A stretch of 64,000 nt of DNA from Streptomyces carpinensis (lineage in GTDB: Bacteria; Actinomycetota; Actinomycetes; Streptomycetales; Streptomycetaceae): positions 1 through 64,000 of the forward strand of contig NZ_MUBM01000016.1 of NCBI RefSeq assembly GCF_002154505.1. Direction: 5' to 3'. Position numbers and translations under genes: made by a program. Each line of letters opens with the position of its first letter. Positions within the stretch are counted from its first letter, which is position 1. Under the pieces are notes generated by a model. That model was not told where the DNA came from. It saw only the letters and a program-made list of their open reading frames with translations, and did no database searches. This document shows positions 1-64,000 of the stretch, one piece after another.

Positions 1-161
1 TGGTTGTAGAACACGAAGTCCCCGTCCGAGCGCACCTTCCCGCTCACCAGCAGCAACGCCGAGGCATCCACGTCAGGGACGCCCGGACCGGAGCGCCGGC
101 CCACTTCGACGCGCAGGGCCGCCGTCGGCACCGGCGTGTTCGACCCCTTCATCATGGACAT
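1..161 (-). CDS. TerD-family stress protein (partial, N-terminal end only)
   Basis: The reverse strand reads [12 protein letters not shown] and then a [14 protein letters not shown] motif followed by [12 protein letters not shown]. This is the hallmark start of TerD-domain calcium-binding stress and tellurium-resistance proteins. Only about 53 residues lie in the window; the gene continues beyond base 1. A purine-rich GGGGGAAGG stretch sits just before the start. ATGs at 161, 155 and 152 are all possible, plus one at 173 that would place the Shine-Dalgarno inside the gene, so 161 or 155 is preferred. Family assignment is from motif recognition. Whether the protein binds calcium or affects tellurite resistance cannot be judged from this piece. 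Confidence 0.85.
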
Positions 162-449
162 GCCTTCCCCCATCACGTGTGTCGCCGGGCCGTGCCCCGG
201 CAGTCCGCCGGCTCGCTCCCGCCCAACCTATGCCCGCTCGCGGCCAACTCCCATGGGCAGCGCCGGAACACGCGTGCGCAACCCCCGGTAACCCCGCGGG
301 AACTCGCCCTTTACACGATCCGGGACTCGAGCGACGCCCCTTTTCCACCAAGTTCGCTCGCATTGGGTATTCCGCGTCACTGCAGACACGCAAAACAACC
401 CTCTTATCGGTCTCCCCAACCAGCACATCGTGGGCTTAACTTATGTGCC

Positions 450-881
450 ATGACCTCCCCCCGCTCCACTTATGGCGGCGGCTACTACTCCGCCTCCTTC
501 CCGGACACCCCGATCTACGACTCGCTCGTCGCCGAGCGGGGCACGCCGCAGATCGCCCCGATCCGGGTCCCCGCGCCGTACGACACGGGAAGCCACCTGC
601 CCGCGCTCCCCTCGGCGCTGCCCGCCCTCCCGGCGGCTCCGTCCCAGCCCTCCTACGGCTACCCGCAGGCGCCGCAGCCCACCCCGCTGCAGCAGGCGCC
701 CACGGCGTACATCCCGCAGCAGGCCTCCGCTCCGCGCGGATATCCCGGCCCGCAGCAGCCGATGCCACCGCGCCCGATGGCGGGCGGCACCGGTTACGAG
801 GCGATGCGCCCCGCGGCGCCCCGCCCCGCCCCGGCTCCCTACCAGGATCCGTACAACAACCAGCAGTACCGCGGCTACTGA
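450..881 (+). CDS. DUF6643-type Pro/Gln-rich protein
   Basis: A 143-residue protein with a conserved N-terminal block (MTSPRSTYGGGYYSASFPD, then DSLVAERGTP) followed by a low-complexity tail rich in Pro, Ala, Gln and Tyr. I recognise it as the Streptomyces family usually labelled DUF6643, of unknown function. No signal peptide, membrane segment or catalytic motif is visible; the tail looks disordered. The ATG at 450 is chosen because the conserved block starts exactly there; longer in-frame extensions upstream lack family character. It is transcribed away from the terD gene. No role is proposed. Confidence 0.8.
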   Translation: MTSPRSTYGGGYYSASFPDTPIYDSLVAERGTPQIAPIRVPAPYDTGSHLPALPSALPALPAAPSQPSYGYPQAPQPTPLQQAPTAYIPQQASAPRGYPGPQQPMPPRPMAGGTGYEAMRPAAPRPAPAPYQDPYNNQQYRGY

Positions 882-922
882 TCCACTCCCCGACCGTCCG
901 TGCCACCTGGCAGGATGAGGTC

Positions 923-1747
923 ATGGGGAATGCGGAACTGCGATCGATACACATCCACCCGGTCAAGGCGTTCCGGGCCCTGGGGCTCCGGGAGGCCGTC
1001 GTGGAGCCCTGGGGGCTGGCCGGGGACCGGCGCTGGGTGCTGATCGACGACGGGGGAAAGATCGTCACGCAACGCCAGCAGCCACATCTCGCGTTGGCCG
1101 TCGCCGAGCTCGTGCCCGGCGGCGGCCTTCGGCTGTCCACGCCCGGTCGCGAGCCGATCACGGTGCCCGTCCCGGAGCCGGGCGCCACGGTGACGGTGGA
1201 CATCTTCGGCGACAAGGTGGAGGCCGTCCCCGCCGGTGCCGCCGCGCACGCCTGGTGCAGCGGCTATGTGGGAGCCGAGGTCCGCCTCGTCCACATGGAC
1301 GACCCCGCCACGCGCCGGCCCGTCGACCCGGACTACTCGCTGCCCGGCGAGACGGTGAGCTTCGCCGACGGCTTTCCGCTGCTGCTCACCTCGCTCGCGT
1401 CCCTGGCCTCCCTCAACTCGCTGATCGCCGAGGGCGACCACGCCGAGGAGGGTCCGGTGCCCATGAACCGCTTCCGGCCGAGCGTGGTGGTGGGCGGGAC
1501 CGCCGCCTGGGCGGAGGACGACTGGCAGCGCATCGCGATCGGCGACGTCTCCTTCCGGGTCGCCAAGACCTGCGGCCGGTGCGTGGTGACCACCACCGAC
1601 CAGGCCACCGCCGCGCGCGGCAAGGAACCCCTGCGCACCCTCGGCCGCCACCGCCGCTTCGGCGGCGAACTGGTCTTCGGACAGAACCTGGTGCCCGAGA
1701 CGACCGGCACCATCCGCGTCGGCGACCGGGTCACGATCCTCGAGTGA
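923..1747 (+). CDS. MOSC domain-containing protein
   Basis: A 274-residue protein with the MOSC N-terminal beta-barrel (about residues 4-120; IHPVKAFRALGL near the start) and a C-terminal MOSC domain (about 130-270). The domain carries the RFRP motif and a KTCGRC motif with Cys217 and Cys220; the conserved cysteine is the one expected to carry sulfur or bind molybdopterin. Relatives include the C-terminal domain of molybdenum-cofactor sulfurase, YiiM/YcbX proteins and the mitochondrial mARC enzymes, which reduce N-hydroxylated compounds. Length is normal for a YcbX-like protein without a ferredoxin domain. It starts 41 bases after the preceding gene and could be co-transcribed. The exact substrate is unknown. 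Confidence 0.88.
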   Translation: MGNAELRSIHIHPVKAFRALGLREAVVEPWGLAGDRRWVLIDDGGKIVTQRQQPHLALAVAELVPGGGLRLSTPGREPITVPVPEPGATVTVDIFGDKVEAVPAGAAAHAWCSGYVGAEVRLVHMDDPATRRPVDPDYSLPGETVSFADGFPLLLTSLASLASLNSLIAEGDHAEEGPVPMNRFRPSVVVGGTAAWAEDDWQRIAIGDVSFRVAKTCGRCVVTTTDQATAARGKEPLRTLGRHRRFGGELVFGQNLVPETTGTIRVGDRVTILE

Positions 1748-1917
1748 GCGCCGATCCCGTCCGACCCGGGAACCCGAACCGGGGGCCGGTCGTTGGGACT
1801 TCGTGAGAGCTTCATGAGAGTTGCGGGTCAGAGGTGATTTCGCTCTCTCTTCGCCCGGGTTCGCGGGCGAGCGGCTCCGCGGGGGGTTATCAACGGAGGG
1901 GGAAGGGGGGTGCGGAC

Positions 1918-2523
1918 ATGCGAGCGATCAGCGGGCTCTGGCGCTGGCGGCGCAATCCGCTGCGGCGCACGACGGACCTGGTCGAGTCCTGGGTGGCGTT
2001 GGTGGCCCTGCTGCTGGCCCTGGTCGCCGCCCCCGTGCTCGGCTCCGTCGTCGGTTCCCTCGCCCAGGACGCCCTGCAGCAGTCGGTGCGGGACCAGCGC
2101 CAGGCCAGGCACCTGGTGACGGCCACCGTGGTGAGGAAGCTGCACCAGGTCGCGCCGGTGACCGACCCGGAGGCCTCCTCGGAGCGGGAGCTTGGCAGCC
2201 GTGTGCTCGCCGACTGGACCGCCCCGGACGGCACCCGGCAGCACGGCCCGGTCACGACGGACCTCAAGTCCCCGCACCCCGGCGACCACTTCCCGCTGTG
2301 GACCGACCGGGACGGGCGGATGGTGACCCGCCCTCTGGACCCCGCCACGGCCACCACCCACGCCGTCCTGGCCGGACTCGGCGCGGCCCTGCTGACCGCG
2401 GGACTGGTGGAGTGCATACGCAGGCTGATCGTCTGGCGACTGCTCCTCCGTCGGTACGCGCGCTGGGACCGGGCCTGGGAGCGCGCCGGTCCCGACTGGG
2501 GCCGCACCGGCGCCGGCAGCTGA
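1918..2523 (+). CDS. Rv1733c-like membrane protein
   Basis: A 201-residue protein with two hydrophobic segments (about residues 25-48 and 155-178) flanking a polar, presumably extracytoplasmic domain that contains TDLKSPHPGDHFPLW. The N terminus is Arg-rich (LWRWRRNPLRR). This layout matches the actinobacterial Rv1733c-like integral membrane family, whose function is unknown. The ATG at 1918 follows a strongly purine-rich stretch (AACGGAGGGGGAAGG). It is followed by 154 bases and then the beta-helix/AAA+ gene on the same strand. Confidence 0.8.
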   Translation: MRAISGLWRWRRNPLRRTTDLVESWVALVALLLALVAAPVLGSVVGSLAQDALQQSVRDQRQARHLVTATVVRKLHQVAPVTDPEASSERELGSRVLADWTAPDGTRQHGPVTTDLKSPHPGDHFPLWTDRDGRMVTRPLDPATATTHAVLAGLGAALLTAGLVECIRRLIVWRLLLRRYARWDRAWERAGPDWGRTGAGS

Positions 2524-2677
2524 CGGCCTGCCGACTCCGGTCAACCGACCGTCCGCGCGCACGCTACGGTGGACCGGCCGACGCATTCGGCAACGACCCG
2601 CGCACGAGCGAGCCGCAGGGGCCTGCCCCGAAGGCTGACGCGCCATCAGTACGACGAGGTGGGGGCACAGCAACGCC

Positions 2678-5116
2678 ATGGCACAGGGCACGGTCCAGGT
2701 GACGCACACCGGCACATCGCGGTGGCGGCGCCGCACGGGTGAGTACGCATCGCTCGCCGCCGCCCTGGAGGCCGCGGCGGACGGCGACGTCCTCACCGTC
2801 GCCCCGGGCACCTACCGCGAGAACCTCGTCGTCCAGCGGGCGGTGACCCTGCGGGGTCCCGAGGGCTCCGCCGGCTCGGTGCGGATCGCCCCCGTGGACG
2901 GGGTGCCGCTGACCGTGCGTGCCTCGGCGGTGGTGCAGGACCTGCACGTGGAGGGCCAGGACGCCGCCGCGCCCGCCCTGCTCGTGGAGGACGGCGCGCC
3001 GGAGCTGAAGGACGTGCGGATCGTGACCCGGTCCGCGACGGGCGTCGAGGTGCGCGGCGGCGCCCGGCCGACCGTGCGGCGCTGCACCGTCGACAATCCG
3101 GCCGGTGTCGGCATCGCCGTACTGGACGGCGGCGGGGTGTTCGAGGAGTGCGAGGTCGTGGCGGCCGGGCAGTCGGGCGTGGCGGTCCACGGCGGTGCCC
3201 ATCCGCGGCTCGAGCGCTGCCGCGTCCACCACACCGCGGGCCCGGGCATCACCGTGACGGGCGACAACTCCGCCGTGGAGGCGGTGGGTTGCGAGGTCTA
3301 CGAGGTGCGGGGCAGCGGTGTGCAGATCACCGGACGGGCCACCGCGCACCTCACTGACTGCGATGTGCACCGCACCACCGCGGACGGCGTCACCCTCGAC
3401 ACGGACGCCGTCCTCACCCTCGCCGACTGCCGCATCCACGACATCCCGGAGAACGCGGTGGACCTTCGCTCGCGTTCCGTGCTGACGCTGACGCGGACCA
3501 CGGTGCGCCGGTTCGGGCGCAACGGCCTGTCGGTGTGGGACCCGGGCACCCGGGTGGACGCCAACCAGTGCGAGATCTTCGACAGCACGGGTGACTATCC
3601 GGCGGTGTGGGTCAGCGACGGGGCGACCGCGGTCCTCGACTCCTGCCGGGTGCACGACGTGCCGGACGCGCTGTTCGTCCTGGACCGGGGTTCCCGGGTG
3701 GACGTCGTCGACAGCGACCTGTCCCAGGTGCGCAACACCGCGGTGTCGGTGAGCGACGGCGCCACCGCGCAGCTCGACGACTGCCGGATCAAGGAGGCGG
3801 GCACGGGAGCCTGGTTCCGTGACCACGGCAGCGGCGGCACGCTCAACAACTGCACGGTGGACGCCACGCAGACCGGCGTGATCGTCACCAAGGGCGCCGA
3901 CCCCACCATCGAGCGCTGCACGGTCTCCTCGCCCGCCGAGGCGGGATTCTACGTCTCCGCCGGGGGCCGCGGCAGCTTCCTTGGCTGCCGGGTGACGGGC
4001 AGCGGCGGCTACGGCTTCCATGTGATCGACGGCTGCCGTACGACGCTGCGGAAGTGCCGTACGGAGCGGTGTGCGCGCGGCGGGTACGAGTTCGCCGACG
4101 GCGGGCCGGACGCGGCGGGTGGGTCAGGACCCGTGGTGGAGGACTGCGCCAGCGACGAGAGCGGTGGCGTGCGCCCGCCCGTGGCACGGGAGACTGCCGT
4201 GCATCCGACGCCGAGCCCGTCGCCGGGACTGCTCGGCGCGATCCCCGGACAGCGCAGCACCGAGCAGGAGCCGCTGCTGTCCGCGCCGGAACCGCAGGAG
4301 CCCGCGCGCACCGCGAAGGACGTGCTGGGCGAACTCGACGCGCTGGTGGGCCTGGACAGCGTGAAGCGGGAGGTCCGCGCCCTCACCGACATGATCGAGG
4401 TGGGCAGGCGCCGGCAGCAGGCAGGTCTGAAGGCCGCGTCGGTCAAGCGCCATCTGGTCTTCACCGGCTCCCCCGGCACCGGGAAGACGACGGTCGCCCG
4501 TCTGTACGGCGAGATCCTGGCCTCCCTCGGCGTGCTGGACAAGGGCCATCTCGTCGAGGTGTCCCGTGTCGACCTGGTGGGCGAGCACATCGGCTCCACC
4601 GCGATCCGCACCCAGGAGGCGTTCGAGCGGGCGCGCGGCGGGGTGCTGTTCATCGACGAGGCGTACGCGCTCTCCCCGGAGGACGCCGGGCGCGACTTCG
4701 GCAAGGAGGCCATCGACACGCTGGTGAAGCTGATGGAGGACCACCGGGACGCGGTCGTGGTGATCGTCGCCGGCTACACGGCCGAGATGGAGCGCTTCCT
4801 TTCCGTCAATCCGGGTGTGGCCTCGCGTTTCTCCCGCACTATCACCTTCAGCGACTACGGCCCCGACGAGCTGCTGCGGATCGTGGAGCAGCAGGCCGAG
4901 GAGCACGAGTACCGGCTCGCCGCGGGGACCGCGGAAGCGCTGCTGAAGTACTTCACCGACATCCCGAAGGGTGCCGCGTTCGGCAACGGCCGCACCGCGC
5001 GCCAGACCTTCGAGGCGATGGTGGAGCGGCACGCGGGCCGGGTGGCGCAGCTCGACGACCCGAGCACCGACGATCTGACGCTGCTCTACGCCGAGGACCT
5101 GCCCGCGCTCTCTTAG
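2678..5116 (+). CDS. Right-handed beta-helix / AAA+ ATPase fusion protein
   Basis: An 812-residue fusion. Residues 1 to about 480 are parallel beta-helix repeats (NosD/pectate-lyase-like): rungs of about 22-24 residues such as DCRVHDV and [15 protein letters not shown], opening with the typical [15 protein letters not shown] proline-rich linker (about 500-545) leads to a CbxX/CfxQ-EccA type AAA+ domain. That domain has Walker A GSPGTGKT at 597-604, Walker B with Asp660-Glu661 ([10 protein letters not shown]), a sensor region near PGVASRF and a C-terminal helical lid. AAA+ proteins of this group remodel partners or act in type VII-like systems. The beta-helix probably selects the partner; that is inference. 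No signal peptide, so it is cytoplasmic. No ESX genes are nearby. Confidence 0.9.
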
Positions 5117-5718
5117 GGGCTGTTCGGCGGACCAGGTCGCAGGAGAGTCGCGGCGCCTGTTCCGGACAGGCCCTGAGCCCCTGGCCGCCCCGTGGGGCCG
5201 GCAGCTCCGGGCGGAGCCGGGCCAGGAGCCGTCGGCGTTCCTCGGCGAAGGCATGGTCGGCTGGTGGCCGGAGTGACCCAGGATCGGGGCGGGCAGGGGA
5301 TGCTCGGCGGTGCGGCCGGGGCCGAGCGGGTCCTTCAGCGGGGCTCGGTCGACGTCCGGGCAGCCGGACCGGGCCGCCGATGGGGTCGGTGAGCCGGTAC
5401 AGGTTGCGGTGCCGACCTCGTGGGCCAGGAGTTCCAGGGGCGGCTCCGGCCGGTTCGGGCGACGCCGCCGGGCCCGCCGTGCGAGCTGTGCCGGGCGGTC
5501 CGTCCGGGTGGGGCGCCGCCGGCTTCCGCTGTGCGCGTTCGGGTGCGGTGGGGGGCGCCGCACGTCTGGCATGTGCGCGTCCTGGCGGGCGATGGCGCCG
5601 CGGCGGGCGACCCGTGAAAGGATGGGACGTCCGCGCACCCCCGGTCTGGCGAACCTCCTCGTCGGGCGGGTGCGCCGGGCGTGTAGGACGGCTTGAGGCG
5701 AAAGGAACCGGAGCACAC
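5117..5718. other. Intergenic stretch without a supported gene
   Basis: About 600 bases between the AAA+ gene and the DeoR-type gene. Open frames exist on both strands but show no recognisable motif, no convincing ribosome binding site and a composition typical of GC-rich shadow frames. No terminator-like hairpin was recognised. It may hold a decayed gene, but I cannot name one. Confidence 0.4.
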
Positions 5719-6546
5719 GTGAGTGAGAATCAGAACCTCCTCGCGGAGCAGCGACGTTCCCTGATCCTGGACGAGGTCCGCCGCCGTGGCGGTGTCCGGG
5801 TCAACGAGCTGACCCGGAAGCTCGGCGTGTCGGACATGACGATCCGCCGCGACCTTGACGCGCTGGCTCGCCAGGGCGTGCTGGAGAAGGTGCACGGCGG
5901 CGCGGTCCCGGTGGTGGAGGCCAGCACGCACGAGCCGGGTTTCGAGGCGAAGTCGGGTCTGGAGCTTACGGCCAAGGAGGACATCGCGCGGGCGGCGGCC
6001 CGGCTGGTCGCCCCGGGCACGGCGATCGCCCTGTCGGGCGGTACGACGACGTACGCACTGGCCCATCATCTGGTGGACGTGCCGGATCTGACGGTGGTCA
6101 CCAACTCGGTGCGGGTGGCGGACGTCTTCCACACCGCGCAGCGTGCCTCCGGCCAGCGGCAGGGCGCGGCGACGGTGGTCCTGACCGGTGGGGTGCGCAC
6201 GCCGTCCGACTCGCTGGTGGGGCCGGTGGCCGACCAGGCGATCGCCTCGCTCCACTTCGACATGCTGTTCCTGGGCGTGCACGGGATATCGGCCGAGGCC
6301 GGCCTGTCGACGCCGAACCTCGCCGAGGCCGAGACCAACCGGCGGCTGGTGCAGTCCGCGCGGCGGGTAGTCGTGGTCGCGGACCACACCAAGTGGGGCG
6401 TGGTGGGCCTGAGTTCCTTCGCGACGCTGGAGCGGATCGACACGCTGGTGACGGATGCCGGGCTGCCGGCCGAGGCCCGCGCGGAGATCTCGGAACACCT
6501 TCGGCTGGTGGTGGCGGGCGAGCCGGGAGACGAGGAAGACGTCTGA
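5719..6546 (+). CDS. DeoR/GlpR-family transcriptional regulator
   Basis: A 275-residue regulator. The N terminus carries the DeoR winged helix-turn-helix (about residues 9-62, with VRVNELTRKLGVSDMTIRRD). The C-terminal DeoRC sugar-phosphate sensor domain (about 85-255) contains AIALSGGTTTYALA, the phosphate-binding loop of this fold, and a VADHTKWG motif. Family members repress sugar or polyol catabolic operons and are released by a phosphorylated intermediate. The GTG at 5719 is preferred because a GGAG lies six bases upstream and the conserved region begins soon after. No sugar catabolic genes are adjacent, so the target is unclear and may lie elsewhere. Confidence 0.92.
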   Translation: MSENQNLLAEQRRSLILDEVRRRGGVRVNELTRKLGVSDMTIRRDLDALARQGVLEKVHGGAVPVVEASTHEPGFEAKSGLELTAKEDIARAAARLVAPGTAIALSGGTTTYALAHHLVDVPDLTVVTNSVRVADVFHTAQRASGQRQGAATVVLTGGVRTPSDSLVGPVADQAIASLHFDMLFLGVHGISAEAGLSTPNLAEAETNRRLVQSARRVVVVADHTKWGVVGLSSFATLERIDTLVTDAGLPAEARAEISEHLRLVVAGEPGDEEDV

Positions 6547-6748
6547 GGCGCCGCGCCTGAGGGGACGTCAGTCGCGGTCGGCGGTGCTCGGTCGGCCCGG
6601 GCCCCGGAGGTGTGCGCCGTCCACCGTGTCGAGGTCACCGGTGCGCCGGGCGCCCGTGCGCCGGCCGAGGAGTGGCGGCCGGGTCCGGCCGGGCTGGGCA
6701 CGCGACCGCGGTGGGCCCGCGCCGACGGCGGAACGGCCGCCTTCCGCC

Positions 6749-7873
6749 TCAGCGCGGCCACTGCCCCAAGGCGAGGAAGGAGTCGATCGCCGCCGTGTAC
6801 GGTGCGCTGTCCAGACCCTGTGCGGCCAGCCACGTGTCCGAGTAGTACTTGTCGAGGTAGCGGTCGCCCGGGTCGCACAGCAGCGTGACCACGCTGCCCC
6901 GGCGCCCCTCGGCCAGCATCTCGGCGACGATCTTCAGGGCGCTCCACAGGCCGGTGCCGGTCGAGCCGCCCGCCTTGCGGCCGATGGCCCGCTCCAGCGC
7001 CCGTACGGCGGCGACGGCGGCCGCGTCGGGCACCTTCATCATCCGGTCGATGGCACCGGGCACGAAGCTCGGCTCCATGCGCGGCCGGCCGATGCCCTCG
7101 ATACGCGAACCGCAGTCGCAGGTGACGTCCGGATCGCCGGTCGTCCAGCCCTCGAAGAAGCAGGAGTTCTCCGGGTCGGCGACGCAGATGCGGGTGTCGT
7201 ACTGCATGTAGTGGACGTAGCGCGCGAGGGTCGCGGAGGTGCCGCCGGTGCCCGCGGTCGCGACGATCCACGCGGGCTCCGGGAACCGCTCCAACTCCAG
7301 CTGGCGGAAGATGGACTCGGCGATGTTGTTGTTGCCGCGCCAGTCCGTGGCCCGCTCGGCGTAGGTGAACTGGTCCATGTAGTGGCCGCCGGTGTCCACC
7401 GCGAGCCGGGCCGAGGCCTCGTACATCGTGCGCGGGTCGTCCACGAAGTGGCACTGCCCGCCGTGGAATTCGATCAGGCGGCACTTCTCCGCGCTCGTCG
7501 TGCGCGGCATCACCGCGATGAAGGGCACGCCGATCAGCTTCGCGAAGTAGGCCTCGGAGACGGCCGTCGAGCCGCTGGAGGCCTCGATCACGGGGCGGTC
7601 CGGCCGGATCCAGCCGTTGCACAGGCCGTAGAGGAACAACGAGCGGGCCAGACGGTGCTTGAGGCTGCCGGTCGGGTGGGTCGACTCGTCCTTCAGGTAC
7701 AGGTCGACGCCCCATTCCTCGGGCAGCGGGAAGCGCAGCAGGTGGGTGTCGGCCGACCGGTTGGCGTCCGCCTGGACCTTGCGGACCGCCTCTTTCAGCC
7801 AGTCGCGGTAGCCCGTGTCGCTGCGGTCGACGTCGAGGGTTTCGCCGGTCCGGCGCTGCTCGGTGGTACTCAC
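6749..7873 (-). CDS. PLP-dependent cysteine synthase family protein
   Basis: A 374-residue fold-type II PLP enzyme. Lys72 in the PTGSLKHR motif is the expected Schiff-base lysine. [10 protein letters not shown] is the substrate/phosphate loop, and [14 protein letters not shown] is the PLP-phosphate glycine-rich loop. It resembles cysteine synthase and cystathionine beta-synthase relatives but is longer than a standard CysK and has a cysteine-bearing region (CDCGSRIEG), as in the uncharacterised actinobacterial PLP cysteine-synthase-family group. The GTG start at 7873 has a clear AAGGAG eight bases upstream. It is convergent with the DeoR gene. The substrate is not deducible. Confidence 0.88.
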
Positions 7874-8244
7874 GGCGGGACTCCTTAACGCTGGGCGCCG
7901 ACGGCGTGTCGCGCGGCCGGACGCCACCGATGATAGACACCTTCGGCACGCTTCTCACCTGCATAAACGTCACTTTGGGCGGGTCAAAGACAGGCCTGGG
8001 GCACAGTTCGCCAGGGCGCGTGCGCGGCGCACCGCGCGCATCGGTGGGGGCGCGCTCGCGCGCGTGCTCCGGATGCCGGTCGCCAGGGGGCCGCGTGCAC
8101 TGGTGCCGCGTGCCGAAGGGGGGCAGACTGCACCGCGCGGGACGAAGAGCCGGACGGGACGCACACTGGATCCCGGACGAACCACGCCGACTCGGTGACC
8201 GGGCCGAGTCACGCACCGGTGGCGCGCACGAGGGGGCGGCAGGG
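7874..8244. other. Divergent intergenic region, no gene supported
   Basis: About 370 bases between the start of the PLP enzyme gene (reverse) and the 107-residue protein gene (forward). It must hold both promoters. A less GC-rich patch (TGATAGACACCTTCGG... about 7930-7980) is the likely promoter area for the PLP gene. No clear operator or hairpin was identified. Confidence 0.4.
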
Positions 8245-8568
8245 ATGGCGGAACCGGAGTTCACGGCCACGGGCGTGCGGATCGCCAGACGACTGCGCTC
8301 GCTCACCCGGGCCGGGCGGGTCCGGATCAGCGACGGCAGGCTGGAGTTGCTCACCAGCTACGGCAGCGAGATCGACAGCGCGCCGGTGCGGACGGTGCGC
8401 GCCTCCCGGCCCTGGCTCGGCCCGGCCGACCGGGCGCTCGCCGACCTCAACGGCAACCGCTACTCGCTGACCCTGGGCGCGGGGGACCCTGCTCCCGGCG
8501 AGAGCGGACCGCCGGCGGCGCGCCGGTTCGTCGAGGCCGTCCGAAGGGCGGCGGGACGCGTCGGCTGA
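8245..8568 (+). CDS. Small conserved actinobacterial protein, function unknown
   Basis: A 107-residue basic protein beginning MAEPEFTATGVRIARRLRSL. No membrane segment, signal or cysteine motif. Composition and codon use are those of a real gene, and the start has a GGCAGGG-type ribosome binding site. It stands directly upstream of an RsfA-like anti-sigma kinase in the same direction (198 bases apart), an arrangement that could link it to that regulator; this is inference. Family not recognised with certainty. Confidence 0.65.
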   Translation: MAEPEFTATGVRIARRLRSLTRAGRVRISDGRLELLTSYGSEIDSAPVRTVRASRPWLGPADRALADLNGNRYSLTLGAGDPAPGESGPPAARRFVEAVRRAAGRVG

Positions 8569-8766
8569 CCTCAACCCTGAAGGTGGCTCGAAGTTGCGGT
8601 GCCGAACCCCTTGCGTCACGCTGGTCTCACGTCACTCTGGGTTTACCGGCGATAACGCTGCGAACCAGCCCGCCGGCCACGACAGCAGGCGGCAGTGTCA
8701 CGCAGGCGTCCTGCTGCATCCGAAACGTCGTGTTCTTCCGGACCTCAACGTCGGGGAGTCGCAGCC

Positions 8767-9312
8767 GTGATCAGTCACCCAAGCAGGCACTGCACGGTGG
8801 AGCTCCAAGCCCTGCCGTCGCGGATCGGCCAGGTCCGCAGAATCGTATCGGCGCACTTGCGCTACTGGCATCTGGACCCTCTGATAGACCGGGCCGCGCT
8901 CGGTGTGACGGAGTTGCTGACCAACGTCCACCAGCACGCCCAGCCCGACAAGTTGTGCACCGTCGAGCTCGAGCTGCTACTCGACCGGCTCACCGTCTCC
9001 GTGCGCGACCACGATCCGCGTCTTCCTGTCGTGGAGGACATGGGCGAGATCGCGCCGCTCGCCACCGAAGGCCGCGGGCTGGCGATGGTGGCCGCGATGA
9101 GCGAGAGCTGGGGCGCACGCCCGGACGGCGAGCGGGGCAAAGTGGTCTGGTTCACCCTGCCGACCGCCGGCGGCCCGGTCACGGTGCCGACGCGCGTGCC
9201 GCGGCTGGCGACCCGGGACCAGCCCGTGCGCCGGTTCGCGGCGGCCGAGCCCGCGCTCGACGGCTCCCGGCCGCCCGTCCACGCTCCCGCCCGGTCCGCC
9301 GTTCCCGGCTGA
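8767..9312 (+). CDS. RsbW/RsfA-like ATP-binding anti-sigma factor
   Basis: A 181-residue HATPase_c_2 protein. The N-box ELLTNVHQH (residues 49-57) and a glycine box GRGLAMV (102-108) mark the GHKL ATP-binding fold of RsbW/SpoIIAB-type serine kinases. A Pro/Arg-rich tail of about 50 residues follows the domain. In Streptomyces, proteins of this type (RsfA is the best-known) bind SigF-like sigma factors and anti-sigma-factor antagonists such as BldG. The GTG at 8767 is chosen because GGGGAG precedes it. No sigma factor or antagonist gene lies next to it, as is usual for orphan Streptomyces members. Which sigma factor it controls cannot be read from sequence. Confidence 0.85.
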   Translation: MISHPSRHCTVELQALPSRIGQVRRIVSAHLRYWHLDPLIDRAALGVTELLTNVHQHAQPDKLCTVELELLLDRLTVSVRDHDPRLPVVEDMGEIAPLATEGRGLAMVAAMSESWGARPDGERGKVVWFTLPTAGGPVTVPTRVPRLATRDQPVRRFAAAEPALDGSRPPVHAPARSAVPG

Positions 9313-9990
9313 CCGGGCGGTGACCGACCCGACGTACGACGACCGGCGGCGCCCAGCGGTGAGGGGCGCTGCCGGTCGCCGGCGCGCCGGGGGTGGCGGT
9401 CGGTGGGCGGCGGGGGCGCCGGTCGCTGACACAGGACGGACGGTGGTCTGTGGACGGCGGTAGCCGGTCGCCCATCGCCGGCGCACGCCGGTCGCGGTCG
9501 GCGGTCGGCGGTGGGCGAACACCCGGCGAGCGGTCCAGGCGTTGCGCGAGCCCCTCACCCCGGAGGCCGAACGGGCGGTGAGCCGAGAGGTTCTGGTACG
9601 GCGCCGCGATGCGCGACCTGGACGCGGCAGCCGGACGGCCTCCGGTGCTGCCACCCGGCGGCCGGTACGAGCACGCTCTCCTCACCGGGGGCCACTGCCG
9701 TGCGACCGTCCGCCTCCCGGCCGAGCCGCCGTTGCGGCCAGGAGCCCCTGTTGCCGTGAGGGAGCTCCAACTGGCGTAGGGGCGATCGGGATGCGCTGTC
9801 GCGCTCGTCGCCGGCGGCCTCGACCGTCTGCATGACCTTCTCCTGCTTGGTGAAGCAGGGCCTCGGCCCCCGTCTGGACCTGTCGAACTGCGCATACTGC
9901 GCGGGCCGGCATGAGGCTGAAGGCCAAGCTCAGTGGCGGCGGACTGCGGACCCCGTGCGCTCGTTCCCAGCGCCGAGCCGAGGAGGAAGC
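9313..9990. other. Intergenic region with a possible 56-residue ORF (9609-9779)
   Basis: Between the anti-sigma gene and the universal stress protein gene. One forward frame, ATG 9609 to TAG 9779, reads like a protein C terminus (RYEHALLTGGHCRATVRLPA), with coding-like residues running upstream to a stop at 9579-9581. A second frame just before it (about 9535-9600) also looks coding-like, so this may be the frameshifted end of a lost gene. No family recognised. The rest shows nothing. Confidence 0.3.
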
Positions 9991-10452
9991 ATGATTGACC
10001 AGCCCGAGGAGAGGGGCCGCATCGTGGTCGGGGTGGACGGCTCGGACTCATCGAAGCAGGCCCTTCGCTGGGCCGTGCGTCAGGCGAAGCTCACTGGTGA
10101 TGTGGTGGAGGCGGTGACTGCTTGGAATCTTCCGCCGTTCCACCTCTCGGTCCCCCGCTGGTTGCCCCCGGAGACCGGCGACGAAGCGGCCCTCGAGAGC
10201 CAGGCACGCACAGGACTCGCGGCAGCTGTCGAGGAAACCGTGGGATCGCAGCCACCGGTGGAGGTACGTACCGCGGTGTGGAACGGCACCGCAGCCACTG
10301 CGCTGCTCGACGCGGCCCGTGACGCGTCCTTGCTCGTGGTCGGCAGCCGGGGTCTCGGGGGCTTTTCGGGGCTGCTGTTGGGATCGGTGGCCCAGCATTG
10401 CACTCAGTACGCGGCCTGTCCGGTCGTCGTTATCCGGGGCAGTGGACAGTAA
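9991..10452 (+). CDS. Universal stress protein (UspA family)
   Basis: A 153-residue single Usp domain. It opens IVVGVDGSDSSKQALRWAV and ends with the ATP-binding signature G-2x-G-9x-G-S (GSRGLGGFSGLLLGSVAQ), so it belongs to the ATP-binding Usp group. Beta-strand 5 ends CPVVVIRG. These cytoplasmic proteins are induced by starvation, hypoxia or oxidative stress in actinomycetes. The ATG at 9991 is preceded by AGGAGG. It stands alone, with long gene-poor stretches either side. Confidence 0.93.
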   Translation: MIDQPEERGRIVVGVDGSDSSKQALRWAVRQAKLTGDVVEAVTAWNLPPFHLSVPRWLPPETGDEAALESQARTGLAAAVEETVGSQPPVEVRTAVWNGTAATALLDAARDASLLVVGSRGLGGFSGLLLGSVAQHCTQYAACPVVVIRGSGQ

Positions 10453-11336
10453 CCCTGCGGTCCCGCTTGCCCTCGCCTGTCGAATGAGCGTTCCCTTTGT
10501 AGGGGTTGCCGGGTCACTGTCCCAGCCGCCCGGGGAGCCCAGGTGCGGGCCCCGCCGTCTTGCCACCCGCGGATCATGGACGGCCGAAAGCCTTGGGTGG
10601 CCTCCGCCCCGGCTCGGGGTGCGCGGGATGGAGGCCAACCCCTCCCATTGTGCGGGCCGGCGGCCGACACCTCCCGCGGCGCGCGGTGACCGTCACGAAG
10701 CGCGCCTCACGGTGCAGCCGTACCAGCGGCAGTCCGGGCGTCCGGGCCGTGTCCGTTCGCGACGTTCGGTACCTCGTCGCCTGCACGAACGGGATCGCCC
10801 TCGACGTGATCCGCTCCCGGTCGACGGCCGGCCTCTCGATGTCCCCCGGAGCGCGAACCGTCGACCGCCTTGCGCTCCCCCGTCGCTGCGATCGAGGAGC
10901 CGTGGGCCGCCCGAGCTGGTCACGGCCGCGCGAAGGCATGTGCGCCGGCCCCGAGCGCCATGCACGCCGACCGCGTCGTCCAGGTGCGTGATCCGCTCTT
11001 GCGCGTCACCCGCGCGCCGACGGCGCCTGTCCGCGGTCCGGTGGCCAGGCGTCGTGGCGTACGCCCCCGCGTCGCGATGCGGCGCCCCCCTCCGCAAGCG
11101 GGGCGCCCGACACCAGCAGGTGAAGCGGCTCGTGCGGCGAGGCGGTCAACGATGCGGTGGCTCGGCGGATCAGTCGGTCGTAGGGCAGGACCGGTTCCGC
11201 ACTGGCGAGGGATTTCGTTGCGAAGACCCTAGTTCAGCAACGGATTATGAAGATTCATGGCGGCTTGTCGATGGAATCAGTATTCTTCACCCGCCGCAAT
11301 GCCACCCACCCGACCGCACCCAGAGAGGAAGCACCC
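10453..11336. other. Long intergenic stretch, no gene supported
   Basis: About 880 bases. Open frames cross it on both strands but all are Arg/Pro-rich shadow-type translations without motifs. The last 120 bases, around 11220-11335, have lower GC (AACGGATTATGAAGATTC) and probably hold the promoter of the following PPOX-fold gene. No repeat or hairpin was recognised. Confidence 0.4.
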
Positions 11337-12017
11337 ATGGACTCCGGTACTCCGGAACGGCGGTTGCCAGTCACCGAGCGCACCCGTCACCGCCGCTTGC
11401 GGGAACAGGGCAGCCTGGACCGCGACCAGCTCGACTCGATCCTCGACGCCGGCTTCATCTGCCACCTCGGCGTCACCGTCGAAGGGAGCCCGATGGTCGT
11501 GCCGACCGTCTACGGTTCCGACGGCGGGACCCTGTACTTCCACGGCTCGGTCGCCAGCCGCAGCCTGCTCGCGTCACCCGCCGCCACGGTCTGCGCCACG
11601 GTCACCCACGTCGACGGCCTCGTCCTCGCCCGCTCGGTCTTCGAGCACGGCGTCAACTACCGCAGCGCAATGGTCCACGGCACCGCCCGCCTGGTCACAG
11701 ACCCCGAGGAGAAGCTCGCCGGTCTGCGCTGCCTGACCGAACAGGCTACGCCCGGCCAATGGGACTACGCCCGCCGTCCCAGCCCCAAGGAACTCGCCGC
11801 GACGGCGCTGCTCGCCCTCCCCCTGGACGAGGCGTCCGTCAAGATACGCACCGGAGCCCCGGACGACGGCGCCGGCGAGGACGCCCGACTCGGCCTGTGG
11901 GCAGGCGTTCTGCCGCTGCGCGCCACGTGGGGCGAACTGGAGCCGGACCCACTGCTGCCCGCAGGCGTCGAGGCCCCCGTCCATCTGGCGGAGCGGATCG
12001 GCACCCCGGCCAACTGA
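11337..12017 (+). CDS. PPOX-fold flavin-binding protein (NimA-like)
   Basis: A 226-residue protein of the pyridoxamine 5'-phosphate oxidase-related split-barrel fold. The motif GFICHLGVTVEGSPMVVPT followed by LYFHGSVASRSL is the standard FMN-binding start; a second conserved block is YRSAMVHGTARLV. Members include 5-nitroimidazole reductases (Nim) and F420/FMN-dependent reductases; the real substrate here is unknown. The ATG at 11337 is preceded by AGAGAGGAAG. It is transcribed alone towards the two-component operon. A redox or detoxification role is likely by family. Confidence 0.88.
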   Translation: MDSGTPERRLPVTERTRHRRLREQGSLDRDQLDSILDAGFICHLGVTVEGSPMVVPTVYGSDGGTLYFHGSVASRSLLASPAATVCATVTHVDGLVLARSVFEHGVNYRSAMVHGTARLVTDPEEKLAGLRCLTEQATPGQWDYARRPSPKELAATALLALPLDEASVKIRTGAPDDGAGEDARLGLWAGVLPLRATWGELEPDPLLPAGVEAPVHLAERIGTPAN

Positions 12018-12432
12018 GCGCCACGCCGACCCCGGTGCGCTGGGACAGACTCCTGCCCGCCCAGCAGTGGTTCCTGGAAAGCGCGCTCGGGCTCGAGCCG
12101 GCAGGCGAGGACGAACAGCCGCCTGCACGCCGCCCGCAGAACGCCGCATGGGAACGGGACATCACCGCCGCCCGGCACCACCACGCCCGCGCAGGCCACC
12201 TCCCAGCGCCGCGCAGACACGCCGAGGACGTCGATGGCAGCTCTGTGGGGGCTGGGGTCGTTCATCAGCAACACACGCCGGCGCGCCGCGACGCCGAGCC
12301 AGCGACCACGCGCCGTCCTCGAGGCACTCGGCATGCGCTGTCAGTCCACACGTGGGGGCCTGCGTCCAGCATCGCAGTGCCGGGGCACCTGCTTTCCGGG
12401 GTTGTACGGCGTCCCGGAGCGCCTGGTGAGCG
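12018..12432. other. Convergent intergenic region, no gene supported
   Basis: About 415 bases between the PPOX-fold gene (forward) and the response-regulator gene (reverse). Frames here lack motifs and ribosome binding sites. No clear terminator hairpin was found. Confidence 0.35.
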
Positions 12433-13101
12433 TCAGGCCCGCAGATAAGTGAGGACGGCCAGGACCCTGCGGTGGGTCTCGTCTGTCGGAGGCAGGTCGA
12501 GCTTGGTGAGGATGTTGCCGATGTGCTTGCCGATCGCGGCTTCGGAAACCACCAGCTCCTTGGCGATCGCGCCGTTGGACCTGCCCTCGGCGATCAGTGC
12601 CAGCACCTCGCGTTCGCGCGGGGTGAGCTGCTCCAGCGGATCGCGACGGCGGCGCAGCAACTGGCGCACCACCTCCGGGTCGACCACCGTCCCGCCCTCC
12701 GCCACCTTGTGCAGCGCTGCCACGAACTCCTCGACGTGCCCGACCCGGTCCTTGAGCAGATAGCCGACGCCCGATCCGTCGCCGGAGTCCAGGAGTTCGG
12801 CCGCGTATGCCCGTTGCACGTACTGGCTGAGGACCAGGACCGGGAGTGTGGGGCGCTTCTCGCGCAGCCGCACTGCTGCGTGCAGGCCCTCGTCCTGGAA
12901 ACCGGGCGGCATGCGCACGTCGGTCACCACGATGTCGGGGGCATGCTCCTCGACCGCGGCGACCAGTGCCCGCGCGTCCCCGACGGCCGATACCACCTCG
13001 TGGCCGCAGCGGCTGAGCAGGCCGATGAGCCCTTCCCGTAGCAGCACGCTGTCTTCGGCCAGCACTACGCGGAGCGATCGGCCGCCTTGGTCAACTCGCA
13101 A
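12433..13101 (-). CDS. NarL/LuxR-type response regulator
   Basis: A 222-residue regulator. The receiver domain (about residues 10-125) has the acidic pair in LAEDSVLL, the phosphoacceptor Asp in IVVTDVRMPP and the conserved Lys in YLLKDRV. The C-terminal LuxR helix-turn-helix (about 155-215) shows LTPREREVLALIAEGRSN and SEAAIGKHIGNILTKL. The TTG at 13101 is the only start that keeps the first receiver strand and it has GGAG five bases upstream. A GTG at 13065 overlaps the kinase stop (TAGTG) but would delete that strand. It overlaps the kinase gene by 37 bases, so the two are translated together. The probable target is the divergent ABC exporter. Confidence 0.93.
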   Translation of the reverse strand: MRVDQGGRSLRVVLAEDSVLLREGLIGLLSRCGHEVVSAVGDARALVAAVEEHAPDIVVTDVRMPPGFQDEGLHAAVRLREKRPTLPVLVLSQYVQRAYAAELLDSGDGSGVGYLLKDRVGHVEEFVAALHKVAEGGTVVDPEVVRQLLRRRRDPLEQLTPREREVLALIAEGRSNGAIAKELVVSEAAIGKHIGNILTKLDLPPTDETHRRVLAVLTYLRA

Positions 13102-14387
13102 GGAATCTCCACACGCAACAGAGTCGGTCCACCCGGCGGACTGGTCAGGGCAAGTCTGCCATCCAGGACCGAGACGCGGTCCGCGAGACCGGTCAGGCCG
13201 CTGCCCGCCGAGGCGTCCGCGCCGCCGCAGCCGTCGTCGCGCACCTCGAGGAACAGGCGTCCGTCGCGATGGCTGCCGCTCACCTGCGCGCGGTCGGCCC
13301 CGCTGTGTTTGGCGACGTTGGCCAATGCCTCGCAGACCACGAAGTACACAGCGGACTCGACCGCCTGGGTCGGCCGGCCCGGCAGTTCGAGGTGGACGTC
13401 CACGGGGACCACGCAGCGGTCGGCGGCGTCGGCGACCGCTGCGTCAAGGCCGTAGTCCGCGAGGATCTTGGGGTGGATGCCGTGGATGAGCTCACGCAGC
13501 TCCGCGAGTGCCTTGCCCGCCTCCTCCTGGGCTTGGGTGAGCTGGTCGGCGAGCGGGCCGGGCGGGGCATCGAGGCGGGCCAGCCCGAGGGTCATCGTCA
13601 GGGCCACAAGGCGCTGTTGGGCGCCGTCGTGCAGGTCGCGCTCGATGCGGCGCCGCTCGGCCTCGAAGGCATCCACCAACCGGACGCGGGAGCGGGCCAG
13701 TTCGACCACCTTGGCGCCGAGCTCGCCTTCGCGGGAGGCGATCAGCAGCCGGGTCAGCTCGGCGCGGGCGCCCGCCGTGACCCCGAGCACGTAACCGCAC
13801 AGCCCCATCAGGAACAAGCCCACTACGGCGACGGCGAAAGCGGTCGGCCATGTGGTGACCGTCCACTGCTTGAGCACCTTCGCCTCATGACCGTCGCCGA
13901 CCGTGGCCATCAGCAGCGGAGTGGCGACCATGGACAGCGGGAAGAGCAGGGCGACCGTGATCGCCAGGGCGTCGACCGGCCACAGCAGCCCGGCGAAGAG
14001 CAACGCGTACCCGAACTCCCGCCAGGTCGCCTGTTCGCGCAGCCGAGTGGTCAGCCAGGCCCGCAGTCCCGGCGCGGTCGGCACCTGGTGCCGACCGGAC
14101 AGCGGGTTGCGGTCGATCAGGCGCAGCCTGCGACGTTCCACCCCGGCCACCGGGATCCCGCCGAGGGCGGCCAGGACGAGCAGCGGCAGCCCTACCAGGA
14201 CGATGGCGAGCGCACCGCAGACCGCTGCCACCGTCACGATCCCCACCAGGGCGGCGACGCCGGTCACCGCGCCGGTGAGCAGATACGCGGCGGAGCGCCA
14301 AGGCCAGACCGACAGCAAGAAGCCCGGCCGGGACATGGCCTGCCACACATTCCGAGGATGCATGTGCATGACCGTAAGTGGCCTCAT
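13065..14387 (-). CDS. Sensor histidine kinase (HisKA_3 type)
   Basis: A 440-residue membrane kinase. The N-terminal half is a sensor domain with hydrophobic pairs (about residues 30-85 and 120-210). It is followed by the HisKA_3 dimerisation box RRIERDLHDGAQQRL with the phospho-accepting His near residue 250, and a HATPase domain (ALANVAKHSGA as N-box, GSGLTGLADRV as G-box). This type of Streptomyces kinase pairs with NarL regulators and often senses envelope stress. ATGs at 14387, 14369, 14363 and 14336 are in frame; none has a strong ribosome binding site, so the start is uncertain. Divergent from a MacB-like exporter operon across 147 bases. Confidence 0.92.
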   Translation of the reverse strand: MRPLTVMHMHPRNVWQAMSRPGFLLSVWPWRSAAYLLTGAVTGVAALVGIVTVAAVCGALAIVLVGLPLLVLAALGGIPVAGVERRRLRLIDRNPLSGRHQVPTAPGLRAWLTTRLREQATWREFGYALLFAGLLWPVDALAITVALLFPLSMVATPLLMATVGDGHEAKVLKQWTVTTWPTAFAVAVVGLFLMGLCGYVLGVTAGARAELTRLLIASREGELGAKVVELARSRVRLVDAFEAERRRIERDLHDGAQQRLVALTMTLGLARLDAPPGPLADQLTQAQEEAGKALAELRELIHGIHPKILADYGLDAAVADAADRCVVPVDVHLELPGRPTQAVESAVYFVVCEALANVAKHSGADRAQVSGSHRDGRLFLEVRDDGCGGADASAGSGLTGLADRVSVLDGRLALTSPPGGPTLLRVEIPCELTKAADRSA

Positions 14388-14421
14388 CGATCGGTGCCAT
14401 CGGTTCAGAGTCCGTACAAGT

Positions 14422-14439
14422 GGTAGGCCTGGCCCTACC
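14422..14439. promoter_or_regulatory. Inverted repeat in the kinase/ABC divergent promoter
   Basis: GGTAGG-N6-CCTACC, a perfect 6-bp inverted repeat, lies midway between the divergent kinase and ABC transporter genes. NarL-type regulators bind such short dyads, so it is a candidate operator for the response regulator at 12433-13101. Binding is inferred from position and symmetry only. Confidence 0.4.
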
Positions 14440-14534
14440 CCAAGTCTCGTTCCGGCCGTACTGCGTCACGAGGGGCTTCCGCGGTTTCGTGGAGGCACCA
14501 ATGAGCCGTGGAGCAGATGCTGGTGGGGAGACAC

Positions 14535-15272
14535 ATGACCGACGACGCGATCCGACTGCGTTCCGTAACCCGGCGGTACGGCTCGGGCGGCACGTCCGTC
14601 ACCGCCCTCGACCGGGTGTCGCTCGCCTTGCCGAGGGGGACGTTCACCGCGGTGATGGGCCCGTCCGGGTCCGGCAAGTCGACCCTGCTGCAGTGCGCCG
14701 CGGGTCTGGACCGGCCCACGTCCGGCTCGGTCACCGTGGGCGACACGGAGCTGACCGGGCTGAGCGAGACCAAGCTGACCCTGCTGCGCCGCGAACGCAT
14801 CGGCTTCGTGTTCCAGGCGTTCAACCTGCTGCCCTCGCTGACCGCCGAGCAGAACGTGGCTCTGCCGCTGCGGCTGGCTGGCCGCCGTCCGAAGAAGGCC
14901 CAGGTGCGCGAGGTGCTCCAACAGGTCGGACTCGGCGACCGGGCGCGGCACCGGCCGACGGAGATGTCCGGCGGCCAGCAGCAGCGGGTTGCCCTGGCCC
15001 GCGCCCTGATCACCCGCCCCGAAGTGCTGTTCGGCGACGAGCCGACCGGCGCGCTCGACTCTCGGACCAGTCGCGAGGTACTGACCCTGCTGCGCGGCAT
15101 GGTCGACCGGGGCGGCCAGACGATCATCATGGTCACCCACGACCCCGTCGCCGCCTCCTACGCCGACCGCGTCGTCTTCCTCGTCGACGGCCGTGTCAAC
15201 GGCGAGCTGATCGGTGCCGGTGCCGAGGACATCGCGGCGCACATGACCAAGCTCGAGGCCGTGCCGTGCTGA
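14535..15272 (+). CDS. ABC transporter ATP-binding protein (MacB/LolD-like)
   Basis: A 245-residue ATPase. Walker A GPSGSGKST (residues 42-50), Q-loop in GFVFQAFNLLPSLTAEQN, signature MSGGQQQRVALARAL, Walker B VLFGDEPTGALD and the H-loop MVTHDP are all present, so it should be active. The short MacB/LolD/FtsE-like type works with FtsX-family permeases. The ATG at 14535 follows GGGGAG. Its stop overlaps the permease GTG by 7 bases (GTGCTGA), indicating translational coupling. With the divergent two-component pair, this looks like an inducible exporter or envelope-stress transporter. Confidence 0.95.
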   Translation: MTDDAIRLRSVTRRYGSGGTSVTALDRVSLALPRGTFTAVMGPSGSGKSTLLQCAAGLDRPTSGSVTVGDTELTGLSETKLTLLRRERIGFVFQAFNLLPSLTAEQNVALPLRLAGRRPKKAQVREVLQQVGLGDRARHRPTEMSGGQQQRVALARALITRPEVLFGDEPTGALDSRTSREVLTLLRGMVDRGGQTIIMVTHDPVAASYADRVVFLVDGRVNGELIGAGAEDIAAHMTKLEAVPC

Positions 15273-17722
15273 GCACCACGCTGCGCACCCTGCGCACCCG
15301 CTGGACCACCTTCGTCGGCAGCTTCGTCGCCCTCTGCCTGGGCGTGGCGCTGATCGCCGTCATGGGGCTGGCCCTGGCGTCCTCGCCGGACGCACCCGGC
15401 CGGGTGCCGGAGCGGTTCGCCGCCGCGCCGGTCGTCGTCAAGGGCCAGGACACCCTCGAGGTGCCCACCCCGGTCGGCGACCGCACCCACAAGCTCGCGC
15501 AGCCGCGTCCCGTACCCGTTGACACGGTCGCGAAGCTGCGGCACCTCGGGACCGTCGTCGAGGACCGGACCTTCGCCGTGAGGGTCGAGGGCGGGCCCGC
15601 CGATCTGGTGGGCCACCCCTGGTCCACCGCGGCCTTCGCGCCGTATGAGCTCGACGCGGGACGCCCGCCCGAGGCCGCGGACGAGGTCGTCGTCAGCGGT
15701 GACTGGGCCCGTCCGGGCACCCGGGTACGGACCGGCGGCGGCACCGTGCGCGTCGTCGGCACCGTGGCCGGGCTCGGCTTCGAGAACGCCGTGTTCTACA
15801 CCGACACCCGCGCCGCCGAACTGTCGCCGCGCAGCCTCCAACTCGTGGTCGACGCCGATGCGGCCGCCGTGCGCGAGGCGGTGCGCGACAGCGAGGGCGT
15901 CCAGGTCCTCACCGGGGACGCGCGCCGGTACGCCGACGCCGACCCCGACCGGGGCAGAGAAGCCCTCACCGCGATGAACGCCATGTTCGGCACGACCGGC
16001 GGCGTCACCGCCTTTGTGTCGGTGTTCGTGGTGGCCTCGACCTTCGCGTTCGCGGTGGCCCAGCGGCGCCGCGAATTCGGGCTGCTGCGCACCGCCGGGG
16101 CGACCCCGGGGCAGATCCGCCGCATGGTCGTCCACGAGGCGCTCGTGGTCGGTGTGCTCGCCTCGGCCGCCGGCTGTGTGCTCGGTTCCTACGGGGCTCC
16201 CAAGCTCGCCGAGTGGGCGGTCGACGAGAGGCTCGCGCCCGGCTGGTTCACCATCGGCGACTACACCTGGCCCTACCACATGGCGTTCTGGACGGGCCTG
16301 TTCGTGGCCCTGTGTGGCGTGATGGCCGCATCCTGGCGGGCGGGGCGCACCGGTCCCATCGAGGCGCTGCGCGAGGCGTCCGTGGACACCCGGGCCATGA
16401 CACGGGGCCGCCGGCTGTTCGGCGCGGCCCTGCTGATCACTGCCGCGGTGACGCTGGCCCTTGCCCTGGTGACGAACCCGGGCGAACTGCTGCAGCGCAA
16501 GACCTATGTGAGCCGGCCCATGCTGCTGATCACCGCGGTCGCGCTGCTCGCGCCGGTGCTGGTACGGCCACTGACCAGGCTGATCGCCTGGCTGCCGGCC
16601 CGACTGCCCGGCGCCGGTGGGATGCTGGTGCGGGAGAACGCCGCCGCGGGGGTGCGCCGCACCGCCGCCGTCGCAGCACCCGTGCTGGTCACGGTCGCGC
16701 TGGCGGGCTCGCTGCTGGGCGCCACCGCCACTGTCGACGAAGCGAAGGCCACCGAGGTCCGCGAGCAGACGGCCGCCGACTTCGTGGTCATTCCGGCCGG
16801 CGGCGCCGGCTTCGACGATGCGACGCTGAAGCGGCTTCAGGCCGTGTCCGGTGCCGTCGTCTCGGCGAGCTCGTCGAGCGCCGTGTACGTCCTGGAGGAG
16901 GGCACGGCGCTCATCAGCTCCGATGCCAGGGCCGTCGAGCCGGAACCGCTCGCGGCAACGGCCCGTCTCCCGATCGTCGCAGGGAAGGTGAGCGAGCTGG
17001 ACGACGACTCGATCATCGTCAACGAGGAGTGGGAGAAACGCGCCGTGGGCGAGCGGGTGGACGTGTGGCTCGCAGACGGCACACGGAAGTCCCTGAAGAT
17101 CGCCGCAGTCATGACGGTCGGCACCGGCAACAACGGCGTCTACGTCACCCCGCGCAACGCCCCCGCGGCGCCCGTCGACCGGGTCGACGTACGCCTCGCG
17201 GACGGTGCCGGCACAGGTGCGGTGGCAGCCGGTCTGCGTCAGGCGGTGCGGGCGTCGGGCGGGCAGGTCCTCACCAGGGACGCCTGGGTTCGGGCGACGT
17301 ACCCCGAGACCAACCGGACGACCCGGACGGGCTTCTTCCTCGTCCTCGGCATCGCCCTCCTCTACACCGGCATCTCGCTGGCCAACACGATGGTCATGGC
17401 GACCTCCGACCGGGTACGCGACCTGGCTGTCCTGCGGCTGGCCGGCGCCACCAGGTGGCAGGTGCTGCGGCTGGTGGGCGCCGAGGCGGTGACGGTGGTC
17501 GTGGTCGGCGGACTGCTGGGCACGCTGGTCGCCGGAGTCGACCTGCTGGGCATGTGGAGCGCGCTGGGCCTGCTCTCGGTCTGGACGTCCATCGAGATCC
17601 CGTGGGCGACGCTCGCGGCGACCATGGGCGCGTGCGCGGTGCTCGCCGTGATCTCGGCGGTCGCTTCGGCCGGCCTCTCCCTGCGCCGCAGGGCGGTGGA
17701 GCTGGCGGGCGTACACGAGTGA
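15266..17722 (+). CDS. FtsX-like ABC transporter permease, two FtsX domains
   Basis: An 818-residue membrane protein. One N-terminal membrane helix (about residues 14-38) is followed by a large outer domain and a first FtsX core (about 245-365, QRRREFGLLRTAGATPGQIRRM). A second anchor and outer domain follow, then a second FtsX core at the C terminus (about 690-810, DLAVLRLAGATRWQVLRLV). This duplicated layout is typical of actinobacterial MacB-like or BceB-like permeases. The GTG at 15266 is coupled to the ATPase gene. The substrate is unknown; antimicrobial peptides or lipids are common for the family. Confidence 0.93.
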   Translation: MLSTTLRTLRTRWTTFVGSFVALCLGVALIAVMGLALASSPDAPGRVPERFAAAPVVVKGQDTLEVPTPVGDRTHKLAQPRPVPVDTVAKLRHLGTVVEDRTFAVRVEGGPADLVGHPWSTAAFAPYELDAGRPPEAADEVVVSGDWARPGTRVRTGGGTVRVVGTVAGLGFENAVFYTDTRAAELSPRSLQLVVDADAAAVREAVRDSEGVQVLTGDARRYADADPDRGREALTAMNAMFGTTGGVTAFVSVFVVASTFAFAVAQRRREFGLLRTAGATPGQIRRMVVHEALVVGVLASAAGCVLGSYGAPKLAEWAVDERLAPGWFTIGDYTWPYHMAFWTGLFVALCGVMAASWRAGRTGPIEALREASVDTRAMTRGRRLFGAALLITAAVTLALALVTNPGELLQRKTYVSRPMLLITAVALLAPVLVRPLTRLIAWLPARLPGAGGMLVRENAAAGVRRTAAVAAPVLVTVALAGSLLGATATVDEAKATEVREQTAADFVVIPAGGAGFDDATLKRLQAVSGAVVSASSSSAVYVLEEGTALISSDARAVEPEPLAATARLPIVAGKVSELDDDSIIVNEEWEKRAVGERVDVWLADGTRKSLKIAAVMTVGTGNNGVYVTPRNAPAAPVDRVDVRLADGAGTGAVAAGLRQAVRASGGQVLTRDAWVRATYPETNRTTRTGFFLVLGIALLYTGISLANTMVMATSDRVRDLAVLRLAGATRWQVLRLVGAEAVTVVVVGGLLGTLVAGVDLLGMWSALGLLSVWTSIEIPWATLAATMGACAVLAVISAVASAGLSLRRRAVELAGVHE

Positions 17723-17763
17723 CCTCTGACCCGGTGCGAGGCCTGCCCGGCTGCGTCGTCGCA

Positions 17764-17907
17764 TCACGGCATCGCCTCCGAGGAAGGCCTGGCGGTGGCG
17801 CGGCGCGCGCGGCGGTCCACCACGGGATGCTCCTCGCTCACCTCCACAGGCGGCGGCAGCGGCTCGGCAGGATCACGGACCTCGTCCGGCCGGCGCAGCA
17901 CGTGCAT
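17764..17907 (-). CDS. Possible small protein downstream of the SpoIIE phosphatase gene
   Basis: A 47-residue frame (MHVLRRPDEVRDPAEPLPPP...) beginning just beyond the stop of the phosphatase gene. GTG starts 9 or 18 bases further upstream are also possible; the latter would overlap the phosphatase stop. Composition is coding-like (Glu/Asp/Pro-rich, then an Arg-rich tail), but no family was recognised. It could be a coupled small protein or chance. Confidence 0.35.
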   Translation of the reverse strand: MHVLRRPDEVRDPAEPLPPPVEVSEEHPVVDRRARRATARPSSEAMP

Positions 17908-17917
17908 GACCAGCACC

Positions 17918-18976
17918 TCATCGCGCACCCGCGGCCAGGGCAAGGACCGCCATGTCGTCCTGGTTACGGCCCCCGGTCCAGCGGTGGACGTCGCGCAGGA
18001 GGGCATCGACGAGGCACTGCGGACTGGAATACGCGCCCGGGGTGAGGCGGATGCTCGGGTCGTAGAACGCTCCATTGCCGTCGCGTGCCTCGGTCACTCC
18101 GTCGGTGACCAGGAGCAGAAAGGCCCCGGAACGCAAGGGGAAGACGTCCGCGGCCATCTGGCCGCTGGTCCCGGCGCCCGGGAGCCGCAGCCCCAGCGGC
18201 AGCTCGTGAGTGGTCGGTTCCAGCGGCGACACGGCCCGCTCGTCGACCAGGTACGGCGATGGATGCCCGCGGTTGAGCACCTGAGCCGTCCTCCCGTCCG
18301 GGGAGATCTGGAGCAGCACGGCGGTGGTGAAGTCCTCGAACGTGTCGGACGTGCCGCGCCGGGCCAGAACCTCCTCCAACCCGTCCGCGAGCTCGGCCAA
18401 GGTGGTCACATGCTCGGCCTCGTAGCAGAAGGCGCCCACCAGCACCGAGACCGTGGAGACGGCGCCCAGTCCCTTGCCCCGGACGTCGCCGATGATCGCG
18501 CGCACTCCGAACGGCGTGGCCAGCACCGCGTACAGGTCCCCGCCGATGCGGGCCTCGGCATGCGCGGCCACATACCGGGCGGCCACCCTCACCGGCCCCA
18601 CGCGGCGCGGCGGGTCCGGCAGCACCGCCCGCTGCGCGACCTCCGCCACGTCACGGACCTGCGCCAGCCGGTATTCCTGACGGGCCCTGGCTCTGTTGAC
18701 GATCAAGGCCACAGCCCCCGTGATGACGACGTCGGCCAAGTCGACGAACAACGCCGTCGCCGGACGATCCAGGTACAGGTTCAGCCCGACCGAGGCCACG
18801 CACGCCAGCACCGCCACAAGCAGGCTGACGCGGAAGGACGACAGGGCGCACGCGGCCAGAGGGGCCGCCGCCAGCAGGGGCAGTCCCATGTACGGCTGGG
18901 GCCCGAACAGGCCGGCCGCCACGCCTCCGATGAGAAGTACGGCGGCGGCGAGAGCGGGAAAACCGGTGGACCTCAT
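17918..18976 (-). CDS. Membrane-anchored PP2C/SpoIIE-type serine phosphatase
   Basis: A 352-residue protein. Residues 5-110 hold four or so membrane helices; the SpoIIE/RsbU PP2C domain spans about 140-350. Metal-binding motifs are seen: RIGGDLYAV, IIGDVRGKGL, LLLVTDGVTEA and the final NQDDMAVLAL. Such phosphatases dephosphorylate anti-sigma-factor antagonists and so release sigma factors. The ATG at 18976 has AAGGAG six bases upstream and is preferred over upstream starts. No sensor domain other than the membrane part is present. The partner antagonist is not nearby. Confidence 0.92.
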   Translation of the reverse strand: MRSTGFPALAAAVLLIGGVAAGLFGPQPYMGLPLLAAAPLAACALSSFRVSLLVAVLACVASVGLNLYLDRPATALFVDLADVVITGAVALIVNRARARQEYRLAQVRDVAEVAQRAVLPDPPRRVGPVRVAARYVAAHAEARIGGDLYAVLATPFGVRAIIGDVRGKGLGAVSTVSVLVGAFCYEAEHVTTLAELADGLEEVLARRGTSDTFEDFTTAVLLQISPDGRTAQVLNRGHPSPYLVDERAVSPLEPTTHELPLGLRLPGAGTSGQMAADVFPLRSGAFLLLVTDGVTEARDGNGAFYDPSIRLTPGAYSSPQCLVDALLRDVHRWTGGRNQDDMAVLALAAGAR

Positions 18977-19468
18977 GCGGATCTCCTTCGTCGTCATCCC
19001 CCTGCACGGACGGGTGCCCAACCCGAGAGCTCGCCTCGTCGGTTCTTCATGCGTGCTTTGACCTGCGATTTTCGCCCGACCTGAACAAACGTGACCCGCC
19101 TCAGCCCGCCTCGAGCCGTCTCGGTCCGCCCCAGACCGATCTACCTTGCCTCCGTGTTCCCACGGGAACACCAGGCGGGAACCTGGACTCGCACCTACTC
19201 TGGCCTGCCGCTCACCACGTCGGGCGGCAGGCCTCCATCTATCGCCATTCGTCGCCGTGACGGGGAGCACGTGCACCTCGATGCCGCGCTCGGTTGGCGT
19301 GGGTGACGGACACGATGCCGACTTCCCTACCCGCAGTCGAACAGATAAGGCTCACCTGGCCAGCTTGAGGCAATCGCCGACAGAAGTGCATCCGCCGACC
19401 GACGAGCAAGATCGTTGAGTCGTTGTGGCAGTGGCCATGGGGCTCATCAGTCACTACGGGGGGAAGGC
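18977..19468. other. Intergenic region, no gene supported
   Basis: About 490 bases upstream of the phosphatase gene and downstream of the next reverse-strand gene. It includes a less GC-rich patch near 19020-19090 (CATGCGTGCTTTGACCTGCGATTTTCG), a likely promoter area for the phosphatase. Frames in the rest show no motif. Confidence 0.35.
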
Positions 19469-20059
19469 TTACTGCCCGCCGAGTCGGAGTAGAGCTACCA
19501 CGTACAGACTCCCGGACACCGTCACAAGCAGAAAGGCGAGAATCGTGTGAACGACGAGCCCTCGCCCTGGGGCAAGGCCCAGATGTGCCCGGGCCGCACG
19601 GCTCACCCGGGGCCGGGGGCCACCTCGCGCGGCGCCTGCGTCCGCCTTCTCGATCGCTCGGCGCAGCTTCCTGCGGCCCCTCTCGGTCGTGATACCCAGT
19701 CGCACACCGTGGGCGTCGCGCACCAACAGGGTCCGGTACGTCCTGCCGTACGAGAAGGTCGTCAGCAGCCGGACGGTGGTGATCCGGTTGAGGTCGACGG
19801 AGCGTTCGCCGGTCAAGGTGTGCGCAGTGATGTACGACGATGAGTGCCGGAACGGGGCTCGCTCCTCGCACAGTGCCGGTAGCAGGACGGAGCTGGCGAT
19901 CATGGACAGCAAGCCGATCACGATCGGTGCGCCTTCGGGGAATGCCCCCGCCTTGGCCAGCCCGACGCCGCAGAAAGGTAGCAGAAGGGCCGTCACCGCC
20001 AGGCCCGATGCCATGCGTGCACGCGTCACGCTGCGGGTTGTCGTTGCTTCCACTGACAC
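19469..20059 (-). CDS. Membrane protein of unknown function
   Basis: A 196-residue protein. Two hydrophobic segments lie near the N terminus (about 16-34 and 44-63) and one at the C terminus (about 165-190). The middle part (SSYITAHTLTGERSVDLNRI) resembles a bacterial PH-like domain strand pattern, as in Streptomyces membrane proteins that begin with two helices followed by a PH-like region. GTG 20059 is the likely start. No neighbour suggests a role. Confidence 0.65.
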   Translation of the reverse strand: MSVEATTTRSVTRARMASGLAVTALLLPFCGVGLAKAGAFPEGAPIVIGLLSMIASSVLLPALCEERAPFRHSSSYITAHTLTGERSVDLNRITTVRLLTTFSYGRTYRTLLVRDAHGVRLGITTERGRRKLRRAIEKADAGAARGGPRPRVSRAARAHLGLAPGRGLVVHTILAFLLVTVSGSLYVVALLRLGGQ

Positions 20060-20348
20060 CCCCCGTTTCTGCTGCAGACATCAGCATGCATGCGCGGCGG
20101 ACCTCCGCGCATCGCATTGCCGGTGTCCGGCAAGTAGCTGCTGCCTGCGCGCCTGCACGCAGGGGACGGTAGCGGGCGAGCAGGGCTGAGCACACGCCGG
20201 TTTCCGGCGAGGCATCGTCTGCCCATGGGTCGGTCAAACCGCCGACAAACGACCCCTTCGGGTGCTTACCAGCCGGTTCGAGGATTGCGCCTGGTTCAGG
20301 CCGATAGCTTCTGCGGTCCGAAGGTTGATCAGGAAGGCACAACACGAC

Positions 20349-20771
20349 ATGCGTACGCGTATCTGGCCGGCGGGCATTGCCGTTGTCGCGGCGGCACTGA
20401 CGGGGTGCACGAGCACCGCCACCAGCACGGGGGACAGCAAGGACTCGGGTTCCACCGCCAAGGCGGACTCCAAGCCTGCGAAGGAGCACAGCCCGGAGGA
20501 CGACGTAAAGATCACGGCCTGCAGCAAGGACGAGTTCGGCAACTGGCCGCAGGCGAAGCTGTCGGTCACGAACCACTCGTCGAAGACGTCGGATTACATC
20601 GTGTCGGTGGAGTTCCTTGACGCCTCGGGCACCAGGAAGGCGGAGGGCACCGGGATGGTCAACAAGCTCGCGCACGGGCAGACGGCCGAGGAGACGGCCG
20701 GCGGCACGGCGGAGGTGTCGGGCAAGGTCACGTGCCGGATCACGGACGTGACGAGGACGGCCTCGCTCTGA
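20349..20771 (+). CDS. Lipoprotein with FxLYD-like fold, function unknown
   Basis: A 140-residue secreted lipoprotein. A short signal peptide ends in the lipobox LTGC, with Cys20 the expected lipidation site. A Ser/Thr/Lys linker (about 21-50) leads to a small beta-sandwich-like domain (VKITACSKDEFGNWPQAKL, then YIVSVEFLDASGTR) typical of Streptomyces proteins with FxLYD-like or similar extracellular domains; two cysteines may form a disulfide. A terminator-like hairpin follows at 20803-20822. Function unknown. Confidence 0.8.
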   Translation: MRTRIWPAGIAVVAAALTGCTSTATSTGDSKDSGSTAKADSKPAKEHSPEDDVKITACSKDEFGNWPQAKLSVTNHSSKTSDYIVSVEFLDASGTRKAEGTGMVNKLAHGQTAEETAGGTAEVSGKVTCRITDVTRTASL

Positions 20772-20802
20772 CCTGACCCAGGGGCGAGGACTGAGACCGC
20801 CA

Positions 20803-20822
20803 CCGCCGGAGAGATCCGGCGG
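20803..20822 (+). terminator. Terminator hairpin after the lipoprotein gene
   Basis: Perfect 8-bp stem CCGCCGGA / TCCGGCGG with a GAGA loop, 32 bases after the lipoprotein stop. No U-run, as is common in Streptomyces. Confidence 0.6.
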
Positions 20823-20935
20823 GGGCCTCGTCGTGTCCGCCCCCGGAAGTTACTGGATGTGTCTGTCGGCCCCTTCGAGGACCGGCATCTCTCGTCCAAC
20901 GCCCCGATCCACGGGGCCGCTTGGGGGGAGACTTC

Positions 20936-21133
20936 GTGATCAACAAGCACAACGACAGCCGGCCGCTCAACCGCCGCGTCGCCGACGCTTTCCTCGTGGG
21001 CTCGGGGGGCGCCGCCGGCAAGTACGTGGGCGGCCACGTGGCCGCCGCTCTGTGGCACCACACGTACGATGCCCTCTCCATAGCCCTCCAGGTCTTCGAG
21101 GCTCTGGCGCGCGCCACCGGCCACCTGGGCTGA
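20936..21133 (+). CDS. 65-residue Gly/Ala-rich helical peptide
   Basis: A small protein with GTG start at 20936 and a strong GGGGGGAG ribosome binding site. The first 20 residues are polar and basic; then a Gly-rich stretch (LVGSGGAAGKYVGGHVAAAL) and an amphipathic helical tail (YDALSIALQVFEALA). The layout, with a GG pair before a hydrophobic core, loosely recalls small bacteriocin-like precursors, but no export or immunity gene is visible, so this is only a possibility. An 11-bp terminator hairpin closes it at 21150-21176. Family not recognised. Confidence 0.6.
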   Translation: MINKHNDSRPLNRRVADAFLVGSGGAAGKYVGGHVAAALWHHTYDALSIALQVFEALARATGHLG

Positions 21134-21149
21134 CCCACGACGGCGTGAT

Positions 21150-21176
21150 GGCCCGTAGCCAGGGTGGCTACGGGCC
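21150..21176 (+). terminator. Terminator hairpin after the 65-residue peptide gene
   Basis: Perfect 11-bp stem GGCCCGTAGCC / GGCTACGGGCC with a 5-base loop, 16 bases after the stop codon. Confidence 0.7.
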
Positions 21177-21325
21177 CCAGGCCAGCCGCCGAGCTACTGG
21201 TCGGCGCACTTGGGTGGCTCGGCGCCGTGATGAAGCTGGTCGAATTTGACCAGGGTTGCTGGTGGGCTCAGTTCGTTCACTCGGCAACCAAGTGGGGACT
21301 CTGGGGAGCGAACAGCGGCGTGTCG

Positions 21326-21356
21326 AGGGCCCGGCGACCGAAGGTCGCCGGGCCCT
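21326..21356. terminator. Strong hairpin upstream of the 21388 gene
   Basis: Perfect 14-bp stem AGGGCCCGGCGACC / GGTCGCCGGGCCCT with a GAA loop, ending 31 bases before the next start codon. It is not needed by the peptide gene, which already has its own terminator. It may end a short independent transcript (about 21180-21356) or act as a leader attenuator of the next gene. Confidence 0.5.
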
Positions 21357-21387
21357 GGTGCTCTGTGAGGGGCAGGGCGCTGCTCTC

Positions 21388-21762
21388 ATGTGTCAGACCC
21401 GGGTGGAAGCCTTGTTGGGATTCTGGGTCCGTGGAGAGGTGGCTGGCGTGTGGAGCGAGGGGGAAGTCTGGCAGCTTCGCCGGGGAGCGCAGGTGGTCGG
21501 AGAGATCTTCATCGAGGAGGGCGACTTCCCGTGGCTGTCCGGGCGCTTCATACCGGCTGAAGGCTTTGCCGAGGTGAAACCGCTGTTCGACCGTGAATTG
21601 GAACTGGTCGAAGAAGAGGACCTCGACGAGTGGGACGAGGTGGTTCGCGAGATCGGCGAGAAGCTCCAACTGGTCGCTCCCGCGGGCCCGGTTGCGGAGT
21701 TCTTGCTGCATATCGACGGTGAGCGGGCCTGGTTCCGTTGGAGCGACGAGCCGTTCGACTGA
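21388..21762 (+). CDS. Conserved Streptomyces hypothetical protein
   Basis: Up to 124 residues, acidic, with conserved-looking blocks GEVWQLRRGAQVVGEI, FPWLSGRF and AEFLLHIDGERAWFRW. I recognise the general family (Streptomyces proteins ending in WFRWSDEPF) but no function is assigned to it. No membrane or signal sequence. An internal GTG (about 21451) fits the usual N terminus of the family, so the true protein may be about 20 residues shorter. Confidence 0.7.
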   Translation: MCQTRVEALLGFWVRGEVAGVWSEGEVWQLRRGAQVVGEIFIEEGDFPWLSGRFIPAEGFAEVKPLFDRELELVEEEDLDEWDEVVREIGEKLQLVAPAGPVAEFLLHIDGERAWFRWSDEPFD

Positions 21763-21922
21763 GTGGCGGCCCGCGGTCATGGAGTCCGCCGCAGTAGAAC
21801 GACGTCGTTCCAGTGCTGGGGGGTGAGAAGCGAAGTGCCGCGATGGACAAGCTGGTCCGCTCTGTGCGGCCACCGGGAGACGGAGTACCGGCCTACGCCT
21901 ACGCGTCTGTGCCTGGTGACCG

Positions 21923-22585
21923 TCAGGAGGCCACGCGGTGCCGAACAGCGTCACGCGCTCGGTCGAGAGGGCCGAGGATGGGCGCGGCCAGCTTGTTCGT
22001 GGCCTCGTTGTTGACCCAGCGGTGCGGCCGGGTCGGCGCGTAGGCCTGGGTGAGTTTGACCTCGGCGCCAAGCATCCGCAGCCGAGACGCGCTCAGGGCC
22101 GTGCGCAGAGCGGCGAACTCCTCCCGTTCCTCGCGCGCCGCGTGTCGGGCGACCGCGCGGCGGGCCTCGTTCAGCCGCCGCAGGTACCCGCGGCCGTTCG
22201 GCCCGGTACGCCACAGAGCCACCAGCAACTGCTTCGCCTGCTTCTCCTCGTGGCGGCGGCGGGCGGCCAGCTCGCGGCCGTGCTGCAGCGCCCGGCGCGC
22301 GACCGGGTGGATGTGGGCCTCCTCGGCGGCTTCGTGTATGGCCAGCAGGCGCATCAGCTGATCGAAGTTCCGGCGGCGCAGCGGCCCCGGCAACGCAGCG
22401 CGCAGGAAGCCGAGCTTGATCTGCCGGTGCTGCCGGGTGAGTACCTCGACGGCATCCTCGCTGCCCAGTGTTCGTGCGACTGTCAGAGACCACGCGGGAG
22501 CCTTTCCGGCTTTTGCGGCAGCCTTCGCGGTCAGCAGCGGCTTGGTCGCTGCGGTCAGTGCTGCGGTCTTGCCGATCTTTCCCAT
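21923..22585 (-). CDS. Hemerythrin-like domain protein
   Basis: A 220-residue, almost wholly helical basic protein. Histidine/glutamate-bearing helices (LTRQHRQIKLGF, HEAAEEAHIHPVARRAL, a later KQAKQLLVAL helix and AREEREEFAAL) match the HHE/hemerythrin pattern that binds a diiron centre and senses or binds oxygen or NO. The ATG at 22585 is preceded by GAGGAGGACC; the earlier in-frame start at 22642 lacks one. A C-terminal tail of about 40 residues (RPHRWVNNEATNKL) is a known appendage in Streptomyces members. Confidence 0.85.
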   Translation of the reverse strand: MGKIGKTAALTAATKPLLTAKAAAKAGKAPAWSLTVARTLGSEDAVEVLTRQHRQIKLGFLRAALPGPLRRRNFDQLMRLLAIHEAAEEAHIHPVARRALQHGRELAARRRHEEKQAKQLLVALWRTGPNGRGYLRRLNEARRAVARHAAREEREEFAALRTALSASRLRMLGAEVKLTQAYAPTRPHRWVNNEATNKLAAPILGPLDRARDAVRHRVAS

Positions 22586-23044
22586 GGGTCCTCCTCGCTC
22601 CTGTGTCACAGGTCGTGGGGTACCCCGGCCTATCGCTGTCATCCGCTCCCAGGAAGGCTGCCCTGCTCATCACACCGGGGGGCCGACCAGGGCGGCGACA
22701 CCGGCCACACCCACGGCGAGCCGATCAACGCAGTCACCGACGTGGCCGGAGTGCAGCCGGCGCAGCCCAGCCACCAGCGCGGGCGCCGGATGCAGCGACG
22801 CGCACACGGCTGGAGCAATGTCCGTGCCCAGATCGCCGCGAGTGCCGCCAAGGCAAGGAAGGCAATCGACCCACCCTGCCGGACGCCGTCCGGGACTCGC
22901 TATGACCCGTCCGCCCTGGCGAACCGATCAGCTGGTTCCATCGAGCAGTAGTGAGGTCACTTGTCGATGGGACCACCGTGGCACCCCGCTGGTCGGCCGC
23001 CCTCGCAGGCGGCGGGCGGCAGCTCGACCACGACTCAAGCGAAG
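22586..23044. other. Intergenic region, no gene supported
   Basis: About 460 bases between the hemerythrin-like gene start and the end of the next reverse-strand gene. One forward frame has GEPINAVTDVAGVQPA near 22720, which recalls the start of P1/DmpA peptidases, but nothing after it continues that family. Otherwise nothing seen. Confidence 0.3.
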
Positions 23045-23596
23045 TCAGCAGTCGAGGACACGCAGGTCGTCGTCGCACAGCCCGGTTCGGCAGCACACGG
23101 GCAGCCAATCGGCCGCGATCTCCCGAACACGCTGCAGGCGAGCCCTGTCGGGCTCCACCACCGTGAGGATCTCGAATGCGGCGCTGACGGTCCCGGGGGC
23201 CCGATTCGACATCACCTCTTCATAGAGCAGCCGGAGACCTTGCAGGGCAAGGCCCCGGCACAGTTCCGGGAGATCGAGTCCCCGCCGAGCGGACTCCCCG
23301 TCCGTGCCCTCGCCTGCCACCACGCACTGCAGGAGGTCGAGGAACCACTGTCTGGCTGCCGGTGCCACATCGTCCGCGAGAACTGCCAGAGCGACGGATG
23401 TCACCGCAGGAGCCGGCTCCCACAGAACCACCGGAGACCAGACGTGCTCTTCGAGGCTGACGTGGCTCGGTTCCTGCCCAGATCCCCTACCCGCCAGCCG
23501 CAGCAGATCCCGGGCCAGGTGTTCTGCCGAACCGGCGCACCCGCACAGCATGCTCTTCCAGTCATGCCGGGCGATCTCCGTCTCGACAAGCCGCAT
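23045..23596 (-). CDS. Hypothetical protein, Leu/Ala/Val-rich helical
   Basis: A 183-residue protein beginning MRLVETEIARHDWKSMLCGC. It is mostly helical by composition, with several cysteines (CGC near the start, CCRTGLC near the end) that might bind metal. The pattern LARDLLRL...EEHVWSPVVLWEPAPAV suggests helical repeats. GTG 23605, three codons upstream, is an alternative start. I do not recognise the family and see no signal or membrane segment. Confidence 0.65.
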   Translation of the reverse strand: MRLVETEIARHDWKSMLCGCAGSAEHLARDLLRLAGRGSGQEPSHVSLEEHVWSPVVLWEPAPAVTSVALAVLADDVAPAARQWFLDLLQCVVAGEGTDGESARRGLDLPELCRGLALQGLRLLYEEVMSNRAPGTVSAAFEILTVVEPDRARLQRVREIAADWLPVCCRTGLCDDDLRVLDC

Positions 23597-23904
23597 AGCT
23601 CCCACACCCTAGACGGTGCTAGCGAAGCCCACCGACACGCCTGGTGCTGTCAAAACTCGTGAACATCTCGGAGCCGGTAGATCGACAACTGCTGTTCAAA
23701 CTCGCCGACGAACGCTGGCCCTGGAAGGGCTCTGGTCCACTTCTTTTGGTCGTGTACGCACGGTGACTGTTGATCTCCACGTAATGCTGGTTGAGGTCGC
23801 CCGAAAATCGCTCGGCTGGAACGGGGTGTGGTCGACAGTCCTTCGCCGTGAACAAAGTGCCGCCGCGTCTGGATGAACTGCTGTTCTCCTCGATCGACGG
23901 TGTG

Positions 23905-24146
23905 TCCATGGAGTCGGTCGGCGTACGGCCAGCGTGGCGCGGCGCGGCACCGGCTCCGCGCGGCGCATCCATGACGCGCTCCTGGCCACGCGCGAAGAGC
24001 CGTACGTGACGCTCATGGTCAACGAGGCCGCAGGCGACGGCAAGGTCCACCAGCTCTACCGGTCCTGGGAGTATCAGGACATCGGCCACAGCCAGCCCTC
24101 GCCGGCCTCCTCGCTGCTCACCGTGATGATCCGCGCCACCCGCTGA
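23905..24146 (+). pseudogene. GNAT acetyltransferase remnant (C-terminal part)
   Basis: The frame contains GTGSARRIHDALL, the acetyl-CoA-binding segment of GNAT acetyltransferases (normally R/Q-x-x-G-x-G/A), then HQLYRSWEYQDIGHSQP and LLTVMIRATR, the usual end of the family. About 70 residues remain; the N-terminal half is missing and no start with a ribosome binding site exists. A hairpin follows at 24160-24189. The original enzyme function is not recoverable. Confidence 0.7.
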
Positions 24147-24159
24147 CCTGCACCACCAC

Positions 24160-24189
24160 GGCGGCCCACCCTTCCCCCGGGGGGCCGCC
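24160..24189 (+). terminator. Hairpin after the acetyltransferase remnant
   Basis: GGCGGCCC / GGGCCGCC stem with a 14-base loop, 14 bases after the remnant's stop codon. Confidence 0.5.
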
Positions 24190-24549
24190 ATTCAGTCGGC
24201 GCAATGTCAGGCGTCGAAGCCCTTCTGCCACACGCCCGGCCCCCACTTCGCGGCCACCTTGGCGAAGCAGGATCGGCGCAGAGGGTTCGCGCCCAGGCCG
24301 TACCGCTTGCACTTCGGCGCTGGTTCCACCGGGCGAAGATCGCCCACTGCTCGCGCTGCAGCACCACCCCGGACTCCCTGGCGGGCCAGACGCCTGGTTC
24401 CACGATCAATCGCTCGTCGGCGGCGCCGTCTTGCTGCGCATCTCCCACGACCGCGTCCGGTGGCGCCGACCGGATGGCGGGAGGCGGGCCCTGTGGCGAC
24501 AGGGCCGGCGCGCCCGGTTCCTCACGCTTCGGTGCCAGGTGGCGGTGGT

Positions 24550-26013
24550 CTACGGCGTCTCCTGATCATGCTGGTAGGTGGCGAGGAGGAAGAGCCAGAT
24601 CTCGCTGACGGTGGGGAAGGGGGGGATCGCGTGCCTAAGCCGTTTGAGCGGGATCTCGCCGGCGACCGCGATGGTTGCCGAGTGCAGGAGCTCGCTGACG
24701 TTTGGGCCGACAAAGGTCACTCCGAGGAGGACTTCCCGGTCGAGGTCGACGACCAGCCTCGCGTGGCCCTGGTAGCCGTCGGCGTAGAGGTTGGCGCCCT
24801 GGGCAGCGTTGAAGTCGAGGTCGACGGTCTTGATGCGGTACCCGGAGCGCTCCGCCTGCTCGGCGCTCAGGCCCACCGCGGCCGCCTCAGGGTCGCTGAA
24901 GAAGACCTGGGGTACGGCGTGCTGGTCGGCGGTGGTGGCGTGGTCGCCCCAGGGCGTGTCGTCGAGCGGGCGGCCGGCGGCGCGGGCGCCGATGGCGTCG
25001 CCTGCGGTCCGGGCTTGGTATTTGCCCTGATGGGTGAGCAAGGCACGATGGTTGACGTCGCCGAGGGCGTACAGCCAGTCGCCGTCGACCCCCTGTACCA
25101 GGCAGGTGGTGTCGACATCGAGCCAGGAGCCGGGGGTGAGGCCGACCGTGTCCAGGCCGATGTCGCCGGTGGCGGGGGCGCGGCCGGTGGCGCACAAGAC
25201 CTCGTCGGCCTCCAGCTCGCCGCCGTTGTCGAGGGTGAGGGTGACCGGCCCCTCCGGGTCCGGGCGACGCAGGGCGGTCACCTGCACGCCGATCCGCACA
25301 TCCGCGCCCGACTCTCTCAATCCCTGAGCGACCAGTTCGCCGGCGAAGGGTTCCATGCGGGGGATCAGGCGGCGCCGGGCGAGCAGGGTGACCTGGGAGC
25401 CGAGGCCCTGCCATAGGGTGGCCATCTCGATGCCGACTCCGCCGCCGCCGATGATGGCGAGGCGAGTGGGTACGGTGCTGGATTCGGTGCCCTGCCGGCT
25501 CGTCCAGGGACAGGCCTCGGCGATGCCCGGGATATCGGGCAACGCCGGTCGGCTGCCGGTGGCGATGGCCACTGCATGCCGGGCCGTGAGGATCTGCCGG
25601 GCGCCGTCGTCACGGGTGACGCTGACGCGTCGGGGCCCGTCGAGACGGCCGTGGCCACGGAAGAGGTCGGCTCCGATGGACTTGAGGAACAGAGCTTGTC
25701 TCGTGTCGTCCCAGTCGGAGACAGAGCGGTTGCGACGGGCGAAGACGCCATCGGCGTCGACCCGACCGGTGACAGCCTGCCGGGCACCGTCCACGCGCCG
25801 CGCGTCGGCGAGCGCGATGACCGGCCGCAGCAGCGCCTTACTCGGCACGCACGCCCAGTACGCGCAGTCACCGCCGACCAGTTCCCGTTCCACGACCGCT
25901 ACGGAGAGGCCGGCGGCGCGGGCGCGGTCGGCGACGTTCGCACCGGCCGGGCCTGCGCCCAGCACGACCACGTCGTAAGGCACTCCTGTCCGGGTTTCGT
26001 GCGATTCACTCAT
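24550..26013 (-). CDS. FAD/NAD(P)-disulfide oxidoreductase (mercuric-reductase/RclA-like)
   Basis: A 487-residue class I pyridine nucleotide-disulfide oxidoreductase. FAD motif GAGPAG (19-24), redox-active CX4C pair Cys50 and Cys55 (DCAYWACVPSK), NAD motif IIGGGGVGIEMA (about 190), second FAD motif LYALGDVNH. The C-terminal dimerisation domain has FPTVSE where classical enzymes have HPTxxE, so the usual catalytic-base His is replaced by Phe. This argues against lipoamide or glutathione reductase activity and for an atypical member, similar in layout to E. coli RclA, which acts in reactive-chlorine resistance. It is followed downstream in the same direction only by decayed DNA. Substrate inferred, not proven. 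Confidence 0.9.
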   Translation of the reverse strand: MSESHETRTGVPYDVVVLGAGPAGANVADRARAAGLSVAVVERELVGGDCAYWACVPSKALLRPVIALADARRVDGARQAVTGRVDADGVFARRNRSVSDWDDTRQALFLKSIGADLFRGHGRLDGPRRVSVTRDDGARQILTARHAVAIATGSRPALPDIPGIAEACPWTSRQGTESSTVPTRLAIIGGGGVGIEMATLWQGLGSQVTLLARRRLIPRMEPFAGELVAQGLRESGADVRIGVQVTALRRPDPEGPVTLTLDNGGELEADEVLCATGRAPATGDIGLDTVGLTPGSWLDVDTTCLVQGVDGDWLYALGDVNHRALLTHQGKYQARTAGDAIGARAAGRPLDDTPWGDHATTADQHAVPQVFFSDPEAAAVGLSAEQAERSGYRIKTVDLDFNAAQGANLYADGYQGHARLVVDLDREVLLGVTFVGPNVSELLHSATIAVAGEIPLKRLRHAIPPFPTVSEIWLFLLATYQHDQETP

Positions 26014-26130
26014 GTTCTTCCTCGCATTCCTGGAGTGCCTGACGACGGTCGAGGCGGTGGTGATGCTGCCCGTCGGGCCTGGTGGGTCGGGCCTGGGCGG
26101 GGGCTCCCCGACCAGGCCAGGGCGCGTCGG

Positions 26131-26493
26131 TCAGGCGTCGGTGTGCGGGGTGACGACCGGCCATTCGATGTCCGTATCGGCGAGGACGTTGAAGTAGTTC
26201 GCGAGGATGTTCAACGCCAGATTGCCCGCGACCTCGGCGTCGGTGACGCCCACGGCCCAGGCAGCCTCGAGCTGCGTCTCACCGATGTGGCCGCGGGCAA
26301 TGGCGTGGGACGGGTCCGGCACTGCGGCGGCGTGCGGGTCCGCGGACTCCGCGTGGCGGGCACACTCCAGTCCCCCGGCGCCGACCTTGGCGACGCGCGC
26401 CCCTATATAGGTGTGGGCGGAGAAGCAGTAGGTGCAATTGTTGTACTCCGCGGTGGCGATCGCCAGCCGTTCCCCGACCGGGGCCGGGATCAT
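26131..26493 (-). pseudogene. Carboxymuconolactone decarboxylase/AhpD-like, 5'-truncated
   Basis: 120 residues remain of an AhpD-fold protein. It keeps ERLAIATAEYNNCTYCFSAH, with the CxxC redox pair and following His of alkylhydroperoxidase-like proteins, and the normal C-terminal helix. Intact relatives are about 170-190 residues. The missing N-terminal part is replaced by IS21 transposase DNA at about 26500. The ATG at 26493 is probably fortuitous. It could still yield a protein with the CxxC motif but without the helical N terminus. Confidence 0.75.
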
Positions 26494-26502
26494 GGTCCCC
26501 GG

Positions 26503-26895
26503 TCCGCCGCGAGGGCAGCATCCTCCCGGCGATCACCCACGAACAGCCGGACACCATCACCCAGACCGGCGGCCGGCCCGTCTGCCCATGGGCCAGCGGG
26601 ATGTCCGCCTCGGAGAACCACAGATCACGCTGGGCCGGCTCGCCCGGCCGATACATCGTCCGGGACACCGGGTCCACCGGCAAACACGCCGGTCCGAGCT
26701 CACGCACAACACGTTCCTTGAGGATCGCCATCCCCCGCTGCCAGCCGAATCCGCTCCACAATCACCGTCGCCGGCATCGTCGGCGTCTCCCGCAAAAGCT
26801 TGCGGATCTGCACCCTGACCGCGCACCGTCGAGCCCTTCAGCGGACACTTCGGCGGCCGGCCGGCGCAGACCACGGTCTGCGGCCGGCCCTGCGA
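26503..26895 (-). mobile_element. IS21-family transposase (istA) remnant
   Basis: Reverse-strand fragments in two or three frames match IstA: a PLKGS segment (near 26850), TPTMPATVIVERI-like text (near 26800), then GMAILKERVVRELGPACLPV, DPVSRTMYRPGEPAQRDLWF and WVMVSGCSWVIAGRMLPSR. Frameshifts and the loss of both ends make it inactive. It abuts the truncated AhpD-like gene. A better-preserved relative of the same segment is at 33885-34199. Confidence 0.75.
26865..26882 (-). terminator. Hairpin downstream of the PPOX gene
   Basis: CGCAGACC / GGTCTGCG stem with a 2-base loop about 35 bases after the stop of the reverse-strand PPOX gene. Confidence 0.45.
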
Positions 26896-26916
26896 GACAG
26901 GTGGTTCGATGTTGCA

Positions 26917-27381
26917 TCAAAGGTATGCCACACCGTAGTTGGCGGCCCACTCATGCTTCAGGCCATCCTCGTTCGCGTGCCCGAACGTGTACGCGGGAGA
27001 GTCCACCCGCAGCACCCGGTCCACCCTGATCAGTACGGCCTCGTGGCACGGGTAGATGGGATCGCCGTGGGTGTTCAGCACCCACTGGCGGGACCAGTCG
27101 TACACCGGGTCACCTTCCCCGCGGATCTCGGCTGTTCCCTTGAAGCGGTACCCCCGCCGGAGCAGGAAGTCGATCACGTTGACCTCAACGCGCGGATCCT
27201 GCCGCAGGTTCTCCACCGTATTGGGCGAGGCCATGTTCATGAATACCAGGTGATCGTCGTCGTAGACGCGCACGGACCCCTTCGGGGAGAGGTTCGGAGA
27301 GCCGTCCTCGCGGACCGTCGCAACGAACGCCAGCTTGGCGCTGGTGACGATCTGCCGCATGTCCTCAGTGATTATTCCCAT
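26917..27381 (-). CDS. Pyridoxamine 5'-phosphate oxidase-family protein
   Basis: A 154-residue PPOX split-barrel protein. The FMN-binding start is clear: KLAFVATVREDGSPNLSPKG and DDHLVFMNMASPNTVENLR, followed by VEVNVIDFLLRRGYRFKG. It resembles the small FMN-dependent proteins often placed with stress and detoxification genes. ATG 27381 has AAAGG upstream. Catalytic substrate unknown. It stands with other redox genes transcribed in the same direction. Confidence 0.9.
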   Translation of the reverse strand: MGIITEDMRQIVTSAKLAFVATVREDGSPNLSPKGSVRVYDDDHLVFMNMASPNTVENLRQDPRVEVNVIDFLLRRGYRFKGTAEIRGEGDPVYDWSRQWVLNTHGDPIYPCHEAVLIRVDRVLRVDSPAYTFGHANEDGLKHEWAANYGVAYL

Positions 27382-27498
27382 TGCTCGTCAACCTTTCCTG
27401 CCGCGCCTGGTGGGTACGGCCGCGGACGCGGCCGTACCGTGTCCCGCGGGTGCCATGAGTCGGTGTCAGGACCGGGCGACACCCCGCCGTGGATGTGC

Positions 27499-28407
27499 TC
27501 AGGTGAGTACGATTTTCTTGCCGCCGGCCTGCCCGGCGGACACCCGGGCGAAAGCGGCCGGCCCCTCATTCAAAGGGAGCGCTTCCACGTTCTGCTTCAG
27601 CTTTCCTTCCACGACCGCCTCCGCCAGATGGGCAAGCTGAGCGGCATCAGGCCGGACGTAGAGATCCGTAGCGGTGATACCACGCTCTGCCGCTGGCGCG
27701 TCCGAGGTCAGCGACACCAGACGCCCACCGTCCCGCACCAGCGACAGCGCGGCCTGCGCGGTACCACCAGCAGCGATCAGCGCACCATCGAACCCACCAC
27801 GAACCCGACCCGCCCAATCCGAGTCGTGGTAGTCGACAACCTCCAACGCACCCAGACCACGCAGGCGCTCAGCAGCCGAAGCGGACGCCGTCACCGTCAC
27901 CTCGATCCCCCGAGCAGCAGCAATCTGCAACGCCAGCACACCGGTCGCCCCACCACCATTGGTGATCAGAAGCCGCTGCCCCCGGGTGAGCCCCAGCGCC
28001 TCCAGCGACTGGTACGCCGTGAGCCCGGCAACCGGCAGCGCCCCCGCCTGCACCGGATCCAGCCCCGCCGGGCAGATCGCAGCACTGGCCGCAGTGATCA
28101 GCACCCGCTGAGCCCAAAAGCCACTGCCACCGGGCAACGGAGCCTCATGCGCAAGCACCCGGTCACCGACAGCAAAGCCCTCGACATCCGAACCCGCAGC
28201 CACAACCCGGCCCACGCCCTCTACACCCAGCGCCGCTGGCGGACGCAGCCCCACATCCCAGCCCGCACCGTTCAGCAACCGATCCCACGGACCGACCCCG
28301 GCCGCCTCCACCTCCAGCAGAAGCTGACCAGCACCAGGAGCCGACGGCTCAGGCACCTCCAGGAGGACGACGTCCGCGTCGGGTCCGGACACTCCGCTTG
28401 CCTTCAT
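27499..28407 (-). CDS. NADP-dependent quinone-oxidoreductase-like MDR enzyme
   Basis: A 302-residue medium-chain dehydrogenase/reductase of the zinc-free quinone reductase type. The N-terminal GroES-like domain has AAGVGPWDRLL and LGVEGVGRVVAAGSDV. The Rossmann domain has LLITNGGGATGVLALQIA as its nucleotide-binding loop. No structural or catalytic zinc cysteines are visible, as expected for QOR-like enzymes that reduce quinones or reactive alkenals with NADPH. ATG 28407 has AAGGG seven bases upstream and is preferred over the longer frame. A detoxification role fits its neighbours. Confidence 0.92.
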   Translation of the reverse strand: MKASGVSGPDADVVLLEVPEPSAPGAGQLLLEVEAAGVGPWDRLLNGAGWDVGLRPPAALGVEGVGRVVAAGSDVEGFAVGDRVLAHEAPLPGGSGFWAQRVLITAASAAICPAGLDPVQAGALPVAGLTAYQSLEALGLTRGQRLLITNGGGATGVLALQIAAARGIEVTVTASASAAERLRGLGALEVVDYHDSDWAGRVRGGFDGALIAAGGTAQAALSLVRDGGRLVSLTSDAPAAERGITATDLYVRPDAAQLAHLAEAVVEGKLKQNVEALPLNEGPAAFARVSAGQAGGKKIVLT

Positions 28408-28482
28408 GGTTATCCCTTCACTTGGTCCGGCCGACGGTAGGTACAGGCCGGCCGCCATATCTTCACTCTGAGGTTTCGGCGC

Positions 28483-29031
28483 TCAACTGGGCACACCGAC
28501 CGAGCTGGCGGAGGGGATGTCGATGTCGGTCTGGTTGACGTTGTTGAGAAAATTGGTCAGCAGGGCCTGCACTGCGACCGTGACGATCGCCAAGATCTGC
28601 GGGTCGGTGTAGCCGGCGCCGCGCACAGCCGCGAGGTCTGCGTCGCTGACTCGCCCGCGGCTCTCGACCACTCGTTGAGCGAAGCGAGCGGCTGCGGCGC
28701 GCTTGGGGTCGACCGAGTTCCCGGCGCGAGCCAGTTCGATGTCGTCGCTCGACATTCCGCCGAGTTCGGACGATACGTACGTGTGCATCGCCAGACAGTA
28801 AGCGCAACCGTTGGCCTCCGAGACCGCGAGCGCGATGGTGTGCCGCGTCTTCGCGTCCAGAACGCGACTCATGGTGCTCTGCAGCGTCACGACGGCGTCC
28901 AGAACGGTCGGGTTCGACGCGATGGTCTTGAACATGTTCGGGACGAAGCCGAGCTGTGCGCCAATGTTGTCGAGGATGCCTTGCGCTCCCGCGGGGACAT
29001 CGTCGGGAGAGGGAACGTTCAGTCGTGACAT
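28483..29031 (-). CDS. AhpD/carboxymuconolactone decarboxylase-family peroxidase-like protein
   Basis: A 182-residue complete AhpD-fold protein. Glu72, the CxxC pair Cys76/Cys79 and His83 (SEANGCAYCLAMH) form the proton-relay and thiol site of alkylhydroperoxidase-like proteins. The N-terminal extension (GILDNIGAQLGFVPNMF) marks the peroxidase-related subfamily. ATG 29031 has GGAGG upstream. It is divergent from a TetR gene across 142 bases carrying two identical operators, so it is probably repressed by that TetR. The next two genes downstream may be in the same operon (76- and 117-base gaps). Confidence 0.93.
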   Translation of the reverse strand: MSRLNVPSPDDVPAGAQGILDNIGAQLGFVPNMFKTIASNPTVLDAVVTLQSTMSRVLDAKTRHTIALAVSEANGCAYCLAMHTYVSSELGGMSSDDIELARAGNSVDPKRAAAARFAQRVVESRGRVSDADLAAVRGAGYTDPQILAIVTVAVQALLTNFLNNVNQTDIDIPSASSVGVPS

Positions 29032-29093
29032 AGCGAATCAACCTCCGGTAGGTGTGCGAGTGGTCGCCGAGCCCAGCTCAGGCCGAGCTTTTT

Positions 29094-29109
29094 TGGGCTT
29101 GGTAGCCCA
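29094..29109. promoter_or_regulatory. TetR operator, copy 1
   Basis: Perfect inverted repeat TGGGCT-TGGT-AGCCCA between the divergent AhpD-like and TetR genes. The same arms recur 43 bases further on. This is the upstream copy relative to the TetR gene and lies nearer the AhpD-like gene. Confidence 0.75.
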
Positions 29110-29136
29110 CTTCCCAGAGCTAACACCGCCCAAGAC

Positions 29137-29152
29137 TGGGCTGTCAAGCCCA
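29137..29152. promoter_or_regulatory. TetR operator, copy 2
   Basis: Perfect inverted repeat TGGGCT-GTCA-AGCCCA. It lies 21 bases before the TetR start codon, just upstream of or overlapping a possible promoter with TATCGT at 29161-29166. Identical arms and spacer length in both copies argue for real binding sites of one dimeric regulator. Confidence 0.75.
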
Positions 29153-29173
29153 CTCTGCGGTATCGTGTGACGT

Positions 29174-29827
29174 ATGGAAGCCACGACACGAGCTCGGGTG
29201 CCTCACAAGCTCACGGACAAGGGCCAGGCGACGCGTACCCGGATCCTGGAGCATGCCGCGGAACTCATCTACACGAAGGGTGTCCACGCGACGAACAACG
29301 AGCAGCTCCGCCGCGCCGCCGGCGTCAGCGGGTCACAGCTCAACCACTACTTCCCGACCAAGGAGAGCCTCGTCCTGGCAGTCATCGCATGGCAGGCCGA
29401 TCGCGTCCTCGCATTCCATCGCGGTGAGCGATTCGCCTGCTTCGACAACCTCGACGCGTTTCGGGCGTGGGCGGATTTCTACGTCGGCTACGAGCGCGCC
29501 TACCAGGAAGGCTGCAGCCTCGGCTCCCTTGCGAGCGAGATCATCAAGACCGACCTTGACGTTCACGACGAGCTCGCGAGTGCGTTCGACCAGTGGCGGG
29601 ACATCTTCCGCGACGGGCTCCAGCACATGCAGCGACTCGGCCGCATCAGCACTGACGCGGATCCGACGCAGCTGGCCAATCTGCTTCTCTCCGCATTCCA
29701 GGGCGGCAGCCTCCTCGCTCAGGTCGCTCGGGACATCACCCCGCTGAAGGACGCGTTGCAGGCAGCCATCGATTACGTGCAGACCTTCGTGAGGTCTCCC
29801 GAAGTCGACGTACTGCAGGTTCGCTAG
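29174..29827 (+). CDS. TetR/AcrR-family repressor
   Basis: A 217-residue regulator. The TetR helix-turn-helix lies at about residues 22-68 (ATRTRILEHAAELI, then LRRAAGVSGSQLNHYFPTKESL). The C-terminal ligand domain resembles TetR_C subfamilies of QacR/YxaF-like proteins and has one Cys (EGCSLGSLASE) that could serve as a redox or electrophile sensor. No Shine-Dalgarno is visible before ATG 29174, and a TATCGT -10-like box sits 7 bases upstream, so the mRNA is probably leaderless. It likely represses itself and the divergent AhpD-like gene through the paired operators. Confidence 0.93.
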   Translation: MEATTRARVPHKLTDKGQATRTRILEHAAELIYTKGVHATNNEQLRRAAGVSGSQLNHYFPTKESLVLAVIAWQADRVLAFHRGERFACFDNLDAFRAWADFYVGYERAYQEGCSLGSLASEIIKTDLDVHDELASAFDQWRDIFRDGLQHMQRLGRISTDADPTQLANLLLSAFQGGSLLAQVARDITPLKDALQAAIDYVQTFVRSPEVDVLQVR

Positions 29828-29969
29828 CCCTCGACGGGCTGAGACTGCCCATCGAACACGAGAAGGGTCGCATCCTCGACGGCGGGCCCAGGCGGCAGTC
29901 GAGCATCCGACTCATGAGGCGGGCGCGCAAGACCGTCGTGGCGCGTGCAGATCTCCGCGGTAGTGCGGC

Positions 29970-30403
29970 TTGTCGTTCAGCAAGGTCGCGGCCCATCCGT
30001 GGCGACACCTTCGCTTCGCACCGCGCTCTTGGCATGCGTCAGCCAGCTGACGTACTCCTTCGCGACCGCGAACTCGTCGACCATGGCCTCCGGGCGCAGC
30101 GGCCCGGCCAGCACCGGCACCGCCGCGGCCAGATCCACCAGCACCACCTCGTGACCCGGGCCGGCCCTCAGCGACCAGCTCGGCGTAGGACTCGACCACG
30201 CTGCTGCCGGAGACACCGAGATCCGCGGCGAGTGAGCGGGAGGCCGGCAGCTGGCTGCCGGGCGCCAGACGCCCCGTGCGCACGGCCTCCCTCAAGGCGT
30301 CCGTGAGCCCTGCGCGCAGCCCGGGTCCGCGCAGCTCCAGATGGAGGTCGGCGCCGAACGCGAAGGGCGGGTCGGTCGCGGAATTGGTCCGGGAATCTGT
30401 CAT
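29970..30403 (-). pseudogene. GntR/MocR-family regulator, truncated
   Basis: The frame from ATG 30403 gives a GntR winged helix (FGADLHLELRGPGLRAGL, LREAVRTGRLAPGSQLPASR, LAADLGVSGSSVVESYAELV), typical of the N terminus of MocR/PdxR-type regulators. After about 80 residues the frame loses family character, and the aminotransferase-like domain (normally about 350 residues) is absent. A second frame (about 29980-30160) reads DLAAAVPVLAGPLRPEAMVDEF, coding-like but of another origin. So only the DNA-binding part survives. Confidence 0.7.
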
Positions 30404-30450
30404 ATAAATGGACCGTACTCCCGTGCCACTGAGACCGTAGCGTTATCGGC

Positions 30451-32371
30451 ATGCCCCTGAACGAAGCGATGCGCGAGATGTCCAAGGCAGCGGTCGCGAT
30501 GCTCGACGAGCATGGGACGGTGGTCGCATGGACGCAGGCCGCCGAGCAGCTTGTCGGCTACCCCGCCGCGGAGGTGGTGGGCCGGTCCGTCGCACGCGTA
30601 CTGCCATTTTCCGAGGAAACGCCGACGACATCGGCATTCATCGAGCAGTGCGGTGTCCAAAAGGACTGGTCGGGCACGATGGCGGTGCGCCACCGAGACG
30701 GCCGTATGCTCAACATCAACTACCGGCTCTCGATGTTGTGGGGGCAGGACGGAACATTCCGGTGGCTTGTGTCCACCACCGACATCGACACGCTCTCCCG
30801 GGAAGCGAGAGACGGATCGGTGCAGGAGGCGCTTCTCACCCGCGCGCTTATCGGCATCGTCGTTCGTGACCCGCAGCTACTTTGCGTCTGGGTGAACGAC
30901 ACGATGGCGAGCCACGACGGCACCTCCCGTGACCGGCGGCTCGGTCGGCGACTCACCGATTCGCTGCCCGGTTTCGAGGCCGAAGCCCTTGAAGCGGTGA
31001 TGGAGCAGGTGCTGGCGAGCGGCACCTCCACGGTCCACGAGTACCGGGCGTGGCCGCCGGACGATCCGCGCCGGGAGCACGCATTCTCGACCTCGTTCTT
31101 CTGCCTCCAGGACGCGGACGGCAAGGCGCTGGGGGTGTGCAGCATAAGCGTGGATGTCACCGGTAGTCAGCGGGCGCGCGAGCGCCTTGCCATCCTCAGC
31201 CAAGCCAGCACGCGCATCCTTGGACAACGCCCGCCAGTACGCCCGCGAACACGCCACGGCCCTCGCCCTCCAACGCAACCTGCTCCCGCACCGTTTGATG
31301 GGCGGCGCGGCGGTGGAAGTGGCCTCGCGCTACCTGCCCGCCGACACGGACGCCGGCGTCGGAGGCGACTGGTTCGACGTGATCCCGCTGTCCGGCGCCC
31401 GGGTGGCCCTCGTCGTCGGCGACGTGGTCGGACACGGCATCAACGCCGCCGCGACCATGGGCAGGCTCCGCACCGCCGTACGCACGCTCGCCCACATGGA
31501 GCTGCCCCCCGACGAACTGCTGGCCCGCCTCGATGACACCTTCCAACGACTGGCCGAGGAAGACACCGACGTCCCGGACCAGCCCCCCGCGCTGATAGGC
31601 GCCACCTGCCTGTATACCGTCTACGACCCGGTCACCCACCAATGCACCATGGCGGCGGCCGGGCACCCCCCGCCCGCGATCGTCGACCCGCAGGGCCAGG
31701 CCACCTTCCCCGACCTTCCCACCGGAGCCCCACTCGGCCTCGGGCTGGGCGTCCCTTTCGAGGCCATGGAGCTGGAACTGCCCGAGGGAAGTCTCCTCGC
31801 CCTGTACACCGACGGGCTGATCGAAACCCGCGACGACGACATCGACGCCGGAATGCACCGCCTGGGCACCGCCCTGGCACAACCAAGTCCCTCCCTGGAA
31901 AACCTCTGCACCCGAGCGACGGAAGGCTTTCCAGGCCAGGCACCATCCGACGACATCACCCTGCTCCTGGCGCGGACCCGCTCACTCAGCCCCACCCAGG
32001 TCGCCTCCTGGACGCTGCCGAGCGACCAGAGCGCTGCCCGCAGCGCCCGGCACATGGCAGCCCGCCAACTGTCCGCATGGGGCCTGGAAGAGCTCCAGGG
32101 CCCCACCGAGCTGATCGTCAGTGAACTGGTCACCAACGCCCTCCGCCACAGCACAGGCCCGATCGGACTGCGCTTGATCCAGCACCACGTTCTGACCTGC
32201 GAAGTGTTCGATACCAACGGCAACTCCCCGCGTCTGCGTCACGTAACCAGCGTCGACGAGAACGGACGCGGCCTCTTCCTCGTCTCCCAGCTGTCCCACA
32301 GATGGGGCGCCCGCCCGGTATCGGGCGGCAAGGTCATCTGGGCCGAACAAGACCTGGCCTCCGCAGCCTGA
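30451..32371 (+). pseudogene. PAS-PAS-(GAF)-SpoIIE phosphatase-HATPase regulator, broken by an internal deletion
   Basis: The first frame (30451 to about 31205) has two PAS domains (VAMLDEHGTVVAWTQAAEQL; later IVVRDPQLLCVWVND) and ends RERLAILSQASTRI. The second frame (from about 31205 to 32371) starts LDNARQYAREHATALALQRN, the linker that follows the GAF domain in this family. It continues with a SpoIIE PP2C domain (GVGGDWFDVIPL, VGDVVGHGI, LYTDGLIE) and a C-terminal anti-sigma-like HATPase (ELIVSELVTNALRHS). The GAF domain is missing and the frame shifts at the junction. A shorter phosphatase-kinase protein could still be made from ATG 31154. Originally about 700 residues and likely a stress-sigma regulator. 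Confidence 0.85.
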
Positions 32372-32580
32372 CACGCACGGGCCTCCGGCACGTCACCCGC
32401 ACCCAACAAGCAACCGGACCATCCCTCTCCACCGCGAGCAGTATTCCCAACTGTGTTGGTGGGGCTCCGCGCCACGTGCAGGGGCATTCACGTGCGTTCA
32501 TGACCGCCCGGCCCTCGGTGCCGGGACGGCTTCGGGTCTCGCCTGAACGACCGTGAACGGGGCTGAATGAGACGGGAACT

Positions 32581-32611
32581 GAGACGGCCCGGTGTACGGC
32601 CGAACCGTCTC
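32581..32611. repeat. Inverted repeat GAGACGG...CCGTCTC, possible IS5-type end
   Basis: GAGACGG and CCGTCTC arms 17 bases apart, with CGG/CCG-rich inner sequence, lie just before an IS5-type transposase remnant. It may be the left terminal repeat of that element or a terminator for the preceding regulator gene. Confidence 0.4.
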
Positions 32612-32675
32612 GTGGGCGGTGTGACCTTCTGATCCGTAGCTCTACAGATATCGGTCGCAGACGGTTTCGGGATAT

Positions 32676-32995
32676 CGAAGTCGACCGCGCACCGCAGGTT
32701 CCTGATCTGGTCACGGGCCGGTGTGTGGGGCCGGCTGCATGAGGCGGTGCTGCACCGACTCGATGACGCCGGCCTCATCGACGTCTCGCGTGTGGTCCTC
32801 GACTCCGCTCACGTGCGGGCTGAAAAGGGGCGAACTCACAGGTCCGAGCCCCGTGGACCGCGTTAAGCCGGGTTCCAAGATGCACGTCCTGTCGGACGCG
32901 AACGGACTGCCCCTGGTCGTCGGCGTCTCGTCCGCCAACACCCACGACAGCGAAGCGCTGAAGCCCATGGTCGAGCAAAAAGCAACGATCCGCCC
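32676..32995 (+). mobile_element. IS5-family transposase remnant
   Basis: Frames in sequence read RLHEAVLHRLDDAGLIDVSR, VVLDSAHVRAEKG, then after a small shift GPSPVDRVKPGSKMHVLSDA and LPLVVGVSSANTHDSEALKP. This is the central part of Streptomyces IS5-type (DDE) transposases. Both ends are lost and at least one frameshift is present, so it is inactive. The sequence stops just before the MsrB gene. Confidence 0.8.
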
Positions 32996-33045
32996 AGCGC
33001 TGCTCACCTCCCGAAGCAGCGCTCCCATCTCTGAAGGATGAAGTC

Positions 33046-33447
33046 ATGGCGTACGATATCGAGAAGTCAAACGCCGAGTGGCGCGCGGAGCTCAGCCCGG
33101 AGGAATACAGGGTGCTGCGCGGAGCTGAGGACGAAGCGGCCTTCACGGGAGAGTACACCGATGCCAAAGAAAAGGGTGTTTACTCCTGCAGGGCCTGCGG
33201 CGCTGATCTTTTCACCTCTGCGGAAAAATTCTACTCTCGCTGTGGCTGGCCTGCGTTCTACGACCCCAAGGATCTCGACTCGGTCGAAGTGCAGCAGAGC
33301 GAGTCCCCCCATCCCGTGGTTCGGTGCGCTCGTTGTGGGTCGTATCTTGGAGAATTGTTCGAGGGTGAGGGATTTGCGACACCGACGGACAAGCGATACT
33401 GCATCAACAGCCTCTCCCTGCGGCTGAAGCCTGACGATTCCGAATAA
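33046..33447 (+). CDS. msrB: Peptide-methionine (R)-S-oxide reductase MsrB, four-Cys zinc type
   Basis: A 133-residue MsrB. The structural zinc ligands Cys48/Cys51 and Cys94/Cys97 are present (CRAC and CARC). Cys119 in RYCINSLSLRL is the catalytic cysteine, and Cys66 in SRCGWPAFY can resolve the sulfenic acid. The usual SHLGHVF active-site motif is altered to SYLGELF, so two conserved His positions are changed. The start has AAGGATG upstream. Codon third positions are richer in A/T than in neighbours, and IS scars lie on both sides, both signs of transfer. It repairs methionine-R-sulfoxide in proteins. Confidence 0.93.
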   Translation: MAYDIEKSNAEWRAELSPEEYRVLRGAEDEAAFTGEYTDAKEKGVYSCRACGADLFTSAEKFYSRCGWPAFYDPKDLDSVEVQQSESPHPVVRCARCGSYLGELFEGEGFATPTDKRYCINSLSLRLKPDDSE

Positions 33448-33884
33448 TCCGAATGAGTGTTCCGTCTTCACTTTGAGCTGGCCACGTGCAGGGTGAGGAC
33501 CGCTTGGACGAGACTCGTGATGCCTGCTCGACGGGGGCGCGGGCACCGGGATCTCGACACCGAGCTGCTCTCGCCCGTGAGCCCGAAGGGCCCCGGCCAG
33601 CACCGGGCCGACGAAGCGAAGACCGCGGGCAAGACGTGCCCCGTCCGCCGACCCTGCGCCAGTCGGGCTCTCGCCACAGCACATCAGTACGGAATCTGGG
33701 GCGGCACGCACGAGGAAGAACTGAAACGCACGGTGCCGAAACTTTCGTCATGGTCTTCCCAGTGCTCTGCGAGACGTCGTCGACGGGTGAAATGAGGGCC
33801 ACGGACGGCGGATCAAAAGCGGGCCACTGCGTGATCTCTTGATCATCCTGACTTCACTGGTACGGGAGTCAGGAGGGAAGAGAG
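33448..33884. other. Intergenic region, no gene supported
   Basis: About 440 bases between msrB and the IS21 remnant. Frames lack motifs. The last 45 bases (TGATCATCCTGACTTC...) are likely the left end of the IS21 remnant. Confidence 0.35.
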
Positions 33885-34199
33885 GTGATCGGCGTGGAGG
33901 ACTGGGCTGAGATCCGTCGGCTGCACCGGGCCGAGGGCCTGTCGGCGCGGGCGGTGGCTCGGAAGTTGGGGATTTCCAGGGGCACCGTGCTGCGGGCCCT
34001 GGCCTCGGACCGGCCGCCGGTCTACCAGCGCCCGCTGAAGGGCTCGGCGGTTGATGCGGTCGAACCCGCCATCCGCGAGCTGTTGAAGCAGAGTCCGACG
34101 ATGCCGGCCACGGTGATCGCCGAGCGGATCGGCTGGGACCGCGGCCTGACCATCCTCAAGGAGCGGGTGCGCGAGCTGCGGCCCGCCTACCTGCCGATC
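33840..34199 (+). mobile_element. IS21-family istA remnant (N-terminal third)
   Basis: From GTG 33885 the frame reads an IstA N terminus: VEDWAEIRRLHRAEGLSARA, then VARKLGISRGTVLRALASDR (helix-turn-helix), PLKGSAVDAVEPAIREL, MPATVIAERIGWDRGLTILK and RELRPAYLPI. It then runs without a stop into an inverted IS481-type fragment at about 34199, so the joint frame continues to 34475 as nonsense. Sequence before 33885 probably contains the IS21 left end. Only about 105 of some 400-500 IstA residues remain. Confidence 0.8.
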
Positions 34200-34450
34200 G
34201 GCCCGATCCGAGCCGGGCCCAGCTTGCGCTCCTGCCGCAGGCGGCAGACCCGCTCCTCCACCGCTACCGCAGTCCGATGTGGCGTCCTGTGGCGGCGGCT
34301 GGAACGGTCGGCCGGCCCGGCCTGCCCCTCCTGCCTCCAGCGACGTACCCACTTGTGTGCTGTAGTGCGGGAGATACCCATCTCGGCGGCCACATGCGCG
34401 ACGGGACGGCCCGACGGACACGCTCGGCCAGTAGCCTCACGTAGTGGCAC
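34200..34450 (-). mobile_element. IS481-family transposase remnant (N-terminal helix-turn-helix)
   Basis: The reverse strand reads [20 protein letters not shown], then [20 protein letters not shown] and VEERVCRLRQERKLGPARIG: the helix-turn-helix and linker of IS481-type integrases. The integrase core is absent. One side joins the IS21 fragment head to tail; the other side runs into the 3' end of msrA. Confidence 0.75.
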
Positions 34451-34902
34451 GTATGCGCGCCGGAATAGCGTCTGAGGTAGTTCTGGTGCTCGGGCTCCGC
34501 CTCCCAGAACGTGCCTGCCGGCACCACCTCCGTGATCACCTTCCTGGGCCACAGGCCCGAGGCACTGACGTCGGCGATCGTGGCCGCGGCGATCCGGCTC
34601 TGCTCCTCGCCCACGTAGAAAATGGCGGACCTGTAGCTGGTGCCCAGGCCGTCGCCGTGGCGGTTCAACGTGGTGGGGTCGTGGACCTGGAAGAAGAACT
34701 CGAGGATGGAACGGTAGCTGGTCTTGGAAGGATCGTAGGTGATCTCAACCGACTCCGCGTGGCCACCGTGGTTCCGGTAGGTCGGATTCACTACTTCGCC
34801 GTCCGTGTAGCCCACCCGGGTGGCGACCACGCCCGGCAGCGCGCGAAACAACTCCTGCAGGCCCCAGAAGCACCCTCCGGCCAATACGGCCGCCTCCATC
34901 AT
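34264..34902 (-). CDS. msrA: Peptide-methionine (S)-S-oxide reductase MsrA with altered C terminus
   Basis: A 212-residue frame. Residues 1 to about 155 are a normal MsrA: catalytic Cys11 in GGCFWG, then [47 protein letters not shown]. After CHYVR the frame enters an IS481-type fragment and adds about 50 foreign residues. The usual C-terminal resolving cysteines are not certain. Enzymatic core intact, so probably active on methionine-S-sulfoxide, but tail odd. GGGGAAGG lies before the start. Pairs functionally with the msrB genes at 33046 and 37621. Confidence 0.88.
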
Positions 34903-35264
34903 GTGGGACTGCCTTCCCCTTCGACGTGGATCAACATTTGCCCCGACCTACGAGGTTGAGGCCGGCCGGGGCCACCGCCGTGCGTCTCGGAAACCCGACC
35001 ACCCCCGCTCACGACGATTAGCGGACCCGAGCGCGGTTTCCTTTCCCGAGGGGCAGTGCTTTGGCGTGCTGCTTCGGTGTGGCTCAATTGGCGGCCGCCG
35101 GGCACTTCGACTGACTGCGCCATGTCTGGAGCGACGGCGCGCCGAAGGCGGAGATGCGGCTGAGGGCTGTGGGAGATAAGAAAGATAAGAGGCGTGTGTT
35201 CGCCGTCGTTGATACTTTTTAGGGGCGCTAGCCCTGCTTCCGACGAGCCGATGGGACGGCCAGC
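34903..35264. other. Divergent intergenic region between msrA and the molybdoenzyme gene
   Basis: About 360 bases. It must carry both promoters. A less GC-rich patch at 35165-35225 (GGGAGATAAGAAAGATAAGAGG) precedes the molybdoenzyme gene. No clear dyad was seen. Confidence 0.4.
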
Positions 35265-35864
35265 ATGGCGATCATCTCGCGCGGTTTCCACGGCCGACGG
35301 CCGCCCGCGGGCAGGAAGCTGCCACCCGGACAATACGAGACCACGGGCTTTCCGGTCCTCTCGGCCGGACCCACGCCGTGGATAAGCACAGACAAGTGGG
35401 AGCTGTCCGTCACCACGGAGACCGGGAGGCGGCACAGCTGGGACTGGACCGCCCTCACGAAGCTGCCGTCGGAAACCCCGACGGCAGACCTCCACTGCGT
35501 GACCAAGTGGTCGAAGTTCGGCACCCGGTGGCAGGGGGTGTCTTTGGACGTCCTGCTCGCCGATGTCGAGACGGCTGCCGAGTACGTGCTCGTCTCCTCC
35601 TACGGGGGCTACACCACGAACCTCCCGCTGGAGGATCTTCTGGACGGCAAGGCCTGGATCGCGTACGGCTACGACGGCCGGCCGCTCGCCCCCGAGCATG
35701 GCGGTCCGGCCCGACTGCTCGTCCCGCACCTCTACCTCTGGAAGTCCGCGAAGTGGGTGCATGGACTGGAGTTGCGGGAGAACGACACCCCGGGGTTCTG
35801 GGAGAGCGCCGGCTACCACAATTACGGAGACCCGTGGCAAGAACAGCGGTATCGAGGAGACTAG
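35265..35864 (+). CDS. Sulfite-oxidase-like molybdopterin oxidoreductase (YuiH/MsrP-related)
   Basis: A 199-residue single-domain SUOX-fold protein. Cys78 in HCVTKWSKF is the expected molybdenum ligand. WISTDKWELSV, VSSYGGYTTNLPLEDLLDG, LAPEHGGPARLLVPHLYLWK and the terminal ENDTPGFWESAGYHNYGDPW follow the family order. No Tat signal, so it is cytoplasmic, unlike MsrP/YedY. It overlaps the flavin reductase gene by 31 bases and is followed by DUF6510, a set that recurs in actinobacteria. Substrate unknown; sulfoxide reduction is an inference from the Msr neighbours. Confidence 0.9.
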   Translation: MAIISRGFHGRRPPAGRKLPPGQYETTGFPVLSAGPTPWISTDKWELSVTTETGRRHSWDWTALTKLPSETPTADLHCVTKWSKFGTRWQGVSLDVLLADVETAAEYVLVSSYGGYTTNLPLEDLLDGKAWIAYGYDGRPLAPEHGGPARLLVPHLYLWKSAKWVHGLELRENDTPGFWESAGYHNYGDPWQEQRYRGD

Positions 35865-36589
35865 GCGACCGGCTCCGATGGAGAGTCGCCGAGGTGACAG
35901 AACGTCGCGCTGAGTCCGCGACGGCCGTCACACTGGTGCTGGAGGTGCCGGAATGGCCCGGCCATCTGGCAGGCCAGCATGTGGACATCCGGCTCACCGC
36001 GGAAGACGGCTACAGCACACAACGCAGTTACTCCATCGCCTCGGCCCCGGACGGAACGCGCCTGGAACTGACAGTACAGCGCGTCCTTGGGGGCGAGGTC
36101 TCGCCCTACCTGGTCGACGAGCTCATGCCCGGCGACCAGCTGGAACTGCGGGGACCGGTCGGAGGCTGGTTCGTCTGGCAGCCGGAACAGCAAGAACCGG
36201 TCCTGCTCGTGGCCGGCGGCTCCGGGCTGGTGCCGCTGATGTGCATGATCCGCTCGCGGCGTGCAGCCGGCAGCCGGGTTCCCTTCCGGGCGCTGTACTC
36301 CCTGCGATCGCCGGCCGAGCTGCTGTACGGGCCAGAAATCCGCCAAGGAACACCAGGAGTCGACGTCACACACATCTACACCCGGGAAGGGCCACAGCAG
36401 TCCGTGCGCCCCCCGGGCCGCATCACACCCGACGACCTGGCACGCCATGGATGGCCACCGGACTTCGCGCCCACCTGCTACGTCTGCGGACCCACGGCAT
36501 TCGTCGAGAAGGCAGCTGCCTACCTGGTGCTCCTTGGCCACGACCCCGAGCGAGTCCGCACAGAGCGCTTCGGCGGAGGAGAAGACTGA
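35834..36589 (+). CDS. FAD/NAD(P)-binding oxidoreductase, electron donor to the molybdoenzyme
   Basis: A 251-residue ferredoxin-reductase-type flavoprotein without a 2Fe-2S domain. The FAD site is RSYSIAS; the NAD(P) region has LLVAGGSGLVPLMCMI and the C-terminal YVCGPTAFVE. GTG 35834 (GGAG just upstream) lies inside the molybdoenzyme gene, so the two are translationally coupled. It most likely passes electrons from NAD(P)H to the molybdoenzyme, directly or through a small carrier; this is inferred from coupling and fold. Confidence 0.9.
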   Translation: MARTAVSRRLGDRLRWRVAEVTERRAESATAVTLVLEVPEWPGHLAGQHVDIRLTAEDGYSTQRSYSIASAPDGTRLELTVQRVLGGEVSPYLVDELMPGDQLELRGPVGGWFVWQPEQQEPVLLVAGGSGLVPLMCMIRSRRAAGSRVPFRALYSLRSPAELLYGPEIRQGTPGVDVTHIYTREGPQQSVRPPGRITPDDLARHGWPPDFAPTCYVCGPTAFVEKAAAYLVLLGHDPERVRTERFGGGED

Positions 36590-36590
36590 G

Positions 36591-36902
36591 ATGACGGCAG
36601 GCACACCGGCAGACACCGGTATCCCACGCGACGCAGAGGGCGGCTACATCGACGGCAACGCGCTGGCCGGCCCCCTCGCCGAACTCTTCGCGGTCGACCT
36701 GACAGCAGCGACCAGCCAGTGCGCGCACTGCAGCAACACAGGGCCCGTCGCAAGCCTGCACGTATATCGCCAGGCACCGGGACTGGTAGCCCGCTGCCAG
36801 CAGTGTGGACAGGTCATGCTCCGTCTGGTGCGCGCGCCGGAGACGGTCTGGCTCGACATGAGCGGCATCACAGTACTGTCGATCCCCGTCGGCGCCGACT
36901 GA
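36591..36902 (+). CDS. DUF6510 zinc-ribbon-like protein
   Basis: A 103-residue protein starting one base after the reductase stop. Cys44/Cys47 (CAHC) and Cys69/Cys72 (CQQC) form a likely zinc ribbon. The start block (GYIDGNALAGPLAEL) is typical of DUF6510, which accompanies the molybdoenzyme/reductase pair in many actinobacteria. It may be an assembly or electron-transfer partner; no direct evidence. Third gene of the operon. Confidence 0.88.
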   Translation: MTAGTPADTGIPRDAEGGYIDGNALAGPLAELFAVDLTAATSQCAHCSNTGPVASLHVYRQAPGLVARCQQCGQVMLRLVRAPETVWLDMSGITVLSIPVGAD

Positions 36903-37060
36903 GCCACCATGGCCTCCCCTGCGGATGGCACGCCGTCGCCGTGGGAGCGGCAAGAACGGCCCTCCCTTCCGGTCGGTGGTGCCCGCCACAACCGGAAGGC
37001 GGGGCCGCTGGAAGCTGGTGGGCCACGGCTCGGGTTTGCCACCTCAAGCGGAACCTGGGG

Positions 37061-37390
37061 CTACTGGAAACGGCCGTCGAAGCAGGTACCGCTCCTCAGG
37101 TCGGAGAACCGAAGGCCGACGACTGCTCCCCCTTCCACCACCCAGCGCAGATCGTAGGACGCTTGGTAGGTGGGCGGCCAGAAGGAGCAGAAGCGCCCAT
37201 TCTCGTCGACGGACCAGGTGCCCTCCGTCTGGCGTCCTGTCTCGAAGTAGGAGGTGCTCCCGTCGGGTTGGAAGGTCTGGGTCGTGCCATCGCCGTAGGC
37301 CAGGCGGCCTGCGGTGACAGCGGTGGGGATCTGCTCACGCGGCACGATGGCGCCGTCTTCTGGGTGCAGGTTGTCGATGTTCCTGGTCAC
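37061..37390 (-). CDS. Conserved 109-residue protein of unknown function
   Basis: A small protein with regular beta-strand pattern: QTFQPDGSTSYFETGRQTEG, then GTWSVDENGRFCSFWPPTYQ and YDLRWVVEGGAVVGLRF. The FCSFWPP core and GLRF ending are the strongest features; they resemble single-domain lipocalin-like or heme-pocket-like small barrels, but I cannot name the family. No signal peptide. GTG 37390 has GAGAAGG upstream. It is convergent with the molybdoenzyme operon and upstream neighbour of the second msrB. Confidence 0.7.
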   Translation of the reverse strand: MTRNIDNLHPEDGAIVPREQIPTAVTAGRLAYGDGTTQTFQPDGSTSYFETGRQTEGTWSVDENGRFCSFWPPTYQASYDLRWVVEGGAVVGLRFSDLRSGTCFDGRFQ

Positions 37391-37620
37391 TGTGCGGTCC
37401 TTCTCCCGGGTCCGACGGTTCCGTTGCTGGGGTGTGCTCTAATGTCTTGGCCGCCTCCGCTCCCTGGAGGGGACTCGACCCCTTGGGCGCCGCAGCACAT
37501 GAGCGCTTTCCGTACTGCTGTACACGGGTATCGGCTGGGGCCCTGCTGGGCCCCGAGCCGGAAGACGGGGCGCCGAGCTGCCGTGCCGTTCGGGCTCCGG
37601 GGCCCTGCCCTGGTTGCCGG

Positions 37621-38091
37621 TCATCGGCTCTCGGCGGCGTCCTCTTCCCTCGTCTCGAAGACGCTCAAGTACTGGCCGTAGCCCTCCTGCTCCAGATCCT
37701 CCAGGGGGATGAAGCGCAGCGAGGCGGAGTTGATGCAGTACCGCAGTCCTCCGCGGTCGCTGGGCCCGTCCGGGAACAGGTGCCCGAGGTGGCTGTCCCC
37801 TTGATTCGACCGTAGTTCGACACGGACCATGCCGTGGCTGGTATCGGGCCTCTCGACGACGTGGCCGGACTCCAGAGGCCTCGTGAAGCTGGGCCAGCCG
37901 GTCCTGCTGTCGTACTTGTCGACCGAGGCGAAGAGGGGTTCCCCGGACACGATGTCCACATAGATACCGGGTTCCTTGTTGTCCCAGTAGGCGTTGGAGA
38001 ACGAGGGCTCCGTCTCGTCTCGCTGGGTCACACGGTACTGCTGGTCGGTGAGCTGTGAGATGCGCTGTGGGCTCTTGCTGTACTCCAGCAT
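37621..38091 (-). CDS. msrB: Peptide-methionine (R)-S-oxide reductase MsrB, zinc-less type
   Basis: A 156-residue MsrB of a different subtype from that at 33046. Catalytic Cys119 ([12 protein letters not shown]) and His101/His104 (SHLGHLF) are present. The CxxC zinc pairs are absent and the common resolving position (SRTGWP) is Thr64, so there is no usual resolving Cys; recycling may depend directly on thioredoxin or another thiol. ATG 38091 follows GGGAGG. It repairs methionine-R-sulfoxide. Its frame ends 231 bases from the 109-residue gene. Confidence 0.93.
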
Positions 38092-38672
38092 GCCTACCTC
38101 CCAGACGGTGCTGGAGTGTCTCTTCTGCCCTATTCGCGTCATGCATCGCCCGGACTCTTACCGTGTTGCCGGGGTGCAGGGGCTGCGGGTGAGGCCTGCT
38201 TGGGGCGCGGTGCACGGGCGGACCGTTGAAGTGGTGGTCAGAAGCGGCCGCCCGTCGCGAGCCCGGCTGCCTCCCCTCACGACCGGGGACGGGGGGACGA
38301 GGAAGGGTTGCCCAAGCTGCCCCCATCGCTCGTGCCGGGCCCGTAGCGGCGGCGCTGCGTTGCAGGTAACCCTCGACAGCACGGAGGTGGACGCGTGCTT
38401 CCAGGCGGCCGGGATCGTCTTGGCGCCGTCACGTCCGGCGACGGCCGACTGGTCGTCGCGTGCACCGTGACGCTGGGTCCGACCACCTGGCGGTCTGGGC
38501 CTTCACGAGTGACGTCGCCGTCGTCGGCACCGCGTGAGAACTCGTGCAGCGCCAACGGGACGCACCGGGCCCAGAAGAGGGCGTCCAGCTCGGCAGGGTG
38601 CTGATCTCGTATGCGTGGGGCACGACGGGAAGGTTGCCTCCAGCAGCCGCCGCTTCCCGCGGGTCTGCGCCG
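38092..38672. other. Intergenic region, no gene supported
   Basis: About 580 bases. One reverse-strand frame near 38440-38555 reads LHEFSRGADDGDVTREGPDR, coding-like, perhaps a scrap of a lost gene. Nothing else recognised. Confidence 0.3.
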
Positions 38673-39317
38673 CTACGCACCTGGCTGCGCCCGTTCACCT
38701 CTGATGCCCTTCGCGGCCTCCGCTTCCTCGGCTGAGATGTCCTCGGCGATGGCAAGCACCCGCCGCAGGCTGGCGGAGGGAATCACGACGCCACCGGCGC
38801 TGTCCATGTAGATGTAGTCACCGGGACTCACGCACACACCGGAAATCTCAACAGCCACAGCGCAGGCGTATGGCATCACCGTGTCGCCGCCCCATCGGAC
38901 CGCTTCCCCCCTGCACCAGGTAGCGAAGCTATAGCCGCGCAACTGGCCGAAGTCACGTAGCCGGCCGTCGGCGAGGACGCCGGCCAGCCCGGTGCTGTCT
39001 GCCCTGGCAAGCTTTGTGCCCCCGCCATGGGACACGTCGGCGTGCCCTCCGCTGGAGAGCACGAGCACCTGGCCCGCCCCGGGCGGGTTCCCGAGTGCTC
39101 CGTAGAAGTAGTACCGGAAGTCATTACCCTCTGCCGCCAGGTCCTCACGGTAGGGGAGATAGGAGATGGTGGCTGCTGGCCCGAAGAGAGAGCGGAGAGG
39201 GTCGGGGCTCGACATGGCGGGTATGTGCGCTCGGTGGCCGTGGACCCGGTTCATGGCGTCGACGAGCGTGGCGCACCCCAGGCGGGCTGCTTTCTGAGCC
39301 AGTGTGTCGTCCTCCAT
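38673..39317 (-). CDS. RraA-family protein (demethylmenaquinone methyltransferase-like fold)
   Basis: A 214-residue RraA-fold protein: CATLVDAMNRVHGHRAHI at the start, VLVLSSGGHADVSHGGGTKL and the VLADGRLRDFGQL motif in the core, then VCVSPGDYIYMDSAGGVVIP. The fold is shared by RNase E inhibitor RraA and HMG/CHA aldolases; the DGRLRD arginine-aspartate segment is typical of aldolase-type members. ATG 39317 follows AGAGAGGAAG. Substrate unknown. It stands alone between decayed DNA. Confidence 0.85.
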   Translation of the reverse strand: MEDDTLAQKAARLGCATLVDAMNRVHGHRAHIPAMSSPDPLRSLFGPAATISYLPYREDLAAEGNDFRYYFYGALGNPPGAGQVLVLSSGGHADVSHGGGTKLARADSTGLAGVLADGRLRDFGQLRGYSFATWCRGEAVRWGGDTVMPYACAVAVEISGVCVSPGDYIYMDSAGGVVIPSASLRRVLAIAEDISAEEAEAAKGIRGERAQPGA

Positions 39318-39648
39318 CAGCTTCCTCTCTCAAAGGGCCATAGGCTCGCCGGGGCGCCGTGAGGTACCTCGGCTGGGCCACAGCCGCGTGAGGCCTGCGC
39401 GTGCCCGGCTTTCTGCATGCTGTATGCCAGAGCCTCCGTCCGCCGGGCCGGGACCCGAACCGCCGGCACTCCTCCGCGGTGGCCAGTAACGAATAGGTAT
39501 GCCAGAGAACTGCGCCCAGCGTGTGAGCCATTCTCACTGTCACTCACCCTTTCAGGGTCGCGTTCACGGGCTTGCAGGGCATCTTGGCCACCGTTCTCGC
39601 CCCGGCGCCCTGTCGTGGCCGCGTTGCGTCCCCTAGCTCCTATGTCAA
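39318..39648. other. Intergenic region upstream of the RraA-like gene
   Basis: About 330 bases; no gene supported. It presumably contains the promoter of the RraA-like gene. Confidence 0.3.
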
Positions 39649-39862
39649 TCAGGCTGCTTGAGAAGGGAGTCCTAGGGAGTCCTGGTGAGTGCCGATGTTG
39701 GCGTCGTCGAGGAGGGCGCGGTAGACGACCTCGGAGAGTCGCCGTCGCGGTGCGCTTATGGCTTCGGTGCTGGTGTCGCCCGCTTCCTTGCGTGGCTGAA
39801 GGTAGGCGCGGGCATCGGGATGGTAGTGGGCCTGAGTGATCGCGATGCGAGTGCGGGCGAGG
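39649..39862 (-). mobile_element. IS110-family transposase remnant (C-terminal end)
   Basis: The reverse strand reads ARTRIAITQAHYHPDARAYL, then RKEAGDTSTEAISAPRRRLS and EVVYRALLDDAN before the stop. The pattern of A(R/K)xYLxRKxxxGxTxxEAxRxLxRRLxxxVY is the typical C-terminal end of IS110/IS116 transposases. No other part of the element is seen here. Confidence 0.6.
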
Positions 39863-40690
39863 CGATGTGGCCGAGCGCCGTCGCTGCCTATCCGCTGCAA
39901 ACGCCGCGGCAGCGCAGGGCGAACAGGTACCAGCCGCGCTCAGCGCAGGAAGTTTCGTCCGCAGCGGCCGCGCCGCGGAGGGCTTCAGCGCCGACGGAAG
40001 CACCCTCTACACCGGGAGCGACTCCAGACAGGGGCACCCGGTCGGTCGACGCCGATGACACGACCGCTTGTGCTCCTCCACGCCCTGCGACCGCGGGGCC
40101 CCCTTGGATGGTACGGGAGCGGCAAGTCCACAGCCTCCGCCTCTCGGAAACCAGCGGCGGAGCCCGCTTCCGGGTCCTCTGTGAACCCCGCCGGCACACC
40201 GACAAGTCGACACTCAGGCGCAGTACCTCCTGCCTGACTCGCGCGAGGTAGTGGGCAAGCGCTCGCTTAGATCACGTCCGCCGACTCCACTCGGTCACCA
40301 CACGATTGCCGCGCGGACACGAGCCGAAGCCGACCACCGTGCCACGAGCTGCCCTTTGACGCAGTCGGGTGCCTCACCGTGTGTTGTGTTTGGAGACCAC
40401 AGCCCAGGCACGTCGGCGCGACCAGCGCCCCGGGCGAAGCTGCCGCTGGGACGATGGGGCCGACGTCCTGCCCTCGAGTAACCGTGATGCGCTGTAGCCG
40501 GGCCGGCCGACCCTGGGATGCCTCCGGCGCAGGCCCTTGACATGATGGGAGAAGTCCCAAGAAAACGCCCCTCCCGCTCGGCCGAGTTACTCGGCAGAGT
40601 CCGCCTCGGGCCTGCGGCTGCGCCGGGAAGCGCAGACGCCACCACGAACCGGCCGTCGGGGCAGCCCCTGTGCGAAGACAGGAGAATGCC
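39863..40690. other. Gene-poor stretch with possible scraps
   Basis: About 830 bases before the DUF417 gene. A forward frame near 39960-40030 has GFSADGSTLYTGSD, like one blade of a WD40/beta-propeller protein, then stops. No complete gene. The last 150 bases probably carry the DUF417 promoter. Confidence 0.3.
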
Positions 40691-41155
40691 ATGGCCGCGC
40701 ACACCGTTATCGCCAGGTTGCGCTCCGGAGGGATCACGGCGAGCCGATTCGGACTCGTGCTGAACCTCGCCAGCATCGGACGGCTCAAGTTCGAGGATTA
40801 CGAGGTGGAGAACATCCGTCCTGTGGTCGTCTCGAGCCCACTGCTACGACGGCCGCTGAGAGGGCTCGGAGAGACGAGACTGGCCAGAGCCATCGGGATC
40901 ACTGAGATCACGATCGCCGGGATGATCTCCACCGGACGGTGGGCGCCCAGAGTCTCGGCAGCCGGCAGCCTGCTCGCGGCCGGGATGTTCACCGTCACGC
41001 TCAGTTTCCTGATCAGCACTCCGGAGGCATGGCACCAGCGGGGCCGAGAGCCGAAGCTCTCGCCGGCCGGCCAATTTCTGATCAAGGACGTGGTGCTGCT
41101 GGGTGCTTCCCTGATCACCGCCGCGGAGTCGCTGAGCAGAAACCGACGACCATAG
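40691..41155 (+). CDS. DUF417/YkgB-family membrane protein (RclC-like)
   Basis: A 154-residue membrane protein. The diagnostic N-terminal block is present (FGLVLNLASIGRLKFEDYEV, then ENIRPVVVSSPLL), followed by three hydrophobic helices (about 65-82, 90-108, 125-143). DUF417 includes E. coli YkgB/RclC, part of the reactive-chlorine resistance operon. The usual length is 180-195 residues, so this is a slightly short member. ATG 40691 follows AGGAG. The RclA-like flavoprotein is about 15 kb away, not adjacent. Confidence 0.88.
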   Translation: MAAHTVIARLRSGGITASRFGLVLNLASIGRLKFEDYEVENIRPVVVSSPLLRRPLRGLGETRLARAIGITEITIAGMISTGRWAPRVSAAGSLLAAGMFTVTLSFLISTPEAWHQRGREPKLSPAGQFLIKDVVLLGASLITAAESLSRNRRP

Positions 41156-41309
41156 CCTGTTGGCTCCTCAGCCGCCCGTGACGATCGCCGCGGCAGCCTA
41201 CCTGCTGATCTGCATCTCTGCCGCGCTGTTCGGCGCCTGATCCGGGATCGCAGCGACCGTCACCGTCTCCAAACCCCCCTATGGTCGACTGCTGGCGCAG
41301 GGAGCCTGT

Positions 41310-41525
41310 GTGGCCGCGCGATCGCGGAGCAAGTCCGGATGCGGCTGTGACGGCAGCAGTGCTGACGGCAACGCGGCCGAACGTCCACGGATGAGGGCAG
41401 CGCCAGGCGGAATCAGGATCGGGGTCGTCGAGCAGATCGCGAAGCTCGCGTCGCTCCACGACGCTGGCATCCTCACGGACGAGGAGTTCGCGGACAAGAA
41501 GGCTGAGCTGCTCGAGCGTCTCTGA
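41310..41525 (+). CDS. SHOCT-domain small protein
   Basis: A 71-residue frame ending with a full SHOCT motif (IAKLASLHDAGILTDEEFAD, then KKAELLERL), the short C-terminal helix pair common in membrane-associated or phage-related proteins. GTG 41310 has GGGAG upstream; ATG 41391 would leave only the SHOCT part. The N-terminal portion is unlike known SHOCT partners, so this may be a cut-down protein. Function unknown. Confidence 0.6.
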   Translation: MAARSRSKSGCGCDGSSADGNAAERPRMRAAPGGIRIGVVEQIAKLASLHDAGILTDEEFADKKAELLERL

Positions 41526-41955
41526 CACTTGAGGCGGCCAGTCGGCGCCCGGGCCCGGGTCGACGCGCATGATCTAAATCTCTTGGCGTGGTACTGACGC
41601 CAGTTCTCGCGCAGGTGGTTCGACTCTACTCCGCAAGATCAACCGACCGGATCTGCCGCAAGGTGAGCGTCAGGTTCGGCCGCGCCCTGGGATGACTCAC
41701 GGGTCGGCAGCTCGCGCCACACCTCGCCCGGGTATGGAGTGCGCCATCAGATCATTCAACGAGGCGCGTGGCGTCGGGCTCGCATGCCAGACCCCACCAG
41801 CGGCCCTAGCCCTCGACGGCTCCGTCGCGGGCCTCCACGGACCAGCAGGCGCTCTCATCGTCCTCGCGTAGAGCAGCTGCGCCGGGCGAGCCGCCCCCAC
41901 ACTCGCCTGCCTCGCACCGTCCCTCGGGATCAGCGCCAAGTCGTCAACTCAGCGG
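41526..41955. other. Intergenic region, no gene supported
   Basis: About 430 bases between the SHOCT gene and the DUF305 remnant. No motif-bearing frame and no strong hairpin. Confidence 0.3.
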
Positions 41956-42225
41956 GTGAACCGCCACGACGGCTCGCTCATGCCCGGCATGGCCACCAAC
42001 ACCCAGATGGACCAGCTCCGCAAGGCCAGCGGCAAGCAGGCCGAGATCCTCTACCTGCGGCTGCTGACCGCCCACCACAAGGGCGGCATCGCGATGTCCC
42101 AGGCCGCGGCCGGGATGGCGAAGACCGAGCAGGTGCGCCGGCTGGCCCAGAGCATGGTGGACAGCCAGGAGGCGGAGATGAAGCTGATGGCGGACATGCT
42201 CAAGGAGCGCGGCGCCACGGCGTGA
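41956..42225 (+). pseudogene. DUF305 protein, 5'-truncated
   Basis: About 85 residues of the C-terminal half of a DUF305 (ferritin-like) protein: GMATNTQMDQLRKASGKQAE, LYLRLLTAHHKGGIAMSQAA and RRLAQSMVDSQEAEMKLMAD. Intact members are usually 180-220 residues with a signal peptide or lipobox and a first HH helix pair, both missing here. A GTG at 41956 lacks a convincing ribosome binding site. A bidirectional terminator follows. Related proteins bind metals or are secreted. Confidence 0.7.
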
Positions 42226-42264
42226 CGGCCGGGCGGCCGGGCGGCCTGTGGCGCCCGGCCGTCA
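42223..42264. terminator. Bidirectional terminator hairpin
   Basis: Perfect 13-bp stem TGACGGCCGGGCG / CGCCCGGCCGTCA with a 16-base loop, between the convergent DUF305 and methyltransferase remnants, starting at the DUF305 stop. Confidence 0.7.
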
Positions 42265-42513
42265 GGACTGTACGGCGGTGCCCGCGATATGCAGCGTTTT
42301 CGGCACGAACGGCGAGAAGGAGAAGCCGAAGCGGTCGATGTCGGTGACGGTGAATCCGGCGGCCCGGATGGCGGCCTCGGTGTCCCGGTTGGGATGGCAG
42401 CCTCCGCCGACCCGGCTCCACAGCGGCGTGATCACATCCTCCAGCCATCCCGCCCACTGCCGCGGCGAGCGCACGTGCTCGTAGAACCGCAGCTCGCCGC
42501 CACAGCACCCGGG
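42262..42513 (-). pseudogene. SAM-dependent methyltransferase remnant (C-terminal end)
   Basis: About 80 residues: ELRFYEHVRSPRQWAGWLED, then TPLWSRVGGGCHPNRDTEAA and GFTVTDIDRFGFSF. This is the end of type 11 methyltransferases; the SAM-binding domain is absent. No proper start. The terminator at 42223-42264 remains. Confidence 0.7.
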
Positions 42514-42765
42514 CGATCGGTTCTCTCCTCGGCCGGATGCGGCCTCGGTGACCGCATGAGGGGAGGATCCGGCATAGAGAGGTGAAAGCCTCGTGTTGAT
42601 GTGCATCACGACACGAACTGATCCGCTTCGATCACTCTATGCAGCTGAGCGTGGCCCCGATCGGCCTGGATTCCCAGGTCACTGGGGCAATGCCTGCGCA
42701 TCAAAACCGAGATTGCACTGTCCGTCTTCTGGGTGACGGCCGAAGCGTGGCCGGGAACGCGCGTT

Positions 42766-42951
42766 CTACAGCGGATCGCCGGGTTCAGTGACGACCTCCC
42801 GGTCGACGACCCACTTGCGCAGGATTCGCTGTACGCCGTCGTTCTCCTCGGTGGTGAACTGGACGACGGCGGGGTCGTGGGTGTAGCGCCCGATCCACGC
42901 CTTGTAGGTCGCGCGGGCGACGGCGTCGTTGTCCTCCCATCCATTGGGGGG
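42766..42951 (-). pseudogene. Unidentified coding remnant (about 55 residues)
   Basis: The reverse strand reads DAVARATYKAWIGRYTHDPA, then VVQFTTEENDGVQRILRKWV to a stop at 42766-42768. Composition is clearly coding, but no start and no family recognised. Confidence 0.4.
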
Positions 42952-43004
42952 TGACCCAGATACGCGTTAACGGGGCAACGAGTTGATCTTGAGGCCCTGA
43001 CGGA

Positions 43005-43115
43005 CGACCGCGAAGCCCAATTGCGTCGCGCTTCCCCGCGACGAGTTCCAACTCGTCATCGAGCACCGTCCAGTGCTCGACCAGCTCGTCCATGCCCACC
43101 GACTGCCGGCCCAGA
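43005..43115 (-). mobile_element. Tn3-family transposase (DUF4158) scrap
   Basis: The reverse strand reads MDELVEHWTVLDDELELVAG followed by KRDAIGL, the opening of DUF4158 in Tn3-type transposases. Only about 35 residues remain. Confidence 0.5.
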
Positions 43116-43507
43116 CTGCGCATCAATCCGGAGGCTCCCTGGTCAGAACGGCCACTCCAGCAAAGATCCATTCGGTTTGGGGCTTGCGACACGTTCGTTG
43201 ATGGCACCGAACTGGTCAGGAGGGGTTGACGGGGTTTCGGGTTCGCTCGATCAGCCGTTGTCTGGGTCGGCGCCGCCGAGGTCAAGGACCAGGCGCTTGA
43301 AGGACGCCGAACGACCCGAACATTAGAGCTTCGCTCTGTCTAGCCCTAACTATGCCTAAAAACCAGTCAACTTTGTCCTTGACGCGGTAAAAGACTGGCC
43401 AATAGCATCTGCGCCGGTCCCTGTTCACGGGCGCCGCGCCCGTGAACCGGCTGAGAAGCATGGACTCATGCTCTGCGGCCGACGGCCAGAGCCACAGGAG
43501 GTTCTGA

Positions 43508-45628
43508 GTGCGCAGCAGACGGATCACCGCCCTCGTGGGGGCAACCTTGCTCGCGGGAATGGTCGGGTTGATGCCCGCTACCGCCGCCCAAGCCGCGAAG
43601 GCCGATGCGGCCCCGCCGGACCAGTCGGCCTTTCAGAAGGTCACACTCGACGACCGCCCGGGCGAACCCATGGCCCTCGCCGTCCTGCCCGACAGTCGGG
43701 TGCTGCACACCGCGCGCACCGGTGAGGTGCGGATCCACGATCCGAAGAGCGGCGTCAACTTCCTCGCCGCCGACATGAAGAACAGCCCCGCAGGGCTCTA
43801 CCAGCACGACGAGGAGGGCGTGCAGGGCATTGCGATCGACCCGAAGTTCAGCAAGAACCACTGGGTCTACCTCTACTACTCTCCCCGTCTGAACACCCCC
43901 GTGGACGACCCGGCGACCGCGGGCGTCAACGAGGGCGACGCGCCCGAGTACGGCACGCCCGAGGACTTCGCCAAGTACAAGGGCGTCATACGCCTCTCGC
44001 GGTTCAAGCTGGTAGGCCACACTCTCGACTTCGACACCGAGCAGAAGATCCTCGACGTCCCGGTCGACCGCGGCATATGCTGCCACGTCGGTGGCAAGAT
44101 CGATTTCGACCACCAGGGCAACCTCTACCTGTCGACCGGTGACGACTCCAACCCGTTCTCCTCGGACGGGTACAACCCCATCGACGACCGCCCCGGCCGC
44201 AACCCGGCCTACGACGCCCGCCGCTCCGCGGGGAACACCAACGACCTGCGCGGCAAGGTCCTGCGCATCAAGGTGAAGACGCACGGCGGCTACTCGATCC
44301 CGGACGGTAACCTCTTCGAACCGGGCACGCCCAAGACCCGTCCCGAGATCTACGCGATGGGTCTGCGCAATCCGTTCCGTTTCACGGTGGACGAGAAGAC
44401 CGGGGACCTCTACCTCGGTGACTACTCTCCCGACGCCGGGCAGCCGAACCCCGGCCGCGGCCCCCAGGGTCAGGGCCGCTGGATGGTCATCGACCGTCCC
44501 GCCAACTACGGCTGGCCGTTCTGCGTCACCACCGACCAGCCCTACCAGGACTACGACTTCGCCACCAAGAAGTCCAGCGGCGCCTTCGACTGCAGCAAGC
44601 CGGTCAACGATTCGCGCTACAACACCGGTCTGCGCGAGCTGCCGCCGGTGAAGAACCCCCAGATGTGGTACGGCTACGGGGCCTCGGAGAAGTTCCCGGA
44701 GCTCGGCACGGGCGGCATCGGCCCCATGGGCGGCCCGTCCTACGTGTACGACAAGCACAGCACCTCCCCGATCCGCTGGCCGCAGTACTTCGACGGCAAG
44801 CCGCTGTTCATGGAGTGGACCCGCGACCAGGTCAAGGCCCTGAGTCTTGGCAAGAACAACGAGATCGAGAAGATCGAGGACGCGATCCCCTCGATCATCA
44901 CGGACGGTCCGATGGACGCGGAGTTCGGTCCGGACGGCGCGCTGTACGTCCTGGAGTACGGCACGGGGTACTTCGCCGAGCTCCCCGAGGCCCAACTCGC
45001 CCGCATCGACTTCACGCGGGGCAACCGCACTCCCGAGCCGAAGGTCGCCGCGTCCGTGACGAACGGCACCAACCCGCTCACGGTCCAGTTCTCCAGCACG
45101 GGAACGAAGGACGCCGACGGTGACGCCCTCAGCTACGCGTGGGACTTCAACGCCGACGGCACCGTGGACTCCACCGAGGCGAACCCGGCGCACACCTTCA
45201 CCGGCAACGGCGTGTTCGACGCCACGCTGAAGGTGACCGACAGCACCGGCCGCTCGGCCTCGGCTTCGGTGCCCGTGGTGGTCGGCAACAGGGCGCCGGT
45301 CGTCTCCCTCACGACCGACCCGGCTCCGCACGGCGGCACCGCGTTCCACTGGGGGGACACGGTCACCTGGACGGTCAACGTGACGGACGACCAGCCGGTG
45401 GACTGCTCGAAGGTCAGTGTCTCGTTCATCCTCGGCCATGACGCCCACGGACATCCGCTGTCCTCGAGCAGCGGCTGCAGTGGGTCGTTCAAGACCTTCG
45501 TGGACGGCGGCCACGCCGGTGCGAGCAACCTCAAGGCGGTGTTCCACGCCTCCTACACGGACACCCCACCGAGCGGCCTGCCGGCCCTCTCCGGCAGTGC
45601 CGAGGTGGCGCTGACGCCGGCCGACTGA
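43508..45628 (+). CDS. Secreted PQQ-dependent sugar dehydrogenase with PKD domain
   Basis: A 706-residue secreted protein. A signal peptide ends at about residue 30 (ATAAQAA). A glucose/sorbosone-dehydrogenase beta-propeller spans about 40-505: EGVQGIAIDPKF, CCHVGGKIDFDHQGNLYLST, YAMGLRNPFRF, DGPMDAEFGPDGALYVLEYG. A PKD domain covers about 508-590 (DGDALSYAWDFNADG), and a beta-rich C-terminal region ends at 706. Members oxidise sugars outside the cell with PQQ and calcium. GTG 43508 follows AGGAGG. A 13-bp terminator follows at 45643. It is the only intact gene in a decayed region. Confidence 0.92.
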   Translation: MRSRRITALVGATLLAGMVGLMPATAAQAAKADAAPPDQSAFQKVTLDDRPGEPMALAVLPDSRVLHTARTGEVRIHDPKSGVNFLAADMKNSPAGLYQHDEEGVQGIAIDPKFSKNHWVYLYYSPRLNTPVDDPATAGVNEGDAPEYGTPEDFAKYKGVIRLSRFKLVGHTLDFDTEQKILDVPVDRGICCHVGGKIDFDHQGNLYLSTGDDSNPFSSDGYNPIDDRPGRNPAYDARRSAGNTNDLRGKVLRIKVKTHGGYSIPDGNLFEPGTPKTRPEIYAMGLRNPFRFTVDEKTGDLYLGDYSPDAGQPNPGRGPQGQGRWMVIDRPANYGWPFCVTTDQPYQDYDFATKKSSGAFDCSKPVNDSRYNTGLRELPPVKNPQMWYGYGASEKFPELGTGGIGPMGGPSYVYDKHSTSPIRWPQYFDGKPLFMEWTRDQVKALSLGKNNEIEKIEDAIPSIITDGPMDAEFGPDGALYVLEYGTGYFAELPEAQLARIDFTRGNRTPEPKVAASVTNGTNPLTVQFSSTGTKDADGDALSYAWDFNADGTVDSTEANPAHTFTGNGVFDATLKVTDSTGRSASASVPVVVGNRAPVVSLTTDPAPHGGTAFHWGDTVTWTVNVTDDQPVDCSKVSVSFILGHDAHGHPLSSSSGCSGSFKTFVDGGHAGASNLKAVFHASYTDTPPSGLPALSGSAEVALTPAD

Positions 45629-45642
45629 GCGGTAGAAGCCGT

Positions 45643-45681
45643 GGCGGTGGGGCGCAGTCCAACGGGCAGCGCCCCACCGCC
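45643..45681 (+). terminator. Terminator after the sugar dehydrogenase gene
   Basis: Perfect 13-bp stem GGCGGTGGGGCGC / GCGCCCCACCGCC with a 13-base loop, 14 bases after the stop codon. Confidence 0.75.
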
Positions 45682-45936
45682 GCACTAGGTGTGCTGTCCC
45701 GGCGAGGACACCGAGGTTGCGCCACCGCCGGATGCGTCTTTGGCGTTCCTCTTCTCGCTCGCGGGCCACGCGAGCGGTGGTGGTGCGGGCCTTGATGTCA
45801 GCGGCCATCGTTGCGGGCCTCCACGGGGGCGGGAACGAGCTGGGTCGGCACGACGACCGACCGGGATGCGACGGGGCGGCGCCGAGCGCGGCGGATCAGG
45901 AAGGTGATGGCGGCGGCCGCGGTGAGGGCGCCGTCA

Positions 45937-46286
45937 GCTCCAAGGACCCGGATCTGGTGTTGGCGACCACCGAGGCCGGCGTCGCCCGGAGCACCGACGG
46001 CGGCAAGACATTCGGCAAGGGATCCGGCCAGATCCTGGCCTTCCTCTCCTGGCCCAAGACCGACGCTCTGAACGGCGTCGACCTCTCAGGCGGCCTGCAC
46101 CGCAGCGTCGACGGCGGTGCCACATGGCAGAAGACCGGCACGGTCCCGGGCGGCCAACCGGCGGCCCTGACCGCCCTCGACACCGGCCACGTCCTGGCCG
46201 CTACCAAGGACGGCGTGTACGAATCCCGCGACGGCGGCAAGACCTTCGTCAAGCGGCTGTCCATATCCGCAGGCGAAGGTCACTGA
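45937..46286 (+). pseudogene. BNR-repeat (F510_1955-type) hydrolase remnant
   Basis: About 115 residues of the C-terminal part: DPDLVLATTEAGVARSTDGG, LHRSVDGGATWQKTGTVPGG and VYESRDGGKTF, with Asp-box (SxDGGxTW) repeats. The signal peptide and first repeats of this secreted sialidase/photosystem-stability-like family are missing. The frame is open upstream to 45717 but that part is unrelated. Confidence 0.7.
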
Positions 46287-46350
46287 ACCCGACGCCGTCG
46301 CAGGCTTAGTACAGCGAAGCGACCACGGCGAAGCCCTGCCCTGGGGCGGG

Positions 46351-46644
46351 ATGCCAGGGCCAACGCTCGGCGTCACCTTCGCCGTCCGCGACGGCGCGGC
46401 GGCCTCGGGCACAGTCCTGGCCCTGCTGTACCTCTTTCCTCTGCTCAGCCACGTCGTGACCGACCCGTGGCTGCAGCGTCAGCTGGCCCGCATCGGCCCT
46501 ATGCCCGCGGGCCTGGCGATCCAGACGACGACCGAACTCAGCCAGCTGCCTATCGGCCCGTGGACGGGGCTGGGCGTACTGGCGTTGTGGGCAGCCACCG
46601 CACTGCTGCTGGGCGGTGCGGTGCTGCGACAACGGGATGCCTGA
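46351..46644 (+). pseudogene. ABC-2 type permease remnant (C-terminal end)
   Basis: 97 residues with two hydrophobic helices: ASGTVLALLYLFPLLSHVVT and TGLGVLALWAATALLLGGAV, ending LRQRDA as in actinobacterial ABC-2 permeases. The first four helices and the cognate ATPase are missing. Confidence 0.7.
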
Positions 46645-46850
46645 TGAAAGTGTTCAGGTCTTGGAGGCGAGGAGCAGGACCTCCTGGAACCGCCGCCTGT
46701 CGGGGGCGGCTCACGGATCACGGGGCGACCTTGGCCAATCCCAGGTCGCGGCGAGGTCTTCGGGCGACCACCGGTAGGCCGTCACCACTGTAGGGTTCCA
46801 AAAGCCTCGCGACTGCACTGCCCTGGCTTCCATCGACTGTAGGAACTACG

Positions 46851-47005
46851 TCAGGCGACGTTGTGATACCCGTGGATGAGCCCGCCGAGCACGCCGAGCA
46901 CGTCGTCACGCTGGATCCGCTGCGCGGGAAACGGGATGACGCCGGGGTCGTCAGCAGGGGCTCGAAGCTGCAGGGTCGGTGGGGCCGCCCAGAGTTGTAG
47001 CGCTT
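46851..47005 (-). mobile_element. Integrase-core transposase remnant (C-terminal end)
   Basis: The reverse strand reads KRYNSGRPHR and, after a one-base shift, LQLRAPADDPGVIPFPAQRI then RDDVLGVLGGLIHGYHNVA. This is the end of Streptomyces rve-type transposases. It joins directly to the alcohol dehydrogenase remnant. Confidence 0.65.
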
Positions 47006-47039
47006 GATCGGCCACCGGATCGCCCTCGTGACGTACCGG

Positions 47040-47258
47040 GTCTTCGAGGATGTACTCGCGCTACAGGTCATGACGTCGGCCGACGGCACCCGCTCGCAGG
47101 TTCCGCGGCTGCTGCACGAGTACCGAGCGGGCCGCCTCAATCTGGCTGACCTCGTGACCCGGACCTACCGCCTCGAGGACATCGACGAAGCCTATGACGA
47201 CATGCTCGAAGGCCGAGTCATTCGTGGGCTGATCGTGTACGACGAAAGCGACTACTGA
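47040..47258 (+). pseudogene. Zinc alcohol dehydrogenase remnant (C-terminal end)
   Basis: About 60 residues: PRLLHEYRAGRLNLADLVTR and TYRLEDIDEAYDDMLEGRVI, then RGLIV. This is the end of class III/NDMA-type alcohol dehydrogenases, with the catalytic and Rossmann domains lost to the adjoining transposase scar. Confidence 0.7.
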
Positions 47259-47443
47259 GCCGCTGAGCGATGACGACGACAAGGGCGACGGCTTCGGCAC
47301 CATGGGGGAGGCACACCAGGTGCGCGGTCGCCGAATTACCGCCATTATCAGCTTCTTCGGGCTCACTCGCACAAGCCGAGAATGGGTGCGTCGGCCCGCG
47401 GATGAAGTGCGGGCCGACGCTCCGGTTGTCGGGAAGAGGGCTG

Positions 47444-48805
47444 TCAGCTCTCCAGCACCGTTGTGCGGGCCAGTGGCAGGTGTGCGGTCTCTCGGAAGGA
47501 GAAGTGGACGACCAGGCTTGAGACGACGGCCAAGCCCATCAGGTAAAAGCCCGGGGCGAGCGGGGTGCCGGTAAGAGTGACCAGCCCAGTTGCCACGAAC
47601 GGGGCGGTGCCGCCGAAAAGTACGTAGGCGGCGGTGTAGCCCAGCGCGGAACCGCTCGCGCGCAGTTGGCCCGGGAACATCTCGACCATGGCCGGTACGT
47701 TCGACGTGCCGATCACCGCGACGAGTACCGCCAGGACCGCCGTTCCCACCAGCGCTCCTGCCAGGGATGTTCCGATCAGCCAGAAGGCGGGCAAGGTGAT
47801 CACCGCGAAGCCCGCGCACGCCGTGAATAGCATCGGCCGGCGCCCGTAGCGGTCGCTGGCCGCGGCCATCAGCGGGCAGGCGGCGCTGTAGGCGAGCATG
47901 GCTACGCACCCCGTCAGCATGGCCTGCGACTTGCTGTAGCCCACCTCTTCCGACATGTATGCGATCAGGTAGCTGCTCATCAGGTAGTAGCCGACGGCGT
48001 TGGTGATGCTGTATCCGAACAGCGTGAGCACCTGGCGGCGGCATACCCGCCACGCGTCGCGGATCGGCGCATGGCGTACCGCCTCGCGCCGTTCCATGGA
48101 CCGGAAGACCGGGGTGTCTTCGATTCGGCTGCGGAGATACAAGCCGATCAGGCCGAGCGGGCCGGCCAGCAGGAAGGGTATGCGCCAGCCCCAGCTGCGC
48201 AGGGAGGCTTCATCCAAGGAGGTGGTGATGAGCAGGCCAGTGAGGGAGCCTGCCACCGACGCCAGGCCGACGGTGATGGCGACGACGCTGGCAAAGCGGG
48301 CGCGGCGCCCTTCGGGAGCGTACTCCATGATGAACGCTGAGGCGCCGGTGTACTCGCCGCCTGTGGAGAACCCTTGGACGGCCCGCAGCAGGAAGAGCAG
48401 CACGGGCGCGGTGATGCCGATGACCGAGTAGCTGGGCAGCAGCCCGATCAGGAGCGTCGAGCCGCTCATGCACAGCACGCTGAGCGCGAGCATCCGGTTG
48501 CGGCCGATGCGGTCACCGTAGCGGCCGAAGAACACCGCGCCCAGCGGGCGTGCGACGAAGCCGCCCGCGAAGATGGCCCAGGTCGCCAGCAGGGCTGCGG
48601 TGGTGTCGTACTGGGGGAAGAACAGGCTCGCGAGGGTGGCCGACATGACGGCGTAGGCGCCCGAGTCGAACCATTCGACGAAGTTGCCGATCGCGGTGGC
48701 CGCGGCTACCTTTCGGCGGATCGCGGGTGCTTCGGCCGGGGCAGGTTCAGGGACGGTGGTGCCGTCCGCGGTTATGGGCGCGCTGCTGGGGCGGTGGCTC
48801 GTCAT
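47444..48805 (-). CDS. MHS-family (metabolite:H+ symporter) transporter
   Basis: A 453-residue major facilitator protein with 12 predicted helices. The family signatures are seen: GNFVEWFDSGAYAVMSATLA, the RPLGAVFFGRYGDRIGRNRM loop, FSTGGEYTGASAFIMEYAPE and a SDRYGRRPM repeat loop. MHS members import dicarboxylates, aromatic acids, proline or betaine. ATG 48805 overlaps the ligase stop by four bases (ATGA), so it is the third gene of the ech-ligase-transporter operon and likely imports the acid activated by the ligase. Confidence 0.94.
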   Translation of the reverse strand: MTSHRPSSAPITADGTTVPEPAPAEAPAIRRKVAAATAIGNFVEWFDSGAYAVMSATLASLFFPQYDTTAALLATWAIFAGGFVARPLGAVFFGRYGDRIGRNRMLALSVLCMSGSTLLIGLLPSYSVIGITAPVLLFLLRAVQGFSTGGEYTGASAFIMEYAPEGRRARFASVVAITVGLASVAGSLTGLLITTSLDEASLRSWGWRIPFLLAGPLGLIGLYLRSRIEDTPVFRSMERREAVRHAPIRDAWRVCRRQVLTLFGYSITNAVGYYLMSSYLIAYMSEEVGYSKSQAMLTGCVAMLAYSAACPLMAAASDRYGRRPMLFTACAGFAVITLPAFWLIGTSLAGALVGTAVLAVLVAVIGTSNVPAMVEMFPGQLRASGSALGYTAAYVLFGGTAPFVATGLVTLTGTPLAPGFYLMGLAVVSSLVVHFSFRETAHLPLARTTVLES

Positions 48806-50442
48806 CTCGGTCCGTCCTTCCGGCTCGGTGTCCCTGTTACAGGGCGGGGGGCGGGTGTGCTGAGGTCACGGGCGCGGAGGGCGGCGCGCTGGATCTTTCC
48901 GGTGGCCGAGCGGGGTAGTTCGTCGATGAACTCGATCAGTCGCGGATAGGCGAAGCGGGAGTGGGACCTGCGGGTGTGGTCGGAGATTTCGCGGGCCAGT
49001 TCCTGGGAGGGCTGGTGGCCGGGTGCGAGTTCGATCCATGCCTTGACCGCCTGGCCGCGGACTGGGTCGGGGACGCCCACGACACCGGCGTCGGCGACGG
49101 CGGGATGTTCGCGCAGGACGGCCTCCACTTCGTACGGACCGACACGGTACCCGGAGGTCTTGATCACGTCGTCGGTGCGGCCCAGGAACCAGAAGTATCC
49201 GTCCTCGTCGCGCACCGCCTGGTCCTTGGTGTGGTACCAGGTGCCGCCGAACGTCTCGGCGGACGCTTCAGGGCGCTGCCAGTAGCCGAGGGGGAACTGC
49301 GGGTTGGAGCCCGCCCGCAGGCAGATCTCGCCCGGCTCTCCCACCGGGACCTCATGTCCGTCATCGTCCAGGAGTGCGACGTCCCAGCCGGGCAGGGGGC
49401 GGCCCATGGAGCCGGGCTTGACGGGCACGCCTGGGTAGTTCCCGAGCAGCGGATAGGACTCGGTGGAGCCGTAGTAGTCGAGCAGGGTGACACCGAACTG
49501 GTCGCGGAACCAGTCGATGAGATCGGGGGTGAGCGGCTCGTTGGAGCAGCAGACCACTCGCAAGGCCTGCGGGTACCGGGTGCCCGCGTCCGGTATCTCT
49601 TCGCGCATTTTGCGCAGGAATGTGGGGTTGACCAGGGCTGTGGTGACCTGGTTGCGGGCCATGCTGGCCAGCAGGCCGGCCGGGTCGAATCCGCCGGCCG
49701 GGCGGTAGACCAGGTGCACGGCGCCCGCTCTCAGCGGGCCCATCAGCTTGGCCATCGACCAGGCCCAGTCGCCCGCTCCGTAGAACACGTCCCCGGGCCG
49801 TAGGTCGTGGCAGTAGCGGAACTCGTTGTGCCCCAGGAGGGTGCGGTGGGCGTGGACGATGCCCTTGGCCGCGCCGGTGGTACCGGAGGTGTAGAAGATC
49901 AGCGCCGGGTCGTCGGCCGCGGTATCGGCCGTGGTGAACTCGGGTGGGTGGGTCATGATCGCCGGATCGTCCACGTCGACGACGGTGCCGTCGAAGCCGT
50001 TCGCGCGGTGCAGCGCCCCGGACTCTGTGACGAGCACTGTGGCGCCGGAGTCGGCGAGCCGGTAGCGGATCGGCTCGTCGGCCCACAGCAGGGACATCGT
50101 CACCAGGATCGCGCCGGTGCGCAGCACGCCCAGGTAGGTGGCCGGGGTGTCGGGGCGCTGCGGCAGCAGTACCGCCACTCGGTCGCCCTTGCGAACTCCG
50201 AGGGCGTGCAGGTGGGCGGCGATTTGTCGGGAGCGGTCCTGGATCTGCTGCCAGTGGACCTCCTCCCGGTGGCCGGTATGGTCCTCGAAGATCAGTGCCA
50301 GCCGGTCGCCCGGGTGTCGGTCGGCGACGTCGGCGGCCATGTTGTACGTCTTTGGGACGCTCCAGTGATGGCCTTCGACGAGACGCGGGTAGGCGGTCTC
50401 GCCGTCGTGGACGGGATCGGCGGTGGTGACGCCGGTGGACAT
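48802..50442 (-). CDS. Acyl-CoA synthetase (AMP-forming)
   Basis: A 546-residue ANL-superfamily ligase. The P-loop is FYTSGTTGAAKGIVHAH, A5 is DYYGSTESYPLLGNYPG, the hinge region is GRTDDVIKTSGYRVGP and the catalytic Lys is in RSATGKIQR. It resembles medium-chain or aromatic/alicyclic acid:CoA ligases. ATG 50442 has AAGGAG eight bases upstream. It lies between the enoyl-CoA hydratase gene (32-base gap) and the transporter gene (four-base overlap). It forms an acyl-CoA for the hydratase-type enzyme. Exact acid unknown. Confidence 0.94.
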   Translation of the reverse strand: MSTGVTTADPVHDGETAYPRLVEGHHWSVPKTYNMAADVADRHPGDRLALIFEDHTGHREEVHWQQIQDRSRQIAAHLHALGVRKGDRVAVLLPQRPDTPATYLGVLRTGAILVTMSLLWADEPIRYRLADSGATVLVTESGALHRANGFDGTVVDVDDPAIMTHPPEFTTADTAADDPALIFYTSGTTGAAKGIVHAHRTLLGHNEFRYCHDLRPGDVFYGAGDWAWSMAKLMGPLRAGAVHLVYRPAGGFDPAGLLASMARNQVTTALVNPTFLRKMREEIPDAGTRYPQALRVVCCSNEPLTPDLIDWFRDQFGVTLLDYYGSTESYPLLGNYPGVPVKPGSMGRPLPGWDVALLDDDGHEVPVGEPGEICLRAGSNPQFPLGYWQRPEASAETFGGTWYHTKDQAVRDEDGYFWFLGRTDDVIKTSGYRVGPYEVEAVLREHPAVADAGVVGVPDPVRGQAVKAWIELAPGHQPSQELAREISDHTRRSHSRFAYPRLIEFIDELPRSATGKIQRAALRARDLSTPAPRPVTGTPSRKDGPR

Positions 50443-50474
50443 GGCAGCAACTCCTTGAAGAGGTAAGGGCGGAC

Positions 50475-51266
50475 TCAGCGGTGACGGCTGGAGAGGAAGC
50501 GGGCCATCTCGCGCTGCGGCTCTCCGGTGGCGTAGGCGGCCGCGTGCACTTTCTTGGCCGCGTCGATCGCTTCGTCGAGTCCGGCGTCGTCCAGCTCGCG
50601 CAGCCGGCCCTTGGTTAGTGCGAGGGCACCAGGCGGCAGCTGTGCCAGCCGCGCGGCCTCTGCCCGTGCCTCCTCCTTGACCCGGTCTTCGTCCACCAGA
50701 CGGGTCAGCAGCCCGAGTCGCAGCGCCTCCTCGCCGTGGACCAGCCGGCCGGTGAGCGCGAACTCGGTCGTCTTGGCGCGGCCGAGGATGCCGCGCATGG
50801 CCCAGATGCCGGTGATGCTGGGAATGCCGGAGAGCACTTCGGGCTGGCCCATCCGCACCCCCGCGTGTCCGACGCGCAGGTCGGCGAGGAGGGCGAACTG
50901 GAATCCGGAGCCGGCCGCGACACCGTTGACGGCGGCGATTACCGGCTTGTCCAGGCCGCGCACGGCCCGGAACAGCTGTCCGAAGTCGTTGATCCACTCT
51001 TCGGCCGCGGCGTGGTCGTCGGGGTCAATGGCGGCGGTCTCCGCGAGGTCCTGCCCAGCACAGAACGCCCGTCCGGCACCGGTCAGGACGACGGCCCGGC
51101 ATTGGTTGTCATCGCCCGCGGCGTCGAGCGCGGCCACCAACTCCGAGCGCATGGAGGCAGTCCATGCGTTGAGCTTGTCGGGGCGGTTGAGAGTCACTTC
51201 GAGGACATATGCCTCGCTCTCGCCGGCGGTGACGGGGTAGCGAGTGACGGTGATGGATCCGGGCAT
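50475..51266 (-). CDS. Enoyl-CoA hydratase/isomerase family protein
   Basis: A 263-residue crotonase. LNRPDKLNAW opens the fold; the oxyanion-hole elements are RAFCAGQDLAE and AAVNGVAAGSGFQFALLADL; VLSGIPSITGIWAM occupies the catalytic region, where the usual second Glu position appears changed. It could therefore be an isomerase, hydrolase or ring-cleaving crotonase rather than a classical hydratase. ATG 51266 follows AGGAAAGG. First gene of the operon and divergent from the broken LysR gene. Confidence 0.93.
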   Translation of the reverse strand: MPGSITVTRYPVTAGESEAYVLEVTLNRPDKLNAWTASMRSELVAALDAAGDDNQCRAVVLTGAGRAFCAGQDLAETAAIDPDDHAAAEEWINDFGQLFRAVRGLDKPVIAAVNGVAAGSGFQFALLADLRVGHAGVRMGQPEVLSGIPSITGIWAMRGILGRAKTTEFALTGRLVHGEEALRLGLLTRLVDEDRVKEEARAEAARLAQLPPGALALTKGRLRELDDAGLDEAIDAAKKVHAAAYATGEPQREMARFLSSRHR

Positions 51267-51424
51267 GGCGCGGTTCCTTTCCTCGGACGGGGCGGCCGGG
51301 ACGCATAGGGCGGCGTCAGGACCGAGCAGAAGGGCGGGGGAACGTCCTGTGGCGAAACCCCCGTGGGCAGACATGCAAACAGCCACCCATGTGATGGGGC
51401 TAACACCATTCGGGACTGCCGGTG

Positions 51425-51439
51425 ATATCGCAGCGATAT
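51425..51439. promoter_or_regulatory. LysR-type box (T-N11-A) upstream of the LysR gene
   Basis: Perfect palindrome ATATCGC-A-GCGATAT, with T and A 11 bases apart as in LysR boxes. It ends nine bases before the LysR ATG and lies in the divergent promoter of the enoyl-CoA hydratase operon, so it probably served autoregulation and operon control. Confidence 0.6.
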
Positions 51440-51448
51440 GGTGCGCCG

Positions 51449-52378
51449 ATGGAGCTTCGCCACCTGCGTTACTTCGCCGTACTCGCCGAGGAGCTGCACT
51501 TCGGCCGGGCCGCCGAGCGCCTGCACATGGCTCAGCCCCCGCTGTCCCAGCGCATCCGCGACCTGGAACGCGAACTGGGCGTACGACTCTTCGACCGAAC
51601 CCGGCCTCGGATCCAGCTGACCGAGGCAGGCGCGCTGCTGCTGGAACACGTGCGCCCCGTCCTGGCTGGTGTCGACACCGCCCGTTAAGCGATGCGCAGG
51701 CTGCGGCCCGGGGAGGCGGGTGCTTTGCGCGTCGGCGTACCGCCGGACACCAAACCTTCCGTGCTGTGCACGCTCACCGAGAGCTTCTCCCGACGCGTCC
51801 CCGACGTCCTGATCGACCTGCACGAACTGACCACCGACGAGCAGCTGGTACGGCTGCGGGAGGGTGAACTGGATGCGGGGGTGGTCCGCCATCCCGCGGA
51901 CACGGTCGGACTGGACTCCGGCCCACTGGCCCGGCGGGACCTGGGAGTGGTGCTCCATGAGGATCATCCCTGCGCCGAGGGCGACGCACCGGTCCGACTG
52001 CGGGACCTCGACGGGGCATCCCTGGTGATCTTCCCGCGGATGATGGCGCCACGGCTGTACGACCACATGCTGCTGGCATGCCGGGACGGGGGCTTCCTGC
52101 CTGGCGCCATTCGGCACGCCCGCAACCCCGACTTCGTGCACGGGCTGGTGCTCGCGGGCCGAGGCGTGCACCTGAACGAGGCCCCAACCACACCACTCGT
52201 CTCCGGCCTGGTATGGCGCCCCCTCGAAGGCGCGCCCCTGGCCTGGCTGACGTCAGTGGTCTGGGTCCCCACCCGGCACAATGAGGCCATCGCGGCCTTC
52301 ACCGACGCGGTAGGTGAAGGTCTAGTTGAGGCGGGACACCACCTGGCCGATGGAACCGACGGGGACAAGGCGTCCTGA
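51449..52378 (+). pseudogene. LysR-family regulator with an in-frame stop codon
   Basis: A LysR gene of 310 codons. The N-terminal helix-turn-helix is normal (MELRHLRYFAVLAEELHFG, RLHMAQPPLSQRIRDLE). Codon 80 is TAA (51686-51688) where GAA (Glu) is expected in the linker helix; the frame continues perfectly afterwards as RRLRPGEAGALRVGVPPD and a complete substrate-binding domain to 52378. One base change explains it. Unless read through, it leaves an 79-residue DNA-binding stub; the second part has no good start. Its target is probably the divergent hydratase-ligase-transporter operon. Confidence 0.9.
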
Positions 52379-52780
52379 CCGGGAAGCTCGCGGTGCAGGT
52401 GCCAGTCGGGTTCGGCGGCTGGTCGCCGACGTACGGGTCCCACGCCGTGTGGCAGTTGATCCCGGCGGGGCTGCTGGTGATGGTTCCGCGGCGCCAGCCG
52501 TCGCCGACTTACGCGGACAGTTGAGCGGTGGACTGAACCTGAGCTGGGGCGACGAAGCCGATCGCGGCGGCCATTGCGAGTGCGGTGACGACTCCACCTC
52601 GCGTCAGGGGCCGATTCCCTTCTCCTGGGACGCTTCTCGACTCCAACCACCCCTGCGACTAGGCTATTTGTCCCGCCGGGGGCCTGGTACGGGAGCGGTG
52701 GTGCGCCGGGGATCCCGTCGTTTAGGTCAGCAAGACCTCGAGGAGCCGCCGGGAGTGAGGTCAAGTTCCGGACCGGCGGC
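52379..52780. other. Gene-poor region with a possible signal-peptide scrap
   Basis: About 400 bases. On the reverse strand at about 52520-52610 a frame reads GVVTALAMAAAIGFVAPAQV and then stops, like the signal peptide of a lost secreted protein. Nothing else supported. Confidence 0.3.
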
Positions 52781-53282
52781 ATGTCCGGCGCCGCCGTCAA
52801 CGTAGGCGTTCGAGAGTTCGCCGTCCCGGCCAGGCTGCCGAACCGCGCCACCTTCACCGCACGACGCCGCGGCCGCTCGCGAGATGCGGGACGCCCTGGT
52901 GACCGTGCTGCTCGCCCACTCCGGCGACGAGCCCAGCCTCGGCGCGCCACTGGAGGCCGCCGAGCAGCACCTGCGCCGCGTCGGACGGCTCTACCCCCTC
53001 GTCACCGTCGTGACCGCCGAAGGCGCCCGCCTGTCATGCGAGCAGACCGGGGTCGCCCGCGCGTTCGCCGGTGTGCTCGCCGCAGTCACGACCTTCGCCC
53101 AGCGTGGCGACTGGGGACGCGTCAAGGCCTGCCGTAACCCTCCTTGCCACTTCGGCTTCTTCGACCGCACCCGCAACGGTGGCGCCCTGTACTGCAGCCC
53201 CAGCTGCGGCTCCGCCGTGTCCATGCGCCAGTACCGGGAGCGCAAGCGGCGGCGGGAGTCCGCGGCAACCGACGACAGCTGA
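52781..53282 (+). pseudogene. CGNR zinc-finger regulator, frameshifted
   Basis: From ATG 52884 the frame gives 132 residues: REMRDALVTVLLAHSGDEPS (ABATE-type domain end), then VKACRNPPCHFGFFDRTRNG, YCSPSCGSAVSMRQYRERKR. The last is a CGNR-type zinc finger with CGSA in place of CGNR. The missing N-terminal part (LPNRATFTA) lies upstream in another frame, joined near 52865 by a one-base indel. The internal ATG at 52884 could still give a shortened protein with the zinc finger. Original function: DNA-binding regulator. Confidence 0.7.
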
Positions 53283-53503
53283 CACGCGGCGGCCGCAGAG
53301 TGGTACCCAGCTTGGAGTTGCGTCCTGCGGACCGCCGACCGCACCGCGGTGGCGCATACGGGTCAGCCGCTCTCCGCGCCGTACAGCCGGTCGTCGTCTC
53401 TCCGCGGGCATCCAGCCAGTCGTCGTGCGAGGCTGTCAAGGCCAAGCAGGCCCTCGACCATCGCCAGGGAACGTCCAGGAACACCTACACACAAGGGAAT
53501 TTA

Positions 53504-54508
53504 GTGACCACCATCGCTCCCCGTCGTATCAGCCTGGGCACCTTTCCCACCCCGGTCGAACCACTCCCCCGCCTGGCCGCCGCCGTCGGCCTGCAGCCCG
53601 ATGATCTATGGATCAAACGTGACGACCTGACCGGGCTCGGTGGCGGCGGCAACAAGATCCGCAAGCTCGAATGGACCGTTGGGGCCGCGCTCGCCGAGGG
53701 GGCCGACACCCTGGTGACCACCGGCGCCCCGCAGAGCAACCACGCCCGCCTGACGGCGGCGGCAGCCGCCCGATCGGGCCTGGACGCCGTACTGGTCTTC
53801 CCGGCATTCCCTGGGACGTCACACTCGGGCAACCTGGTGCTGGACGGTCTTATGGGTGCGCACGTCGTCTGGGCAGGCAATGTCGACGCCTCCCACCTGG
53901 CCCGGGAAGCCGCAGCCGTTACCGAGCAGCTTCGGCGTCAAGGCAAGCGGCCGGCCCTCATTCCTTTCGGAGGATCGAGCACGCTCGCGGCCCGCGGATA
54001 CCTCCGCTGTGCGGAGGAGCTCAAGGCTCAGGTTCCCCACCTGCGACACACCGTGGTGGCGCTCGGGTCCGGCGGCACCATGGCCGGTCTCGTGGCAGGG
54101 CTCGGAGCGCATCGCGTTCTCGGGGTGGACACGGGTGCCCTCGCCGAGGTCGCGGCCGCGGTGCGCGAATTCGCCGCCCCGCTCTCGCCGACCTCGGCCA
54201 CGGACCTCACCGCCGACATGCTCAGAATCTGTCACGACCACATCGGCGAGGGGTACGGGGCGTTCACCGATGAGGTGGCTGCCGCCTTGTCTCTGGCGGC
54301 GCGCACGGAAGGTCTCATCCTCGATCCCACCTACACGGGCCGAGCCATGGCGGGGCTCGTCTCCGCAGTCCGCAGTGCGGACATCAAGCCCGGCGAGAAG
54401 ACGGTGTTCATCCACACCGGCGGACTCCCGGGACTCTTCGGTCATCCAGATGCCGTGAGGTTCGCAGAGGAACGAGTCACCGCCCATCAGCGACCCGCCA
54501 GTCCTTGA
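53504..54508 (+). CDS. D-cysteine desulfhydrase/ACC deaminase-family PLP enzyme
   Basis: A 334-residue fold-type II PLP enzyme. Lys51 in GGGGNKIRKLEW is the Schiff-base lysine; TGAPQSNHARLTAAAAARSG is the substrate loop; VALGSGGTMAGL is the PLP phosphate loop, and LDPTYTGRAMAGL follows near the C terminus. This order matches D-cysteine desulfhydrase (DcyD) and ACC-deaminase relatives; Ser/Tyr details that separate the two are not decisive here. GTG 53504 has AAGGG upstream. It may release pyruvate, sulfide and ammonia from D-cysteine. Confidence 0.92.
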   Translation: MTTIAPRRISLGTFPTPVEPLPRLAAAVGLQPDDLWIKRDDLTGLGGGGNKIRKLEWTVGAALAEGADTLVTTGAPQSNHARLTAAAAARSGLDAVLVFPAFPGTSHSGNLVLDGLMGAHVVWAGNVDASHLAREAAAVTEQLRRQGKRPALIPFGGSSTLAARGYLRCAEELKAQVPHLRHTVVALGSGGTMAGLVAGLGAHRVLGVDTGALAEVAAAVREFAAPLSPTSATDLTADMLRICHDHIGEGYGAFTDEVAAALSLAARTEGLILDPTYTGRAMAGLVSAVRSADIKPGEKTVFIHTGGLPGLFGHPDAVRFAEERVTAHQRPASP

Positions 54509-54644
54509 CCGGCGTCGCCGACGCGCAGGGTGCAAGCGCGAGCGACGGCGAGGTCGGAAAAGGGTCACTGGGTTGCTGATTGTGCTCTGTTCGGCGATGG
54601 TGCCTGCGGATGTCCTTGCGGAGCGGGCGCATAGGATCGCCGGC

Positions 54645-55385
54645 ATGGCGGTGCGACCTGTTCAGGTGAACATAAAGGCACTTGACGCCCCGGCGGTCGG
54701 CCGGTTCTGGGCGGAGGCGCTCGGCTGGAGTGCTTACAGCCCCGGCGTGACCACCTACGTGGGACCCGTCGGCGGCCTCGTCTGGCCGGACCCGGTCGCC
54801 GTCTGCGTCGACGTCGTTCCCGTCCCGGAACCCAAGACAACGACGAAGAACCGTGTGCACCTCGATCTCGCCACCACCTCCGGGGCCCATCAGACGGAGT
54901 TGGTCGCGCGCCTTGAGGCTCTCGGTGCGACGCCCGCCCAGGTGGGCCAGAGCCAGGTGCCGTGGACGGTCCTCGCCGACCCGGAGGGCAACGAGTTCTG
55001 CGTGCTGGAGCCTCGGGAGATCTACCGGGACACCGGGCCGATCGCCGCGGTGGTGGTCGACTGTGCGGATCCGCGGGCCATGGCCCGGTTCTGGGGTGAG
55101 GCGATGGACTGGACCCTGCACGGGGTGACCGACGATCACGCGGTGTTGCGCTCCGCCAAGGGTGTAGGCCCGTATCTCGAGTTCCTCCGCACGCCCGGTA
55201 TGAAGACCGTGCCGGACCGCGTCCATCTCGACCTGCTGCCGTACCCCGGTGACGACAAGGTGGCGGAGGTGGCCCGGCTGCGGGCCCTCGGCGCCACAGA
55301 CCTCGACCTCGGCCAGGGCGATGTCCCGTGGACGTGCCTGGCCGACCCGGAGGGCCACGAGTTCTGTGTCCTCTCCCCGTCCTGA
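54645..55385 (+). CDS. Two-domain VOC (glyoxalase-like) protein
   Basis: A 246-residue tandem of two VOC/glyoxalase-like modules (about 5-118 and 128-245). Each ends with the same WTVLADPEGNEFCVL / WTCLADPEGHEFCVL motif and has a RVHLDL strand carrying a metal-ligand His candidate. The duplicated Glyoxalase_6 architecture is common in Streptomyces; substrates are mostly unknown. ATG 54645 is preferred, as the fold begins a few residues later. It is convergent with the CocE-type hydrolase gene, with a strong terminator between. Confidence 0.9.
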   Translation: MAVRPVQVNIKALDAPAVGRFWAEALGWSAYSPGVTTYVGPVGGLVWPDPVAVCVDVVPVPEPKTTTKNRVHLDLATTSGAHQTELVARLEALGATPAQVGQSQVPWTVLADPEGNEFCVLEPREIYRDTGPIAAVVVDCADPRAMARFWGEAMDWTLHGVTDDHAVLRSAKGVGPYLEFLRTPGMKTVPDRVHLDLLPYPGDDKVAEVARLRALGATDLDLGQGDVPWTCLADPEGHEFCVLSPS

Positions 55386-55466
55386 CGCAAAGCCTGACGA
55401 CACCCAGCACGGTGAGAGGTTCCCGTCATGAACTTGATCACCGTCGCCACGCGACACACCACGCCA

Positions 55467-55494
55467 CCCGGCACCCGCACAGGCGGGTGCCGGG
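55467..55494. terminator. Bidirectional terminator
   Basis: Perfect 12-bp stem CCCGGCACCCGC / GCGGGTGCCGGG with a 4-base loop, between the convergent VOC and CocE-type genes and 12 bases from the latter's stop. Confidence 0.8.
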
Positions 55495-55505
55495 CAGCCG
55501 CTGGG

Positions 55506-57332
55506 TCATCCGTTCTTCGAGATGCCCAGCCGGAAGGCGGGGGTGCCGACGTTGTTCAGTGTGGTGGTGTTCGCTCTCACGTACGTGTCCAGGTACGGCG
55601 AGCGGTCACCTTGGGTCGGCGAGTCGAACCGCGGGTCCTGCACGTCCAGGGCGAGCCGCGCGTCGGAGACCGTGATCGTCTCGCCCGAGGGAACGCTCCG
55701 CCAGCCGTTCGAGGTGATGGTTCCGATCTGGACCCCCAGCCGGTGCCCTTGCTCGAAGGTCCAGTCCGTCGCCTTCAGGGCGAAGGAGGTTGATCCGCTG
55801 CTTTCCAGCAGTGCGACGTTCTCGTCGAACATCGTCGCCTTGCCGTCCGGAGCGACGTCCCACAGCCGTGCCCAGACGTTGCCCTGGCCCCCGGTCTTCA
55901 GCGTGATCTCCGGGCTGCCCGTGATCCGCACCTGCTCAGCGGCGGCCGTGGACCAGGTCCAGTAACTGTTGGCGGGTGTGTCGGCGCTGAGCGCACTCGT
56001 CTGGTCGGTCGTCAGCGAGCCGATCTCCGGTGCGTACTCGATGTCCCGGCCCTGGGACTGCGGCGCCGTCATCGACAGGGCGGCCTTCTGCGCCTTGCCG
56101 CCGTCGTCGACGTACTGCCCGGGCGACAGCCGCACCTTGTACGAGTCGTCGGTCACCGGCCAGGTCGGCTGGGCGCGCCAGTGGCCGAGGCTGTCCTCGA
56201 CGGAGAACGCCGGGTCGGTCACCGACGGTTCGATGCCGCGGAGGTACTGGTCGTAGAACCGCATCACCTCGTCGAACCAGCCCGCCCGACCCATCTTGAG
56301 CCGGCCCGCGGCATTGGTCTCGTTACCGCGCACGTGTTCCCACTGACCGATCCACCCGCGTTCCGGACCCTGGTGGTTGGCCAGGTACTTCTGCATCTCC
56401 TCGGGCTTGGTGTTGTCCTCGATGAATCCCGACGTGACGAACAGCGGCGTCTGGGATCCGGCGGCGCGGGAGGCGAAATCGCGGGCACGCCAGAACGGCG
56501 ACTTCGGGTCGGGATTCTGGGTGTTGGTGAGGTTGTCACTCTCGCACTGAGGGTGGTTCTTCTCGTACCCCGCGTTCGCCTTGTAGTGGTCGCTGTCGTC
56601 GGCCAGCGGCGTCATCGTCGCGATCGAATAGTAACTCCGCGGCGTGCTGGTCACGTTGGAACGCGGCACCCCGTTGCTGTACAGGTAGTTGTACCTGTTC
56701 CAGGTCGGTTCTTGGGAAACGATCGCCCGCAGCGGCTTGAGCTTGAGGGTGTTGGCCGCCAGCCCGGTGTTGGCGTCGTACGACTTGCCGTACATGCCGA
56801 CCTTGCCGGTCGACCACGGCCGGCTCGCTGCCCACTCGACAGCCGCCTTGATGTCGGCCTGCTCCCCCGGGCCGAGGAAGTCCAGGCACCCGGTGCTGCC
56901 GCCGAAGCCGCGCAGGTCGACCATCACGAAGGTGTATCCGCGCTCCATGAGCCGCGCGCCGTCGACGAAATCCTGGAAGCGCGCCGACGGCCCGACCCGG
57001 TCCCACCCCGCGGGAGCAGTCTCCCCCGCGTGGGAGAAGTACGGGCCCACCGACAGGATCACCGGTGTCTTCGCATCCGCCGGCAGGTCTGCCGGGCGCA
57101 GCACGTCGGCGTGCAGCTCGACTCCGCTGCCGTCCGAGGACGGGAAGTACGCCTGCGTCCACGCGGCCCCCTCGGGGACCCGTGGATTCTCCTCATGGGT
57201 GATCGGTGCGTCGGTTGCCGCGGGCGCCGGAGCGACCTGTGCCGCCGCGGGCGAACCGCCCGCGGTGAGGCTGGTGATGATGGCCAGGGCACCGGCCGCG
57301 GCGGGCGACACCACCCTCCTTCGAAGGTTCAT
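55506..57332 (-). CDS. Secreted CocE/NonD (Xaa-Pro dipeptidyl-peptidase-like) hydrolase
   Basis: A 608-residue secreted hydrolase. A signal peptide ends at about residue 31 (GGSPAAAQV). The alpha/beta-hydrolase domain (about 55-370) has MVDLRGFGGSTGCLDFLGPG, the nucleophile elbow GMYGKSYDANTG and VTSGFIEDNTKP. The C-terminal jelly-roll (about 390-608, PEITLKTGGQGNVWARLWDV) is typical of CocE and X-Pro dipeptidyl peptidases. Likely an extracellular X-prolyl peptidase or esterase. It lies just downstream of the sedolisin gene in the same direction but is separated from it by a terminator, so it probably has its own promoter. ATG 57332 lacks a strong ribosome binding site (GGAGG about 7 bases upstream is present in reverse). 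Confidence 0.92.
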   Translation of the reverse strand: MNLRRRVVSPAAAGALAIITSLTAGGSPAAAQVAPAPAATDAPITHEENPRVPEGAAWTQAYFPSSDGSGVELHADVLRPADLPADAKTPVILSVGPYFSHAGETAPAGWDRVGPSARFQDFVDGARLMERGYTFVMVDLRGFGGSTGCLDFLGPGEQADIKAAVEWAASRPWSTGKVGMYGKSYDANTGLAANTLKLKPLRAIVSQEPTWNRYNYLYSNGVPRSNVTSTPRSYYSIATMTPLADDSDHYKANAGYEKNHPQCESDNLTNTQNPDPKSPFWRARDFASRAAGSQTPLFVTSGFIEDNTKPEEMQKYLANHQGPERGWIGQWEHVRGNETNAAGRLKMGRAGWFDEVMRFYDQYLRGIEPSVTDPAFSVEDSLGHWRAQPTWPVTDDSYKVRLSPGQYVDDGGKAQKAALSMTAPQSQGRDIEYAPEIGSLTTDQTSALSADTPANSYWTWSTAAAEQVRITGSPEITLKTGGQGNVWARLWDVAPDGKATMFDENVALLESSGSTSFALKATDWTFEQGHRLGVQIGTITSNGWRSVPSGETITVSDARLALDVQDPRFDSPTQGDRSPYLDTYVRANTTTLNNVGTPAFRLGISKNG

Positions 57333-57471
57333 CCATCCTCCACCTAACTCCGGACGACGTCGTCTGGTCGGCCATGAAGACTATCGATCTCTTCTAAACA
57401 TGTACATGACATACACTACATCGCGGTAAATCCGCCGAACCGCACGAGCGGGGCCACCCGCCGGGTGCGGC

Positions 57472-57505
57472 GCACGGGCCGGTCTCCCGGGGGACCGGCC
57501 CGTGC
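57472..57505 (-). terminator. Terminator after the sedolisin gene
   Basis: Perfect 13-bp stem GCACGGGCCGGTC / GACCGGCCCGTGC with an 8-base loop, 18 bases after the stop of the reverse-strand sedolisin gene. Confidence 0.75.
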
Positions 57506-57523
57506 TGTTTCAGAGGGACAGGG

Positions 57524-60500
57524 TCACGAGCTCTTCTTCAGCGTGAAGTCGCCCGTCGTCGTCCCTCCCTTCTTGAGCTTCACCGTGGTGGTCACCGGCT
57601 TGTAGCCGTCCTTGGACACGATCACGGTGACCGGGTTGAGGCGGGTGTCGAGCCACAGGGCGTAGGTGCCGTCCTTGGCCGTCCGCAGGGTGTAGCTCGT
57701 CGTCGCGGCGTTGATCTGGACGGTCGCTCCGGCCAGTGGAGCGGTGCCGCCCTTGCCGTCCTCGCCGAGCACGGTGCCGGCGTACTTGCCCCAGTCCTTC
57801 GGCGGGTTGACGTGCATCTTCACGTCGACGCTGCCGCCGGAGTACGGGGTGTCGGTCTGGACGGTCAGTGCCGCGGTGTAGTCGCCGGGCTGGGTGACCT
57901 CGTCGACCGTGGCGTCCAGGCTGACGGTGATCGTGGTGCTCTGTCCGGGCTGGAGCGTCACCTTCTGCTCGGAGGTGGACAGCCAGGTGACGTCCGAGGA
58001 ACCGCTCTGGTCATAGCCGGGCAGCACCTCGACGGTGGCCACCGGCGGCGTCAGGCTGCCGCCGGGGTTGCCGCCGACCTTGTAGAAGCCGGGGGCGCTG
58101 CCGCTGCGGTAGACGGAGTTGTTGGCGTTGGGCAGGGCGGTCCAGTCGCCGGTGCCCGGGTCGAAGGCGAAGCCCTGGTTGGTGATGGCGGAGCTGTTGT
58201 TGGTGACACCGGACGAGACCAGCAGCAGGCCGTTGGCCGCGGTGTACGCCGAGCCCCAGAGGTCGACGGGCAGGTCGGCCACGGCCGACCACTCGTCGGC
58301 TGCCGGGTCGTAGACGTAGGCGTGCTTCACCGAGCCCGAGGCGTTGCTGCCGCCGGCGCAGTAGAGCTTGCCGTCGATGCCTCCACAGGCCTCCCAGGAG
58401 ATCGACTCCGGGTAGGAGGCGATCTGCGACCAGCTGTCGGACGCGGGGTCGTAGACGGTGACGTCCGTGGTCCCGCAGGCGCTGGCGGTGCAGCCGCCGA
58501 CGACGTACAGCTTGCCGCCGAGCACCGCGCTGCCCGAACCGGCGTACGGCTTGGGCGAGGAGGCCTTGGTGGACCAGCTGTTCGAGGCCGGGTCGTAGAC
58601 CTCCAGCTTGGCGTCCGGGTTGCCGCTGGCGCCCCAGCCGCCGACGGCGTACAGCTTGCCGCCGATGAAGCCATGGGCCGGGTTGCCCTCACGCGTGTCG
58701 GCCGCGGAGGCCAGCTTGGACCAGGTGCCGCTGTCGGGGTCGTAGGCGTACAGCGCGTTGGTGTCCCCGCTGCCGGTGTAGCCGAACGCGGAGTAGACCT
58801 TGCCGCCGTCGACGGCGACCGCGTTGTCCTGCAGCGTCGTCGGCAGGTTCGCCACCGGCTCCCAGGCGTCGCCGGCCGCGTTGGCCACGGCCGCGGGCTC
58901 CTTCTTGCCGCCGTCCTTCTTGGCCACGGAGAGCGGGGAGTAGTCGCCCTTCACCAGGTTGAGCGGGGCGCCGCCCTTGGACTGCATCGTGAAGCCACCC
59001 GGCTGCTCACCCAGGGTGAGGCTGGCGGGCGCCCCGCCGGTGTTCTTCACCGTCAGGTCCTGGGTGGTCTTCGTGCCCCACCCGACCGTCTTGTCGACCG
59101 AGCCGGGGGTGAACGCCAGCTTGCCGGCCTTCAGGCTGAAGGTCGCCTTGGTGGTGCTGTCCGCCGCCACGTCCACCGTCTTGTCCTGGTCGCCGTACTT
59201 CGCCTTGGAGGCGGTGTAGGTGTGGCTGCCCGTCTTGGTGGTGAACATCCAGTAGAAGCCGCCGCCGAGCGCCGGGTCGTCCGGGGTGGCGGTCGTGGTG
59301 GCCTTGTCCTGCGCGGCGTCGGCGTTGACGACGGTGGCGCCGACGACACCCTCGCCGGTGTTGGCGTCGGTCACGGTACCGGCGACGAGCCCACCGCTGA
59401 CGGGCTCGTAGGTCCGCTTGCCGACGAACACGTTGTCGAGCTCCCACCAGTAGCCCCACGTGGCCGTGAAGTGGAACCGCAGCTGCACGTCGGACTTCCC
59501 GGCGTAGGCCGTCAGCGGAACCTCGACGTGGGCCGGGCCGGTGAGCGTGGTGGTGCGGTTCCAGACGTTCGTCCAGGTGGCACCGCCGTCGGTGGTGACG
59601 TCGATGTTGCCCGCCTGGCCGCTGTAGCTCTTGTAGTCGGTGTCGAACGAGAGCTGGGGGCTGGTGTTGCCGCTCAGGTCGAACACGGGGCTGATCAGCG
59701 AGCTGTCCTGCTTCTTGCCGCTGCCGTAGTGGTCACTGTCGGCCATGGCGAAGCCGCCGGAGCCACCCGTCTTGTTACCCCGCTTGCCGGAGTCGTCGAA
59801 GGCCCAGCCGCCGGTGGTGCCGTCGGCGTTGACGACGGACCAGCCCTCGGGGGCGCCGGCGGTCGAGTCGAAGGGCTCGGTCGGGCCGGCCAGCTTGACC
59901 TCGTAACCGGCGGCCGTGGCCGCCTGGGCGTCCACCTCGGCCGATACGTTCACGGTCTGTGCCGCATCGCCCACGGTCACCTGCTTGGTGACGGCCTTGT
60001 AGCCGGGGTACACGGCGGTGAAGTGCAGGGTGTAGTCCGCACCCTCAGGCAGGTCGACGCTGTAGTCGCCGCTGTAGGGGTCGGTGAAGACCGGGGCACC
60101 GGGCATGCCGTCGACGGAGACCTTCGCGTAGAGCGGCCAGCCGTGGCCGGAGCCGTCGGTCATCTTGCCCTTGACGGTCTGACGGGGCACTGCGGCGAGC
60201 GCGAAGTCGGCCTTGACGGTGCCGTCCTCGACGACGGTGACCGCGTTGGTCGTCTGGGACTTGTATCCGTAGGCGGACGCGGTCACGTCGTAGGTTCCGG
60301 GCGGCACGGTCAGGCTGTAGTGGCCCTGGGCGTCGGTGGTCGCCCGGTAGTCACCGGCCGTGATGGAGGCGCCGGCCAGTGCCTTCCCGGAGGTGTCGGT
60401 CACGCTGCCGGAGACCTCACCGTGCGGGCCGCTGCGGAAGGCAGCGGTGCCGTTGGGCGTTCCCAGGCCGGTCGGCCCGTCGTAGCCGGGTCCGGCGTTG

Positions 60501-61720
60501 CACAGGTAGGCCGGGGTGCAACTGCCGTTGGTGCCCTGTGTCACGTCATTGAGCGCGGACGGGTTCGCGTACGGGTACGCGTTCGGGTAGCTGCCCGCGG
60601 CGGGGGTGCCGGCGACGGCGTACACGCCAGCGATGATCGGCGACGAGGCGCTGGTGCCGCCGTACACGGCCCAGCCGGAGCCGCCGTAGGTCTGGTACAC
60701 CGAGACGCCGGTGACCGGATCGGCGACCGCGGCGACGTCGGCGACGGACCGCATGTCGCAGCCGGTGTCGGTCTGGAAGGCCGGCTTGGGCTCGTACAGC
60801 GAGCAGCCCGAGCCCGGGCCGCCGTAACTGTTGTGCCACACCGACTCCGACCAGCCGCGGCTGGTGGTGGTGTCCCGCTTCAGGGCGGTGCCGCCGACCG
60901 AGGTCACATACTGCGAGGCGGCCGGGTAGGACACGCCGTAGTCGTCGTCGCCCGAGGAGGCGACCATCGCCACGCCCGGGTGGTTGTAGTGGGCGTCGAA
61001 ATCCGTGGTCTCGGACGGGTCCTCACCACTGCCCGGCGAGGAGTCGTAGCCGGTGCCGTAGGAGTTGGACACGTACTTGGCACCCTGCGCGACGGCCTGG
61101 TCGACCGCCGCACCCATGTCCGCGAAGCTGGCGCTGTCGGCCTCGACCAGCAGGATGTTGGCGTTGGGCGCCGCCGCGGAGACCATGTCGAGGTCGAGCG
61201 AGATCTCGCCCGCCCAACCGGTGTTCGGGGAGGGGTAGTTGGTGCCACCGCGCTGGTCGATCTTCTTGAAGCAGCCGTTGTCGGTGGTGCAGGCGGGCAG
61301 ACCGAACTGCTGGCGGTAGACGGCCAGGTCGGCCTCGGCGGTCGGGTCGTCGTAGGCGTCGACGATGGCGATCGTCTGGCCCGCGCCGCCGTTCGCCGGC
61401 AGGTTGTATGCACTCTGCAGGTCAGACGCGCCGAAGCCGTTCGGGGTATCGGCCGCCGGCTGCACGCCCTTGATGCCCTTGATGTCGGTGCGGCGCAGCG
61501 CCAAGCATCTGACCTCGCCCTTCTTGGGCGTGCTGCAGACCTGCTCCGTCCCGGGATGCGTCGCGGTGGTGGCGGCGCGCGAAACGGTTGCCGCAGCGCC
61601 GGTGGAGGCCGTGGCGGCGGGTAAGCCCACCACCATGGCGGCGACGGCGGCTGCGGTTAAAGCGGCCAGGCGCGCGGAGGTTTTCCGCGCGCCTGGTCTG
61701 ATGTGCCTCGAAGTGCGCAT
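57524..61720 (-). CDS. Secreted S53 (sedolisin) peptidase with CarboxypepD_reg and kelch domains
   Basis: A 1398-residue exoprotein. Signal peptide about 1-38. The S53 catalytic domain (about 95-430) has TIAIVDAYDD, Glu/Asp in WAGEISLDLDMV, Asp in SSGDDDYGV and the nucleophile in GGTSASSPIIAGVY. There follow two CarboxypepD_reg-like modules (about 440-610), a MAM/immune-inhibitor-like beta domain (WKS-type region about 625-770), another CarboxypepD_reg, then about five kelch repeats (GGKLYAVGGWG, GGKLYVVGGC, DGKLYCAGG, about 970-1210) and a final CarboxypepD_reg-like domain. No propeptide of usual length. GGGAG precedes ATG 61720. The kelch propeller likely binds substrate or surface. Confidence 0.93.
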   Translation of the reverse strand: MRTSRHIRPGARKTSARLAALTAAAVAAMVVGLPAATASTGAAATVSRAATTATHPGTEQVCSTPKKGEVRCLALRRTDIKGIKGVQPAADTPNGFGASDLQSAYNLPANGGAGQTIAIVDAYDDPTAEADLAVYRQQFGLPACTTDNGCFKKIDQRGGTNYPSPNTGWAGEISLDLDMVSAAAPNANILLVEADSASFADMGAAVDQAVAQGAKYVSNSYGTGYDSSPGSGEDPSETTDFDAHYNHPGVAMVASSGDDDYGVSYPAASQYVTSVGGTALKRDTTTSRGWSESVWHNSYGGPGSGCSLYEPKPAFQTDTGCDMRSVADVAAVADPVTGVSVYQTYGGSGWAVYGGTSASSPIIAGVYAVAGTPAAGSYPNAYPYANPSALNDVTQGTNGSCTPAYLCNAGPGYDGPTGLGTPNGTAAFRSGPHGEVSGSVTDTSGKALAGASITAGDYRATTDAQGHYSLTVPPGTYDVTASAYGYKSQTTNAVTVVEDGTVKADFALAAVPRQTVKGKMTDGSGHGWPLYAKVSVDGMPGAPVFTDPYSGDYSVDLPEGADYTLHFTAVYPGYKAVTKQVTVGDAAQTVNVSAEVDAQAATAAGYEVKLAGPTEPFDSTAGAPEGWSVVNADGTTGGWAFDDSGKRGNKTGGSGGFAMADSDHYGSGKKQDSSLISPVFDLSGNTSPQLSFDTDYKSYSGQAGNIDVTTDGGATWTNVWNRTTTLTGPAHVEVPLTAYAGKSDVQLRFHFTATWGYWWELDNVFVGKRTYEPVSGGLVAGTVTDANTGEGVVGATVVNADAAQDKATTTATPDDPALGGGFYWMFTTKTGSHTYTASKAKYGDQDKTVDVAADSTTKATFSLKAGKLAFTPGSVDKTVGWGTKTTQDLTVKNTGGAPASLTLGEQPGGFTMQSKGGAPLNLVKGDYSPLSVAKKDGGKKEPAAVANAAGDAWEPVANLPTTLQDNAVAVDGGKVYSAFGYTGSGDTNALYAYDPDSGTWSKLASAADTREGNPAHGFIGGKLYAVGGWGASGNPDAKLEVYDPASNSWSTKASSPKPYAGSGSAVLGGKLYVVGGCTASACGTTDVTVYDPASDSWSQIASYPESISWEACGGIDGKLYCAGGSNASGSVKHAYVYDPAADEWSAVADLPVDLWGSAYTAANGLLLVSSGVTNNSSAITNQGFAFDPGTGDWTALPNANNSVYRSGSAPGFYKVGGNPGGSLTPPVATVEVLPGYDQSGSSDVTWLSTSEQKVTLQPGQSTTITVSLDATVDEVTQPGDYTAALTVQTDTPYSGGSVDVKMHVNPPKDWGKYAGTVLGEDGKGGTAPLAGATVQINAATTSYTLRTAKDGTYALWLDTRLNPVTVIVSKDGYKPVTTTVKLKKGGTTTGDFTLKKSS

Positions 61721-62536
61721 TGTTTGACTCCCATGCTGTTGAGCTGGGGCCGACCTGCGCTGGTTCAAGGTCGACTGCGGACGGAGTTTGTCCGCTGAGA
61801 TAACAAACGCCTATCATCATGCTCCCGACAAGGAGGGATGGATGGCGGAAACATGACATGTCATGAACCCGCCATACTGCGGATGATCCACAGCAGCCAC
61901 CAGCCCGGGTCGGTCCGACAGCCCTCGCGCACGTTGTGCACAAACGGACTCCGTCCAAGGCGGACGGCCAGCTCCGTTGGCTCCCCTGCCGATACGCCGC
62001 AACACCCTGGAATCGTTCAGGCCATAGACGTCAGCGGCCCGCCCCCGCGCGATCAACTTCATGCAGGCAGTCCGTCCTGACGGCATACCAGCCGACAACA
62101 GGGCGAACGGTGCATTAGCACGGATGTGACGCCCGTCGGTCACCGACAGGCGGGGCAAGACGCATCTGCTCCCCTTCAGGGACAAAGTGCCCGGGCGGTT
62201 ACGACCTGGTCCGCGAGTGATGGCGACCCGCAACGGGGTGCGGCCGCATGCGGTTGGTCGGGCATGCGCGACAACCCGGTGCAGCGGGAGGAGCTGGTGT
62301 CCGGCGCGGAGCCGGTGGCCACCTGCCGCCTCCCCGGCGACCGACGTCAGGACCACGCGAGAGCGGACCGCCCCCGGCGCCGATCACCGCGACAGTCCGA
62401 AGAGGGGGCTGCCGTCGATCGACCTGACCGCCGCGCCGGAAGGCCACCGCCCATGGAGGACGAAGTACGCAGGACACACGAGACGCGGAGATCGCGCGAG
62501 TGTGAAAAGGAAGCACGCACAGAACGGAGCACGATC
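61721..62536. other. Long intergenic region upstream of the sedolisin gene
   Basis: About 815 bases. It contains the sedolisin promoter area (less GC-rich at 61795-61820) and the palindrome at 61852-61865. The rest shows frames without motifs. No gene supported until 62537. Confidence 0.4.
61852..61865. promoter_or_regulatory. Perfect 14-bp palindrome upstream of the sedolisin gene
   Basis: CATGACATGTCATG, about 130 bases upstream of the sedolisin start. Length and symmetry fit a dimeric regulator's operator. No binding protein can be named. Confidence 0.45.
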
Positions 62537-62797
62537 ATGGAGACCTTCACCCCAGCAGCCGATCAAGCGTGGGATCCAGCCCCGGCGTGCGACTCCCCAC
62601 TGTCGCCACCCCGACCCGCCGACCGCATCGCCTGCCGCGTCGAACCCCGCGACCTACGGCGCCTCAACCTGTACGCCGTTCTGACGGCGGCCGGGATCGC
62701 CCCCTACCCAGGCGACCGGGAAGCCATCGAAGAACTCAGCGCACTGCCCGACAACGTGCACCAAGCCCTCCACCACTGGCTCACCTCCGGCAGATGA
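62537..62797 (+). CDS. Small Streptomyces protein of unknown function
   Basis: An 86-residue protein: a polar, Pro-rich start (METFTPAADQAWDPAPACD) then a helical part (RRLNLYAVLTAAGIAPYPGD, EAIEELSALPDNVHQALHHW). Ribosome binding site GGAG seven bases before ATG 62537. It looks like a small regulatory or partner protein; family not recognised. A long, well-paired terminator follows. Confidence 0.65.
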   Translation: METFTPAADQAWDPAPACDSPLSPPRPADRIACRVEPRDLRRLNLYAVLTAAGIAPYPGDREAIEELSALPDNVHQALHHWLTSGR

Positions 62798-62835
62798 CAC
62801 ACCGGCACCGCGCCTCCTGCCGGCCGCGGCCGGAC

Positions 62836-62888
62836 CGTGACCCACATCGGGGCGCTTGAAGAACGCAAGCCGCCCCAAGTGGGTCACG
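62836..62888 (+). terminator. Long terminator hairpin
   Basis: Outer stem CGTGACCCAC / GTGGGTCACG and inner stem GGGGCGCTTG / CAAG-CGCCCC with one bulge, 38 bases after the 86-residue gene. Confidence 0.75.
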
Positions 62889-63366
62889 AGCGCGGGCCCG
62901 GGACCCTTTCTGACACCGCGTCGGTGACCCCGCCCAGGTGGTCGACGGCGTCGAGTGCCCTGGGACGTGCAGGTACCGGCCACCCGCCGGGACGAGGGCC
63001 GCCGGTGCCCGCACGTGAACACTTCGCCCGAAACATCGCGGCCGACGATGAGGCCGGAGGCGGGATGCCGAACGGAATCAAAGGTTGCGGGCGGCATCCC
63101 GCCGGGCGTCCCGCTCGGTGCGGCGGGCTCAGCGGAGACGGAGCCCGAGCCTGAGTTCGTGAAGCAACCGGCACCACGCGAGACCACAGCCACCCATCTC
63201 CCCATCGGACAGCAGGCAGCGGCGTTCCGTCCGCGCTACACCATTCGACGGCTTGTGCCCGACACCATGCCATTTGCGCTATGACATTCCTATTTATTCC
63301 ACTATCCAGGTGCTGGAGCTGCCCTCACCGAAGACGGGCGTCCCCAAGTCGAGGAGAGTGGAAACG
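62889..63366. other. Intergenic region upstream of the LAxTG protein gene
   Basis: About 480 bases with no supported gene. The less GC-rich patch at 63265-63310 (CATTTGCGCTATGACATTCCTATTTATTCC) is the likely promoter of the LAxTG gene. Confidence 0.4.
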
Positions 63367-63777
63367 ATGACGACATTGCCTCGATGGCGATCTGTTATGG
63401 CGTCAGCGGCCGCCGCCGCTGCGCTCTTCACCGCACCACTGGCAGGCGCGACGACAGCCTACGCCGACGGCCATCCCCACAACCCACAACCCACACACGC
63501 ACCTCACCACGAGCACGGCTCCGACAAGCACGGCTCCGACGAGCACGGCTCGGACGAGCACAGCTCCGACGAAAACGGCTCGGACGAGAACGGCTCGGAC
63601 GAGAACGGCTGCCCCGAGCACCGCTGCGACAACGACGAACAGCGCCCGGACAAACCGCGACTCGCCGACACCGGTGCCGACCACACGCAGGAAGTGATCC
63701 TGGGCAGTGCGGCCGCCGCTCTGATCGCAGCAGGTGCCGGCACCATGCTGATCGCGCGCCGCCGCAGCAACTCATAG
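63367..63777 (+). CDS. LAxTG-anchored cell-wall protein with pentapeptide repeats
   Basis: A 136-residue surface protein. Signal peptide about 1-33 (ATTAYA), a His-rich stretch, six tandem pentapeptides of the type HGSDE (residues 50-79), a Cys pair (CPEHRC), the sorting signal LADTG (99-103), a hydrophobic helix (about 109-129) and the basic tail RRRSNS. LAxTG is the motif used by class E sortases of Streptomyces. The acidic/His-rich repeat might bind metal ions; that is inference. The repeats are also direct 15-bp DNA repeats. Confidence 0.88.
   Translation: MTTLPRWRSVMASAAAAAALFTAPLAGATTAYADGHPHNPQPTHAPHHEHGSDKHGSDEHGSDEHSSDENGSDENGSDENGCPEHRCDNDEQRPDKPRLADTGADHTQEVILGSAAAALIAAGAGTMLIARRRSNS
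63514..63603 (+). repeat. 15-bp tandem repeat, six copies
   Basis: Six in-frame copies of CACGGCTCCGACGAG-like units (units 4-6 vary at a few bases; the last two are identical). They encode the HGSDE/NGSDE pentapeptides of the LAxTG protein. Confidence 0.85.
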
Positions 63778-63884
63778 CACCGTACCCAGTACATCCACCG
63801 TCCTCCTGGAGCGTCCCGGTCGAGCCCCCCCGTGTCCCCCGGCACGCCGGCGCGTCCACGACCCTCCGGGCAGGAACACGCAAC

Positions 63885-63916
63885 CGGCCGCCGCCGCCAT
63901 TCAGCGGCGGCGGCCG
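63885..63916 (+). terminator. Terminator after the LAxTG gene
   Basis: Perfect 13-bp stem CGGCCGCCGCCGC / GCGGCGGCGGCCG with a 6-base loop, about 110 bases after the stop codon. Confidence 0.65.
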
Positions 63917-64000
63917 CGTGGGCCAGTCACACCAGTCCACTCACCCGTCACGATCTGTTCGCGCACGCGGCACAACCGCCGCCCACCCCACAACCACCCG

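What the first reader, a model, noticed from the sequence alone, without database searches (positions are those of the whole stretch)
51425..52378. LysR regulator inactivated by a single in-frame TAA, with an intact LysR box
Codon 80 is TAA where GAA would restore a full-length LysR protein; the frame is otherwise perfect across 310 codons. The perfect ATATCGC-A-GCGATAT box remains just before the start. The mutation looks recent because nothing else has decayed. The divergent hydratase-ligase-transporter operon should therefore be uncontrolled or silent, unless the stop is read through or is a sequencing error.
Basis: seen in the sequence. Interest (0 to 1): 0.6.

Follow-up and report, generated by a model that had tools for sequence, protein, structure and literature searches.

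The report
Recently stopped LysR regulator gene
A Streptomyces gene for a switch protein that probably turns on a small carboxylic-acid uptake operon carries one stop codon in its middle where the related genomes examined have an intact codon; most likely a recent loss of function (or an assembly error), which is an ordinary kind of event.

Summary
The stop is in the assembly: TAA at 51686-51688, codon 80 of a 309-codon LysR-type gene (51449-52378, +). It separates the DNA-binding domain (PF00126) from the effector domain (PF03466), five residues before the predicted end of the linker helix. All 25 other ortholog rows (20 distinct genomes) have GAG there and no stop in the aligned part, so TAA is two substitutions from the conserved codon. 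Nothing else has decayed: no private replacement at 180 otherwise invariant columns; terminal-branch replacement/synonymous ratio as in intact relatives. The gene belongs to a conserved four-gene module, lysR/hydratase/CoA ligase/MFS transporter (complete in 16 of 18 named loci). The box is conserved as ATATC-N5-GATAT (exact in 18 of 21); the perfect inner palindrome is not. It is the only exact match in the 10.4 Mb genome. Best reading: a recent nonsense allele that leaves the divergent operon without its activator, so more likely uninducible than unleashed (inferred). An assembly error cannot be excluded without reads. A regulator split in two by reinitiation at the ATG 3 nt downstream is possible but unlikely. 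Low interest.

The parts
51449..52378 (+). LysR-type regulator gene, 309 codons interrupted by one in-frame TAA
   Evidence: orthologs
51449..51688 (+). first open part: 79 codons, winged helix-turn-helix and most of the linker helix, then TAA
   Evidence: PF00126 E 2.5e-25; model helix 59-84
51686..51688 (+). in-frame TAA, codon 80; GAG in 25 of 25 other ortholog rows
51692..52378 (+). second open part: 228 codons from ATG 51692 (3 nt after the stop), the effector domain; this Met is also present in the 25 other ortholog rows
   Evidence: PF03466 E 7.5e-31; codons and context
51425..51439 (.). ATATC-N5-GATAT, T-N11-A type LysR box; conserved exactly in 18 of 21 upstream regions; single exact site in the own genome
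51437..51442 (+). TANNNT (TATGGT) -10-like element, first T 12 nt before the ATG: predicted leaderless lysR transcript
   Evidence: same element 12-13 nt before ATG in 18 of 21 rows; position rule from passages of PMC3160421
50475..51266 (-). enoyl-CoA hydratase/isomerase family gene, divergent from lysR
   Evidence: PF00378 E 1.4e-47; synteny
48802..50442 (-). AMP-forming acyl-CoA ligase gene
   Evidence: PF00501 E 9.9e-71; synteny
47444..48805 (-). MFS transporter gene, best NCBIfam match metabolite/H+ symporter (below that model's cut-off)
   Evidence: TIGR00883 E 7.9e-106, 354.5 of 443.45 bits; PF07690; synteny

Best explanation
A conserved, dedicated LysR-type activator gene that has very recently acquired a nonsense codon in this genome. 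In the intact form (inferred from the family and the conserved anatomy) the protein binds the single ATATC-N5-GATAT box between the divergent genes, represses its own leaderless promoter, whose -10 overlaps the box, and, on binding a small carboxylic acid or its CoA ester, activates the hydratase-ligase-transporter operon that takes up and CoA-activates that acid. In this genome only a 79-residue DNA-binding fragment would be made in frame, so the operon loses inducible activation and stays at basal level. Shown: the stop, the conservation of the codon, the intact rest, the conserved module and box. Inferred: activator role, effector class, silence of the operon.
For: Stop and intact frame; domain split; GAG in 25 of 25 other rows, 20 distinct genomes, and no stop in their aligned parts; ancestral codon GAG by parsimony; no private replacement at 180 otherwise invariant columns among 15 Streptomyces rows; G000 terminal branch 0 replacement / 11 silent before and 11 / 30 after the stop, ratio 0.37 against 0 to 1.24 in 20 others; no second ortholog in the genome, next best LysR 50% identical; module complete in 16 of 18 named loci, the other two lying at contig ends; box in 18 of 21 and single in the genome. 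A second clean nonsense codon (TAG) stands inside a MFS gene of the same genome (G000:C113), so such alleles occur in this assembly.
Against: No reads, no second strain: an error at one base cannot be excluded, and the absence of any decay fits an error as well as a recent mutation. The draft has 824 contigs. Selection on both halves could also mean that both are still used.
Confidence: 0.62

Rival explanations
1. Sequencing or assembly error: the real gene is intact and works as in relatives.
For: The gene is otherwise under normal constraint; draft of 824 contigs; one interrupted codon only; reads not available. Another clean TAG in a MFS gene and an AMP-binding domain broken between two frames at C167:28543 could be errors too.
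Against: Two bases differ from the codon conserved in 25 of 25 rows, so one error suffices only if the true codon is GAA. Internal stops are rare in this assembly: AMP-binding 0 of 44 stretches, MFS_1 1 of 147, LysR_substrate 0 of 57 after the one flagged TGA proved to be the natural end; completeness 99.92%.
Confidence: 0.25
2. Split two-protein regulator: ribosomes stop at codon 80 and restart at ATG 51692, giving a DNA-binding protein of 79 residues and an effector-domain protein of 228 residues, both still used.
For: ATG 3 nt after the stop; reinitiation in E. coli falls by only 5, 20 and 70% at a +2 nt distance for three gene pairs (passages of PMC10666635). The cut falls at the domain joint: helix 59-84 then effector domain from strand 92; the related ItcR effector domain, residues 80-292, was made alone as a homodimer that binds itaconate (PMC9636186, passages and one section); BenM's DNA-binding domain was solved alone with DNA (passages of PMC11739112; chain 3m1e/4ihs/4iht). 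Both halves look constrained.
Against: Met82 is present in the 25 other, unsplit rows, so the restart site is inherited, not newly made. Seen in one genome of 21. No Shine-Dalgarno sequence seen by eye before 51692. A LysR-type protein is thought to pass the effector signal through the covalent linker helix (recalled).
Confidence: 0.06
3. The 79-residue fragment alone binds the box and acts as an effector-blind repressor.
For: It keeps the whole HTH_1 match and 21 of 26 helix residues; DNA-binding domains of BenM and YhaJ dimerise through the linker helix (passages).
Against: The linker helix is cut short; short fragments are often degraded (recalled); no data here.
Confidence: 0.05
4. Regulated or suppressor-tRNA read-through of TAA yields a full-length protein.
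For: Constraint continues after the stop.
Against: Only this ortholog has the stop; no signal known to me for TAA read-through here; the one literature search run for Streptomyces and stop codon readthrough returned nothing on the point in the 8 of 31 listings seen. The genome's tRNAs were not examined (no tRNA in the window).
Confidence: 0.02

Closest known systems
Intact orthologs in Streptomyces, Saccharopolyspora and Streptomonospora (e.g. S. niphimycinicus, S. hygroscopicus subsp. hygroscopicus NBRC 13472)
   Same: Same gene, same divergent hydratase-ligase-transporter neighbours, same box
   Different: Codon 80 is GAG and the frame is continuous
ItcR, itaconate-responsive LysR-type regulator (PDB 7W06-7W08, PMC9636186)
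   Same: Best match by sequence in the PDB, E 1.7e-40 over residues 1-260; same domain order
   Different: Distant; effector of the present family unknown
BenM / CatM of Acinetobacter (PDB 2H99, 2H98)
   Same: LysR-type, E 1.3e-33 and 1.2e-28; BenM recognises T-N11-A (title in the reference list seen)
   Different: Different operon; intact
Recent nonsense pseudogenes of bacterial regulators
   Same: One stop in an otherwise intact and conserved gene
   Different: Nothing noteworthy; error not excluded here

Membership tests
LysR-type transcriptional regulator (LTTR) | N-terminal HTH_1 domain | tested here: met
   PF00126 E 2.5e-25, residues 3-61 of the first part
LysR-type transcriptional regulator (LTTR) | C-terminal LysR_substrate domain | tested here: met
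   PF03466 E 7.5e-31 in the second part
LysR-type transcriptional regulator (LTTR) | one continuous polypeptide joined by a linker helix | tested here: not met
   TAA at codon 80 in this assembly; helix 59-84 only when read through
LysR-type transcriptional regulator (LTTR) | T-N11-A box between divergent genes | tested here: met
LysR-type transcriptional regulator (LTTR) | effector-dependent activation of the divergent operon | not testable with these tools
   no expression data
Recent nonsense pseudogene | in-frame stop absent from orthologs | tested here: met
   0 of 25 other rows have a stop
Recent nonsense pseudogene | little or no further decay | tested here: met
Recent nonsense pseudogene | stop confirmed by independent reads | not testable with these tools
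   no reads or second strain held
Termination-reinitiation gene pair | start codon within a few nt of the stop | tested here: met
   TAA 51686-51688, ATG 51692
Termination-reinitiation gene pair | downstream product made | not testable with these tools
   no protein data

The most novel reading that the evidence does not exclude
The stop has turned a LysR regulator into a translationally coupled two-protein system, a separate DNA-binding protein and a separate effector-sensing protein cut exactly at the domain joint and remade by reinitiation at the inherited ATG 3 nt downstream, with both halves still under selection.
Probability: 0.05. Interest if true: 0.6.

Novelty: new member of a known kind. 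Interest (0 to 1): 0.15.

Why it matters
If the stop is real, this strain is a natural knock-out of a dedicated regulator beside an intact operon and an intact box, useful for showing what the regulator does by comparison with relatives. As biology it is ordinary: regulators are lost by single nonsense mutations all the time. Only the split-regulator reading would be surprising.

Tried and rejected
Paralog stop: the LysR row at G000:C255 flagged '1 TGA' looked like a second broken LysR; searches show an intact 306-residue ORF whose natural stop lies inside the match. The TGA flagged at C405 is likewise the natural end. Stops flagged in the hydratase of L036 and the ligase of L049 lie at query residues 262 of 263 and 528 of 546, i.e. 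at or near the natural ends. The MFS TAG at C113 is truly inside the matched stretch.

Old decay: rejected. Cluster mutation: codon 79 (CGT) and codon 80 together differ from most relatives at three bases, but CGT at codon 79 also occurs in L041, so only codon 80 is private.

Mobile origin: no relative found in viral contigs nor a near DNA match in plasmids; the near mode would miss anything below about 85% identity.

Closer genomes: 392 genomes of the genus gave 86 with E <= 1e-60, of which 7 besides the own genome are orthologs of 80% or more; 150 'relatives' gave only the own genome and G021. No second strain of the same species could be reached.

Literature: (Streptomyces, pseudogenes, nonsense mutation, LysR) gave 1 listing, off topic; one search gave 31 papers, 8 listings seen; (split LysR) gave 1 listing, off topic. 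I make no claim that split LysR proteins are absent from print.

Full report
Observation. The window sequence has ATG at 51449, TAA at 51686-51688 and TGA at 52376-52378, all in one frame. The 79 residues before the stop match HTH_1 (E 2.5e-25) and the 228 residues from the ATG at 51692 match LysR_substrate (E 7.5e-31). The reading frame has 309 codons plus the terminal stop. The window lies at G000:C68:1-64000; the assembly has 10,405,645 bases in 824 contigs, completeness 99.92%.

The codon in relatives. A genus search of 392 genomes gave 86 with E <= 1e-60; 7 besides the own genome are orthologs at 80-89% identity (G360 is reported in two pieces of one open frame because of an in-frame insertion). 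A scan of named genomes gave 32 loci: 14 Streptomyces, 3 Saccharopolyspora, 1 Streptomonospora, and 14 cyanobacterial loci at about 30%. Codon 80 was read in 25 ortholog rows besides the own one; five rows are the same contigs fetched twice, leaving 20 distinct genomes. It is GAG in 25 of 25, and none has a stop in the aligned part. Five more distant LysR rows printed (L002, L003, L011, L012, L016) have other sense codons there. The parsimony ancestor of the own gene has GAG. TAA is therefore two substitutions away. Either GAA came first (GAA is 34 of 142 Glu codons in six window genes) or TAG did.

Age of the stop. Among 15 Streptomyces rows the own gene has no private replacement at 58, 120 and 2 otherwise invariant columns (residues 1-79, 81-292, 293-309); other rows have 0-3 and 0-6 in the first two segments. 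The own hydratase, ligase and transporter have 4 of 161, 7 of 351 and 8 of 292. On the terminal branch of a 21-row tree the own gene has 11 silent and 0 replacement changes before the stop and 30 silent and 11 replacement after it (ratio 0.37; the 20 other rows run from 0 to 1.24). The stop is recent relative to this branch, or it is an error, or both halves are still used; these data do not separate the three.

Module and box. All four genes lie in the same arrangement in 16 of 18 named loci; in the other two (L033, L034) the contig ends within or before the hydratase gene. ATATC-N5-GATAT stands exactly in 18 of 21 upstream regions. In the three Saccharopolyspora rows the box runs into the start codon and was not counted; read across the start, L048 is exact and L047 and L049 have one mismatch. 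The five inner bases vary, so the perfect 7-A-7 palindrome is not the conserved feature. In the own genome the site occurs once; the reversed control pattern also occurs once, so a single match is about what chance gives for the pattern, and the evidence for function is its conservation in place. A TANNNT element begins 12 nt (16 rows) or 13 nt (2 rows) before the ATG in 18 of 21 rows, the position reported for leaderless genes in high-GC bacteria (passages of PMC3160421; about 21% leaderless mRNAs in S. coelicolor, passages of PMC4895711). In 14 of these 18 it overlaps the box; in the other four (L034, L036, L043, L050) the box lies further upstream. A second conserved block, CATGCAAACAG in most rows, lies about 55 nt on the hydratase side of the box; by eye it could hold the -10 of the divergent operon, which would put the box near -66, the usual place of the LysR recognition site (recalled). 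The consensus scan found no sigma-70-like promoter here.

Where the cut falls. The read-through model (mean pLDDT 82.4; residues 82-85 below 50) has one helix 59-84 and the first effector-domain strand at 92-97. The stop removes the last five helix residues and the whole effector domain. The related ItcR effector domain, residues 80-292, was produced alone and is a homodimer (PMC9636186, passages and section 6). The inherited Met82 gives an ATG 3 nt after the stop, within the short distances at which reinitiation is efficient in E. coli (passages of PMC10666635).

Mechanism. Most likely the intact protein is a dedicated activator of the divergent operon, and the stop leaves that operon uninduced. 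The closest solved regulators are ItcR (E 1.7e-40) and BenM (1.3e-33); the ligase is nearest to 4-hydroxybutyrate-CoA ligase (6e-85), the hydratase to 4kd6 (1.1e-67), and the transporter's best model is the metabolite/H+ symporter family, below its cut-off. A small, possibly unsaturated, carboxylic acid is a reasonable guess for the substrate; none was identified. The genome has no second ortholog; its next best LysR is 50% identical, on the same contig.

Error or mutation. Internal stops are rare in this assembly: 0 of 44 AMP-binding stretches, 1 of 147 MFS stretches (a true in-frame TAG at C113), 0 of 57 LysR_substrate stretches after checking the one flag. This count does not see stops that fall between domains, such as the present one. 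One AMP-binding domain is broken between two frames (C167). I put a real recent nonsense allele at 0.62, error at 0.25. The need for two base differences does not by itself separate them.

Verdict. Observation confirmed; interpretation partly supported; an ordinary recent pseudogene or an error; interest low.

Noticed in passing
window 47004-47258 (+): C-terminal remnant of an NDMA-dependent alcohol dehydrogenase (TIGR03989 positions 318-370 of 370, E 3.9e-18), just beyond the transporter gene.
   Followed up: partly
window 45717-46286 (+): Remnant of an F510_1955-family glycosylhydrolase (NF045728 positions 143-226 of 246, E 6.7e-23), so two gene remnants flank the operon's far end.
   Followed up: partly
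G000:C113:52212-53165 (L068): MFS transporter gene with one in-frame TAG inside an otherwise open match: a second clean nonsense codon in this genome.
   Followed up: partly
G000:C167:28343-29490: AMP-binding domain split between two frames at about 28543, a likely frameshift.
   Followed up: no
window 52884-53282 (+): CGNR zinc-finger protein (PF11706, E 2.2e-11) of 132 residues downstream of lysR; none of the 18 named loci matched it in the same search.
   Followed up: no
G000:C68:94830-95702 (-), L002: LysR paralog, 50% identical, on the same contig 42 kb from the broken gene.
   Followed up: no
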